Both the position numbers and the translations under genes were made by a program. DNA of 64,000 nucleotides from Ascidia mentula (Eukaryota > Chordata > Ascidiacea > Phlebobranchia > Ascidiidae). How positions within the stretch are numbered: position 1 is the stretch's first letter; every line of letters begins with the position of its first letter. Positions 1-64,000 of this stretch are shown one piece after another. The stretch is from NCBI GenBank assembly GCA_947561715.1, contig OX387200.1:1614501-1678500 (forward strand), in the 5' to 3' direction. The notes under the pieces were generated by a model, which was given only the letters and a program-made list of their open reading frames with translations, did no database searches and had not been told where the DNA came from.

Positions 1-1020
1 GATTCGATTAATAAAAAAATCCTGGCTACACCCGCCTACTAATACAGCTAACAAAACCTTACATACCTCTGCCTTTCAGTTCAATCTACTGGCAACTAGT
101 TGACGGAAAAAATGACGAGGTTTATTTACATTATAGTATGAACCTATTCACCACACGGTCTGCCACAGCCTTCTTTAACTATTCCAGAACTAGTCTCAAC
201 TTTTACTTCTAAAACATCTGACCACTTGGGTTCGCTACACTCACTTTCTCGGTCAATGATAAAAAAATACCTCATAAATTGTTTGAACCTTTTGAAAATA
301 ACCGAATGAATTTTTTCAGGTTCAGGTAGGTTTAAATCAACGCTTTTAAAGAATTTTCAAAATCTAGTTTTTCAAATGCTGTCTAAACATTCCTCCTGCG
401 GCGCTGAACCTAAAATTCTGCCTGGCAAATAACACAGCCGCGGGCCCCATATATCGACAATAAAACATTTTCAGCCTTTGCTACACAGTCTCACTTTTAG
501 GGAATGGTAAAACTAATAAAAAAAAATCACCCATCCTCAAAATAGGAATTATCGATCAATTTACGATTAAATATGTCGCACCATGTACACAATTTCCCCC
601 CGTTAACGACACATTAAACCGCAAATCAAAATTTGTTAACGCACCCAAAAAATAATCTGCCAATACCCCCTTTCATTCCCAAATTACTTTATACGCCGTC
701 AAACGACATTTAGACAAAAAGCGTATGCGTGAATTCAATTTTCAATTCAATTTATTTTATTTTCGTCAGCAAAAAAAATAAAAAATAGTACGACGTGCAA
801 ATCGAATGCAGACGGTGACAAGAGACTGATGAAAACATTCTTGGTTATGAAGCCGCGTTCAGGCGTTACAAGAATAAAAACACAAAGCGGCAATTTAAAA
901 ATAAACTCTTTTATCAAAATAAACTTTGATGATTGTTTGATAGATTGATCGAGCGTCGCGCCTGTTTGAACCACAACAATCCTAGGGGTGTTTACCCCGC
1001 CCATGTGTTTTTGTATAAAG
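1..1020. other. AT-rich flank, no gene seen
   Basis: No reading frame here resembles a known protein and no coherent exon series was found. The stretch is AT-rich with homopolymer runs. A short minus-strand frame at 747-1004 has no recognisable motif. Confidence 0.5.
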
Positions 1021-1356
1021 TTATGTTAAGCAGGCATTAGATTTGAGAAGGAATGAGTGCAGTGCTTTGTGGATTCCGGTGCGAAAAGTACGATTGGTTA
1101 CTAAGCGCAGTGCTCGATTCTGCACAACTACTGTAGTAACCAAAGGATGTAGCAGTGATGCACTAGCAAATGCCAGAAGACAATATCTTAAATGAGAGTG
1201 TACCGGCTTATATGCTAAAATTAGCAAAAGATCTGTAGACAGCTCAGATGGTGGATGTTTTTTTTTAGAAAAATATATTTCGCCTATAAAAGACATCATC
1301 ACTTTCTCCGAATTATTCTGTAAACGCATTGGAGAGTGTACCAGTGCATGATACAC
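1021..1356 (-). mobile_element. LINE (non-LTR retrotransposon) RT fragment
   Basis: The 111-aa minus-strand frame ends with a block of the form HSHLRYC, then about 18 residues, then QNRALRLV. This matches the conserved stretch just after the reverse-transcriptase domain of CR1/Jockey-type LINEs (consensus near h-hLrYc...W......LqkrAlRli). The catalytic palm is not visible upstream, so this is a short 3' portion of ORF2 and surely inactive. The clade cannot be assigned from so little sequence. Confidence 0.55.
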
Positions 1357-1605
1357 GGCTCACAATGTGCCCTGGCCTATGTGGTGCCTAAGCTTGTACA
1401 CAATTGCGGTGCTTTTAGCTAGTTTTTGTAGACCGTGTCAATATACAGTCCCCATTACAGTTGGTTATCAAACTCTATGTGAAGGTATTAAATACACAAT
1501 AAAACTTATCCAAATTTAAGTGTTTTTTGTATCGAGTCTTAAACGAGAGTGGGATTGTTGGAAGAGATGACAATAACCCTATTATTCACAGTGTTTCCTC
1601 TAGTG

Positions 1606-2000
1606 CAGTGGTTCTCAAACTGTGGTACGCGAGAGCTTATCAAGTGGTACGCGATTTAGTCTACTCTATACAATTTGCCGCACTTTGCAGAAGCCAAAAC
1701 CGCTGCAAATACATGATGTCGGTTTTCTTTATTGTGTATTTGTGACGCAATAGTATCAACGTGAAATTGTTGCACTGTTGAAGTAATTCTGACATCGTGT
1801 ATTCACTGTGCATCAATTTCACGTTGATACTACTGCGTCACAAATGCACAATAAAGAAATAAAAGCAACTGGTGATATTGGCTAAATTGTTATTCATTGG
1901 TGTTATGCCATACCAGGTATGGTGCTGTAATACGGTGGTATGATGTGTATTAAAAAACAAATGAGCGGTACGTGATTGGAAAAAGTTTGAGAAACACTGC
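1606..2000. mobile_element. hAT-type MITE, 395 bp, non-autonomous
   Basis: The ends form terminal inverted repeats: the left begins CAGTGGTTCTCAAAC and the right ends GTTTGAGAAACACTG. They are flanked by an 8-bp near-duplication, CTCTAGTG (1598-1605) and CTCTAGTA (2001-2008). An 8-bp target duplication and CAGTG-type ends are typical of hAT elements. There is no coding capacity. A second, independent inverted repeat sits inside (1724-1859). Confidence 0.75.
1724..1859. repeat. Internal long inverted repeat inside the hAT MITE
   Basis: Two arms of about 45 bp face each other around a ~45-bp loop. The left arm runs from about 1724 (tttctttattgtg...) and the right arm ends at about 1859 with its reverse complement. 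They match almost base for base, so a transcript or single strand would fold into a strong hairpin. This could be a second MITE nested in the hAT element or a built-in part of it. Confidence 0.7.
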
Positions 2001-2009
2001 TCTAGTAAC

Positions 2010-3167
2010 AAATAAAAGCCTGGAACCTAATGCATTTGGCAAGTTCGGCCAAGGCTATGTGGTGTGGTATAGAGGAAAGTATTTTGATAATGATGATGCA
2101 TTTAACAATGCCCTTTGTGTTTACTAGAAATATTATTTCGCTACACAAACTTAAGAAAATACAGATCCACAGTTGGCACTCAAACGCAGGAACGTTTACA
2201 CAAAAGTTGGTAAACGGAGTAAGCGATTTATATAAAAATCCCCATTCGATAACTTCACACTGAAATCTACACAAACCGATCAGCACGGTTGGTCGAGTCC
2301 CCTTGTTAAATGAAGCGTGATTGTCCGAAACTAGTGTACAGCTAAATCGAAAAATATTTATCCGAACACCCCAAATATATCTTTTTAAGCAAACATTAGG
2401 GAGAAAGGTGTATATGAAAACAGCTACTTTTGCGAGATCAAAAATGTTTCATGATTCTGTAATTTGCGATAGACATCACACTATTATTGAGTAGTTTCTA
2501 AACATAGTCAGTCAGTTTGTTTCGAGCTACTTCTTTTTTACTCATAGCGTTGGTGTCGGGGCCTACGTTGGTGTAATACCACCATGCGTCATTATTGACC
2601 AACTGTGGGTGACTGGCTAACCGTTTAGTTACCTGGATGGTGCTTTACAGGCCCACGGCCTACATACGAAGGCGTGTTTTTTCAGACCTACGTCAAAAAA
2701 CAACAATAGTAGTTCACATTTTCGCAGTATCAGCGGTTACACTCAGAAAACGCCTACTAGATTGAAAACAATATTAATATTACGCTTTGAAATTATTTGC
2801 AGTGATTATAAAACTATAAAGAAACACAATATGTTTAATAATTTTACTTTAAAGAAACATACAATATTGAGAAAAGCTTTACAACCGGAAAATATTTCGC
2901 TACATTTCTCTGCGACAGATCCATTAGTACGTCCTCTGTGCGAATACTGCGCATGCGCAAATATAAAAAAACACTGCAAAAATGATTTTGCATTTTAAAA
3001 TAAATTAGTTATTCCCGAAACTCAATGTTTTTTTTAAACACGGTAATTGTCAACTGAAATTCCTGTAAGTCGTCCAGAAGTTGCGAAAAAATAAATTAGT
3101 TGTAATGAATTTTCCGTTTATTAGTCAGCAAAATTGTTGCGCGAAAAGATATTGGTATCATACATTT
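2010..3167. other. Non-coding flank left of the large transposon
   Basis: No supported gene. Small frames at 2002-2286 (-), 2030-2263 (+) and 2762-2998 (+) show no domain, no splice context and no codon pattern that separates them from chance. The stretch is AT-rich and ends at the target duplication of the large transposon. Confidence 0.5.
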
Positions 3168-3175
3168 GAAATACA
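3168..3175. repeat. Left target-site duplication GAAATACA
   Basis: Identical to 19752-19759, directly abutting both outer ends of the transposon. Eight bases, no mismatch. Confidence 0.9.
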
Positions 3176-3375
3176 ACCACCGTCATTTCGGCGAAATGAA
3201 ATTTGGTTAAAACCGAAATTATTTCACGCATGAATGAACACGGCTTCAAACAATTGTGTTCACACAAAATAAGCATTAACTCACGAAAAAAACAAAAATG
3301 AGTTGTAATAACAAACATTTCAAATCAGGTGTCCAATATTTGCAAAACAATATCTACACTTTAAAATTGCAATTT
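3176..3375 (+). repeat. Left terminal inverted-repeat head
   Basis: About 200 bp of non-tandem sequence at the outer left end. It matches the reverse complement of 19551-19751 almost base for base, with only a handful of substitutions and a small indel near 3325. Small frames in it are artefacts of the repeat. It probably carries the transposase-recognised terminus. Confidence 0.9.
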
Positions 3376-6300
3376 TTGAACACCTATAAAGTACATAACA
3401 ACGAAATGGGTTTGACTGCGGTCACGCTGTGTGAATCCCAGCGATCGCGTATTTTCGGCGCTGCATACAAGTGCTAATTTAATGATGTTCCGGGCCATAG
3501 GATTTTTTAAAAATTGGTGTAGAATAGGCTTAGAACATGTAGATCACATTACAATAGCGTTTTTTGAACACCTATAAAGTATATCGCAACGAAATGGGTT
3601 TGACTGCGGTCACGCTGTGTGAATCCCAGTATTAGCGTATTTTCGGCGCTGCATACAAGTGCCAATTTAATAATGTTCCGGGCCATAGGATTTTTTAAAA
3701 ATTGGTGTAGAATAGGCTCAGAGCATGTAGATCACATTACAATAGCGTTTTTTGAACACCTATAAAGTATATCGCAACGAAATGGGTTTGACTGCGGTCA
3801 CGCTGTGTGAATCCCAGCGATCGCGTATTTTCGGCGCTGCATACAAGTGCCAATTTAATGATGTTCCGGGCCATAGGATTTTTTAAAAATTGGTGTAGAA
3901 TAGGCTCAGAACATATAGATCACATTACAATAGCGTTTTTTGAACACCTATAAAGTATATCGCAACGAAATGGGTTTGACTGCGGTCACGCTGTGTGAAT
4001 CCCAGCGATCGCGTATTTTCGGCGCTGCATACAAGTGCTAATTTAATGATGTTCCGGGCCATAGGATTTTTTAAAAATTGGTGTAGAATAGGCTTAGAAC
4101 ATGTAGATCACATTACAATAGCGTTTTTTGAACACCTATAAAGTATATCGCAACGAAATGGGTTTGACTGCGGTCACGCTGTGTGAATCCCAGTATTAGC
4201 GTATTTTCGGCGCTGCATACAAGTGCCAATTTAATAATGTTCCGGGCCATAGGATTTTTTAAAAATTGGTGTAGAATAGGCTCAGAGCATGTAGATCACA
4301 TTACAATAGCGTTTTTTGAACACCTATAAAGTATATCGCAACGAAATGGGTTTGACTGCGGTCACGCTGTGTGAATCCCAGCATGCATGCGCATTGTTCG
4401 TCAAAGGCTTTGACTCAAACAGAAGGCAGTGAGCATTTGCGGCGCTGCATACAAGTGCCAATTTAATAATGTTCCGGGCCATAGGATTTTTTAAAAATTG
4501 GTGTAGAATAGGCTCAGAGCATGTAGATCACATTACAATAGCGTTTTTTGAACACCTATAAAGTATATCGCAACGAAATGGGTTTGACTGCGGTCACGCT
4601 GTGTGAATCCCAGCGATCGCGTATTTTCGGCGCTGCATACAAGTGCTAATTTAATGATGTTCCGGGCCATAGGATTTTTAAAAAATTGGTGTAGAATAGG
4701 CTTAGAACATGTAGATCACATTACAATAGCGTTTTTTGAACACCTATAAAGTATATCGCAACGAAATGGGTTTGACTGCGGTCACGCTGTGTGAATCCCA
4801 GTATTCGCGTATTTTCGGCGCTGCATACAAGTGCCAATTTAATAATGTTCCGGGCCATAGGATTTTTTAAAAATTGGTGTAGAATAGGCTCAGAGCATGT
4901 AGATCACATTACAATAGCGTTTTTTGAACACCTATAAAGTATATCGCAACGAAATGGGTTTGACTGCGGTCACGCTGTGTGAATCCCAGCATGCATGCGC
5001 ATTGTTCGTCAAAGGCTTTGACTCAAACAGAAGGCAGCGATCGCGTATTTGCGGCGCTGCATACAAGTGCCAATTTAATAATGTTCCGGGCCATAGGATT
5101 TTTTAAAAATTGGTGTAGAATAGGCTCAGAGCATGTAGATCACATTACAATAGCGTTTTTTGAACACCTATAAAGTATATCGCAACGAAATGGGTTTGAC
5201 TGCGGTCACGCTGTGTGAATCCCAGTATTAGCGTATTTTCGGCGCTGCATACAAGTGCCAATTTAATAATGTTCCGGGACATAGGATTTTTTATAAATTG
5301 GTGTAGAATAGGCTTGGAACATGTAGATCACATTACAATAGCGTTTTTTGAACACCTATAAAGTATATCGCAACGAAATGGGTTTGACTGCGGTCACGCT
5401 GTGTGAATCCCAGCATGCATGCGCATTGTTCGTCAAAGGCTTTGACTCAAACAGAAGGCAGTGAGCATTTGCGGCGCTGCATACAAGTGCTAATTTAATG
5501 ATGTTCCGGGCCATAGGATTTTTTAAAAATTGGTGTAGAATAGGCTTAGAACATGTAGATCACATTACAATAGCGTTTTTTGAACACCTATAAAGTATAT
5601 CGCAACGAAATGGGTTTGACTGCGGTCACGCTGTGTGAATCCCAGCGAACGCGTATTTTCGGCGCTGCATACAAGTGCCAATTTAATGATGTTCCGGGCC
5701 ATAGGATTTTTTAAAAATTAATGTAGAATAAGCTCAGAACATGTAGATCACATTACAATAGCGTTTTTTGAACACCTATAAAGTATATCGCAACGAAATG
5801 GGTTTGACTGCGGTCACGCTGTGTGAATCCCAGCGAACGCGTATTTTCGGCGCTGCATACAAGTGCCAATTTAATGATGTTCCGGGCCTTAGGATTTTTT
5901 AAAAATTAATGTAGAATAGGCTCAGAACATGTAGATCACATTACAATAGCGTTTTTTGAACACCTATAAAGTATATCGCAACGAAATGGGTTTGACTGCG
6001 GTCACGCTGTGTGAATCCCAGCGAACGCGTATTTTCGGCGCTGCATACAAGTGCCAATTTAATGATGTTCCGGGCCATAGGATTTTTTAAAAATTGGTGT
6101 AGAATAGCCTCAGAACATGTACATCACATTACAATAGCGTTTTTTGAACACCTATAAAGTATATCGCAACGAAATGGGTTTGACTGCGGTCACGCTGTGT
6201 GAATCCCAGCGAACGCGTATTTTCGGCGCTGCATACAAGTGCCAATTTAATGATGTTCCGGGCCATAGGATTTTTTAAAAATTGGTGTAGAATAGCCTCA

Positions 6301-8712
6301 GAACATATAGATCACATTACAATAGCGTTTTTTGAACACCTATAAAGTATATCGCAACGAAATGGGTTTGACTGCGGTCACGCTGTGTGAATCCCAGCGA
6401 TCGCGTATTTTCGGCGCTGCATACAAGTGCTAATTTAATGATGTTCCGGGCCATAGGATTTTTTAAAAATTGGTGTAGAATAGGCTTAGAACATGTAGAT
6501 CACATTACAATAGCGTTTTTTGAACACCTATAAAGTATATCGCAACGAAATGGGTTTGACTGCGGTCACGCTGTGTGAATCCCAGCATGCATGCGCATTG
6601 TTCGTCAAAGGCTTTGACTCAAACAGAAGGCAGCGATCGCGTATTTGCGGCGCTGCATACAAGTGCCAATTTAATAATGTTCCGGGCCATAGGATTTTTT
6701 AAAAATTGGTGTAGAATAGGCTCAGAGCATGTAGATCACATTACAATAGCGTTTTTTGAACACCTATAAAGTATATCGCAACGAAATGGGTTTGACTGCG
6801 GTCACGCTGTGTGAATCCCAGTATTAGCGTATTTTCGGCGCTGCATACAAGTGCCAATTTAATAATGTTCCGGGACATAGGATTTTTTATAAATTGGTGT
6901 AGAATAGGCTTGGAACATGTAGATCACATTACAATAGCGTTTTTTGAACACCTATAAAGTATATCGCAACGAAATGGGTTTGACTGCGGTCACGCTGTGT
7001 GAATCCCAGTATTAGCGTATTTTCGGCGCTGCATACAAGTGCCAATTTAATAATGTTCCGGGACATAGGATTTTTTATAAATTGGTGTAGAATAGGCTTG
7101 GAACATGTAGATCACATTACAATAGCGTTTTTTGAACACCTATAAAGTATATCGCAACGAAATGGGTTTGACTGCGGTCACGCTGTGTGAATCCCAGCAT
7201 GCATGCGCATTGTTCGTCAAAGGCTTTGACTCAAACAGAAGGCAGTGAGCATTTGCGGCGCTGCATACAAGTGCTAATTTAATGATGTTCCGGGCCATAG
7301 GATTTTTTAAAAATTGGTGTAGAATAGGCTTAGAACATGTAGATCACATTACAATAGCGTTTTTTGAACACCTATAAAGTATATCGCAACGAAATGGGTT
7401 TGACTGCGGTCACGCTGTGTGAATCCCAGCGAACGCGTATTTTCGGCGCTGCATACAAGTGCCAATTTAATGATGTTCCGGGCCATAGGATTTTTTAAAA
7501 ATTAATGTAGAATAAGCTCAGAACATGTAGATCACATTACAATAGCGTTTTTTGAACACCTATAAAGTATATCGCAACGAAATGGGTTTGACTGCGGTCA
7601 CGCTGTGTGAATCCCAGCGAACGCGTATTTTCGGCGCTGCATACAAGTGCCAATTTAATGATGTTCCGGGCCATAGGATTTTTTAAAAATTAATGTAGAA
7701 TAAGCTCAGAACATGTAGATCACATTACAATAGCGTTTTTTGAACACCTATAAAGTATATCGCAACGAAATGGGTTTGACTGCGGTCACGCTGTGTGAAT
7801 CCCAGCGAACGCGTATTTTCGGCGCTGCATACAAGTGCCAATTTAATGATGTTCCGGGCCTTAGGATTTTTTAAAAATTAATGTAGAATAGGCTCAGAAC
7901 ATGTAGATCACATTACAATAGCGTTTTTTGAACACCTATAAAGTATATCGCAACGAAATGGGTTTGACTGCGGTCACGCTGTGTGAATCCCAGCGAACGC
8001 GTATTTTCGGCGCTGCATACAAGTGCCAATTTAATGATGTTCCGGGCCATAGGATTTTTTAAAAATTGGTGTAGAATAGCCTCAGAACATGTACATCACA
8101 TTACAATAGCGTTTTTTGAACACCTATAAAGTATATCGCAACGAAATGGGTTTGACTGCGGTCACGCTGTGTGAATCCCAGCGAACGCGTATTTTCGGCG
8201 CTGCATACAAGTGCCAATTTAATGATGTTCCGGGCCATAGGATTTTTTAAAAATTGGTGTAGAATAGCCTCAGAACATGTAGATCACATTACAATAGCGT
8301 TTTTTGAACACCTATAAAGTATATCGCAACGAAATGGGTTTGACTGCGGTCACGCTGTGTGAATCCCAGCGAACGCGGATTTTCGGCGCTGCATACAAGT
8401 GCCAATTTAATGATGTTCCGGGCCATAGGATTTTTTAAAAATTGGTGTAGAATAGCCTCAGAACATGTACATCACATTACAATAGCGTTTTTTGAACACC
8501 TATAAAGTATATCGCAACGAAATGGGTTTGACTGCGGTCACGCTGTGTGAATCCCAGCGAACGCGGATTTTCGGCGCTGCATACAAGTGCCAATTTAATG
8601 ATGTTCCGGGCCATAGGATTTTTTAAAAATTGGTGTAGAATAGCCTCAGAACATGTACATCACATTACAATAGCGTTTTTTGAACACCTATAAAGTATAT
8701 CGCAACGAAATG
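3376..8712 (+). repeat. Left arm tandem array, 27 units of 188 bp (5 long units)
   Basis: The anchor CCTATAAAGTATATCGCAAC recurs at 3383 (variant), 3571, 3759, 3947, 4135, 4323, 4555, 4743, 4931, 5167, 5355, 5587, 5775, 5963, 6151, 6339, 6527, 6763, 6951, 7139, 7371, 7559, 7747, 7935, 8123, 8311, 8499 and 8687 (partial). Most steps are 188 bp. Five steps are 232 or 236 bp because an extra ~44-48-bp block starting CATGCATGCGCATTG replaces the usual CGATCG/TATTAG/CGAACG segment. Copies are nearly identical. Short frames such as 4924-5106 and 6520-6702 are shadows of the repeat, not genes. Confidence 0.95.
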
Positions 8713-8825
8713 AACTTGTCCCAGATGTATTTTTCTGAAATTTTGCTGAGAAACTTGTACTTTTCGATGTCTTCTATATTGTCAGACAGGCGACTAAATG
8801 AAAACCAAATTTGAAACCCGTCAAC

Positions 8826-9217
8826 AAAAACAATGGAAGCGATGAATCGATTGAACAATTGCTCCCTTTGGTTTGGCAAGGATTATTTTTTTTCTTCCCG
8901 CAGACTTCGATCGCATAACCCTTTAACTTCACTGATAGTAAAGTAAATTGGCAGGCCAGACAGCAGACGTGATAAAACTTAAAGGGTCGTAAATTAAAAC
9001 AATGGAACAAGGAACTGATTGAACAATTGTATCCTACGAAGTGGCAAAATTTATTTTACTTCCCACAAGGTCCGAAACGTCAGAACTTGATTGATCAAGA
9101 CGTGAACAAACTTGGAAGGACGCATATAAAAACAAAGGAAGCTGCGAACCGATCGAACAATTGTTTTGCGGAAAACTTTGGAAATTGATTTCCCTTCCCG
9201 CAGGTTTAGAAACGTAG
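8826..9217 (+). repeat. Three diverged subterminal repeats upstream of the transposase
   Basis: Three related stretches lie between the left array and the first coding exon: about 8826-8913, 8996-9080 and 9129-9217. Each starts near AAAACAATGGAA, continues with a GATTGAACAATTGT-like block, then a TTGGCAA/GTGGCAA-like block, and ends near CTTCCCGCAGG. They are far more diverged than the 188-bp units. They could be transposase or promoter binding repeats; this role is inferred from position. Confidence 0.6.
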
Positions 9218-9431
9218 CAATTGTTGCATCTTATGTGTTTCGATTTGTCCCCCGTTGGGCTTGACCGGCCCAGTCAAATCGCCAATTTACTTTTCGATCT
9301 GTCAAATCATTTTTTTCTTTTTTTGCGAACACCCTATTAAAACTCGTGTGTTTTTAAATTCTGTCATAATATGAACAACTTACAACAAGTCAGCGAGTTG
9401 ACTTTGAGAAGCTAGTTGTTATTTTTGCAGT

Positions 9432-12400
9432 ATGGTCACATTCAGAGAAGTTATTTTCAAGATTTTTGTGCCATGTGTTGCTGGTAGCAATTTAAAACGC
9501 AGAGAGGTTGCAAAGGCGACCGACTGTAGTTTTCGTCCCTATGTTGGACAATGTTTTGGAGGTAAGCATGTCGTGGGTGAAAATTTGTTAAACCCCATGG
9601 CATGGATTTGGTTGTTACGCATTTTATTTTTTTTGGTCCAAGATTTTTTTTTCGTTTTATTAGCATTTCTTGTGTTTTACACACTATTTATGTTGTACTG
9701 TTTGTGTGCTATTGGCACTGGCTACATATTTAGCGTTGTTCTGCATGCATTACTACATGTACCTGGTCCACACAGAATTTATGTTAGACTGTTTTCTACT
9801 TCTAATTGTGCTCACCCGAGGCAGCCTAATCTAATATATGGCATAAAATTGCACCGGCTTACGCAGTCTAGGTAAGTTAATGTGGTGTGTAACGCGCACT
9901 GGTGGTTCCAGATTTGTAACTTCCGAAGACAAAATGAACCTCATTGCAAAGTATTTGTCCATGCGTGGTCGTAAAAAATTTAGTAGAAACCAAGCACAAG
10001 ACTTTCTCAGCAACTGTAATCTTTGGGAGGGTTTGCATTCCAGGAAACGCGTGAAACGGCTTTTTAACTTTTGTCGTTCTTTTCGCACGGAAATTAATAC
10101 TTTATTACGTAAATGTACTGGCTTTGAATCCACGCCGTTTAGAAAACAGAATATTTTTTTTAGTGCTGTGCCGTCACTGGTAAAACATTTACACAGATAT
10201 CCAAACACTTCAAAATTGCCGTGTAAGGCGGTTAATGCCACGTTGAAGTCTTGCAAAATTGCCCTAAGCACAAAAAACAAGCTTAAAGTGAACAGACTCT
10301 GGGTAATAGACCCGATGTTTCGACAATCTGTACAAGATTTGTATAACAGGTCAAAGGGATTTAATACTACACCAGTCCCAGTATTAAGTAGTAGTACCCC
10401 TTCACGTTCTGAAGATCTTTTCTGCATTTGCAAAACCCCTTATGATGGTAGATTGATGGTAGAATGCGAAACATGCAAACAATGGTTTCACCCTAGTTGT
10501 GTTTTTACAAGTTTGTCTGTTCCCGCAACACTTTCTGAAAAACAATGGAAACGTTCTCGCCTCGTTTGTCCAGGTGTAAAACTTTCCTCACCACATAGCT
10601 ATGAGCACATGTTGGTTGAAAGTGAAAGCATGGACGGTTTAGTTGGTGATAGAGACCCAAGTTTACCTTCCTCAAGCAAACGTTGTAAGGTAAGTTTGTC
10701 TCCTATATTACCGGATGTACCTATTTCTCCAATTAGAAACACACTGGATAATTTGTCCAGTGAAATAACCTCTGAAACTTCCCCTAATGTAACAGAAACG
10801 TTTGAGGACGATATGGCAACAATTGTATATCGTGATTTACCTTTTGATGAAAATGCTGACGTTTTAAGTGAACTTGGGGGAATAAGTAACGAAACAAAGC
10901 AAAAGTTTCCGCACACAGCAGACGTCAATATAGATGGTGTGTTTGTTCTATCTGTGCAGGAATGGCAGTCATTAGTCAAAAATAGATCCGTCAACCATTT
11001 TGCTAACGATTTTTACATAGGAGTAACAATTAGGGAAATTCGCAAAATATACCCAGGCTGTGTTCCAAACGTGTCCAACAACTATCTTATGAGTTTTGAT
11101 GGGGTAAAAGACATTACAAAGGAAGAAAAATGTTATAAAGAAGGTTGGATTAACTTTTATTGCGGTCACCGCAGATGTGAAGATTGTGTGTGTGGAGTCA
11201 GGTTTGTAGTAACGTTTTGGTCTTTTGTTGATAAAGTTGAAGGAAGGGTTAAAATATCAGGTAAGCGTAACCACCTACCAGGCTGTAAGAAAAGTAGACG
11301 AATAACTGGAATAATGAGGAGGAAACTTCGAAAGACATTGGTTCATCAAACCGCTGTCAAGCAGCATCGCACATTATTTAACACGCTTTATCCAGAAGAA
11401 CGATGGCTGGGTGCCCATACGTACCTGCCTTCCCAATCGGTCTTGAACAATATAAAAAGCGAAACGTATCTCGGAACACGTAGAAGTAAGTTGTGGTTTA
11501 TTAATTTGGATTGTTTGCGTGTCGTGTTGGCAAATCAAAATAAACCATTTATCAGGAACATTCGTTTACACCCTCCAGAAGTAACGCTATATTCCAATGC
11601 ACAAATAAAAATTTTTAATCAAATTTGTGCCTTTGATATTGCGTACTTGGATGCGACCGGCAGCGTGCTTCGACGCATGGAAAGTTACTCTGATTTTCAA
11701 ATATATACATTACTAATTCGAAACCCTAATAAGGGTGGGACACCGCTTCCAGTTGCAACTCACGTAACATCGAAGCATGATGCGGTAAACATCAGTCATT
11801 TTTTGGAAACATTTTTGTCGGATTGCCTCAAAATATGCAGCACCGTACGCAAACCAAAACTACTTGTTATTGATGGCTCGTTCGCTATGTGGAACTCCGC
11901 TTTAAAGGCATTTTGTCACGAAACACGATTGACCTTTTACAACCGATGTTACCGTATTGTTACAGGAGTTCCGTTGAAGAATGACATGCAAGAAACTTTC
12001 GTGCACAATTGCTATAGCCATGCCATGAAAGCAGCTAAAGTGCTATGCAACAAGTATAGTGAAAATAAAAAACTCCTGAAAACATACTTGTATTGGATTA
12101 ATGCATTTTTTTGTTTCTGTAACTATTTTTGAACTAGATAGTATGGTGGAAAGTTTTATAGTTTTAACCAATAACGAATCCACTTCATCATTAGTGGAAC
12201 TTCATTTTAAGCGTTTAAAAGAAAAGGTATTTTCTGACCAAGCCGACTGCGACATTAACGAAGGCGAATGTTTTGTTTCTAATTCCGATTTTGTTTACAC
12301 ATCCAAGCATTCAGATAAACTGCAAGAACGCCAATCACCTTTTTATCTCAGATATCGAAGCAAGCTTGACTCCTACTTGAAGTCGGATGTGTCCCAGAAG

Positions 12401-13675
12401 TTCAATACAAGTACCAGTAAAAATGTGTATTACAACCCAACATTTTGTGCACGTGTAATAGAAATAATTTTGAGTAGAATTTGTGCTACATCAAAATTAC
12501 TGCTGGGGGATTTATCCCGACATATAAACAAAGAAAAAACCACTTATCAACAGGAACAACTGTTTAATATGTACTCAAGTAAATGTAACTTGTTAAAAAA
12601 TTGTAAACATCAGACCATTTTACAGAACAATCAAACGCAAGGAATAATCGAAGAGCATTTTGGTGACCTGAAATCAAACATATTAGACGGAAAAAGAGTT
12701 GCGCGATTAGATGAATTTGTCATTAAATATCATGAATCAATACTAATTTTACAAAAATTATTTGCAGATTCCATTACACATTTAGGTACCAAGCCTGGTA
12801 GACGTACAAATGTCACTTCGGATGCTGTCAAGCGTACGCAGGTGGTAGAATCTAAATTCAAAAAGAGAAAAAGAAAAGAGAAAAGTTTTTACTCTTCAGA
12901 AACGTTTTCTCAAAATCTGAAATACGCAAATAAGCCATGCGATTCCTCTCAAAAATTCGAAAAACTTATTGTCACCCCAGTTCTGCCACGTTTTACGTTT
13001 TGTCCAGATCACAGCGAAATTCATACATCGTGCAAAGATCTTGCTTACTATGTTTGGCATCTTATTCCATTTACTCCCACTTCTATTTTTAATACAGCTT
13101 TAGTCACGCCTTCTGGTGAGTCACTGTCATGGTTGGATTTGTGTTCGCTTTGCAGTAAACCTAGAGGTAAAACCTATATCTCTTTAACTCAAAATCCAAT
13201 CAACATTCATAATGATGCAACGATTGGATGGTTAACCAATAATGTAGTAGATTGTTATATTTCCAGAACAGTCAGAAATGCTAATTCCGTACACCCTGGT
13301 AAGTTTGGTTTTCTTTCAACCGTATTAGCATGTGAAATACTGAGTGGAAAGAAGTTAAAAAACATACGAAGGGCATGCCATGGAATGTTTTTTGGAGAAA
13401 AATTGTGCGAAAATATTTTCATTCCAACATTGTTCGAGCGACATTTTGTGGTTTTATGGTTTAAACAGGTTAATGGAGAACTGATACTTTTTAATTCAGC
13501 TCCGGGGTCCAGCAGACAATTATCAAGTTTAATTAGGAAAAACTTGATACCGATTTTATGCGTTTTCACAAGCAATGAAATCATACAGAAAAACAGCTCA
13601 CTAGTTGAGCAGGAAGATTTGTCAAGTTGCGGCTTATGTGCATGTTTTACTGTTGACACCATAACTATGTACTGA
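9432..13675 (+). CDS. DDE transposase with PHD finger and C-terminal Ulp1-like protease
   Basis: A three-exon model stays in frame: 9432-9561, 9872-12089 and 12142-13675, giving 1293 aa. The second intron (12090-12141, 52 nt, GT-AG) removes the stop that otherwise splits the gene; the first intron is less certain. In order: a PHD-type zinc finger (10417-10580; CIC, CETC, HPSC, with the last canonical Cys replaced), a Cys/His cluster (from 11160; CGHRRCEDCVC to GKRNHLPGC) like MULE N-terminal zinc modules, then an RNase H-fold core. In the core I read the first Asp in YLDATG and the second in LLVIDGS, followed by a C..H pair and an N..IIEEHFGDLK block (12640-12680) that may hold the Glu. The last third matches Ulp1/C48 proteases: a WLTNNVVDCYI motif, a HFVVL His, a LFNS block (Asn where Asp is usual) and a SSCGLC Cys. 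The fusion suggests the transposase acts on SUMO-type modifiers; that is inference. Confidence 0.75.
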
Positions 13676-13719
13676 AGGTAAGTGAATTGGAATTTGTTGT
13701 TGCGCGCTTTCGCATTTGG

Positions 13720-15258
13720 ATGTTATACGCGTTAGTTGAAGACTCTGCAAGTTGCAGCGACAAAGTTGCACTATTTTTGAAGAAAAATAGTTTGGTCCAG
13801 CTGGGTCTCCCTAATGTTCACAACAACTGTTGGTTAAGTAGTCTGTTTCAAGCAGCCCAATGTTTATTTGATGAGATTCCAGCGGCTACCATCGGTGAAA
13901 CTTTACGAGAAAGAATCGCTAACTTCATTTGTCGCCTCTATCTCAAACAATCAGATAACAACTTGTACTTGCAGTTGGTCAAAGATGTATGTGGCGCACT
14001 TGGCTGGAAGTTGGGTCAGCAACAAGACCCAAATGAATTTTTAATGGTATTTGATTTTAGCTCTATTTTAAAATACTGTAATCTTAACATGTGTTTTCAG
14101 TACAAAACATCTGCAACTTGCCAGTCCTGTGGTAATGTTACCGAGTCAGTGCAAGAACAATCTCTACTGACGTTGCCTGTTGCCGATAACATTGCTGACA
14201 ATAGTGATCTGGCCACATACTGTGATGCTGAGTTTCGAAACACGGTATTTAGGACATGCCCCTTTTGTCATAAACAAGCTACCACAAATATGGAAGGCCA
14301 GATCACTGATGTTTCGAATATATTGTGTATTGGACTTCACAGAAATGTGGATGGCCACAAACGAAAGAGAAGAATCGTTCCAAATCAGGTTTTACATATT
14401 TCGCAACATTTCTCTTTTCAGTTAGTGTCCGTTCTCGTGCACATTGGAGACAGTGTAAGCTCGGGTCACTACGTGGCGTATCAATTTTGTGAATCTGGTT
14501 TAACTGAATTTGATGACGCAGTTTTAAAACACGTCACTTGGGCTAGTGTTAAAGAAAGAATTCTTACTGGTTGTTGTACATTATTTTACAAAAGAGTTAA
14601 ATCTAACCTTCACGATCCTAACCAGCAACCAAAGATTGTAATTCGTCGGAAGCGACGCCGCTTCAACGAAGAGGCAGCAAAATCAACCGAATGCCTGGTT
14701 TATAAAAATATTACTTTAAAACAACAAGTTAACGGTAAAGATGTTGAAATTTCGGAATTGGACGATTTATCTTCAGACATTAAAGATATCTACGATTTCG
14801 TTGCGAAACAGCTCAAAACAGTTCTTTTTCAGACGTTTGAACAAGGTCAGTTCCGGACAGATTGTTACCGCCTTTGTTTATGTTACCGGGAACACACTAA
14901 AAGCCTTATAATGTATAATCAAACTGTACGGCAACAAATATTATCGGCAAATGTCCATATGAACCTTTGGAGATTTGTAGAGTTCTCCTTTTGTCAACTC
15001 CTTATCCGACAACAACTCGTGGGGACACAAATTTTTCGAGAATCTATTGCTGATTTTGTGCTAAAACCTGAGTTGATCAGTAAACATACCATGTTGGGAC
15101 ATATAGTGTTGGACAAAAAGATAAAATCCAGGTTTATTTTGTGTCAAATACTCAATTTTGAGGCAGAAATTCTGTACGTAATGAAATTTAATAATTTTAC
15201 GTACGAAGATGCCTCTCTTAAGCTTGGTTTTCCTGCACTGATGTACAAAAATCTATAA
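13720..15258 (+). CDS. Ubiquitin-specific protease (USP, C19) carried by the transposon
   Basis: An open frame with all three USP signatures. The Cys box is GLPNVHNNCWLSSLFQ (about 13804-13850), then the QQ box GQQQDPNEFL, a zinc-ribbon pair (CQSC and CPFC), and the His box VSSGHYVAY followed by FDD and a closing LFYKR. The catalytic Cys, His and Asp are all present. About 240 C-terminal residues match nothing I know. The core is shorter than in most USPs. The first in-frame ATG is at 13720, but the frame is open from 13657. A perfect donor (AAGGTAAGTG) follows the transposase stop, and a GT-AG pair at 13669/13757 would fuse this frame to the Ulp1 ORF. So it is either a separate gene or the end of one polyprotein. 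USPs remove ubiquitin; here it might stabilise the transposase or disarm host silencing factors (inference). Confidence 0.75.
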   Translation: MLYALVEDSASCSDKVALFLKKNSLVQLGLPNVHNNCWLSSLFQAAQCLFDEIPAATIGETLRERIANFICRLYLKQSDNNLYLQLVKDVCGALGWKLGQQQDPNEFLMVFDFSSILKYCNLNMCFQYKTSATCQSCGNVTESVQEQSLLTLPVADNIADNSDLATYCDAEFRNTVFRTCPFCHKQATTNMEGQITDVSNILCIGLHRNVDGHKRKRRIVPNQVLHISQHFSFQLVSVLVHIGDSVSSGHYVAYQFCESGLTEFDDAVLKHVTWASVKERILTGCCTLFYKRVKSNLHDPNQQPKIVIRRKRRRFNEEAAKSTECLVYKNITLKQQVNGKDVEISELDDLSSDIKDIYDFVAKQLKTVLFQTFEQGQFRTDCYRLCLCYREHTKSLIMYNQTVRQQILSANVHMNLWRFVEFSFCQLLIRQQLVGTQIFRESIADFVLKPELISKHTMLGHIVLDKKIKSRFILCQILNFEAEILYVMKFNNFTYEDASLKLGFPALMYKNL

Positions 15259-16378
15259 AATCCATGTTGTTGTGAATACTTTGTGTCGATTTGTGTTCAT
15301 TCCCGTGACTGTATGTTTGTTGTATGAGACTTTTTAAAACTTCACCAACGTGAAACCAAAAGAAAATATTTGTGTTGTTTGGGTCGTTGCATGCCTTAAG
15401 TTGTAGTAGTCGCAATTATGCTGTGAATGTTTTGTTTTTGTGTTAATCTTATATTTTTTGCATTTGCCGCTAGGACAAACCTCTTGTACTTAAAATCGTT
15501 GTTGCGTTAATCAATGTAAGGCCAGATATGATATTTTACCCAATAATTTTAAAGGCCGTGGTCTACTTATGCTAAAATCTTATTAGAACTTGCTTTAACT
15601 TTAAACTCCAACTTCAATCTGCCAAATAACTGTTTATTTGTTAAATCTTTAAAATAAATCCACTACGGTTGCCGGAACCTTGACGTGGTGTAGTGGCTTT
15701 AAACAAATACCGGCAAGTGATACAATATGTTTGTAAAATTATTTTTGCAAAAGCTTATGTGACTTTAAACACAATTCAAAGCGTTTTTTACCGCCCAAAA
15801 GTATCCTTGTGCCCTTTTATTGAATGGTAATGTAAAATCATTTACATTAATTACAAAAATTTTGTTTGTAGTTTGTCAACCCACCGTCGTAGCTGCCCCA
15901 CAAGTAGTGAGAAGCTGCAACACTATGGTTTCTAGCAAACGAAAAGAAAGATGAATTTTAAACAACTTGCCTGTATCGCAACAGAGGCCTCGTTGGAAGT
16001 GCGGCCGCACACAATGCCCCCAGGAATTTCTTAAAATTTTTTTTTTAATGATGCTAAATAGCTGAGTATGCTGCGACGCACCATTGACGCCTTGTTAAAT
16101 CCCCATTGGGCTTTGCTACGCCACACAAGATAAAGAATCGTCACTTAATCAATGAAAACGTTCACCCACATAATTCACTGTAATGTGATATCAGTTAAAC
16201 GTCGACGTTGCCACTTAAAATTCATCCCACACATTTTCGAAACACGGACATATTCGAAAATACCTCCATTTGTGTTTTGAATGATTTTTTTTCGCAACAT
16301 TTACATTGTTATGCGTGGGCGGAAATAAAAAAGGGGAGATTGTGATACTAAGAGGTATATTTAATTAACATAACATAA
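15259..16378. other. Right non-coding segment of the transposon
   Basis: AT-rich, no supported gene. It follows the USP stop and ends at the inner edge of the right tandem array. An AAATAAA near 15651 could serve as a polyadenylation signal for the element's transcript. No copies of the three left-side subterminal repeats were recognised here. Confidence 0.5.
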
Positions 16379-19300
16379 TCGTTGCGATATATTTTATAGG
16401 TGTTCAAAAAACGCTATTGTAATGTGATCTACATGTTCTGAGCCTATTCTACACCAATTTTAAAAAATCCTATGTCCCGGAACATTATTAAATTGGCACT
16501 TGTATGCAGCGCCGCAAATGCTCACTGCCTTCTATTTGAGTAAAAGCCTTTGACGAACAATGCGCATGCATGCTGGGATTCACACAGCGTGACCGCAGTC
16601 AAACCCATTTCGTTGCGATATACTTTATAGGTGTTCAAAAAACGCTATTGTAATGTGATCTACATGTTCTGAGCCTATTCTACACCAATTTTCAAAAAAA
16701 TCCTATGGCCCGGAACATCATTAAATTAGCACTTGTATGCAGCGCCGAAAATACGCTAATACTGGGATTCACACAGCGTGGCCGCAGTCAAACCCATTTC
16801 GTTGCGATATACTTTATAGGTGTTCAAAAAACGCTATTGTAATGTGATCTACATGCTCTGAGCCTATTCTACACCAATTTTTAAAAAATCCTATGGCCCG
16901 GAACGTCACTAAATTGGCACTTGTATGCAGCGCCGAAAATACGCGAATACTGGGATTCACACAGCGTGACCGCAGTCAAACCCATTTCGTTGCGATATAC
17001 TTTATAGGTGTTCAAAAAACGCTATTGTAATGTGATCTACATGTTCTGAGCCTATTCTACACCAATTTTCAAAAAAATCCTATGGCCCGGAACATCATTA
17101 AATTAGCACTTGTATGCAGCGCCGAAAATACGCTAATACTGGGATTCACACAGCGTGACCGCAGTCAAACCCATTTCGTTGCGATATACTTTATAGGTGT
17201 TCAAAAAACGCTATTGTAATGTGATCTACATGCTCTGAGCCTATTCTACATTAATTTTTAAAAAATCCTATGGCCCGGAACATCATTAAATTAGCACTTG
17301 TATGCAGCGCCGAAAATACGCTAATACTGGGATTCACACAGCGTGACCGCAGTCAAACCCATTTCGTTGCGATATACTTTATAGGTGTTCAAAAAACGCT
17401 ATTGTAATGTGATCTACATGCTCTGAGCCTATTCTACATTAATTTTTAAAAAATCCTATGGCCCGGAACATCATTAAATTAGCACTTGTATGCAGCGCCG
17501 AAAATACGCTAATACTGGGATTTACACAGCGTGACCGCAGTCAAACCCATTTCGTTGCGATATACTTTATAGGTGTTCAAAAAACGCTATTGTAATGTGA
17601 TCTACATGTTCTGAGCCTATTCTACATTAATTTTTAAAAAATCCTATGGCCCGGAACATCATTAAATTAGCACTTGTATGCAGCGCCGAAAATACGCTAA
17701 TACTGGGATTCACACAGCGTGACCGCAGTCAAACCCATTTCGTTGCGATATACTTTATAGGTGTTCAAAAAACGCTATTGTAATGTGATCTACATGCTCT
17801 GAGCCTATTCTACACCAATTTTTAAAAAATCCTATGGCCCGGAACATTATTAAATTGGCACTTGTATGCAGCGCCGAAAATACGCGAATACTGGGATTCA
17901 CACAGCGTGACCGCAGTCAAACCCATTTCGTTGCGATATACTTTATAGGTGTTCAAAAAACGCTATTGTAATGTGATCTACATGCTCTGAGCCTATTCTA
18001 CACCAATTTTTAAAAAATTCTATGGCCCGGAACATTATTAAATTGGCACTTGTATGCAGCGCCGCAAATGCTCACTGCCTTCTGTTTGAGTCAAAGCCTT
18101 TGACGAACAATGCGCATGCATGCTGGGATTCACACAGCGTGACCGCAGTCAAACCCATTTCGTTGCGATATACTTTATAGGTGTTCAAAAAACGCTATTG
18201 TAATGTGATCTACATGCTCTGAGCCTATTCTACACCAATTTTTAAAAAATCCTATGGCCCGGAACATTATTAAATTGGCACTTGTATGCAGCGCCGAAAA
18301 TACGCTAATACTGGGATTCACACAGCGTGACCGCAGTCAAACCCATTTCGTTGCGATATACTTTATAGGTGTTCAAAAAACGCTATTGTAATGTGATCTA
18401 CATGCTCTGAGCCTATTCTACACCAATTTAAAAAAAATTCTATGGCCCGGAACATTATTAAATTGGCACTTGTATGCAGCGCCGAAAATACGCTAATACT
18501 GGGATTCACACAGCGTGACCGCAGTCAAACCCATTTCGTTGCGATATACTTTATAGGTGTTCAAAAAACGCTATTGTAATGTGATCTACATGCTCTGAGC
18601 CTATTCTACACCAATTTTTGAAAAATCCTATGGCCCGGAACATTATTAAATTGGCACTTGTATGCAGCGCCGAAAATACGCTAATACTGGGATTCACACA
18701 GCGTGACCGCAGTCAAACACATTTCGTTGCGATATACTTTATAGGTGTTCAAAAAACGCTATTGTAATGTGATCTACATGCTCTGAGCCTATTCTACACC
18801 AATTTAAAAAAAATTCTATGGCCCGGAACATTATTAAATTGGCACTTGTGTGCAGCGCCGCAAATGCTCACTGCTTTCTGTTTGAGTCAAAGCCTTTGAC
18901 GAACAATGCGCATGCATGCTGGGATTCACACAGCGTGACCGCAGTCAAACCCATTTCGTTGCGATATACTTTATAGGTGTTCAAAAAACGCTACTGTAAT
19001 GTGATCTACATGCTCTGAGCCTATTCTGCACCAATTTTTAAAAAATCCTATGGCCCGGAACATTATTAAATTGGCACTTGTATGCAGCGCCGAAAATACG
19101 CGAATACTGGGATTCACACAGCGTGACCGCAGTCAAACCCATTTCGTTGCGATATACTTTATAGGTGTTCAAAAAACGCTATTGTAATGTGATCTACATG
19201 CTCTGAGCCTATTCTACACCAATTTTTAAAAAATCCTATGGCCCGGAACATCATTAAATTAGCACTTGTATGCTGCGCCGAAAATACGCCATCGCTGGGA

Positions 19301-19550
19301 TTCACACAGCGTGACCGCAGTCAAACCCATTTCGTTGCGATATACTTTATAGGTGTTCAAAAAACGCTATTGTAATGTGATCTACATGTTCTAAGCCTAT
19401 TCTCCACCAATTTATAAAAAATCCTATGGCCCGGAACATCATTAAATTGGCACTTGTATGCAGCGCCGAAAATACGCGAATGCTGGGATTCACACAGCGA
19501 CACCGCAGTCAAACCCATTTCGTTGTTATATACTTTATAGGTGTTCAAAA
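16379..19550 (-). repeat. Right arm tandem array, 16 inverted units
   Basis: The same unit as the left array in inverted orientation. The reverse anchor TATAGGTGTTCAAAA recurs at 16395, 16626, 16815, 17003, 17192, 17380, 17568, 17756, 17944, 18176, 18364, 18552, 18740, 18972, 19160, 19348 and 19536. Steps are 188-189 bp, with three long steps of 231-232 bp carrying the extra CATGCATG-type block. Variant composition differs from the left arm (for example CGAACG versions are rare here), so the two arms have partly homogenised on their own. Confidence 0.95.
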
Positions 19551-19751
19551 ATTGCAATTTTAAAGTGTAGATATTGTTTTGCAAATATTGGTCACCTTGC
19601 TGATTGAAATGTTTGTTATTACAACTCATTTTTGTTTTTTTCGTGAGTTAATGCTTATTTTGTGTGAACACAATTGTTTGAAGCCGTGTTCATTCATGCG
19701 TGAAATAATTTCGGTTTTTACCAAATTCCATTTCGCCGAAATGACGGTGGT
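19551..19751 (-). repeat. Right terminal inverted-repeat head
   Basis: Reverse complement of the left head (3176-3375), nearly identical, ending at …GACGGTGGT next to the target duplication. The plus-strand frame over 19579-19776 is a mirror of the minus-strand frame at 3121-3318 and is not a gene. Confidence 0.9.
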
Positions 19752-19759
19752 GAAATACA
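19752..19759. repeat. Right target-site duplication GAAATACA
   Basis: Identical to 3168-3175 and abuts the right end (…GACGGTGGT). This fixes the right boundary of the element. Confidence 0.9.
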
Positions 19760-22700
19760 CTATTGTTTACATTTGAAATGTAACTCCGATAACAACAGTG
19801 TTTAATTTTTGTGTAACTTAACCAAAGCAGTAAAAAGTAGCGTGAATTACTTTCTTTCTACACCATCTACACAAAAATGTGTTTTGTAGGGGAAATATAC
19901 AGTTTTTACAAAATCGTAATGCAAGTCGCACGTTATTTTGTGTGTGCATTTTTGGGGGTTGGGTAGGAAATTACATCTTCCATCAATAAATTTTATAAAC
20001 AGACGTCAATTTTTCACTGGTAAAGCTTGTAATTACAAACTTTCGAAGTAATGTGCCACTTTTTGGTGTGGTAAACTAAAATTTGAGTTATCCTATGTAT
20101 TAACACCTAAATGCATTTCAAAGCACTATTACAGCTCAAAACATAGTACCAGTGTCTGGTTTATAGATACACTTTTCAATTAACTCTACCTGCAACACCA
20201 ACAAATACATAATCTCCTCATTGTGTTCAACAAGCCTTGCTATCTAGACTGAAGTTCAATAGTTGTACGTGGTCCGTCAGTATTATTCCTGCCCAGTCAT
20301 ACATGTAGGCGCTTTGTCACAATTACAACACATAGCCCACAAGTTGCTGAATTGGTTTGCGTCACCAGGAAGATGACACTACCATGTAATGTGCTCTACT
20401 GTAATTGCTTGGATTCCTAAAACAACACACTAATTCATAAGGAACTGTAAATCGGATGTGAAGTTGTTGTATAAATAGACAAACAAATATTCCATTGTGC
20501 TTTTTTTTTGCTGCCAGACATTGTAATTAATAGGAATTACCCCTCAAAACCCTGAGGAAGTCTCGACAGATGGTTGTGAAACATTGGTTTTAATAAACAC
20601 TGCCAGAATTCCTATTAAATATTCCATTGCCTGAATGCTTTTAACATGCTACTTATAACTATGGCATCTCTTCGAAAACAAAATCCGATTTGATTTTTTT
20701 GTGAAAAGTTACAGATCATAGCTCTGTAGGCATTGGTCTGTGAAACAAAGGAAGTCTACACTTACAAAACTGTACTAAACAAATTTTTGTGCAACAATGT
20801 CTTGGCAAAGAGAATAATTCCAAGTTTGATTACTGATATCGATCACTTCTGTGGTGATTCCCCAATCTGTAAAATTCATTTCATGTGCCAAAAAGTCACA
20901 GAAGGTTTAAGATGAAGATCAACTGAAATCAAGGAATACAATTTTTTTGCAATGGAGGTCAACTTAGGTTTTTAAAGCCAAGCCATGGAAAGTATGTACT
21001 ACTCAACCGAAAGCAGAAGCGCTCATGCAGCAATTCTTTGAAAAAAAACAACGGAACGGGTTCAGCATCCACATTAGTCAGGAAATGTGTCATGCTTACA
21101 GAGGAGGGATTCCCTGTTTGTGGTAAATGTTGCCATCATTGAAGTACAACAGGAAGGTACATAAGCTCACTCTGTTAAATTTGTGAATTTATACATGTGG
21201 AAATAAAAAAATGTGTTAAAAATGGAGTGTGCAAGATGCAAAAAATATTGATGAAACCTAAAGGCCATTATCAGTCACATATTTTAAACACACTTTACTC
21301 TCTGGCAGAGAGCGATTGTTTTAACATGACCCATACAAGACATCTCAAAGCTGTACCCCAGTCTCTTCATGTTGGTGTTTATGAACAAAGAGCTGGTGCA
21401 GGGTTATGTACAGTTTGTGGTGGTACAGATGGCTAATGTCCATTCTCATGGTACGTTCCAAATCGTGTTCTGATCTTGTAAGGAGCATTTGGTTTTTACT
21501 TGGGGGGATTCAATGACGTTTCTGGAGATCTGGAGCAGCATCTTTAATTCCTCTGCTTTGGTCCCATAAGGATGGGGGAGCCCATTTAGGGAAAAAACAA
21601 TGATATGAATGAATAAACAATATTTACCACATGTAGTGCGCTTGCATGCACCTGCTAGTTTTGCCAGTGTTTATTGGTTTGTTTGCTGAATATGCATAAT
21701 TATTTTTGCATTATAAGGAAATAAGTTTTGCATCTTTGAGTATGTGGTTTTGTTCAAAATGATCTAAATGGTTTTTAGCACACTATTTACCCAGGATATG
21801 GTCTCTAAGTACATTATGATGCTGTACGATGAGTTTCATTACTTTTTGACTATATTTTTGTTACACTGCAATAAAAATCATCATTTGCTGCACACACAAC
21901 CAGCTGACAGAACAGAGAAAAACGGTTGATAGAAGTTAGAACAGACCCATTTAAATTTAACACGTACCTTCATTAAGTGCAATCTTTTTGCTTTAATTCA
22001 CTGAATAAACTTCAAAGAAGGGAACCCCTAAAATAATATGAAGTGAGCAATGCAAAACGTCCTTGATTATTAGCAGACATAAATTGCACAGATACAGGAT
22101 TTAAAAAGTGGAAAATATAGGGGTGAACAATAGCTGAAGTTGTAAACTCTTTTTTTTTTTTTGACGACACCCAAATGAACCCATTTTGGTGTAAATTGAA
22201 ATACATTTAGTTTTCAACAACCTTTAATTTTCTATTAAGATCCATATAAAATCTGTAACATTATGAGCACATTTTTCAACAAAATCCTGTTCTACAGTTT
22301 TCATGACACTTTCGGAACAAAACTTTTGCTCAGTAAGTTGGGAAAAATACCCCAGGATGGGGGAAACTAAAGGAATTGTCAGGCAGTTTTTCTGCATGAA
22401 AGAGATATGCCAAAAATAAATTCACGAACAGGTGTCTAAAACTATTGCTAAAAAAACAATACTGGTGTTAATTATCAGTTTCCTTTATTGGTAACTAAGA
22501 TAATCAAACCAGTTATCCAAGGTAATATGCCTTCACGCCCTGAACAAAATAGCCCCAGGTAGTTCAGATTCAATCTCGGCATTTAGGCTTATGTCTACAC
22601 ACGATTAAAACGCATCAAACGCCCCTAGTGCGAGTTCTCTCAAGTCAGAGGGATAATTTTGTCAATTTGTACGAAAATCCTTGTGGGTAAAGTTTTGAAT

Positions 22701-23391
22701 AATAAATAAACAAAGAACTGACATGAAAACTGCTGCAATATCGGCAATTCAGTAGCACTTATAGCACGGGCCTAAACCTTTCTTGCAAGAATCAACTTAC
22801 ATTTAACTGTTATGTAATAAGGCAGTTATGCCGCATGGTTATCTGAACCAAAATTAAAAGAAAAACTCACTTAACTTCCAATTTTCATTTGTCGTCCGTT
22901 ACTGTACCACACATGCGCAGAACGGGCATCAACAGTGCAACAGTGCGTGACAATCATTTTTCAAAAGAATAAAATCACTTTCTTTCGCCATCGTGTCTAA
23001 ACTAATCTATTTATCGCAACGATTTAAAATGGAAATATTTTTGCAATTATTCAACCAAAAAGCGCAAAACATGTTTTGAAACCAATAATATTAAAAGTCC
23101 TTGAAACAAACTTGAAACTTAAATTGATATACCGGTAATCTGGATAAAAATCAAATTTTAAAACTGTTCTTTTTTCAATACAATTATTGCCATGGGTGTT
23201 TAGGTATTAGACAAATTCTGATACTGTCAATACTTTAAATTAGTCAGCACATTGTTAACCTTTAACCCCCTTGTTTACCTTACGAATCATATTTAACGAA
23301 AAGAGGAACTTTAGTTTTGTTTTCGCCATTTTTGCAAATGCTTCTGAAAACGTTTGTGCAGTGTGCTCATGCACTTTGTAAATAGTGCACC
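19760..23391. other. Intergenic, no supported gene
   Basis: About 3.6 kb between the transposon and the next gene. Small frames (20733-20915, 21197-21436 and 22012-22206) show no domain or splice context. A foldback lies at 20526-20625: TTAATAGGAATT and its reverse complement AATTCCTATTAA frame a segment containing CCTGAGGAAG…GAAAC. This looks like the remnant of a small mobile element. Confidence 0.5.
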
Positions 23392-26300
23392 ATGTTGCAT
23401 TTAGATACAGATAGCGACGACAAAGAGTTGGTTGCAATTTACGAACAACTTCTTCAGTATTTTGAGCCGTTCGGATATTCTCGGCGACAACTGGTTGAAG
23501 CGATCAAGGAAGCAAGTATGTTTAATTACATTTAATTGTGGACTCACAATTGCTGTTTTGCTTTGTATCCAAATTTATTTTGTGCAAAAGATTACAACGT
23601 AAATAAAATATACATGCAAAAAACAAAATGGCATGGACACCCAAAAAACTTCAGAGGTTATCTGACAGCCATACCTATTAAACACACTACTCTTAAAAAG
23701 TGTCTAATAGTAGTTTTAAAAGTATAATTTTTGTTGTTTAGATGTTGGTCCACAACTGAATGACTTCAATGTAAATCGCTTATTTGAATTTTTATCTTTT
23801 CATTCTGAGGCTCCACTGGACGGTATGTAGAAGTAGGACAGAAACGTTGTTATACATTGGGCTGTAGACAGTAGTTCACATTGTTTCGACCTATAAGGTC
23901 TCACCAGTGCAGCTGGTGGTTACTGTTGACTGAACTAGATTTCAAATGAGCCTGCTCTGAATGTTTTAGTTTTTGGCACTTTTTAGTCAACTTCAATCTG
24001 TGTGGTAGGAACCAAACAACAGCTAGATGCACCACTGTTAAGTGCACTTTGGCCAAACAACTGTTTGGTATTTAGTAGTGCTATAGACTCGGGATTCACC
24101 CAAATCATATACACTACTATCTGCTGCTCAATGATTTTTGATATGTCTGATTTGCTTTTATTGTAAAACATGTTTTTTGTATTCTTGTTGTTTTGCATCG
24201 GTGCTTGGAAAACGTTTATAGATTAAAGACATTTTTATTTATTCTTGTTTGATTTACTTTATGTCCAGACAAAAAAGATTCCAAACAACCAACAGCACAG
24301 GAAGGACTGGGTAATGACAAAGATGAGCTGTCTGCTTCTACTGTTGGGACAAAATCTGATGCAACAAGTGAAGTTACATATGAAAAAGCCAAACCGGTTG
24401 AGTGTGGGTTGACAAAGTAAGTAGCAGTGTGGTAATTGTGTAAGTTTTTGGTGTACCGGAAATAATTGTAAACCTGCACAGTCATACTAACAGAAAAAAC
24501 TACAACTGCTTGAAAAAGTTTAATATTTATTTGCTCTAGGCACTATAGTCTACATCCTTAAAAATGAAGTAGGTTTAGTCTGGTATGCATTTACTCTGAG
24601 CGCCAATAAACCTATTGGTTTTATCATACACATGCGATTTGCGTATTTTTTGTTCAGACACGTTCAAAATAAGATTGCATTATTCTGGTTTAAAACTTTT
24701 ATTGTTGCCTCTATAGAAACAATAAAGTGCAGGAGAAACTTGAGAAATTACCAAGTTCATTTGATTTTATGATTTTTCAACTGAAGGTTCTTGGGTACGC
24801 AGATATTCAAGCCAGAAAAGGTGTTATCGCGACAAGTATGTCTTGAATGTAATTTGTTTCAACACTTTAAATCTCGATAAAATTCTGTTATGATATTTTT
24901 GAAAAACTGTGTTAATAAACATACAATTTATGTTAAATTATTCTTTTAGACGTGAGTCCATTTGTAACTGATGAAAACATCAATAAGGTTGTCGAGTACC
25001 TTGAACTGCAGAAAGGTATTTTTTGTGTTTTTATTCTCATATAAAATGTTGGTTTTGTTATGACAAAGAACTTTCATACTTTCGGTGATCACTTTTTTCT
25101 CTGTTGCTTCTGTGGCACATGCTGAAATAAGCAATTTAGCTTTTAACTCTAGTAACATAACATGATACAGTAGCTTCAATGTTTTTGCAGATATTCCAGA
25201 AACCACAAATCTTGAGCATGATACATGTATTACCCAAACCCCAGGCTTCAATGAAACTCTTTCAGAAGCTGGCAACGCACCCTGTTTGTCCACTGCTACA
25301 CAACCACTGTATAGCAAGGCTACATCAACAACTGGTGATAGTTCAAAGCCAACCACATCTGCAAAGATAAGAGCCCTACATGAACATTCCTTGCTGCAAG
25401 ATAACAGTGTTTCCTCAACCTCAGATAATGAACCTGGGCCATCTGAAGGTGGTTTTAGTGTAATGTCACCCTATGCAAGTACAAACAAACCAGCAGATAA
25501 CAATGCATTTACAATACAAGATGACACAGTATCATCTTTCTCATCAAATTGTTCCAACTCTCAAACTGCAGTAAAAGCTAATACATCACCTGCACCTGTG
25601 TCCTTAACACCTTCATCTGGTGCTGCTTTACCTGTACCTAATTTACAGTCTACCAGTGAAAATGATAATATATCTAAAAATCCAGATCTAATGGAAGAAA
25701 CAACAAATTCTACAACCTTTTCAACATTGGTTTCTTCCAATGAAGGTTTTAGTATACACAGTCTTCCCAGCTTAAATGATCAAGTTCAAAAGCCGTCTGA
25801 TGAAGCAAACTCGGAAACTCCAGTTTATTTGTCAGACCCGACTGTCAATGTAGTGATTTCCAGCCAGCTTCCCTCATCTATTCCTACACAGAATGGAAAA
25901 GAACCAGAAGATGATGACTTGGTTTTACATTCAGTTTCACTAAAATCACATGAAAGCACTTTCTCTACCCCACATTCAGCAACAAAGGTCAATGAGGTTG
26001 ATGGGTTTGAGGAAATGAGGAGCAAGGTGGAACCTTTTGACAACGACGAAGAGTCCGAAAATTCCTCCTGTCACCATAGTTGTGATGGCGACAGCGAATC
26101 ACTTCATTCTTATACCTTACTTAGCGATCCATCAGTTGTTGTCGAGCAAACTTCAAATGAAAATAACGTCACTGCAGAAGATGCTGCAATTGACAGTTCA
26201 ACCCCTGACAAGTCTGTAACACCAACAAGAAAACCACAAGTTTTGGCAAACGAAAATGTCAGTCCAAAGCAAAAAGTAGAGACTCATCCTCAGTCCATGT

Positions 26301-29300
26301 CACATATAAGCCTTGGTGATATTAAAAGTTTGTCAAGAAATTCTGAAGACTCTGATGCCCCTGGTCAAGAATTGCATTCAATTAACTCCAAAATCACCCC
26401 ATTTAAACCTGAAAATGTGGTGGATGCCAGTCCACATACAGACAGCCCAAGTACTTCCAAACAACCAGGTGAAAGTTTAACACCAGGGCAGGTTTTAAGC
26501 TCTCCGTGTACATCTGACCACTCATTCAGCTCCATTGATTATTCAACTCTTGATATTTACAACTTCAAAACATCTCAACCCCTTTCTGGTTCTTTCAAAG
26601 TATCAGAAGTTCCAAAACAATCAGATTCTTCGAGTGCCGGTCAGGATACAGAAGCAAAACTGGTAAAAATAACCCCCAAAGAATTAAAGAAACAACTGAC
26701 TGCAGAGCGGGATGAAAAGAATGCACCACAACCTACTGGTAAACCTTCGTCAAATTTGTTGACAAATCAAGAAAGTTTGAGGTAATTTGTTGAAGTTGAA
26801 TAAAAACCTATATTAATTTCGACATTTGTTTAGGTAATAACTTTGTAACATGGTAAATCAGCAATTCGTGACTTAAGGAATCCTGCACCAACTGCAAAAC
26901 TGCAATTCCCAATATCATTTTACGAACTCTTTTATATGTGCAGAGGGCAAAAGCTTTCCAATGAATTCAATGCATTGATAAAACGAACCAGATTTCTTGG
27001 GTACTCTGAAGAGTCAATCGTTCAAGCAATTAAAGCAACAAGTAAGCTGCTTGTGACAAACTATGGGCAATTATTTCATGGTTTAAGTTCAATCCTACCA
27101 CATGCAAGCATTGTGCAATGTTGATTTTCCTAATCGTGTATGATTTTTTGCCTTTTACAGACGTCCACCCAAGTGTAAGTGACATCAGCATTGGAATTCT
27201 CAGTGATTTTATAGAATCAAATATGCAAGGTAAAAATTTCTTTCCCCTGCACAAAGTACAAATGCTGTCATTTACATTGATTATATTCAGTTAACCTTTT
27301 TTTTGGTTACATTCATTTTACATCAATCTTATAGTAATATTGCAGTAAAGTGTTTGTGTAGGTCTGCTGTTTATGTTATCATGGGAAAAGTTTCAATGAC
27401 ATTGTATGTCTTGCAGGTAACAATGTGTCACATCGTAGTTCCGAACCTCATTCACAATTCACCAAAGCTCAGGAAACAGAAACCCACAATGATGCCCACA
27501 CTGGAAACATGACTCGAAATTTCTTCGAGTGCCAGCAAAACAGCATTCCTGCAGTCCCTAAACAAATTCTACCCCTTCATCTTGCTGGGGACACATCATT
27601 TAATGATGACGTGGATGTTTCAGTTTGTGATGAAACTGGAGAAAATAAATCTGGTAACTTTGAACCCCACAACAAAAATGCAGGAAATGAGATTTTAAGA
27701 AAGTCTAACTTTCCTGTGCATGGGGACACAACCCCCAACACGAAGCCCAGCTCCTTGCCAAACATGATGGAAACAGGGGTTGAGGATCTTGTTGTGATTC
27801 CCGAGTTTCATTCACTTGTTGACATGAAACAGGAAAACTTAACAATGTATGATGGAATGTCTGCACCTGAAAGCGTTGCCAAAGAACAGCTCAATTCTTT
27901 ACCTGTTGATTGGAATCCACCTGACACAATACAGAAAGAACTTCATGCAGCTGACCTTGTAAGACCTTGCCTCGCTGATGATGAAATCGTCAGAGCTGTG
28001 GTGAAAGATTTGGTGGATTCCGCTGTTGATCAGATTACTGCCTTACATGAGGCAGAACTAGTCATTAGGTAAATGATTTGTAAGTTCTTTTAACTATTTT
28101 ATTTCTTTTAAAAATGTCTTTTATTTCTTCACAGCTCTGTTATTTTATCAAAGTTGTTGTGTGAACATCATGAATATGTAACGTGATTTTTGTACTGTTT
28201 TTACTGTAGGTGATTTTGGGCATTGCCAACTTCTTGTTTATTATTTTCTCATGAGGAACCTGTATTGTTATTTTGTTTTATTTAGAAAACAAAATAAAAT
28301 CGATGATGAATTTTCTGCTCTTGTGAGAAAAGTCCAAAGATTTGGTTTTACTCAACATGTGGTGGAAAAGGCAATTAAAGCAACAAGTCAGTTAAAGAAA
28401 CACAAACAATGTTAAATAGAATGGAAAACAATCAACACTTAATACTAAAAATGGGTTCACTGGCATAAAATATAAATTTGTTTGTTGATGTAAAAAATTA
28501 AACCAAGAGAGAAGCTCAAAAGTGTAATTTAAAAATAACAAACCAACCTGGGCAGTTACATAAAACAATTTACTGCAAATACAAAAATGTTTTCTATGGC
28601 AGTTGTTAAGCCCTGGAGCTGGAAGTTCACCAACAACATTTAATTTATAGCTTTCAAGTTTTTCAAATCAGTTTAAATTCAGATGTAAATCCGAGTGTTG
28701 GAGACGTAACTGTTGGAACATTACTCGATTACTTGCACAGCATGCCACATTGCAGTGAAGATGAAGTAGAAACTGAGGAAGATGATGGTAAATAACTGCC
28801 TATGCTCAATGCTAGATTACAACCAAAGCAGATTCTTATCCTTGATCAGCAAAACTTCAAAATTAACATTTTTGCCCTGTTGTAATTTAAATATTTCAGA
28901 ACCCCTAGAAACAGATTTTGCAAAGGAGGAACCACTGGCCCATAGTCAAATGCTTACCCCTTTATTGTCAAGTTATATTAGGAATACATAACTTACAACA
29001 ACATTAGTCAATCTCTATTGCAAAATTTGTAAAAAGACTTTCTGAACTAACTTGACCAGATTTCTAGTTTTTTCAATATTTGTTCAATATTGGCACATTG
29101 AATCTCTTAGACATCCAGAATTTTGATGTGGACACAGCGACAGAAGAAGATATTAAACTAGTGATTAAAGAAATGACTGCTTATGTTATTCACAAAGAAG
29201 ATGAAGATGCAGCAAGCATTTCGATGCAAGATTTTTGTCATTTTATCCCACAGTATTGGTTAGCTTGTGAACGGTGAGTTCCAAAAAAACGTTGTTAAAA

Positions 29301-32300
29301 TTATTAAGATTGTTTTTAAGAATAAACTGAAAAAGTTTTTATAAACAGACACAAACAAAGGACCAAGTTTACAAATATATGTGGGTTAAAAATTTCAAGT
29401 GTAGGCAGATTGATATAAAAAACATGTTCATATGCTGCCTTGCAAGATATGTCTATTTTGCAAGGCATCACATTCATCCTCATGTTTCAAATTTAATGAT
29501 ATAAATATCCTTGCTCATGAAACCTCATATTCTGTGAAATATCTGTTTTTTAGTTAAACTTTGGTAAACAATACGTTAATTGCTGCCACATGACATTTTG
29601 ACCAGTTTGTTGAGTTTAAGTGAAAATTTTCTTCACATTACAGCAATGCCAAACAACAGCGAAGGAAAGAAGAAACTAAAATGTACAAGGATTTAATAAA
29701 AGCTGTTGAAAAACACAACTACAATGAGATGCAAATCAAAGCTGCCATAAAAGCAACAAGTAACCTCTGGGATTATTTCACTGTAAACTATTATACTCAA
29801 TGTTTTTTGTGATATTGCAGATGTAGGTCCTGGAGTTAATGAAGTAAATGTTCAATGTCTTTTGGAGTATTTGCAGGAACACCAGTCAGATGATCATGGT
29901 AAAATGGTTGCAATTATTGTTCACAAATGCTGTCTAGTGTAAAATAATGTAATGTGGATAGCAAAAATGTGTCGTTTTGTTTCCAGAAAAAATACACGTA
30001 TAGATGGCTTAAGGTATGTTGGTAAAAATGTATGAATGAAATTTCTAAGGTAATGATGATGCTGAAAAATCTGCTGAAGAATTGATGGATTTGATTGAAA
30101 GTTTGCCAAACATGATGAAAGAAATAATTGAGGAAATTTACTGCAGTTTGGTGAAACATCTTAACAATGAACGATATGCAGGTGATTAATTTAAAAACAT
30201 TGGTTTAACATTATAAACATTAGGGTTATCTGCAGCAAATGCAACAAATTCATGTTATGACCTACTATATATTGACTTTTTTGTTATGTGGTGATGTTCA
30301 CAGCAGTATTTCATTTTTTTTATGTTTAGCAATGACTTCAGATGACTTCACACCTTTAGTGAAATGGATCAAATCACAAAACCCTAAAATGGGTTGGAGC
30401 AGCCGAAATATCAAACAGGCCATTCTCTACACCAGTATGTATTACATTACTGTTGGAATCATGCTGTATTTTTTTGTTTATTATTTACTAAAAACTGGAC
30501 AATGGAACTATTGAACTTTAAATTACATACCAATGGTGCGAAATGATAAGTAAATGTGCAATGTTTAGATGTTCCCCCACAACCAAGTGAGGCGACGTTG
30601 ATCGAAATTAGAAGATTTCTTCTGGAGAAAAAACCTGAACTGGACGAAAAAATGATGGTCGATGTTAAAGAAAAAAGTATGTGGTAAATTTATTAAGTTA
30701 AAAAGTTGCAGAAAGACTTTTTAATTCTATAACCACCAGATACCCTGTTTTTGGCTTTTATCTTTATCTCTTGTTTGCATAAAGTTTAAAACTAATATAT
30801 TTGCTTTTAAGTTTGTGGTTTGTCTGAGAAAGTTGACGTGGAATTGGACTTGACTGAAATGTTGTGCGATGAGGAGTTCCTCGAAGCATGGTTAGAACCC
30901 AAGTGATATTATGCTTGTGTATTATACATCCATTTATGACAAGGTTTCAGAAAATCATTTAATTACAAACAAATATTTCTAGGTGAACTTGTTTCATTAA
31001 CTACATTAGGAAAGCGTGACATTACTATTAGCATTAAATGTGTTTCATATTCTGACTACACAGAATTAATAATTAAAACAGAAACAATTGTTGTTGGTGT
31101 TTTTGTAGACTTTAGGCAAGATATAAATCGTACATAGATAAAATCATGATCTATAACTAAGTGTGTTTATGTCTCCAGTCTAACATCCTCTGATGGTTTG
31201 CAAAAAGCCGAAATACAAGCATCTGCTTTTGCGTTGCTCAAAATGTCAGAAGTTGCCCCGGAGATGTTGGATTTTATTCAAGATTACTGCTTTTCGCCAG
31301 GTAATGGAATAACACTAAAGCATTGCTATGAAACCACATGTAAATATCAGTTGATTGTATTCGGTGTATTTTACCTACTTGTGTTCCAGCTTTTGTGATT
31401 TAAATTTTTTGTAGATGATCAATTGGTGGATGAGAGTTTAAAATCCGAGACCGAATCTATGTTGACAAACGTTGACTCAACTTTTGAAGGTACAAGTGAC
31501 TTTGTTGGTAACAGTCTTGCTGACAAATGTTTAGTGATCTGTTTTTTAGGTAAAATTGTTTAAAAAAACTAGAGGAATCGGCATTCACTGCATAATTGTG
31601 ACTAACTAAGCTGTTTTAATGTGTCAGTATCTAATGATAGTATGACAGAAGGAAGCCTATTTTTGAGATGTTAAATACGTTTGAATAATTTGTTGTACAA
31701 AGAGCTTTGATCTTTTTTTCCAATTTTTCAGATATTCACCATCAGAAAATGATCGAGGAAATCACAGAAGAAGAATGGAAGTTGACGAAGAAGTTGAATT
31801 CCCTTTGTGATAAAAATGGCAAGGAGGAAAATCCAATTGAGTCAGTTCCCATTTTTCATGAGCTGGGAAAGATTTACAGACAAAAAAGTCCCAACAAGGT
31901 TGAACTACTAAGAAGTGCAGCTTTCTTCAATGCAGCCATAGTTCGTAACCCAGAAGACTGCGATGATATCAGAGAAGATCTCCATGAGCTGTGCATGCAT
32001 ATTCTTCAATTATCTGGAGCCAGGAAGGCTAATGCCAGTTTGATTGATGCCTCTTATCAGTTTCTCAATGAGGTGAAAGAAATGAGAAAAAAGTCCATCA
32101 GTAGCCTTGATAGTCTAAACAAAATTGACGGTGAAAATGAGTATTACCAAGATGACATGAACGGCTTCAAATCGCAAATGTTGAACATCGAGCACTCCAA
32201 TGAATCATTCGAGAAAAAATGGGAGCTAATTTCTGACATGATTGAGCAAGCATTCGACCCCATCAAGTCCTTCATTGAGATGATGGAGCTGATACATGAG

Positions 32301-33887
32301 GGAAGACCAGAGATGAAGATTCAGGAGGAAGAGAAGATTTCTCACATGATTGAGATCCAGGATGGCATCACAAGGGACTTCATTCACATCATGAAACTTA
32401 TATCAGAATATTGTGTTGATGTCCTTGGTCATCCACAATGTAATTTCACACAAGTTGGAATGGGATCGCTCGCAAGAAAGGAAGTCACACCTTACTCTGA
32501 TTTTGAAAACATGATCTTGTTGGAAGATGGAATCGAAGACAGAAAGGACTTTGCTCAGATCCAAGAATATTTTCGATGGTATTCTGTAATCTTCCAGATT
32601 ATTCTTATCAATTTTGGTGAAACTATACTTCCTTGCTTGGCTATACCATGTCTCAATGATTTCCACAAGGATGGTGAGAACTGGTTTTTTGATGCTTACT
32701 CTGGTAACGGGATCTCGTTCGATGGCATGATGCCCAATGCCTGCAAGTCCCCCCTTGGTTGGCAAAATGGAACCCCAGACAACCCTGGCACCCCTAAGGA
32801 ATTGATACAAACAGTCAGTAGAATGGTTGAGTTTGTAAATCATGATGAGACTGTGGATGATTTTCACCTGTCGGATATGTTAATGTGCACTTGCTTTGTT
32901 GCTGGAATGCCTAAAGTCTATGATGATTACCAGAAGTTGCTTAAGTCAAAGTTGGATGAAGGCAAGATGGACGACAGTTTAAATGAGCAAGCGCGCCACA
33001 CAATGGCCAAAGACATTGTCAAGTTCAACGGTCTGAGAGGAGTAACTGACATGCTGTTGGCAGTGAAGTGGAATGTAAAGAAGACGATATATCGCGCAAC
33101 TACAATTTTTATCTCGGCTCTGGGCAGGGAAGAATGTATTCATTCCACCTCAAGCTTTGACATTGTGTCTGAGCTTTTAGAGAAAGGTGTGATAGAACCT
33201 CACATCGCACACAAGCTGAAGTATGCGGTTGCACTTGCCTGCGAAATACGCCTTCGCATCTATCTGAAGAAACAACGACAAGAAGATTGGGTCAGTAGTG
33301 AGGAGTTGCCCTTGTGTGACCTCATGATGCTGTTCGATATGATCGGAGTCAGAAGTACGTACGACTACTTCAGCATAGTCATTTTCCTAAACATGTGCAT
33401 AGAATCCATCTTGGAACGCGGAGAAGTTGTTCTTCCATTTCCAGACAAGGGTTTGCTTCTATGTCTGCCCCATCTCATGGAATACATTATATGCTGCATT
33501 GATGTGTCTTTTAAAGTGGGATGCAAAATGTTGCTGAAATTGGGAAACATTCACCTGTCTCAGATTTTCGATGATGAAGATGTGGTTGACATAGAAGGAG
33601 TCCTGGAAGTTTTGAAAACAAAAATAAACCCGAAAACTTGCAAAGAAGTTGTCAAAGCCTTGAGTAACTTTTGTTCTTTCCTAACTTCCCGGGGTTATTT
33701 CCTAGAGGCGCTGGTGTGTGGCCTGATTGAAATCTACACACAGTTAACTTTTCTCAAAAATGAGACATTTAACTTGGTAAAGTGGTCAAGAAATTTCATC
33801 AGCAACATGTTTGATACCTTGTCCTTTCTACAATACAATTGGGACACAGTACATTGGATTATGGAGTTTGGAAAGGCCGATGAATGA
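23392..33887 (+). CDS. UBA-like-repeat protein with C-terminal nucleotidyltransferase
   Basis: A 22-exon in-frame model of 2145 aa. Exons: 23392-23515, 23742-23822, 24269-24416, 24717-24835, 24950-25015, 25191-26781, 26878-27041, 27161-27229, 27417-28068, 28286-28386, 28683-28787, 28900-28971, 29111-29273, 29644-29759, 29821-29898, 30050-30181, 30330-30434, 30569-30676, 30812-30902, 31179-31300, 31415-31489 and 31732-33887. About seven modules of the form GYS..I..AIKATN-V.P.V.D..V..LL.YL look like UBA-type three-helix domains; five or six have a clear first half. The 25191-26781 exon is Ser/Thr/Pro-rich and probably disordered. The last exon holds a nucleotidyltransferase signature, GS-x10-DFE (32462-32507), with a candidate third Asp in ISFDG, then a helical C-terminal region like DUF294-type predicted transferases. 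The likely theme is ubiquitin binding plus nucleotide transfer, perhaps in innate immunity (inference). The start ATG is the first in frame and could be wrong. Confidence 0.75.
23877..23913 (-). ncRNA. Hammerhead-ribozyme-like motif, copy 1
   Basis: On the minus strand: CTGGTGA, a GACC-TTATA-GGTC stem, GAAAC, then ACTGTC and TACAGCC further on (to about 23860). It aligns with copy 2 over about 55 bp. Its core differs at another base (A6 to G), so the two copies together restore a canonical core. It lies in intron 2 of the nucleotidyltransferase gene. Confidence 0.45.
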
Positions 33888-34409
33888 GAATAATACAAAT
33901 GTTTCACAAACGCTTTATCTCATGAGCTCCCAACTTTTATCTGCCCAACGCTTTTCCATTCCTTGGTGCTTGAAGCTGACAATACAACTATGGCTGCCCT
34001 GCCACGCCGTAACTGCCTTATTATGTGAACATTTGGGTTTTAATTGTAAATTTTATAGATGTTTGGCAAAGTATGAATGCATCAATAATTTGGCATGTCA
34101 TGAATAATCACCTCATGGCAGAAGTTGCCAACCTGCCATACAACAATGACTATCCTGTTGTGTTATTTTCCATTGGTGACAGATGTTTACATTTTCCTTT
34201 GTTGTATGGGAAAGTTTCGGGTTTTTGGTGCCTGTTTAATGATGTTGCGGTATGTAAATATGCAATATATCTGCCCACAATCTGTTGATTGAATGTGCAT
34301 GCTTTAACAGGTGCAACAATAATTTTCTTTTTATATATTTTCATTCTTTTGATAAGCACTTCACACATTCGTCTAATTTTTAGGCTGTACCCCTTTTTCT
34401 TCACTTTTC

Positions 34410-34415
34410 AATAAA
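34410..34415 (+). terminator. Possible polyadenylation signal AATAAA
   Basis: Canonical hexamer about 520 nt after the stop codon of the nucleotidyltransferase gene, and before the 3' end of the convergent LCCL gene. No downstream evidence beyond position. Confidence 0.3.
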
Positions 34416-34673
34416 CACACTTGTATATTCAATATAGTAGTGGTATATTATTTACAAACTAATATACAAAATGTATTACATACTTGTTTGTAATTGCCTT
34501 GAAAAAATGTAAACACAATGAATTTGCCCAAAATTTACAAGCATGCACCAAAGCTATTGCTGAATTACGAAACATAACAGCCGAAACAAAATAAAAAAAA
34601 GTTTGCCAGAAGGGCAATATTCAGCAATAAATATGCCTGGCAGCATCAGTAACAATTTATGCACAAAGCTCAT

Positions 34674-37600
34674 TTACTCAAGAAATGTCATGGATCGGTG
34701 CCACTTGTCAAATGTAAAGCTTTCTATTCCATTTTGTGAGGAGCCTGGGTAACTTGACATTCCTGGACCTTTCTGCACTCTCACAATTCCCCCAGTAGAC
34801 GCTAAATGTAAAACATAATCATGAGAAAGGGTAAGGTTGATTCATGGCATCATTATATGATTAGACGGTTTAAAATTAAATCAACTTCAACCCACCTGAA
34901 CCAACATAAACTGCAAACGTAGCATACTCCAATAATATTAAACACTGTATTTTAAACACTTGTTCTAGTGTTTGTATTATGAAAGTCACCAGGAATATAA
35001 ATAATTCAAAAAAGGCTTCTCTGGGTATTTTACCAATAATACAGTTTTAGCTTTCAAACTTTAAGTTCAATACTTTCTTAAATATAGACGAACAGATGAC
35101 ACTAAAACACATTTGTGATTTTTGAAAACTCTTAACCTGATATCTTTCCATCATGGATTGCTGCAGCACAAATATCAGAATCATCCGTGTATATCCCAGT
35201 TCCCCAAATCTTAATGTCTTCCCTGTCGCATCCAGGTATGCACATTATAGTGAACGTGGTTGCAAGTACCCCATCTCCTTCTTTTCTACATGTGTCTTGC
35301 AAACAAGTTATTTAATGGCATCTTGGCATTATTATTAATATTTTTATGGTATTTTTTATTTTAGTTTAAATATGTGTGAAATTTTTCCCAAAAACTAATT
35401 ACCTGAGAAGAGAATAGTTGAAGTCCTTGCATTGCTCTGTGTTGATCTGATTCCATGTTGTGTTGTAGATGCAAAGCTTTCAGCAAAACTTGCTTTGTAA
35501 AATGTAATCAAACCCCCAGAATCTAAACATATGCATAAAAAACTGGCTAGGCAATATGAACAAAATGTGTTTGGCAAAGTAGCCAAAAAAATTATTAAAC
35601 ATATTATTTAATAACAAACATATTTATCTTCAGCATTTGACAGATTTTACTTGATATTCTTCCATTGTGAATTGCAGCAGCGCAAATTTGTGAAGAATCC
35701 TGATACACGTCGGTACCGATCACAACTCCATTATTCCCACATCCACTTGGACAGGGTATTATGTACTTTCCCAAGTTGTTTAAAGTTGAGCCAGTTTTTT
35801 GGCAGATATCTAACATATTGAAAGTGGCTAAGTTTCAACAATCCTTTAGTCCAAACCAAATAAGATCGGTGAAAGAAAGTAAACTTATAGGTTGCAAAAA
35901 ACTAACAATTTCCTACCAAAAGTTATTGCATATTTATTTTGCTCTCACCTTGAAAAGTTAATGTTTTTCTCCAAGTTCCTTTGGATTGTGATGTCACACC
36001 ATTTTGATAGCTCGCTTCATAGGCATCCATTCCTACAGTGGTGTACACAGTTACTTTGCCACCATTAGCTGTAAGTAAACAAAAAATGTAAATTAACACT
36101 GTTTTTTTTGCATTGACATACTTGTGCAATATGTTATATGTACAAACATACATGTTATAACCCCACTGTGTATTGCTGCAGCACAAATGTTGGAATCAGA
36201 CGAATAATATTTGGTTCCACAAACAGTGTAAGTGTTGGCGTTACACCGAGGTGGGCAGAAGAAAACAGAAGATCTATCAAGTGTAAGTCCAGTCTTCTTG
36301 CAGTGATCTACAGTAGAGTTTTAATAAGTTGCTGTGTATTCCTTGTTAGAAATTTAAGTATAAATAAAAGTTTTTTAATTTATTTTATTTTTAAACAATT
36401 ACATAACGTCATAAAAATTATTTTTTTTCTTTAAACTTCTCAAAAACCAGTTTCCCTACTACAAGAAAAATAATAAATAATTTTTTAGCAGAAAACATAA
36501 TTCTGTTATAACCTTTTCTGCATAAATCCAGACAAGTGCAAATTTATTATTTTAAATTTACCTCCAAGGACAAAGGATTTGGAAAAACTTCCTTTGTCAT
36601 AACTTCTTACTCCATTTCTTGTAGAACCAACATAATAACTCATGCCGGCGACAATTCCAACCATAACTTTTCCACCAGCATCTTTAACATCAGTCATGAA
36701 ATTGATAGATGAAAGTTACTTGTGTAAAGCTTTACACTTCTAATATAATACTAAAGTTCCAGTTTAGCAACAACAAAATTCCAATTCAATGAATTACCTT
36801 TTGGAAATCTTATTATTTCATTATGGAATTGATATATTGACTGAAACTGCACATTCAGAAACTAGTTCATCAATATTTGGAGATAAAATAAAATATTTTT
36901 TATTGATTTTCACACACCAGTAAGTTCACCATCATGTACAGCAGCTTTGCATATGCCTGAATCCCCACTGTAGTAATTGGTTCCATATAATGAAGCAGAT
37001 GTATCAGCACAACCAGATGGACAGGTAATTTCTACATTCGACGAAAGTTGCATCGCAGTTTTTTGACAAAGATTTTCTGTAAAATAATTTCAATGATCGC
37101 CAGTGAAAAAATTAACAAGTCATCAATTTCAAAGCCCAGTACTGCTTTTAAACTGACATACTCGATTTAATTTTTTTTGATTGATTTAACAATTCATTGC
37201 AATGTACATTAACCCACCAAATGCAAATGCTTCTGAAGTACTTCCATGTGAATGACTTTCAATTCTGTTCTTCCTGCTACCTCGATACGACTGCAATCCC
37301 CTCACTTTGTACACGGTCACTTTTCCACCTTCATCTATACAATCAATGTACTATTGGATTTACTGGCTTTTACTATTATATTTATTGTAAGAATTACCAC
37401 CTTTCTGGTCTAAATTTTACTTTTCCATATTTTTTAAACATATTTTACAATTTTATTACGTTTACTTTAAATTAAAAAAATGAAACAAAAACAATTATTT
37501 ATCTTCGGCTGCAATAACTCACCATGTTTGAATTTGATTATGATTAATTTGCATGAACTAAAATCATAAACTTTCAAAATTCACTTTTTAAATATGTTAA

Positions 37601-40600
37601 CTACATAATGGAGCCTTTCAAGCCTACTTGTAATGATTCCATTGTGTATTGCAGCTGCACAGACATATGATGAGTCAGCATAAACATCTGTGCCCCACAA
37701 CTGTGATGTAATACTCTGACAACCAGGTCGACAGGTGAGATCAAAAGATTTTGTTGCATAGCTACTACCCTGCACAGTGCATGTATCTGAAAGTAAACAA
37801 ATACAAATTTATTACAAAGTTTTGAATGAGAATAATAGAGCTAGAATGCCTGAGTTTGATATAAATGCAAACATTTCAAAGACAAAGTTGAAATTTAGTG
37901 CATTGTAAAGAACAATGACTTTTTGCTGTGCAATTTACAAAGCTTTTATCGAAAAAAACAAAATTTATCTCATTATTATGAGGCTGATGCCTGGTATCTT
38001 TACTGTGTATAAAGTTTACTTAAATTTAACAACACTAATTTTACTGTTATGAAAACCTATTTCTATATAGTGTGTAATATTTACCAGAAAATCCAAATGA
38101 AGATTGGTAAAACCCAAATGGAAGGCTTGTTATTTCATTTCGTGTTGTGCCAACATATTGAAAACGTGATCCAGATTTGTAAACTGTTATTCTAGCATCC
38201 TCCACTGCATGTAAAAATAAGGTTTTTGATTGGCTCAACTACTATCTATGTGTATGCAAATACATAGTTTTATCTAATGTGCAGTTAGATAACTCACAAC
38301 TTCCTGCTTATTTTCTAACCTGAAAATGTTCCGTCATGAAGTGCTGCAGCACATATGTTGGAATGACTTGTATACGTTTTACTTCCCCAAACATTATAAG
38401 GGGAATTTTGACATTGGTTGGAACACTCAATGGTGATTACAGTTTCAGTAAAATCATCTGCTGTTTTTCCGCATATGTCTAGGACACAGTTGCACTGGTA
38501 AATATGTTGTGTTTACTATAAATGCACTTTTTGTGGATACATAAAGATAAACTAGAAAATATATATTGTGTTAAATAAAAGGAAGAGTTGGATAAGAATG
38601 GTGAGATTTTCAATGAAATTGTTTGATTTAAAATGAATTATGTTTTGCATAAAATGAATAAGATGATAATGCTTTGAAATTTACTGTCAAATCCAAACGA
38701 TCTTCCCCATGCTCCATAATTTCTTGTGCGAATTCCGTTTTGTTCACTTCCTTCATAAGATGCCTGGCCAGGCTTAATGTAAAATCTCACCTCACCACCA
38801 CGATCTTGGGACAATTGCAACAATCAAGTAAGTAAAATAATGTCTTATGTGTCATGGGGTTAGTGTTGTACATCAATACAAACAAAACATTTTGTTCAGA
38901 CACAAAAATATTTCTTAGCACAAAATATTGTTAAGCAAACATAGCACATAAGACATTTCCTGGGAAAAAATTGAAAATATTGCATTCAGAGAATTTCACT
39001 GGACAAAAATCTATGAGCAAATATTGTGTTCAGAGTAGTGATAAGTTGCCTGAATCAGTTCATACTTGTTATTTGACCATCATGAATAGCAGCAGCGCAT
39101 ATGTAGGAATCATCTGTATAAGTTGATGTTCCCCAAACACGGACAAAATGTTGACAACCACGAGGACAAGATATTCTCCCCTCAGTTGTTTTATCTTCCG
39201 CTGTTTCTTTACAAACTTCAGGATCTGTAATTTGTGAACAATCGAACAGCTATATATGAAACTATACATTTTAACAAACCAATATATTGACAATGAAACA
39301 AATCGGTATCACAGTATCATATTAACAGAAAAGGGTTACAGATTAATGCATTACCACAAATTGTACTGTTGTGTGACAAAGGTTTGAAAAAAAAACAGTT
39401 TACCAAAGAGCACAAAAGAGCTATCCCATTCTGAATATTCCCTGCTCATTACTCCATTCTGTGTGCTCCCTGTGTATGATGATAATCCATCAACTAAGTG
39501 CACAGTCACCTTTCCACCTTCGTCTGTGCAAGTAGATAAACATAACAAATTTCTATCAGTGTATGCCCAAAATCTAAATCATATGAGAGTTTAAATTTTT
39601 AATGTGGCAAGTGCAGTAGTCAAGTTTAAGTTTAAATAAGTTTCATAGCAAAAGTTTTGCATAAATTAAGTTTAATAGCGTAAGTTTGACCAAACAATTT
39701 TCTAAACTGATAATATTAAATCAATTAACATTTGGGAGCCTGTCTAATTACATATTATCTCTTACGTTTCACAAATTTAAACCCAAACATATTTTTTCAG
39801 TAGCTCTTTTCACTTCAGTGAAGTAAGTTATGTAACTTACCATCAATAATGCCATCATGAATAGCTGCAGCACAAACGTATGAATCAGCAGCGTAAATTT
39901 CAGTTCCCCACAAACGATCAGTAACCAAGCTGCATCCAGTTGGGCACCAGACATCAAATTTCGGGCCATGATTGGAGTCACCACGTTTCATGCAAGAATC
40001 TGTCAGATAGGTGTTTTGTTATAGGTGAAGAAAAATAAAGTGCCAAAATTTTTCTGTAATCTGGCACTTTTGTGTGTCAAAAAAAAAGTTCCTTGTGAGT
40101 TTTTTGTACAAAAGTATGCAAATAAATAACACAAAGCCGTCAGAGGGAAGCATCATTTTTCTTTATCGACTATTTATATTTTAAGTACCTCTTAAAACAA
40201 ATGAAGAAGACCATGGTCCATATGATGAACTGGTAATTCCATTTTGAAAACTACCCCGATATGATGAAGCACCAGGCTCTTTTTGTACAGTGATTTCTCC
40301 TCCGGAGTCTGATATAACAAAGTTTTTGTGCAGGTTTTAGTTTTTGTACAGTGACATAAAAAAATGGGTGTAACACTCTTTATAACCATTCCCACTAGAT
40401 GCTAATACACAACGAAATTTTAAGTATGGTTTACTTTTTCGAACCAGTAACTTGCCTTTAAACAAACTACCAAAAGTTTAATCTCAATATACATTTTTTA
40501 TAGATAAACGTATAAGTTTGTGTCTCTTTAAAGTGCCACAATTGTAAGTACTACAACTAAACTAAAACCCACCAGTGATCGACCCTGAGTGAATGGCTGC

Positions 40601-43600
40601 AACACACACATAGGAGTCACTGGTATAAACCCTGGTACCCCATAATCTGTTGGCATAATTACTGCAACCAGGTGGACACATGACAGTAAACACAGACTCT
40701 GATTCACTACTTGCTCTTTTCAAGCAAAGATCTGCGAAAGAAATTTAATTTTTGACCAAAAATATTTCTGGAACATTAGGGCATTCCAAAAAACTATATT
40801 ATTCAGTGTGTAGTGTAATTATGCTGGTGGTTGTTTAAAACACAAGGTGTATTTGGGTGTTGGACTGTAAGACATTTCTCATTACTGGTGAAAGTAAATG
40901 CTGCGTGAAAGCTTCCAAATGATTTGCTTGTAATTTCATTCTGTGTAGATCCTTCATATGAACTTTTTCCCTCAACTTTGTATCCTGTAACACTCCCACC
41001 ATCACCTAAAAAATTTTTTGTATATTTTTAGTTTGCTGTTAATGTGTAATTTTACTCAATGAGGATGTACTGTGTATTAGGGGAAGTGAAAAAGTTTCAT
41101 GAATAACATTAACTAAATATTATAAATGTTTCTTACACAAATTTAATATTTTAGGGTAGTTTAAACAACAATTTCAATAATCGTTACTATAGAATGCTTA
41201 CTATTGATCTGCCCATTATGAATTGCTGCAGCACAGAGATAGGAATCTGCAGAGTAAATATTGGTTCCCCAAAGTTTGCAGGTGACTTCCTGGCAGTTTT
41301 GAGGGCAGGTGATGGAAAATGTGTCAGTTGTTTGGTCAAATCCAGTCGCAAAGCAACCTTTAACATCTACAACGCATTTGCCATTTGGGCAAAACTAAGA
41401 TTCATTTTTCACTAGGCTTCAGTATTTTTCGAACCTCATGTTCCACAAATAGACTAGTTTTATTCATTTGTTTTTACGTTCAATTCCTACATATATTTTT
41501 TACGCCGTACATTTTTTACCTGAAAATGCGAACGACGCAGCTGCTGGTCCGTGTGTTTTACTTTGGATCCCGTTTTTGACCGATGAAGAATAATAGCACT
41601 TGCCAGGTAGCTTGTTCACCACCACCACGCCTCCTGCATCTGTTGAGAGATTTACGCACTTACACAGACACGATTAAATACATGATATAATTATGTTTAG
41701 TGGTGTGGACAGTAGGCCAAAAACTGATACAACAGTAAAATTTTTGCTTGCTTGAAGATCATTGACAGCAGAAAGTATTAGTTGGGTGTTTACCGCCAAT
41801 ATTGGTCGACTGGTCACGTGCTACCGGCTGTGATACGATTCAGCACTGGAGCATGACATTATTTACATATGATGTGTTATATGTGTCAAACATAATATTC
41901 TCCTGTTGTAACAGGGTAATATAACTATACAGTAAAATTGATACACGTTTCAGGAACGCTTGCTTTATCCATTCTTTATTCTTTTGCAGGTGCTTCAATA
42001 ATTTAAATGACCTCGTGTCGCTAAATACTCTATCGTGTAAACGATTCGGACATCTACCGAATTTGTTAAGAACGTGAACTTACTGGTTATTCTTCCATAA
42101 TGAATGGCGGCTGCGCACACATAGGAGTCATGTGAATAAACCGCTGTTCCCCACAGGAAGTTGGTGTGCGCTGCGCACCCTGGTGGACAATTGAACTCCG
42201 CCGTTTTGGTGGTTATGGAGACTCCTCTGGTTGTGCAACTGGCTGCAAAGGTGTTTTGTTACTAAGCGCGTTCTTTACTGAGGTAAAGGCTTATATTTAA
42301 AATTCTTTGTTAACGTATCAGAATGGCTAACATTCTTATGGGCAACAAAGACTTAGTATCTGATTTTTGTTATGTTTAAAAGTCATTTGTCGTTTTGATC
42401 GTCTTTTTTCTGCTGTATATTTAGCCTACATCAGCCATCGTCAGTATCGCTCATTCTCATAGATTCTGTTTGTACTTAAAACGTATTCATCTATTCTTGA
42501 AAATCTCGGGTCGCAAACACGGGGGATTTTAGTTTATTAAAATATTCATTCGATATTGGATTAAACAGGGTGTATAATATTCAAAGATACTTAGCTATGC
42601 CTAAGCGAACCCAGCAAGAATCACAATAGGTTTAATTAAAGCTTACTTGATCTGGGAAGTAAAGTAAATGTGCGTGGAAAGTAACCGTAATATTCTCTGC
42701 TGGTAATTCCATTCTTTGTGGTTCCTTGAAAGTTGAGCTGACCTCCGCCCAGTTTAACGTTCACAACTCCACCTCCAGCTTCGGGAAAAGAAAATGTTCG
42801 AAGGAGTTTATGATAATTGTGTATGGATCGTTTGTCGTTTTAGAAAGTGTTAGAAACCAACTTGTCTATTCTTCTTGGTATTATTAAAGTTAACATGGTG
42901 TGTCGTCATTACAGTTTTAATGGAAATGTTATGAAATCGTTGTTTTTCAGTTTGTTGCTATCGCAGCCAAACATAACGTTAAAAAAACTCACAAGCTTTT
43001 CTGACAAAAAAAACAATTTATGAATATCGATTGTATAACGTCGGAAAAGCCGACCAAGTAAATTATTTTTTTGGCGGAAGAGATTGAATGAATTGTTTGC
43101 GGCATCGTAAAAACATGAAAAAGCTTTATATCAGAGGAAAGTGCAAAACAGAAGATTTTCTTTTTATTGTGTAGGAGAATTATCTGTATGCAATATAAGT
43201 TTTACCGGATATTTTTCCATCGTGTATTGCAGCAGCACATATATATGAGTCAGCTCTGTACGTCCCGTCGCCCCATACCCGGGCAGATGGGGTGTTACAA
43301 CCGGACGGACAAGTGACGGTGATTGACCTTGTGGCGTAGTTGATGGCGGTTCCAGTACATGGGATAAAAACTGGAAAACACAGAAAATTTCCTACATAAC
43401 ATTCAACTCTTTCAATACGCCGTGTCGGTCTCTGCTATATACCTATATATTTACTGGTGCACTGCGAGAGACTGACTGTAAACAGCTTTATTCGCACGAG
43501 CTTTCGCGAGCTTGATCTCGATTTGCTGCACCTGATGAAGCGAGATCAATTAAGCTCGCGGAAGCTCGTCCGAATAAAGTTGTCGCTTGTCAAAACAGTG

Positions 43601-43996
43601 CACCAGCAAGTACTACATAACATTGTGACTGCATTATTCCTTTATATTCCATTTATTTCTTTGCACTAATCGTGTTTAGTTGCAGGATTTTGTTGGGGAT
43701 GAGAACGTCATTGGTTCATAAAATTAAAAAACACTGTCCAAGTTACTTCTTTGAACTAATCGTGTCGTTGTATTTAAATCTATTATTACAAGGGGTAAAT
43801 ATATAGGCCAAATTCTACTTTTACTGCTACAACTAATCTGTTGATTACGACGAAGTTAAAATCCCGATAGACCAAATGAAATATTATGTATCTGTTCCAG
43901 AGAATACCGTACGACATCATAACCGTTACCTGGTATAGATTCAGCTTCGTATGTGGTGAGAAGTAGCACAAGACAAGCACTTAACACCCTCTGCAT
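34674..43996 (-). CDS. Secreted protein of 12 tandem LCCL domains
   Basis: Exon 1 (ATG at 43996) encodes a signal peptide, MQRVLSACLVLLLTTYEA, followed by a degenerate LCCL C-terminal half. Then come 12 LCCL domains, each made by two phase-1 exons. The N-half exon carries C…CP.GC…WGT.VY..DSYICAAAIH.G; the C-half exon carries GG.V.V…Y.GS..NGI.S…SF.F.G. Approximate pairs (N-half; C-half): 43206-43370; 42647-42778. 42084-42242; 41520-41639. 41202-41357; 40881-41005. 40574-40731; 40189-40308. 39841-39998; 39404-39522. 39066-39224; 38686-38802. 38322-38478; 38085-38203. 37628-37786; 37219-37334. 36918-37077; 36562-36681. 36152-36307; 35950-36068. 35647-35814; 35402-35522. 35137-35295; 34674-34801. 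The stop TAA is at 34674-34676. Total is about 1,150 aa. LCCL domains occur in cochlin and Limulus factor C, where the latter binds LPS. No other domain type is present. Function is unknown; an extracellular recognition or matrix role is plausible. Confidence 0.85.
43454..43606. mobile_element. Palindromic MITE in LCCL gene intron 1
   Basis: The ends are CTGGTGCACTG and its exact reverse complement CAGTGCACCAG. Inner blocks also pair: CTTTATTCG…CGAATAAAG, GAGCTTTCGCGAGCTT with AAGCTCGCGGAAGCTC, and GATCTCG with CGAGATC. Almost the whole 153 bp folds on itself. No clear target duplication was found, so the class is unknown. Confidence 0.65.
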
Positions 43997-44955
43997 TTTA
44001 TTACATATCCAATAAGATGCTGGAATAAAATTATCTGCTTTAACTTTTATTACTATTGCAGGAAACAATGAAGAGCTTCAGAAAACTTTCTCATCTATTC
44101 AAAACTACTGTGCTTAAAACGCCAACACGGCTTCATGCAGAAATATCTAAAGGTTCATTGTGTTCTGGTTTGGAAAACTGATTTCCTAAATGATTGGAAA
44201 AAATAAAGTGAAATTGCAAGTGCGGTTTTGTTTTCTCATGTGTCGAATTCTCGTTAACAGGGAGTGTATCTTGCCGTTGAATTCCACCATGACGAAACAT
44301 TTACATGACTAATATTTACACACTTTAAGTTTTGCCCTAAAATGTTTTTTAAATATCATATTACCTTTACCTGCCAAATACATCATTATTAACCTTTTGT
44401 TTTTGTTTAGATCCCATTAAGTGTTTGAGTCCTTTCCAGGATAGAAAAGACAGTATCAGTAAGACAATTGTGAATGCCAACAAAAAATAATGCTTGAGGC
44501 AAATTCCAAAAAGCTAAATATATTTTGCTGTCATGGGAAATGTATTTCGTTATAAGAGAGTATTTCAGTCCAAGTTTAACATGTTGGAATTTTGCTTGGG
44601 TTTAACCTCCTTAACTTTGTTTGGCATTGCAACATGCGCACAACTTACTCTTATGTTGTGTTTCCAAGGTTTGTGTACTTAAGCGAAATAATTTGCGTTC
44701 CCGCCACAACTGGATTTAAACTAATTAAGGCTAATTGTACCCAAACCGTACACTTTCCAGTATCGCATATACCGAAAGTTTTCGGCAAGTTACCTCGCCT
44801 AAGGCTCTGTGTCAAGTATTTAATACAAAGCCTTGCGTGGAATTTCATTTATTCTTTACGTTTCGCTGAAACGTTGGATTTGACGCGGGAATTTTCAGCC
44901 TCTGGCAAAAGCTCGCTTTTTTGTGTACGAATCGCTCGGCTGCAAAACCGCCGTC
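43997..44955. promoter_or_regulatory. Shared 5' region of the LCCL and protease genes
   Basis: The minus-strand LCCL start (43996) and plus-strand protease start (44956) face away from each other with 959 bp between. No coding exon was supported in it; a long plus-strand frame (44592-45017) overlaps the first protease exon in another frame and looks incidental. Shared or bidirectional control is inferred from the layout only. Confidence 0.4.
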
Positions 44956-47900
44956 ATGCTGCTGAGGTCGTTCGTTGTTTTCGTGGTTGTTTGTGGAATT
45001 GCTGCAGTTGCAGGTAAGGTTAAGATTTCTTGGAATTAAGGGTTGTGGGGGGTGGGAAAGGTTGGTTTCACAGGGGAATGCAGAAAAAAAACTGATACCG
45101 CTGAGGTTACAGCGGCATACATCGATATGGTGTGTAGTTATTTGATAACATTACAAACGTGCAATTTTGTTGTGGTTCATTGGCAACCATATTAATTAAG
45201 CCGCCATTCTTAATTATAACTAAAACCAAAGTTACTTTTACAAGATATAAATATTATGTATATAAATATATTTCGCACAAAATACTAATACTTTGAAAGT
45301 TTCAAACGTTTAGCAAAGACCAATGGTTTTAAATGTTACTCATTTGCCGATCGCCTCAACAGTACTCTGGACAGTTTACTTGTTTTGTTGTCCTAGATTC
45401 GGCCTAGTTCAGCCTCCTGTCCGGTCAGCCTGTTTGAAAACCATTTTTGTTTCTTAGCTGCGTCTTTTCGTCTCTTCTTCATGACTGTTATAAAAATGTG
45501 TGCATTGATCACGAAAAAAATAAACGAATCTATATATTTTCGTTAATGTTAAATTTAAGATGCCACTGTCAACAGGTGCACTAATGAGACTTTACAGGTC
45601 AAATCAGTGCGTGTACACGCCTTGTCTGCAGCTTTCCAAATTTAAGATGTTGTTTGTTTTCCATTGGACAAAAATACCAGCTAAATGTTCAAAGTGCAGT
45701 AATGGCTGACACGTTATAACGACCTTGGGGAAATTATAGGCGTGGGGCAATTTATGCCGCCACGGTGCGTAATTGGTCTACATATGTTTACACACGAACA
45801 TAGCTTTGCGGACTATCTGTGGCTTCCTACGTATAGGATGCCTACACAACTATGCTTGTCCACGAAAAAACCTTCGCTAAAAATAAACTTTCGGCTTGAG
45901 GGCGACCTTTCCATCTGTCAAGCTCTGTCTAATTTTCGTAAACCAGTTTGGATTGTAATTACATCGCCTACAGACATACAAACTCCTATTTTTTTTATAT
46001 AGGACAGGTATATGAAGTTGTTTTATCTGTTACCTCTGTCAGCCATAGAGATATCAGGAGACTTTGTTCACGCAAACCCTCATTTTAACTTGTAGAGTAT
46101 TCGCCAATGAATAGATTCCCATACAAAAATATATTCTTGTTTTGTCAACAAATAAGTGAATGCAGTTTAGCCAACGACTAAAAATGCCGCAATAGAAATC
46201 TAATTTCGCGTTGTTTCATCACTTATTATTTCTACATTTTTGAAACTTCTATTGTAGCGCAAGAAGAGTTCTTCCCAGTTAGGACGTTTATTTTACAACC
46301 TGATGGGTTTTCGAACGTTTCAAACAAATCAAATCAACTCAAGTGTATTTTGCGCAAAAAAACTACGCAGATGAACAATACACAAGCAACTAACTCGTCA
46401 ACATTCTTTTTGTAGATGGACAGGAATGCAAGGACAATCCGATTGGATTCTGCGGTGTTCTGTGGTGTCGTTTTTTCCCCGACGAACGAAATGTGAAGAC
46501 CTGCCCCAAAACCTGCGATCTTTGTGACCTTTACAACCATTTGCAAAGTACGTAATTTTTATTGTATTTTTTTGTCATTTAAGAAGTGCGCATTTGTTTG
46601 TGTGAGCATGGTGAATACTTTACAATAACGAATATTATTGTGAAGCTATGTGGAAAAAAAAGTAAAGGATTTCGTGATGGTAAACTAGTGAGTGTACGCA
46701 GTGGATACCAGTGTGGGGCAGTTATTGCAACAAGAAATTATAGCAGAAGGAGTGTTACCGAATCAAAACAAGTGTCCAATTCGGTGCGCTGAGAATCAAA
46801 AACAAACATTTTCATTTCAAACGATGACGTCACCCCCGCAAATCTCAGAGTATGCTGGTTGCTGGTCACGTGATGCGTTTCAGTCGTGTTGCCTACTTTT
46901 GTGCCCGCGTTGTTACAACTGGGTCCTTCTTTAAGCACTGATGATGAACACAGTAGTGCTTGAAACATCTGCTTTAGCATTATTATCATTTCAGCTTGGG
47001 CATTTCCATTCCGACTTGTTTAACTCCGTGTTTTTCACACCAAAACATTCAAATCTTTCCACCAATTGCAGATCAACCAGCGTGGAACACATGGACCCCG
47101 TGTACAAATACATGCGGGGGCGGAACCCGGTACAGAGTTCCACTGTGCAATCTTAATGACTTTGAAGCTTGCCCAAGGGAATACGAGGATTGCAATGAAG
47201 GGGATTGTCCGCTCGGTGAGTTGGTGTAAAATGTCGGCATTGTCGTGCAGTCAGAAATCACATGTGATCGTGAAAAAAAACGAAAACTATAACATGAAAA
47301 TGTTGTGGCCGAAGTGAAAAGAAATATAGCCCATATGATGTAAAAAACTTTGAAACGATTTGTTTGTTTTAGACGTTTTGGCAAAACCTTATGTCACCGT
47401 CAATGTGATTGTTTTGTGTTTTTCAGCGAAGTGAAAAAAAGCGTTAAACAAGAGAGATAGAGACATCAATAAAAAAAATCACAATGTCATTTAGGTCTGA
47501 TTTATTGTTTTACACGCTTTATGTTTTAGTGGGATGTCCCTCAAAACAAAACCACCGCTACCAGTTACAAGGATCGTGCTGTCGACCGAAACCTAACGAA
47601 CCCTGCGGGAAGTCAACGCCAACAGCAGGAAGGATTCTGGGTGGTGTTGATGCGATACCCGGACAGTGGCCGTTCATGGTACGAAGCTTTCCCTCTTTGG
47701 TTTATTTCAGTTGGTTCTCGACAATTTTGTGCAATAGTGGGCCCGTTTGATGACGTCAGGATAATCGCAGACACTTTTTGCTTTTTCGAAAATTTGCTCA
47801 TCCAAGAACTAACCTTGGGGTGCATCTCATATTATGTTTTTGTTTCCATATGACAAAGTTAATGCCTTTATAATTTCCGTACATAAAGTGAGTTTTCAGT

Positions 47901-50529
47901 GGTTGCTATTTACCCCTGGTAACGCTCCATGTATAGTAGATTCCACGGGCATGTCGCCAAATGATAATCTAAAGGTAAAATGCCTTTCGCTGTAAAGTCT
48001 AAAGGGAAAGAGGCCTCTTCGGCGAGAGATCTTCAAACCCTGAATAAAAACTTTTGTGCCTAAAGGAAAGTTCTCTTAAAAAAAAATCTATGACAGTTCG
48101 CATCAGACCAAACCCATTCAAAAAACACTGCATGTAAATCTGAAGTCATGAGGTAATGTTTATTTAATTTCAAAAGATGTCAAAGTGAGTAAATTATTTA
48201 CCTTTGGACTAACTTTGTTTCAGGTTCGTCTTGAAATTGAACGAAGGCCTGGACAACGCAGTTTATGCGGAGCAACCATTATCAGCCGACTCTGGGCCGT
48301 CACAGCCGGTCATTGCATAGAGTAGGTCAAATTTCTACGTCATTATCACAGAGGCAACCGCTAAGTTGTGCAATATGTTCAATGCAGATGTGCAATCCTG
48401 TTACCCATGTGAACCGTTAAGTGCCAGTCCATGTTGTAGTGAAACTTGCTTTCTCTGCTTCCCAGTCAGAAATTTATCTCCGGGCAAAACTCGAATTTTC
48501 AAATCGATACGCTTCCCAGTGACTGCCTGTACTTCTATATATAAAGTATGGCACCGGCCTAACTTCGACCTTCAACGATGCCCTTTGCTTGAATATTTTA
48601 CATGTCCCCTATATAACTATGTTTGCTAAATAAAATTAACATGTTCACCACAATACATTTTAACGAGTATTTATTGTGTTAATATGTCACACAATAAACA
48701 CATGTTTGTTGTGTAGAGGAATCACTCCAAACAAGATTAAAGCTTACGTGGGTTTCGGGACGTCGAAAAAGAAGAAAGTCCCACTCAACAAAGTGTTGAT
48801 ACATCCAGATTACCTGCACCCTGGAATCGACATTGCTCTAATCAGGGTAAGGCGACTTCCTTCTTCTACGTTGGAATTTAACTGCTGAGTTCACCGTTTT
48901 GCATGCTAGAGATCTGGGCGGGAATTATTGGAATGGTAAAATCAAATATTTTCTGAATTGGTTAAGTTAGCAAGTGTGAAAATTAGTGAATGTGAATCAC
49001 GAATATTATGAAAACGTTTGTAAATCTTGTTTAACGTAACTTTAATTGTGAAATATTGCAGTTTCAATCTCCATTAGCATACAATGACTTTGTCGGTCCG
49101 GTTTGTCTTCCTAACGGGGAGAAGACAGAAGATGGTCAGAATTGCTTCATTGTTGGATGGGGAAGTGAGTTATTTGCTGCTAATGCTGCATATATTAATA
49201 TTACGGCACAATATTAAATACACAAAGGCAATAATTTTGAATGAGAAACTGATGCTTATTCTACATAAACGAAATCGATTTTTCTAAATAAATTTGCTGA
49301 CATAAATTAGAAGCTTGTTGAGCAAGTCTTACAAAGACAATAATATTTATTTTTCTTGCTCTTACTATTTTTATAAATCTAATGTGGATATTCGCTGATA
49401 TATCACGTTTTCCAGCCACTCTATTGTACCTTGGGTCAACATCAATTAAAGGGTTATCGTACAAAATAACGTTTTTTATTTCGATGAAATGAAGCATTCT
49501 CTTATAAAATTTAAATATATTAAATTTAAAGTGGCAGAAAATTTTTCCTGTGACATTTTTACAAAGCGTTTGGATCTTCAGCCTATCGGTGTGACGTCAT
49601 CGGGCGCGTATTTTCCCAGGTATTACGTCAACCCCCGTCACGCTTCCAAAACTTTTGCAAGAGGCGAAAATCCGCAAACTCCCGTACAGGTTTTGTTCCC
49701 AGTCATACGAGGGAAGAAATTTTTTCGGGAATTTGAACGCAGACAGGGTATCGTGCGCCGGTCGGATTGCTGGACAAATCGATACATGCGTGGTAAGAAT
49801 TCTCACCAATTTTGTTCATTCTTCTTTTTACATAATCCTTTTATTGTTTGTAAAACAAACAAATCGTCCAAACGGCTGTTGTAAAATTTATCTGCAAACG
49901 TCGATCGTATGTCTAGAATTATTCTTTGATGAAAAATGTGTGTTGAAAATGATTGCATAACATACAATCGCAACGTTTGCAAACAAATTTTACAGCAGGT
50001 ATATGGACTATTTTGTTTGTACCAAAAATTTACAAAACCACGAATTATGATCCTCAATTTTGTTGTGTTCTTCAAACTTTTGTGTTTTTGTCATGTATCT
50101 TTGCTTGTAAGGAAAATGTTGCATACAATTTTTTCTGTCGTTACGCATTTATTTTCGTTATGAGGTGAATATGGATTGCAGACGAATCTAGAATGACAAC
50201 TAGTTTTACTTTACTTTCTGCTTTACCTGTTGTTTCCATTAATCGGGCCACTATTTAGGCCAATTAACTCACACATATTCCATTTATGCACTTGGCAAAT
50301 CTTTTCATTCCAAGTCACTTTTAATCGTTGCCAGGGTGACAGTGGAGGACCTCTTGTGTGTCAAAGATGCTCCTCCTGCTCTTGGTACATCTCTGCTGTG
50401 ACGTCATTTGGTCCTCTGCAGTGCGGACTGGCCGGGCTTCCAGGTCTGTACACGAACGTACTCAAACACGAGGTTTGGATCCGAGGGGAGGTTCCCGGTT
50501 TGCAGAACGGAATATTCGGTTGTCAGTGA
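44956..50529 (+). CDS. Secreted ShKT-TSP1-trypsin-like serine protease
   Basis: A nine-exon in-frame model of 393 aa: 44956-45013, 46416-46547, 47072-47215, 47530-47678, 48224-48321, 48717-48846, 49062-49164, 49620-49792 and 50335-50529. Exon 1 is a signal peptide (MLLRSFVVFVVVCGIAAVAG). Exon 2 is a ShKT-like six-Cys module. Exon 3 is a thrombospondin type-1 repeat (WNTWTPCTNTCGGGTRYR). Exon 4 holds the activation site, R-ILGG, in an otherwise canonical S1 chain. The triad is complete: His in TAGHC (exon 5), Asp in DIALI (exon 6), Ser in GDSGGPL (exon 9). The Asp six residues before the Ser (DTCVGDSGG) predicts cleavage after Lys/Arg. It is a zymogen with adhesion modules, like proteases of clotting, matrix or immune cascades. 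The V before GDSGG comes from the chosen exon 8/9 junction and could differ. Confidence 0.88.
49852..50021. mobile_element. Palindromic MITE in protease intron 8
   Basis: About 65-bp imperfect inverted arms. The left runs acaaacaaatcgtcca… to …gcaaacg…gtatgt; the right is the matching reverse complement ending ttttgtttgt. The central loop is about 40 bp. It lies wholly within the intron between exons 8 and 9. Target duplication unclear. Confidence 0.6.
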
Positions 50530-51350
50530 AAATTGATTCTGTCAACGTCGTTGTGTAGAAATATTGGTTTACAAACTGCTGCAAAAATAATGTTGCTTCA
50601 TTCGTTGAGAGATTCAATGCAGAGAAAGATTAAATGAAGGACAGGTGCTTAAATAGAAAAACCATTAGCGAGTATTTGATTTCAAACGTTTTAAAGAAAC
50701 GGCATTGCACTGTGTAGTATTCCATCAGATGGGAGAGTTTGTGACACATTCAGAAAAGGTCTAGCTTTTATTTTTAAATTTCAACACAAATTTAAGTATT
50801 TGTATTCACACGTTTCGAACCAAACCAAATCCTTCATATTAAATGTAGACAAATGTATGAAAAAGATACTAATTATTTTCAAAGATTATTTTGGTGGTGA
50901 CAATTAGGAAACCTCTGCACAATTAGAACCAAAATCCAAAACAAATGACCCTGCAAAAACTAAACAAAACTCCCATGTCAAAACCAACCTCTTCGTGTTT
51001 GGGTTCGTAGTTAAATTTTGATTTAGTCAAATTTCGTGGAAGCAGTTGAGTGCGTTAAGAACCTTAATATGAGCGGGTACAAATGGGTCGATACGAAGGG
51101 AAAATTGTGTCAAATAAACATTGCAAACTTTACGCCACAATGGTTGGTTTGCTACAAACTATTTTGATATTTCTTGCTTTAAAATGTGCACGCGAAGCGA
51201 AGCCAACAATATATACATTGTGCACAAAAAGCACTTTTTTGGAACCCAGCAACGTAATGCATACGCGTTCAACATGAACCAGCAACCAGGGAAAAAAGTA
51301 TTATTTGGGTGCAATCAAAATCTGTGCACGAGTGAAAGCTTTGCACAATA
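50530..51350. other. Intergenic between convergent genes
   Basis: About 0.8 kb between the protease stop and the SLC6 stop, which converge. AT-rich, no supported gene; small frames at 51083-51277 and 51121-51354 are non-descript. Confidence 0.5.
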
Positions 51351-54300
51351 TTAACATTTATTAATAGCGTAAGCGTCGCTATGAGCGCTGTTGGTGCTGG
51401 AGAGAGAGATTTTTTCTGCTGTCCCGTCGTTCCACTCTTCATGCAACGACCCAAAATCATATTTGGATTCAATACTTTTACTCCATCTCTGCAAATGTAA
51501 AGATTTTGGAATTACATACCATAAATTTGAAAATTGAAAAAATACTTTTTATGATTTGTGTTGGAGTAACCTTGAATTATTCACACGAATACCTGATAAA
51601 AATCACTTTACAGATATTGAAACCCATAATTTAACAAGATGGGATGCAAGTAATATTGAAGATTTACTTAACTTTCGAAATATTACATTAAGCGTTAGTA
51701 TTTTCAAATTCCTTCCACAGTCTCAATTATGTGAGCTACAGACAGATTGTCACTGTTTCGACCTTCAAGGTCACATCAGTATGCAGCACACACACACACA
51801 AAAAAAAAGTCTCAATGTTAGCAAAATTAAACATGTTACTTTCAGTTCACCAAAAAACACTTGGAACTTCATCTGCTACAAATTGCAGAACGAAAATATT
51901 GATTCGCTCCAATTGACAGACAGGTTATTTTTTGTAAGACAGATCGATGCTACAAACATAGTTGTAACCCGAACACATCAAAACTATCCACTTTCACAAG
52001 GAAAGTGTTTTTGTATCTAGAAGTTTATTTACCTGACGAAAAGTTCCTCTGCTTTTGCATAAAGTCACAATTGCCATGATTGGAATACTCATAATGGATG
52101 ACAGTGTCATAATCCAGCCAATCACGTTCGTCCACGTCGGGTAGGTATAACCCCCAACAGTCAGGGGTGAGAACTTCACACAGTACATCACCAGTACAGT
52201 CTGAACAACAAAGAGAAACATTACAAACCAGTTAGATGAGAAAAAACTATGCCTCCATTGGCCCCCACTGACCCCCACTGGCCCCCACTGGCCCCCACTG
52301 GCCCCCACTGGCCCCTACTGGCCCCTACTGGCCCCCATTGGCGCCCACTGGCCCACACTACTGGTGATGGTTGAAGTTACTACTGGTGGAAATGATGCAA
52401 CGTTACATAATTGGGTCGGAAGCATAAGATTAAGGTGATCTGGACAGTTGATTAACAAGAAAACCCGACCACCACAAGTTGACAAACCCAACAGTGAACT
52501 TACCGCTGTTATAAGTGGTATGATGAACTTATAGCTGTAGTCGAAGAACGTGGGCAGAGATCTTCCTATCATACGTTTGACGTCATCACGGTAAAGTTTT
52601 GCGTTCCACAACCAGCCCAAAGCCATTGACTCACAGAAGACGATCCATATCAAACATATACCAGAGGCACCATAATAGTTGATCAGTTCGAACCAATAGA
52701 TTCCAGACTGAGAATGTAATTCCAGACTGTTTTAGAACGAATTTAAAAACACATACATATATAGGTATTGGGTTACAATGGCATCCCACTTTTCATTACA
52801 AATCAGATGTAACAGAGGCTGTGACCCTGTTTGGTTATCGCATATAATCAAAGTGTCCATTTGATGGATATTTTTTTTCTGGAACAATCATAAAATGTTT
52901 CCTTCTGTCGAAGAAAGTCTTACGTACACTAGTGAGCATAATCTGACAGGCAGCAAAGAAAACTGTTCCAAGTCCGATGTTGGTCAACGCTCGTCGTTTG
53001 AACGTGGAACCGAGGGAGGGCCACGTGTCAATGAGGCATGTTGACAATCCTTCAAACTCGCCAAACTGTAAACAAAGGAAAATGTGCAGGGCCACTGTTT
53101 TGACCTATTAGGACGTCATCACAGCAGCTTTTAGTGGTGAATATACAGCGATCTTGCCCTCCAAACAACCAGACGTATGGACTTCGATCTTCTGGTTACC
53201 TTATTGTTTGTTAACATGGAATGAAAGCATATTATAAGGGGATGATCGTCGTATAGAAGAATAAATTTGCTAACTATACTTCCGTCTTAACATCACATGC
53301 CATAGTCATAGGCTGTTTTGGAATGGACATACACACCCTTTGTGATCTTTCTATGTTATTGTATGAGCTGCCCCAATATAATGGCGGAGGTTGCAAAACG
53401 CCGAAATTATTGAATACCACAAACAGTTTCACTCACCGCTGAATCTATGGCGACAAAATACAACATCAGAAAAAACAGGACCGACCACAGTTGTGGAACA
53501 GGCAGCAAGGCCAGGGCTGATGGGACGACTTGGAACACGAGTCCAGGACCTTGAAAATTCAAGGTTAAGATAAGGGTGGAAAATTTTCTGTATTATATTT
53601 TGAAAGTCCTTTTTTGATATTTTGAAATGTGATTCAATTTACAGCGAAACGTATATGGGAAAAACCCAATTTTTTTTTTATTTCGCTCTGTTTCATTTTA
53701 AACACCGTTGTAAATGTTGAAATCGACGACGCGTACCTGACTTTATCACCGTCGTAATATTGACTTGGTTTTCGTGCGCCAAATTTCCCAGAATGCTGAA
53801 CGTCACAAACCCCATCACCAATGACGTCACAATGCCACAGGGTATAATAAAAACCGATTGTCTGGAAATAGAGGAGAAACAATAAAATGCATTCCACTTG
53901 TAGCATGAATGGATACCAGATCATGTAGTAGCTTTTGGTGGAAATATTAAGTGAAAAAAAACTATCTTAGGGGTTGTTTTTGGTTTAAACTATTACTTGA
54001 AGAAGTCCTGCTTCTTTCTATTGTAGCTTCCGAAAGCTGTTATTCCTGGAAATCCAATTCCGTACACGTAAAAAGCTTGGGATATCCCCTCCATCCATAC
54101 CTACAAAACATGCAGTGTGTATTTACATGTTATAAGCAAAACAACTCAAGTTAGGAACAAAATACACGACGTTTGTTGACATTTTTACAAAATTGCTACA
54201 GGTTTGTTGCTCAAGTAGCTTCAGGACGTGTTTCAATCATCAAAAAGACAAAAATATACTTGGTTTCTTTGGAGTTACATAACATTAAGTTGTATCCGAT

Positions 54301-57300
54301 AACTGTGTTGTTTTACAATCTACCAGCATTTCTTAACTGTAGGAGTGAGATTAATTTACTGGAAATCTAAAACTAAGTTGGCACGTGATGTGACGTGTTA
54401 AACTTTCTCGGAGTCGGTTCAATTGTAATCAATCTAAGACTGTTATCGAGTTTTTTTGATACGGATAGATTTCCTCTGTCTGGTTATGTTTACTGAAGGA
54501 AATTATGTTTAACAAACTAAGCGTAGGTAGTGGGTTGTTTAGCCTACTTTATCATCACAAAATTCCCGCATGTTATCGTCGCCTGAAACGTGGCATTATT
54601 CGCATGTGAACGGTCACCGCAGATCTGCTAAAAACGTACTTTTAGGAAGTATTTCAACTAGTAACATGGCGCTACAGTTTCCCACGGTCTATAACCCAGT
54701 TGTTCTCAAACTGTGCGTCGTGTCGGCCTGATAGAATTGAGACTTTTTTTACTACACCGGGATTTGAACCCAGGATATCCTGGCGCACGCGAAAAAGTTT
54801 AAGAACCACTGGATCCCATTATGAACACCCTGGTATAATGGTGTATATTACTACAGTACTTAAAGCTTCGTTCACCGAGGGCTTCAGAAGCATCTTCATG
54901 TTTGGCAGAAGAAACACTTTGATTCCGTCCGTCGCACCTTCCAGCGTCAAACCTCGTACAAGCAGAACGAACAACATGACGTACGGGAAGGTGGCAGTGA
55001 AATATACGACCTATACATAAATCCCAAAAACATTAAACAAAGGGAAACCAGAAAAAGTTATCTTCTGCTGAAAGAAAAGATATGTTCTGTTTTATTGGTG
55101 GTCCTATCAGACTTACTTGGTCCAGTTACATTGCTAGCACAAAGTTGTTGCTTAAAGAGCTCGCCGCGTAACTTGGCTGCAAGGATAAGAAAAATAATCC
55201 AATTACCTTTCCACTAGATTTTACACCATTTATTGTAACCATAAATACTGTTACGAAGGCGAGCAACAGGTAGAAGAACATGGTTGTGTTGAAACCGATG
55301 CTGGGATCCTCAAATCCGGAGGAGGCCTGAAGAACGTGATTTCTATGGAAGAAAATTAAAAAAGTTTAACGGACAAAAAAATTCCGCTCCGCTCCAGTGA
55401 ATGCGCAATCAGCATATTTGTTGCATTACTGCGCAATATGCAACCGGTTGAAAAACCTCAAGGAGAGCACGCGCGCTTAAATCATTCAGGTGTTCGCCAA
55501 CCTCCCATGACGTCACAACTTGTTACACGTAAACACAGCAGAGTGCGGAATTGTCGCACGTAATGTTTGGGCGAAACTGCCATTCGTGCGCACTGGAAAG
55601 AACTTCATTCAGTTAAAATCCAGATTAAATGAGGCATTTCCTCGTGGTTCTGAATTCATACTCCGGCGCATCAATTGAGATAACATGTGCAAAAAGAGCT
55701 TTAATAATCATTGAAACCTGTATACAGGTGTACGTACTGTATCTTCCTGTAAGGTCGCAAAAGCTGGCGACTTTGTTTGCTTCCTAGTATAAAAACTCTA
55801 CAATTGGTGCATTTGTTTCAATCTTATATTTTGGGATTACGGCTCCAGTTTGTGTCCCACATGAATATTGAACTAATTTGGCAAGCTGTCAATCGCGCAC
55901 CGTAACACGATGTATATTTCCATGTAAAATCAACACTTAAACATCAACTAACTGAGATAACTGCATGATCGTTGTAAACTTACAAACACATATTGAGAAG
56001 AACATGAACATTAAAATCACCTCCAAAACTCGACTTGCGGAAGGGTGAAATTTTGCTGGGACATCGTCATGTTTTCCACCGACGTCAAGTTGACGACATT
56101 CGTGGCAACGTTTGTTGCGGAAACGTTGGTGTAGGAAGTTGATATCGGTACACATGAGTTTGTGTTCCAGCTGTTGTCTGTATTAAAATGTTCAAGACTA
56201 GTTTATCGACACAACTAGGTTTTAAACCTTGGTCAAAATCATACAGAATACGAAGACAAGCTGTTGTTTTTTGGCGTTGTGATGCTGAAAGCCGTACCAC
56301 CCACTGCAGGTATGCGTGGGACACGGTATCGCTCGGCTGTTGAGGCGCAACGGAGCCCTTAATACTTTTTCAAGTCAACATTCCGTTATAGCAGAGACAA
56401 AAGTGTCTCCCTGACACTTTATGGGGAGTTGAGGGCGCCGGTGAATTGTGAACGAACAAAAGAGTCGGAAAAAAACACTCCCTTGTGTTTGAAAACAAAG
56501 GTTGTTTGGCATCGCTTTACCCGGTGAAATTTCCCAGTCGCTAAACAGTCCGTTGTCCGTTACAAACGGAAATATACAAAACATCAGGCAGAATTGGGTT
56601 GAATTTTTAATAATTCTATGATTTTGTTACATACCACAGGTGGTCCAGGGCAGAGGGCCGGTAGTGAACGACTTGACAAAGAAGAAAATGCACCAAGCCA
56701 TGATCAGCATGTAAGGAATCATGCAGTACGTGGCAACCACTACACTGGAGATCCCCAAACCCTAACGAAAAGAATAAAAAAGATTATGGAAAGCCACAAA
56801 ATTCCATAGAAAGCCCACCTATGCTGGGCTCATTTAAAACAAGTCCGACCAAAACCAACAAACACACATCGAAGATTTCTGTTAAACCAGAAAATCCAAA
56901 GGCAATTTTCCGTGGTGGTAATAACTTGATACAGAGCGTGTAATTCGATAAACACTTTATCGTTTTCCGTTGATGCGGTTGTCGAAAAACTCGACATTTC
57001 GTTGTATTCTCAATGACAGGAAAAAAGGCACAATGGAATTGTTTTATGGCCTGCAGCAGAGCTCCGAAGTGAATATTTCTCACGAATATATGTGAACAAT
57101 TCGCACGAATATATGTGAACAATTCTCACGAATATTTGTGAACAATTCTCACGAACATATGTGAACGATTCTCACGAATATATGTGAACGATTCTCCCGA
57201 ATCATATATGAGTATTTCTTATTAATACATTTATAGAAAGTTGATGAAATTGACAGCAATATCGCCCCCTTGTTAATGAGGACTCTAACAGTTAGCTATC

Positions 57301-58238
57301 AACACTACTAGGTTTAAACAAACATCCCAGCATATAGTTATGCTATCTACTTGCCTTGGCAAGCGGGATTCTGTCCCAGGCCCCCAACCTTCCACGTTTA
57401 GTAAATTGTCCAAGACCAATTTCAAATGTGTAAAGGGGAATCCCGATGGCAAGACACGATAGTAGAAAGGGGACCAGGAATGCTCCTAAAACAACAACAA
57501 CTTCAAACGGTTATCCATGTACGTCTAAGCTACTGATAGGTTTAGTGCAACGTTCCTAAACCGCCTATCTGCGGTGATATTTTTACCAGTTACCCGGCAT
57601 ATTATTTTCACATCAAATGGATTTCTGCTGATGCAAAGGGCTTGCAAAGTTTTGCAATGTTAAATTTGCATTATTATCATAATTATTTATTTCATTACAT
57701 TCTAGCCTAAATTTTTGCGAAGTTACTGGGGCGTAACAGTTGTTTTGAAACTTGATCGATCCCAGCGAAGAAGTACTGGGAACCGCTGGTCTGTTGGGTT
57801 TCGTATAATGGCTCATTTAAGCCCGTTTTCGCAAATTTTAGGATTAAATAATATGATGAGATCATAGTTTTTAATGAATTTTTAGGAAAAGCTTTTTAGG
57901 CAAACAATTTATCAATAAACCATAAGTGGGCTTCCTACATAACCACAGTCCGCACGGGGCATGAAGTTTTAAACTTGTTTAACAACTTAATATTGTTTCT
58001 CGTTTTGATGGCGGTCGGGCTTTGCCACAAAAAACAAATCTTTACAATAAATTGGTGGCGGAGCAACGACCAAAGTTCCACGTAGAAGTCAAATCCAGTT
58101 TTAAGTTTGGCGGTGAAAACCTTACACGAACCTCCGCCATTTCTATAACAGAGATAGGGGAACCTCCAAAGCATTCCAAGACCGATGTTGTATCCCAGTA
58201 GGGTGAACATGAACTCAGACGGACGATCCCAGATCAAC
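51351..58238 (-). CDS. SLC6-family neurotransmitter/amino-acid transporter (partial N-terminus)
   Basis: Thirteen minus-strand exons follow the SLC6 order, approximately: 58132-58238 (TM1, ending NGGG), 57350-57489 (GAFLVPF, TM2), 56628-56764 (TM3), 56013-56178 (extracellular loop with several N-glycosylation sites), 55207-55342, 54866-55008 ([20 protein letters not shown]), 54024-54100 (TM6), 53740-53863 (TM7), 53439-53555 (TM8), 52927-53066, 52502-52711, 52033-52199 (TM12) and 51351-51488 (C-tail, stop 51351-51353). About 600 aa, 12 membrane spans, plasma-membrane Na+-coupled uptake in family members. The substrate cannot be told. Oddities: the GLGN of TM1 reads GLGM, and other Na1-site positions also differ. 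The N-terminus is unresolved: a candidate exon at 58441-58479 ([13 protein letters not shown]) has a good donor but the wrong phase for the TM1 exon. Confidence 0.82.
51751..51787 (-). ncRNA. Hammerhead-ribozyme-like motif, copy 2
   Basis: On the minus strand: a GCTGCA arm, CTGATGT, a GACC-TTGAA-GGTC stem, GAAAC, then (just outside, down to about 51728) AG…CT, GTC and TGTAGC. Stem I pairs GCTGCA with TGTAGC if two bases are bulged, stem III pairs ACAG with CTGT, and GTC stands at the cleavage position. Only the final A of the CUGAUGA core is changed (to U). Confidence 0.5.
52261..52350. repeat. 10-bp G/C-rich minisatellite in an SLC6 intron
   Basis: About nine copies of ACTGGCCCCC with single-base variants (ACTGACCCCC, ACTGGCCCCT, ATTGGCGCCC). 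It lies between the TM12 exon and the preceding exon. It makes Gly/Gln/Trp-rich minus-strand frames that are not real genes. It is a strong base-composition outlier in this AT-rich window. Confidence 0.85.
53093..53128 (-). ncRNA. Hammerhead-like motif, copy 3 (degenerate)
   Basis: Minus strand: GCTGC, TGTGATGA, CGTCC-TAAT-AGGTC, AAAACAGTG. Homologous to copies 1 and 2, but the GAAA is AAAA and the stem has mismatches, so it is probably dead. Confidence 0.4.
54697..54811. mobile_element. 115-bp hAT-like MITE with a B-box-like sequence
   Basis: The left end CAGTTGTTCTCAAACTGTGCG and the right end (reverse complement CAGTGGTTCTTAAACT…) form inverted repeats of the same type as the element at 1606-2000. 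The minus strand contains GGTTCAAATCCCGG, matching a tRNA B box/T-arm. No target duplication is clear. Confidence 0.55.
57078..57212. repeat. 23-bp minisatellite, ~5.5 copies
   Basis: Units start at 57078, 57101, 57124, 57147 and 57170, with a diverged partial after 57193. The unit is TCTCACGAATATATGTGAACAAT with small variants. Each unit contains TCAC…GTGA and is itself near-palindromic. It lies in the SLC6 intron between the TM2 and TM3 exons. Confidence 0.85.
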
Positions 58239-58479
58239 CTGGAACATAATGTTTCAATTAAATATTTGACCAAGAAATTGAATTTCAAAAGGTTTCTGGA
58301 AACACTGTCGCTAAAAAAACATTGAACCGTGACAATAAAGGCTAAATGACATTTACTTTCAAGCACTCCGCTATTTTTATTGGCTTCCGCGTTTAGAGTG
58401 GTTGACGTAAAGCATGCAAGTTTCCAACCATATATGTTACCTTTTCTGTTGTGCGGGTTGCTTTTGTTCCTTTTCCATG

Positions 58480-61267
58480 TTAATGCCTGCCTACAGTTTC
58501 CTAAATCAGACCTGACTTTAGCTATATGAAATGTTAAAGCTATATAAAAAGAAATCTGTTATTGTTGTTACTTCGCCAATGTATAAGCCAAAAACTCAAA
58601 GCTGATTCACATACGGCGAAAACAAAACGGGGCATGTTTTCTTGATTTCGTTTTGGACGAGAAACAAAAAACGTGTCGGCGGTTGACTTCATCTGAATTA
58701 GACAAAGTACGCTCCGGTTTATATGGAGCTACAAAAATATTGTTTTTTGATCGAGTTGGTGCAAAGCACCACAACATAAATGGCATTAACTGTTACTAAC
58801 ATAAGCATAAACAATGAAACTCTTACTAAACCAGGCAGTTTATACAAGACCGCGCCGATGCGGCAGGAAATTGTCTTTTTCCGTATACGTTTCTGCGAAT
58901 CCTCGCCCAAACAAATGACAAACCATTTCCTTTTCACTCACCGCTTTTAGCATCCCCGTTGTTTGCACTGATGCGTGTAACAAGCTATTCCTTCCTCCCG
59001 TTATGTGAAAAATAAATGTGCGCAGCTAACACACGAGTATGACTAATAACGTATGACAGTAGAATTTATTCGCGCCGTTACGCCTGGCAAGCAAGGTCAA
59101 AGCCGCTCAAGTTCACGGTTGAGTGGAACACAACCTTGGCGAACTTTTAAAATTACGTGGCACAGCCTTAACTGTGCCTCGTTTCCAAAACCAGAATAAC
59201 ATTTTCACGCCTTTTTTCAAGGGGGAGGCGTGAAGTCTTTTCATTCGGGAGATTTGGTAAAAAAAACTGTTTTTCGCTTCATTGAAAAAGCCACGCTTCA
59301 TTAAAACGCGAGGATTCAAAGAATGTTTTTTTGGGACCAGAGTAAAGTTTCAATATATTATTCCATTCGTTGAAAAGTAAACTTTATGCATGCAAGCTTA
59401 CTGTTTCGACAATTACATGTTAACACAGATAACGGCAACCTGACAAGTTAACAAGTCATTTTGTTTATGTGGAAGTTACAACGTGGTTGCAATCCATCAT
59501 CAGTCATGATGCATGGAAGTGTTTTTCTGTTGGCAAAACATTCCAATAGCTTGCGTACGACGGGGAATCCGTGGTAAATTCAATGCAGCGAAAACAAATG
59601 AGTGCAACACGAAAATATGGCTTGAAACTGCAAAGTTGATTACAACCAACCTCTGTCCCCACCAGCCTTGTTGTCCATATGTAAAGTAATTGTTCCGCAA
59701 TGAGACAAATGTTGCAAAAAGTATTAAATATGTTGAGAGTAAACAAAAAGAATAGACGTTTTTCGTAATTTTACAGATTCTATAGCGTCCGCGTTTACGT
59801 AACGACAAAATGAAGCCACGCCTTCCAAACTGCTTATACGTCACAATCGTCTTGCAAGCTTGTGCGCCATCAGCATTCATAATTTCCGCCATAATGTGCT
59901 GTTGAGAAATTATCTACTGTATTTTCCGGTATCGTGCAATGTTGTGTAACCTTTCTATTTACCACAACCGATGGGCCATAATGTGGCAATTGCCACATAT
60001 ATTCCATGCCTTGCACAATGTACTTTGCACCAGATGGAGTATCAAGGTGTCTAACTTCGTCCGCCATGAGTGTCCACACAGACCATTGTTTCAGCAGGGT
60101 TTTGATCAGCCTGGCTCTGTGTGGGCGTGGGTTTCAGTTAAAAACCTAAAAGCAATAAGCCAGTTTTGTAGTGTCCGTGATCACTTTAGCGTTAAGTTCT
60201 ATAGTGCGTTTTCCTTCGAAGATAAAGTTACGCAGCCGATGTAGCCCAATACATCGATTGAACGGCACTTTTCGGTTTTTCTTGTTCGTTCTTGGGACCA
60301 AACGTTTCCTCCGATTTCATGGCTAATCAGTCTTTTGGTACTTTTTGATAGGAATTTAGACATAGCGCACTTTCTCTGTAGCTGTTTGACACCCTATGGT
60401 TTCGGTTCTTCATTTAGACAGCGCATCCTAATAGCTTCTTCGTGTACGATAGCTTTTAGGATATTTCGAGACAAACAGCTCATGTAACGTCTCGATTGTA
60501 ATTATAATCATTCTTAATGTAATATGCAGGCGAGCGAATAAAATGGTGCGGTGAAGTTGCACAGGCCATATTGTTTCTCTCTAAAATTTATAAACCGTGA
60601 GTTATGTTCCTATGTTTTGAGATATGCTTGGGATGGTGTGATCTTCAATCGATGAATATACTCCCTTCCCTTTTCAGCTTCACGAAATCTTTGAAACCCA
60701 ACAAGGAATCACTTATAATCACGTGGAGAAACTCCACTGCACTGTCTTCTTGCGTCGTGTTTATTTATCTGAAAGTTAGTATTAGTCTATCGTCATTGAG
60801 AACTGTTCTTGGGTTGGGCGTTTTTTGCAACTTAAATTCTGTTGATCTTTTCCCGTACGAGAGAAAAAATATGTCATCTACGTAGCGTTCAAAGATTTCC
60901 GTTCTTCTAGTTTTCTTTTAAAGTGGGAAATAATGCACTGCAATGTTTACAATCATACAGGACAGAAACCCCGACCAGATTGTTTGTTTCTTGTCTTATT
61001 CCAGCGAATAAAAATAAATGAACTTTGATATTGATATTGATGTGCGCAAAAATCCCCGCCAAATTTCCCGCCTTTTTACGATTTTTTTAGTTGCGCGTTT
61101 TCGAAACACCAACCACTAACTGAAAGAATATCACTCGACGACCATTTTGCAAACACCTTCAGTTAAAAAAGGAAAGACTATTTATCACAATTCGATCATA
61201 TTATTTCAAATTGTTACCGTTTAGTTGGTATTAGCCTAATGTCAAATTTGGTCCACACTTATTTAAA
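58480..61267. other. Intergenic region between SLC6 and astacin-like genes
   Basis: About 2.8 kb. Minus-strand frames at 58719-58937, 59500-59892 and 59870-60079 show no recognisable domain; one could hold an upstream SLC6 exon, but no splice path was convincing. A GC-richer block at 59050-59320 has several perfect short hairpins. Confidence 0.4.
59156..59230. other. Clustered short hairpins
   Basis: Two adjacent foldbacks: GGCACAG-CCTTAA-CTGTGCC, and CACGCCT…AGGCGTG about 30 bp later. The stems are 7 bp each without mismatch. It could be a structured RNA or the remains of a MITE; nothing in the sequence decides. Confidence 0.3.
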
Positions 61268-64000
61268 ATGGATGGACAAACTGTCACAATTGCGCCCATT
61301 CCGCCCCAGAGAACGTCAAGTCGCCACGAAAAGACTATTGCGACGGCTGGTGCAGCAACACATGGTGACTGTATATAAGTTTATTTAAATAAAATAACAG
61401 ATATCTAAATATTGGCAGTCACCAAAAACTTTTGCTGCTCAGTTTTTTGTGCAACTATTTTCGCCAAGATCCAGCCTGTGCCAAAAATTTTGGTATTTAA
61501 TGTTTTGTATTTCTGTTGAAAGCTAATTTGGTGGACAATTTTGTGCTTCAGGAAAACCAAAGCTTTCCAACAGAAGAATCTGCAATCCGAAATTTATTCT
61601 TTTCTTTGGTGTTTTGTTGATCATTTTGGCTGGACTTTCAGCACTGTTGGTTGTTTACTGTAATTACCTCGTTGTTGCAAGTATTTTGGGATTGGAATTT
61701 AATGTGTGTCCCTTTTTTCCAGTGATTCCTTTGTTGCAAGGACCGTGTAGTTTTGAGGATACACCTTCAGAATACCAAATTCTTCTCTGTAATAGTAAGC
61801 CAAGAAAGCTTTTATATGGAACTTAAATTTGACTTCATAAATCATGCTTCTGCTAACTCATATCTCTTAGGGTACACAGATGGTGTTGACTGTTCGTTTG
61901 ATGTCAGTAAATGTGGTTCGACCTGTGTTTTGGGTTATGAGCAAGATGAGTACGAGTGCCCTAAAAGTTGTAGGTGTGCAACTGAAGGAACACTGGAGTC
62001 TGACATACAGTTCAATGAAATCAACGTTCAGTCAGTATTAACAGTAAGTGTAAAGTTGCCGAGGGGTCTCAATGTCTTGTTGTCAAAAGTTGTTGAGCGG
62101 TGACTGATTGGCCAATTTAACCCTGTTGCTGCTTACAACCTCCACACAACTTAAACTTCATTTCATTTTATTGAATAATTAACCTTCTCAAGACTAGTTA
62201 CATTGAATTTACATTTTATGGCTAAGGCATACATTAGAATAAAGAAAGTAATTTCAAACTCATGCCATTTCGAATAATTTTTTTTTTTTGCAGAGACTCT
62301 GTTATGTTTTTTTGCAATTGTGTTTTATTGTTTCAGTCGTACATATCAGAAGAGGACAACACTGTCCTTAAACCAAGTGGCTCGGTTAGCCTTCACCAAA
62401 ACATTTGGAACAACATTGTTATAAATGGCAGAACAAAAATTCCATTTGCGTTTTCTGGAAACATTTGTATGTCACAATTTTCTTGACCTTTTTTTTATAT
62501 TTTAGTAAAATTGCTTTTTGTTTCATACGGTGTTTGCAGTAGAAAATGCAGCTGCAGAGGGTGCAATCAAATCTGCCATGGAACAGATTTCAAGCTTAAC
62601 TTGTCTTGATTTTGTTGCAAGAACTGCTGAAAGTGATTTCATTGAGTTCGTTGGTAATAGAAGAGGATGCAAGTAAACTATTGCTGTACTATATTTACCG
62701 TAATTCATCGAATATAAAGAAAACATTTCCTTTATAATTTCAGACAATATATTTGTGATTAATTGTGTCATATATTATGCATTATTTTTTTTGCAAGCCA
62801 TTTAATGAAATGTTAAAACAAAAATAAATTATGTGTATATATTTTTCTATAATTGTCACAACCTTTACCCATCTCAAGACAGTTGTATAATTAATTCTGT
62901 TATACTTGCTGCACAACGTGTACCCCTAAAACTTGTTTGCAGATCTGCTGTGGGGAGACTTGGGGGCAGACAGGAAATATTGATCAGTAACGGTTGTGAA
63001 AATGTAGGCAACACTTTACATCAGTTGATGCATTCGTTAGGATTTTGGCATGAGCAAGCAAGACCTGACCGGGATTCTCACGTGACAGTACAATTTGACA
63101 ACATTGCAAAAGGTGAAAATGAATTTAGATGTTTAATTGCAAATTAATGGTTCAGCTATTATTATGACAATGTCAGAAATTTAACAAATTGAAAACAGTG
63201 TGTTTTTGTGGTAAATGAGTTTCATCGTTGGTGAATATAAATATGGCTTACCCTTTCTCTGAAAATACGTTTAATTTCCTTGCATGGTTGCATGTCAAAG
63301 GACACTTTTCAGTTTTTGGACTGTCGTTAAATAATAATAAGAAAAAATATCTAAGTATTACTTTTTACTTTAATTTTTCATTAAAATTTAATTGTTTCAA
63401 AGCAGTCCTGTTGCCACAGATACAATTTTGTTATTCCAGAAAACCATGTTCACTTTAAAAAGCTTGGAAGGAGCTTCGCACAGAGCTTGGATTCACCGTA
63501 TGACTTTTTATCCATAATGCATTTGGATGGATATTCATTCTCAAGTAACTCCGAAGCTACGGTTGTTTATGCATCAACTGGGGAAGCTGTGAGTGGTCAG
63601 CATGATGCTTTAAGTAAAGAGGATATTACAGAAATCAACAGGCTCTATAACTGTGTTATCACTCCAGATATGATTGGTTAGTACAGTGTTTCTTAACTGG
63701 GTGGGCAGTTTAATGAAATTTTTGCAAGTTAAACGCATTGTCTTATTTGTTGATGTCTATCATGCATTCATTACTAACACACACTCCCCACGGACTGACA
63801 GTGCAGTCAGTGGTTTCAAGATTTGTCTAGGTATTTAATGAGACAATTGCTGCAAATTTGTATGACTGTCTCTAGAAAAACTGTCTCATAATGAATACAT
63901 TGTACAACATTTCGGGTGAACGTAATAGAAAATTGTTAGAAATCACTGGGTTGGTGTATGGCTTGCATTTTGTGAGTAATTACCTGTATACTGCTTAGTG
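61268..64000 (+). CDS. Membrane-anchored astacin-like pseudoprotease (3' partial)
   Basis: Eight in-frame exons: 61268-61364, 61552-61680, 61723-61794, 61871-62043, 62337-62466, 62540-62672, 62943-63112 and 63440-63676, then a donor leading out of the window. A ~33-aa N-terminus is followed by a hydrophobic span (FILFFGVLLIILAGLSALLVV), so it looks like a type II membrane protein, unlike most secreted astacins. Next is a Cys-rich antistasin-like segment (CGSTC..GYEQDEYECP..C.C), then the M12A domain. The zinc motif reads HQLMHSLGFWHE: the three His ligands are present but the catalytic Glu is Gln (CAG at 63022-63024). The Met-turn reads SIMHL, with Leu where the Tyr ligand is usual. Both losses point to a non-catalytic protein. 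Further domains probably follow downstream. Confidence 0.8.

Follow-up and report, generated by a model that had tools for sequence, protein, structure and literature searches.

Plant MULEs of the Kaonashi type carry Ulp1-like genes. For the MULE/Mutator elements, including Phantom and the Foldback-type Tm1, the accounts available to us give target-site duplications (TSDs) of 8–11 bp; some of these elements have Foldback-like inverted arms and some carry Ulp1 (PMC2836005, PMC3169594, PMC6446971). Rehavkus is described in the available passages as encoding, in a single ORF, a transposase with a PHD finger, and as having tandem repeats at its inverted termini (PMC6446971; PMC10218199). The 9.5-kb Rehavkus-1_TC of Tribolium has a repeat unit of 164 bp (PMC6446971; PMC10218199); the hosts named are arthropods and annelids, and the TSD is 9 bp (PMC6446971). 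Ginger1 transposases are described as having a C-terminal Ulp1 or OTU domain, in one case together with a PHD finger, and Ulp1 or OTU is also reported from Mutator elements and Helitrons, while a Trichomonas protein combines transposase and Peptidase C19 domains (PMC2836005). An OTU domain is noted in the cnidarian MULE MuDR-6_HM (PMC6446971), and an 8-bp TSD is given for Zisupton, one of the KDZ group of Zisupton, Kyakuja and Dileera (PMC12730594). We compared these systems with an element from the ascidian Ascidia mentula, which lies in a stretch of 64,000 nucleotides (the window, C67:1614501-1678500).

Anatomy and copies of the element

The window holds a DNA transposon with array-built arms that was mobile in recent times and, judging from its ends, is of the cut-and-paste type (Table 1). 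It is bounded by a perfect 8-bp duplication, and the limits proposed in a first-pass annotation of the locus proved exact to the base: ACCACCGTCATTTCGGCGAAATG starts at 3176 and its inverted copy is found at 19751. On both sides, a non-arrayed terminal repeat of ~200 bp is followed by an array of 188-bp units, confirming that the inverted arms are built from arrays, and the left and right arms align at 88.7% over about 3.4 kb.

Table 1. Features of the element, in window positions
Feature	Position	Strand	Basis or remark
Whole element	3176..19751		bounded by 8-bp TSD
Left TSD, GAAATACA	3168..3175	.	sequence read
Right TSD, GAAATACA	19752..19759	.	sequence read
Left terminal inverted repeat, non-arrayed	3176..3372	+	genome matches and end pairs
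Left arm, tandem 188-bp units	3373..8712	+	
Start of the fused protein (MVTFREV...)	9408..9875	+	joined in frame in sister copies only
Open piece: PHD finger, zinc cluster, first two DDE-like motifs	9847..12132	+	
PHD finger (Pfam PF00628)	10423..10548	+	Pfam 1.9e-7
Putative transposase core	11482..12108	+	motifs by eye
Core motifs	Asp 11650-11652 (DATG), Asp 11872-11874 (IDGS), CxxH 12010-12021	+	
Open piece: Ulp1-like domain, preceded by a candidate catalytic Glu (12650-12652)	12080..13675	+	
Ulp1-like (C48-like) domain	12974..13672	+	profile and alignment
Ulp1-like residues	His 13442-13444, Asn 13493-13495, Gln 13610-13612, Cys 13628-13630	+	
Open piece: USP (C19) domain (13804-14556), then a conserved C-terminal extension	13657..15258	+	
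USP catalytic residues	Cys 13828-13830, His 14467-14469, Asp 14515-14517	+	
Right arm, inverted 188-bp-unit array	about 16573..19551	-	
Right terminal inverted repeat, non-arrayed	19552..19751	-	genome matches and end pairs

We searched the A. mentula genome (195.8 Mb, 79 contigs) for further copies. The terminal repeat gave 41 matches. Twenty end loci (L029-L048) were analyzed, of which 18 form nine pairs; the two unpaired ends (L038 and L039) were left out. All nine pairs are flanked by a perfect 8-bp TSD. Five pairs enclose full-length copies of 13.5-20.2 kb with 14-28 unit matches in each arm, and these five copies show the long, length-variable inverted arms of tandem repeats that make up the Foldback-type structural class. 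The remaining pairs are partly too small to hold the frame (e.g., 1.8 and 2.4 kb). At C71:810486-841778, a perfect 8-bp TSD, CAAATTTC, flanks two terminal repeats that are separated by 31 kb; this is either a much larger element or one that contains a nested insertion.

A single intact frame of 1,953 aa is present in four of the five full-length copies. In the window copy, frameshifts split the fused frame into four open pieces. The intact frames differ from each other at 4-28 of 5,859 nt, indicating recent spread. Whole-genome searches returned at least 89 matches with the USP frame and at least 95 with the middle frame. Among the matches listed, the PHD finger, the Ulp1-bearing middle frame and the USP run uninterrupted at 17 loci (open-frame lengths cross-read by hand); four of these frames measure 1,953 aa and the other 13 measure 1,871-2,596 aa. 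The 13 divergent loci are 29-47% identical to the window in the USP and 37-56% in the middle frame; two of them, both of 2,596 aa, scored identically and are near-identical copies. Fragments and stop-bearing sequences account for many of the further matches listed. Sister copies thus carry both isopeptidases between array-type arms and 8-bp duplications, a finding that the first-pass annotation had named as support for its proposal. The frames do not occur only in the window, and copy number, TSDs and divergent relatives rule out that the USP is a host gene. We also scanned viral contigs with profiles of the Ulp1-like domain, the USP and the transposase core, and no relative was confirmed there.

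Domains of the fused protein

In the fused frame, a PHD finger and then a zinc cluster precede the DDE-like core, after which come the Ulp1-like domain and, last, the USP. Two basic stretches, KFKKRKR and RRKRRR, are mostly conserved across the family alignment and would fit a nuclear protein.

The USP frame of the window matches Pfam UCH at 7.3e-11, and UCH is matched by nine of nine family members. The best PDB matches of the USP are USP12, USP46 and USP36. The Cys, QQD, His and Asp boxes, together with two CxxC pairs, are invariant in nine aligned sequences, and the complete Cys/His/Asp set that had been claimed is in place in the window frame. The best Pfam USP score among the element copies (1.3e-21) belongs to the most diverged locus, C69:11174804. 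The boxes, the CxxC pairs and the UCH match place the domain in Peptidase C19 (USP). The first-pass annotation had placed this USP in a separate gene adjacent to the transposase; its presence and its catalytic set stand, but the separate gene does not, the two being fused in one frame in sister copies.

The Ulp1-like domain required profile comparisons. A Pfam scan for C48 found nothing in the window copy or in L010, and five of the nine family members matched C48 when E values of up to 10 were allowed, the best being 1.2e-4. A profile of the nine members matched SENP1 structures at E 0.009, with the catalytic His, Asp/Asn, Gln and Cys aligned. By hhalign, the comparison with a pair of C48 domains found in further transposon-like frames from the same genome gave 88.8% (E 2.5e-6), and two unrelated controls gave 0.1%. 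His, Gln and Cys are invariant in all nine aligned sequences; the Asp column holds Asn in L010, L025 and L027, and the window family has Asn. Structure prediction from the single sequence was unusable (mean pLDDT 33.5). Catalytic order and profile similarity thus point to Peptidase C48 (Ulp1/SENP), although the homology is weak by sequence. Elsewhere in the genome, a dense cluster of exon-sized C48 (SENP-like) matches at C1:26842845-27066601 (E down to 1.4e-13) has the appearance of host SENP genes that were amplified in tandem.

Some viruses use C48-like proteases for protein processing. The Ulp1-like domain might likewise cut the fused protein into transposase and USP, and in the alignment it does sit between the two. 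However, a conserved site of the di-glycine type was not seen by eye at the domain borders in the alignment, and we consider such processing unlikely.

Upstream, a cysteine/histidine cluster followed by D (DATG), D (IDGS), CxxH and a candidate E (TQGIIE) is conserved in five sequences. A D-D-E with CxxH after the second D, the pattern read here by eye, would be a MULE-like signature. The core gave no Pfam or PDB match to transposase families. For the MULE domain PF10551, Pfam found no match in the four family proteins scanned, none of 49 genome matches falls inside the 17 intact loci, and hhalign of the core with one MULE-like stretch gave 0.5-0.7%. The KDZ domain PF18758 has nine genome matches, none at element loci. 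Membership in the MULE and KDZ groups was dropped because no model matched. Thus, of the proposed DDE transposase ending in an Ulp1-like domain, the ending is borne out by the profile comparisons and the DDE part is a putative assignment from motifs alone. The kinship with Foldback/NOF or MULEs that the first-pass annotation had evoked is not supported, and Rehavkus is anatomically closer.

The same genome holds a second element group (e.g., L003, L004 and L008), in which C48 domains are found ~2 kb away from several MULE domains (PF10551). Several frames of 590-628 aa have Ulp1 and then a PHD finger, and a SWIM-like motif was seen by eye in L004 and L003. A KDZ-type transposase is present in three stop-bearing copies (C1:22282332, C1:23775444 and C71:14021956).

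Taken together, we regard it as almost certain that this is an array-armed element with a PHD/zinc cluster/DDE-like/Ulp1-like/USP fusion.

Selection on the protease domains and arrays in divergent relatives

We estimated dN/dS (NG86) for seven locus pairs and four segments; 24 of the 28 cells were estimable. All 24 estimates are below 1 and 19 of them lie at 0.15-0.41, the others being 0.14, 0.14, 0.53, 0.54 and 0.61. The values of 0.53 (USP, L010/L013) and 0.54 (Ulp1, L017/L018) come from six changes each, and that of 0.61 (USP, L014/L015) from 23 changes, 7 synonymous and 16 nonsynonymous. The pairs with the most changes in both protease domains are L025/L027 (USP 0.26, Ulp1 0.28, end of the transposase 0.26) and L016/L019 (0.22, 0.31 and 0.15, respectively). 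Purifying selection on the USP across diverged families thus indicates that the element has had this domain for a long time and did not pick it up as recent cargo: the captured USP beside a transposase that had been envisaged is instead fused to it. Locus L019 is a mosaic over the stretch compared. Its transposase part follows L016 (90-99%) and, from near the start of Ulp1, it follows L017 (93-97%), showing that the protease module moved as a block between lineages at least once.

The proteases might be functionless passengers, because the window copy is broken and many matches are stop-bearing. However, frames are open at 17 loci among the matches listed, the catalytic residues are invariant in the nine sequences aligned for each domain, apart from the Asp/Asn column of Ulp1, and dN/dS is below 1 in 24 of 24 estimates. 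These results largely refute the idea of passengers and leave it highly improbable.

We next examined the 3' flanks of the frame at 15 divergent loci (1,500 bases at decayed loci) and found arrays of 181-206-bp units in 13. In all ten better-kept loci (L014-L019, L025-L028), the array begins 384-1079 bp past the stop. Three of the five decayed loci (L020, L022, L024) have 206-bp arrays; the other two (L021, L023) have no array within 1,500 bases 3' of the frame. Terminal repeats of 80-81% identity near two divergent loci (C71:17177727 and C67:13126512) would fit inverted left arms there.

Unit consensuses of the window and of seven divergent loci were compared using 100 shuffles per pair. When the window unit was compared with each of the seven others, none of 100 shuffles reached the score. 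Among the 21 remaining pairs, at least one shuffle reached the score in eight, with up to 53/100 for L014/L018 and 81/100 for L015/L018. The common part centres on one box per unit, near ATTTAAAAAAATCCTATGGCCCGGAAA, the middle of which is altered in L014 and L015. A motif shared by the array unit and the terminal 40 bp was not significant (26-196 of 200 shuffles reached its score). Because shuffles match in 8 of 21 pairs and there is no significant link to the terminal 40 bp, the box is only a candidate binding site. Across 193 units, we found no signal of concerted evolution within elements, divergence being 2.6-2.8% within and between elements alike. The unit length corresponds to that of a nucleosome repeat, which we take as a lead only.

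Proposed role and comparison with known systems

We propose, with a probability of about 0.5, that the element has the anatomy described above and that its isopeptidases act locally, in cis, at the arms. The transposase would bind the arms, the box common to the diverged array units being the candidate site, and as a result of this proposed binding to the arrays dozens of protein copies would gather along several kilobases per arm. There, the Ulp1-like domain and the USP would remove SUMO and ubiquitin; the targets may be histones, proteins involved in silencing or repair, or the transposase. The outcome would be accessible arms and a complex that stays stable while transposing. The first-pass annotation had suggested that the element may counter host silencing based on SUMO and ubiquitin or stabilize its own transposase; either role may apply. 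That related copies have retained the fusion suggests possible interference of the element with a tagging system of its host.

Alternatively, the proteases may act on their own protein, de-ubiquitination and de-SUMOylation prolonging the life of the transposase with no role in chromatin. Given a fusion in cis this is the shortest path, and it is equally compatible with selection on both domains, yet it leaves unexplained the retention of the PHD finger and of nucleosome-length arrays alongside the proteases; we find it possible but rather doubtful. Another possibility is that, once the DNA has been cut, the isopeptidases target factors of DNA repair or of the checkpoint, the role proposed for Ulp1 and OTU in Ginger1 (PMC2836005). 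Nothing in that proposal is specific to this element, however, and we think it distinctly improbable.

Local action at the arms could be part of a larger picture. The family may stand next to Rehavkus as a lineage, perhaps even as a separate superfamily, in which the transposase is a PHD chromatin reader and a double eraser of SUMO and ubiquitin, placed on nucleosome-spaced binding arrays to give an anti-silencing zone. We offer this tentatively, at less than even odds. The element bears on the question of whether transposons directly counteract control by SUMO and ubiquitin. Domain expression and active-site mutation offer a way to test this, because the fusion, its deep conservation and near-identical intact copies are found in a chordate with a public genome and RNA-seq. 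An array in which one box is preserved although the remainder of the unit has diverged also provides a handle on the purpose of repeat-built arms.

By anatomy, Rehavkus is the closest known kind, the comparison being with its description and not with its transposase sequence. Like Rehavkus, the family has a PHD finger in the transposase protein, a single ORF and arrayed inverted termini. Unlike Rehavkus, it has a TSD of 8 bp (nine of nine pairs) and not 9 bp, the element is larger and the host is a chordate; in the available passages on Rehavkus, Ulp1 and USP go unmentioned (PMC6446971, PMC10218199). We have not filed the family as Rehavkus, because its TSD is not the 9 bp of that group and Rehavkus was compared by description only. 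With some MULE/Mutator elements it shares Foldback-like inverted arms, Ulp1 and a TSD within 8-11 bp, but PF10551 has no match in the proteins scanned or at the intact loci, and the available passages note no USP for MULEs (PMC2836005, PMC3169594, PMC6446971). As in Ginger1, Ulp1 lies C-terminal to the putative transposase core; unlike the window family, Ginger1 is described as having an integrase-type core, one protease per protein and TIRs of 44-270 bp (PMC2836005). The 8-bp TSD is shared with Zisupton, whereas none of the nine KDZ model matches lies at the element loci.

The first-pass annotation knew of no element that joins repeat-built arms with both isopeptidases. Our reading agrees: the open-access literature searched, which excludes Repbase Reports and subscription papers, yielded no report of Ulp1 and USP in one transposon. 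Transposases with Ulp1 or OTU tails are already known; what is new here is the joint fusion of Ulp1 and USP with a chromatin-reader domain and array arms.
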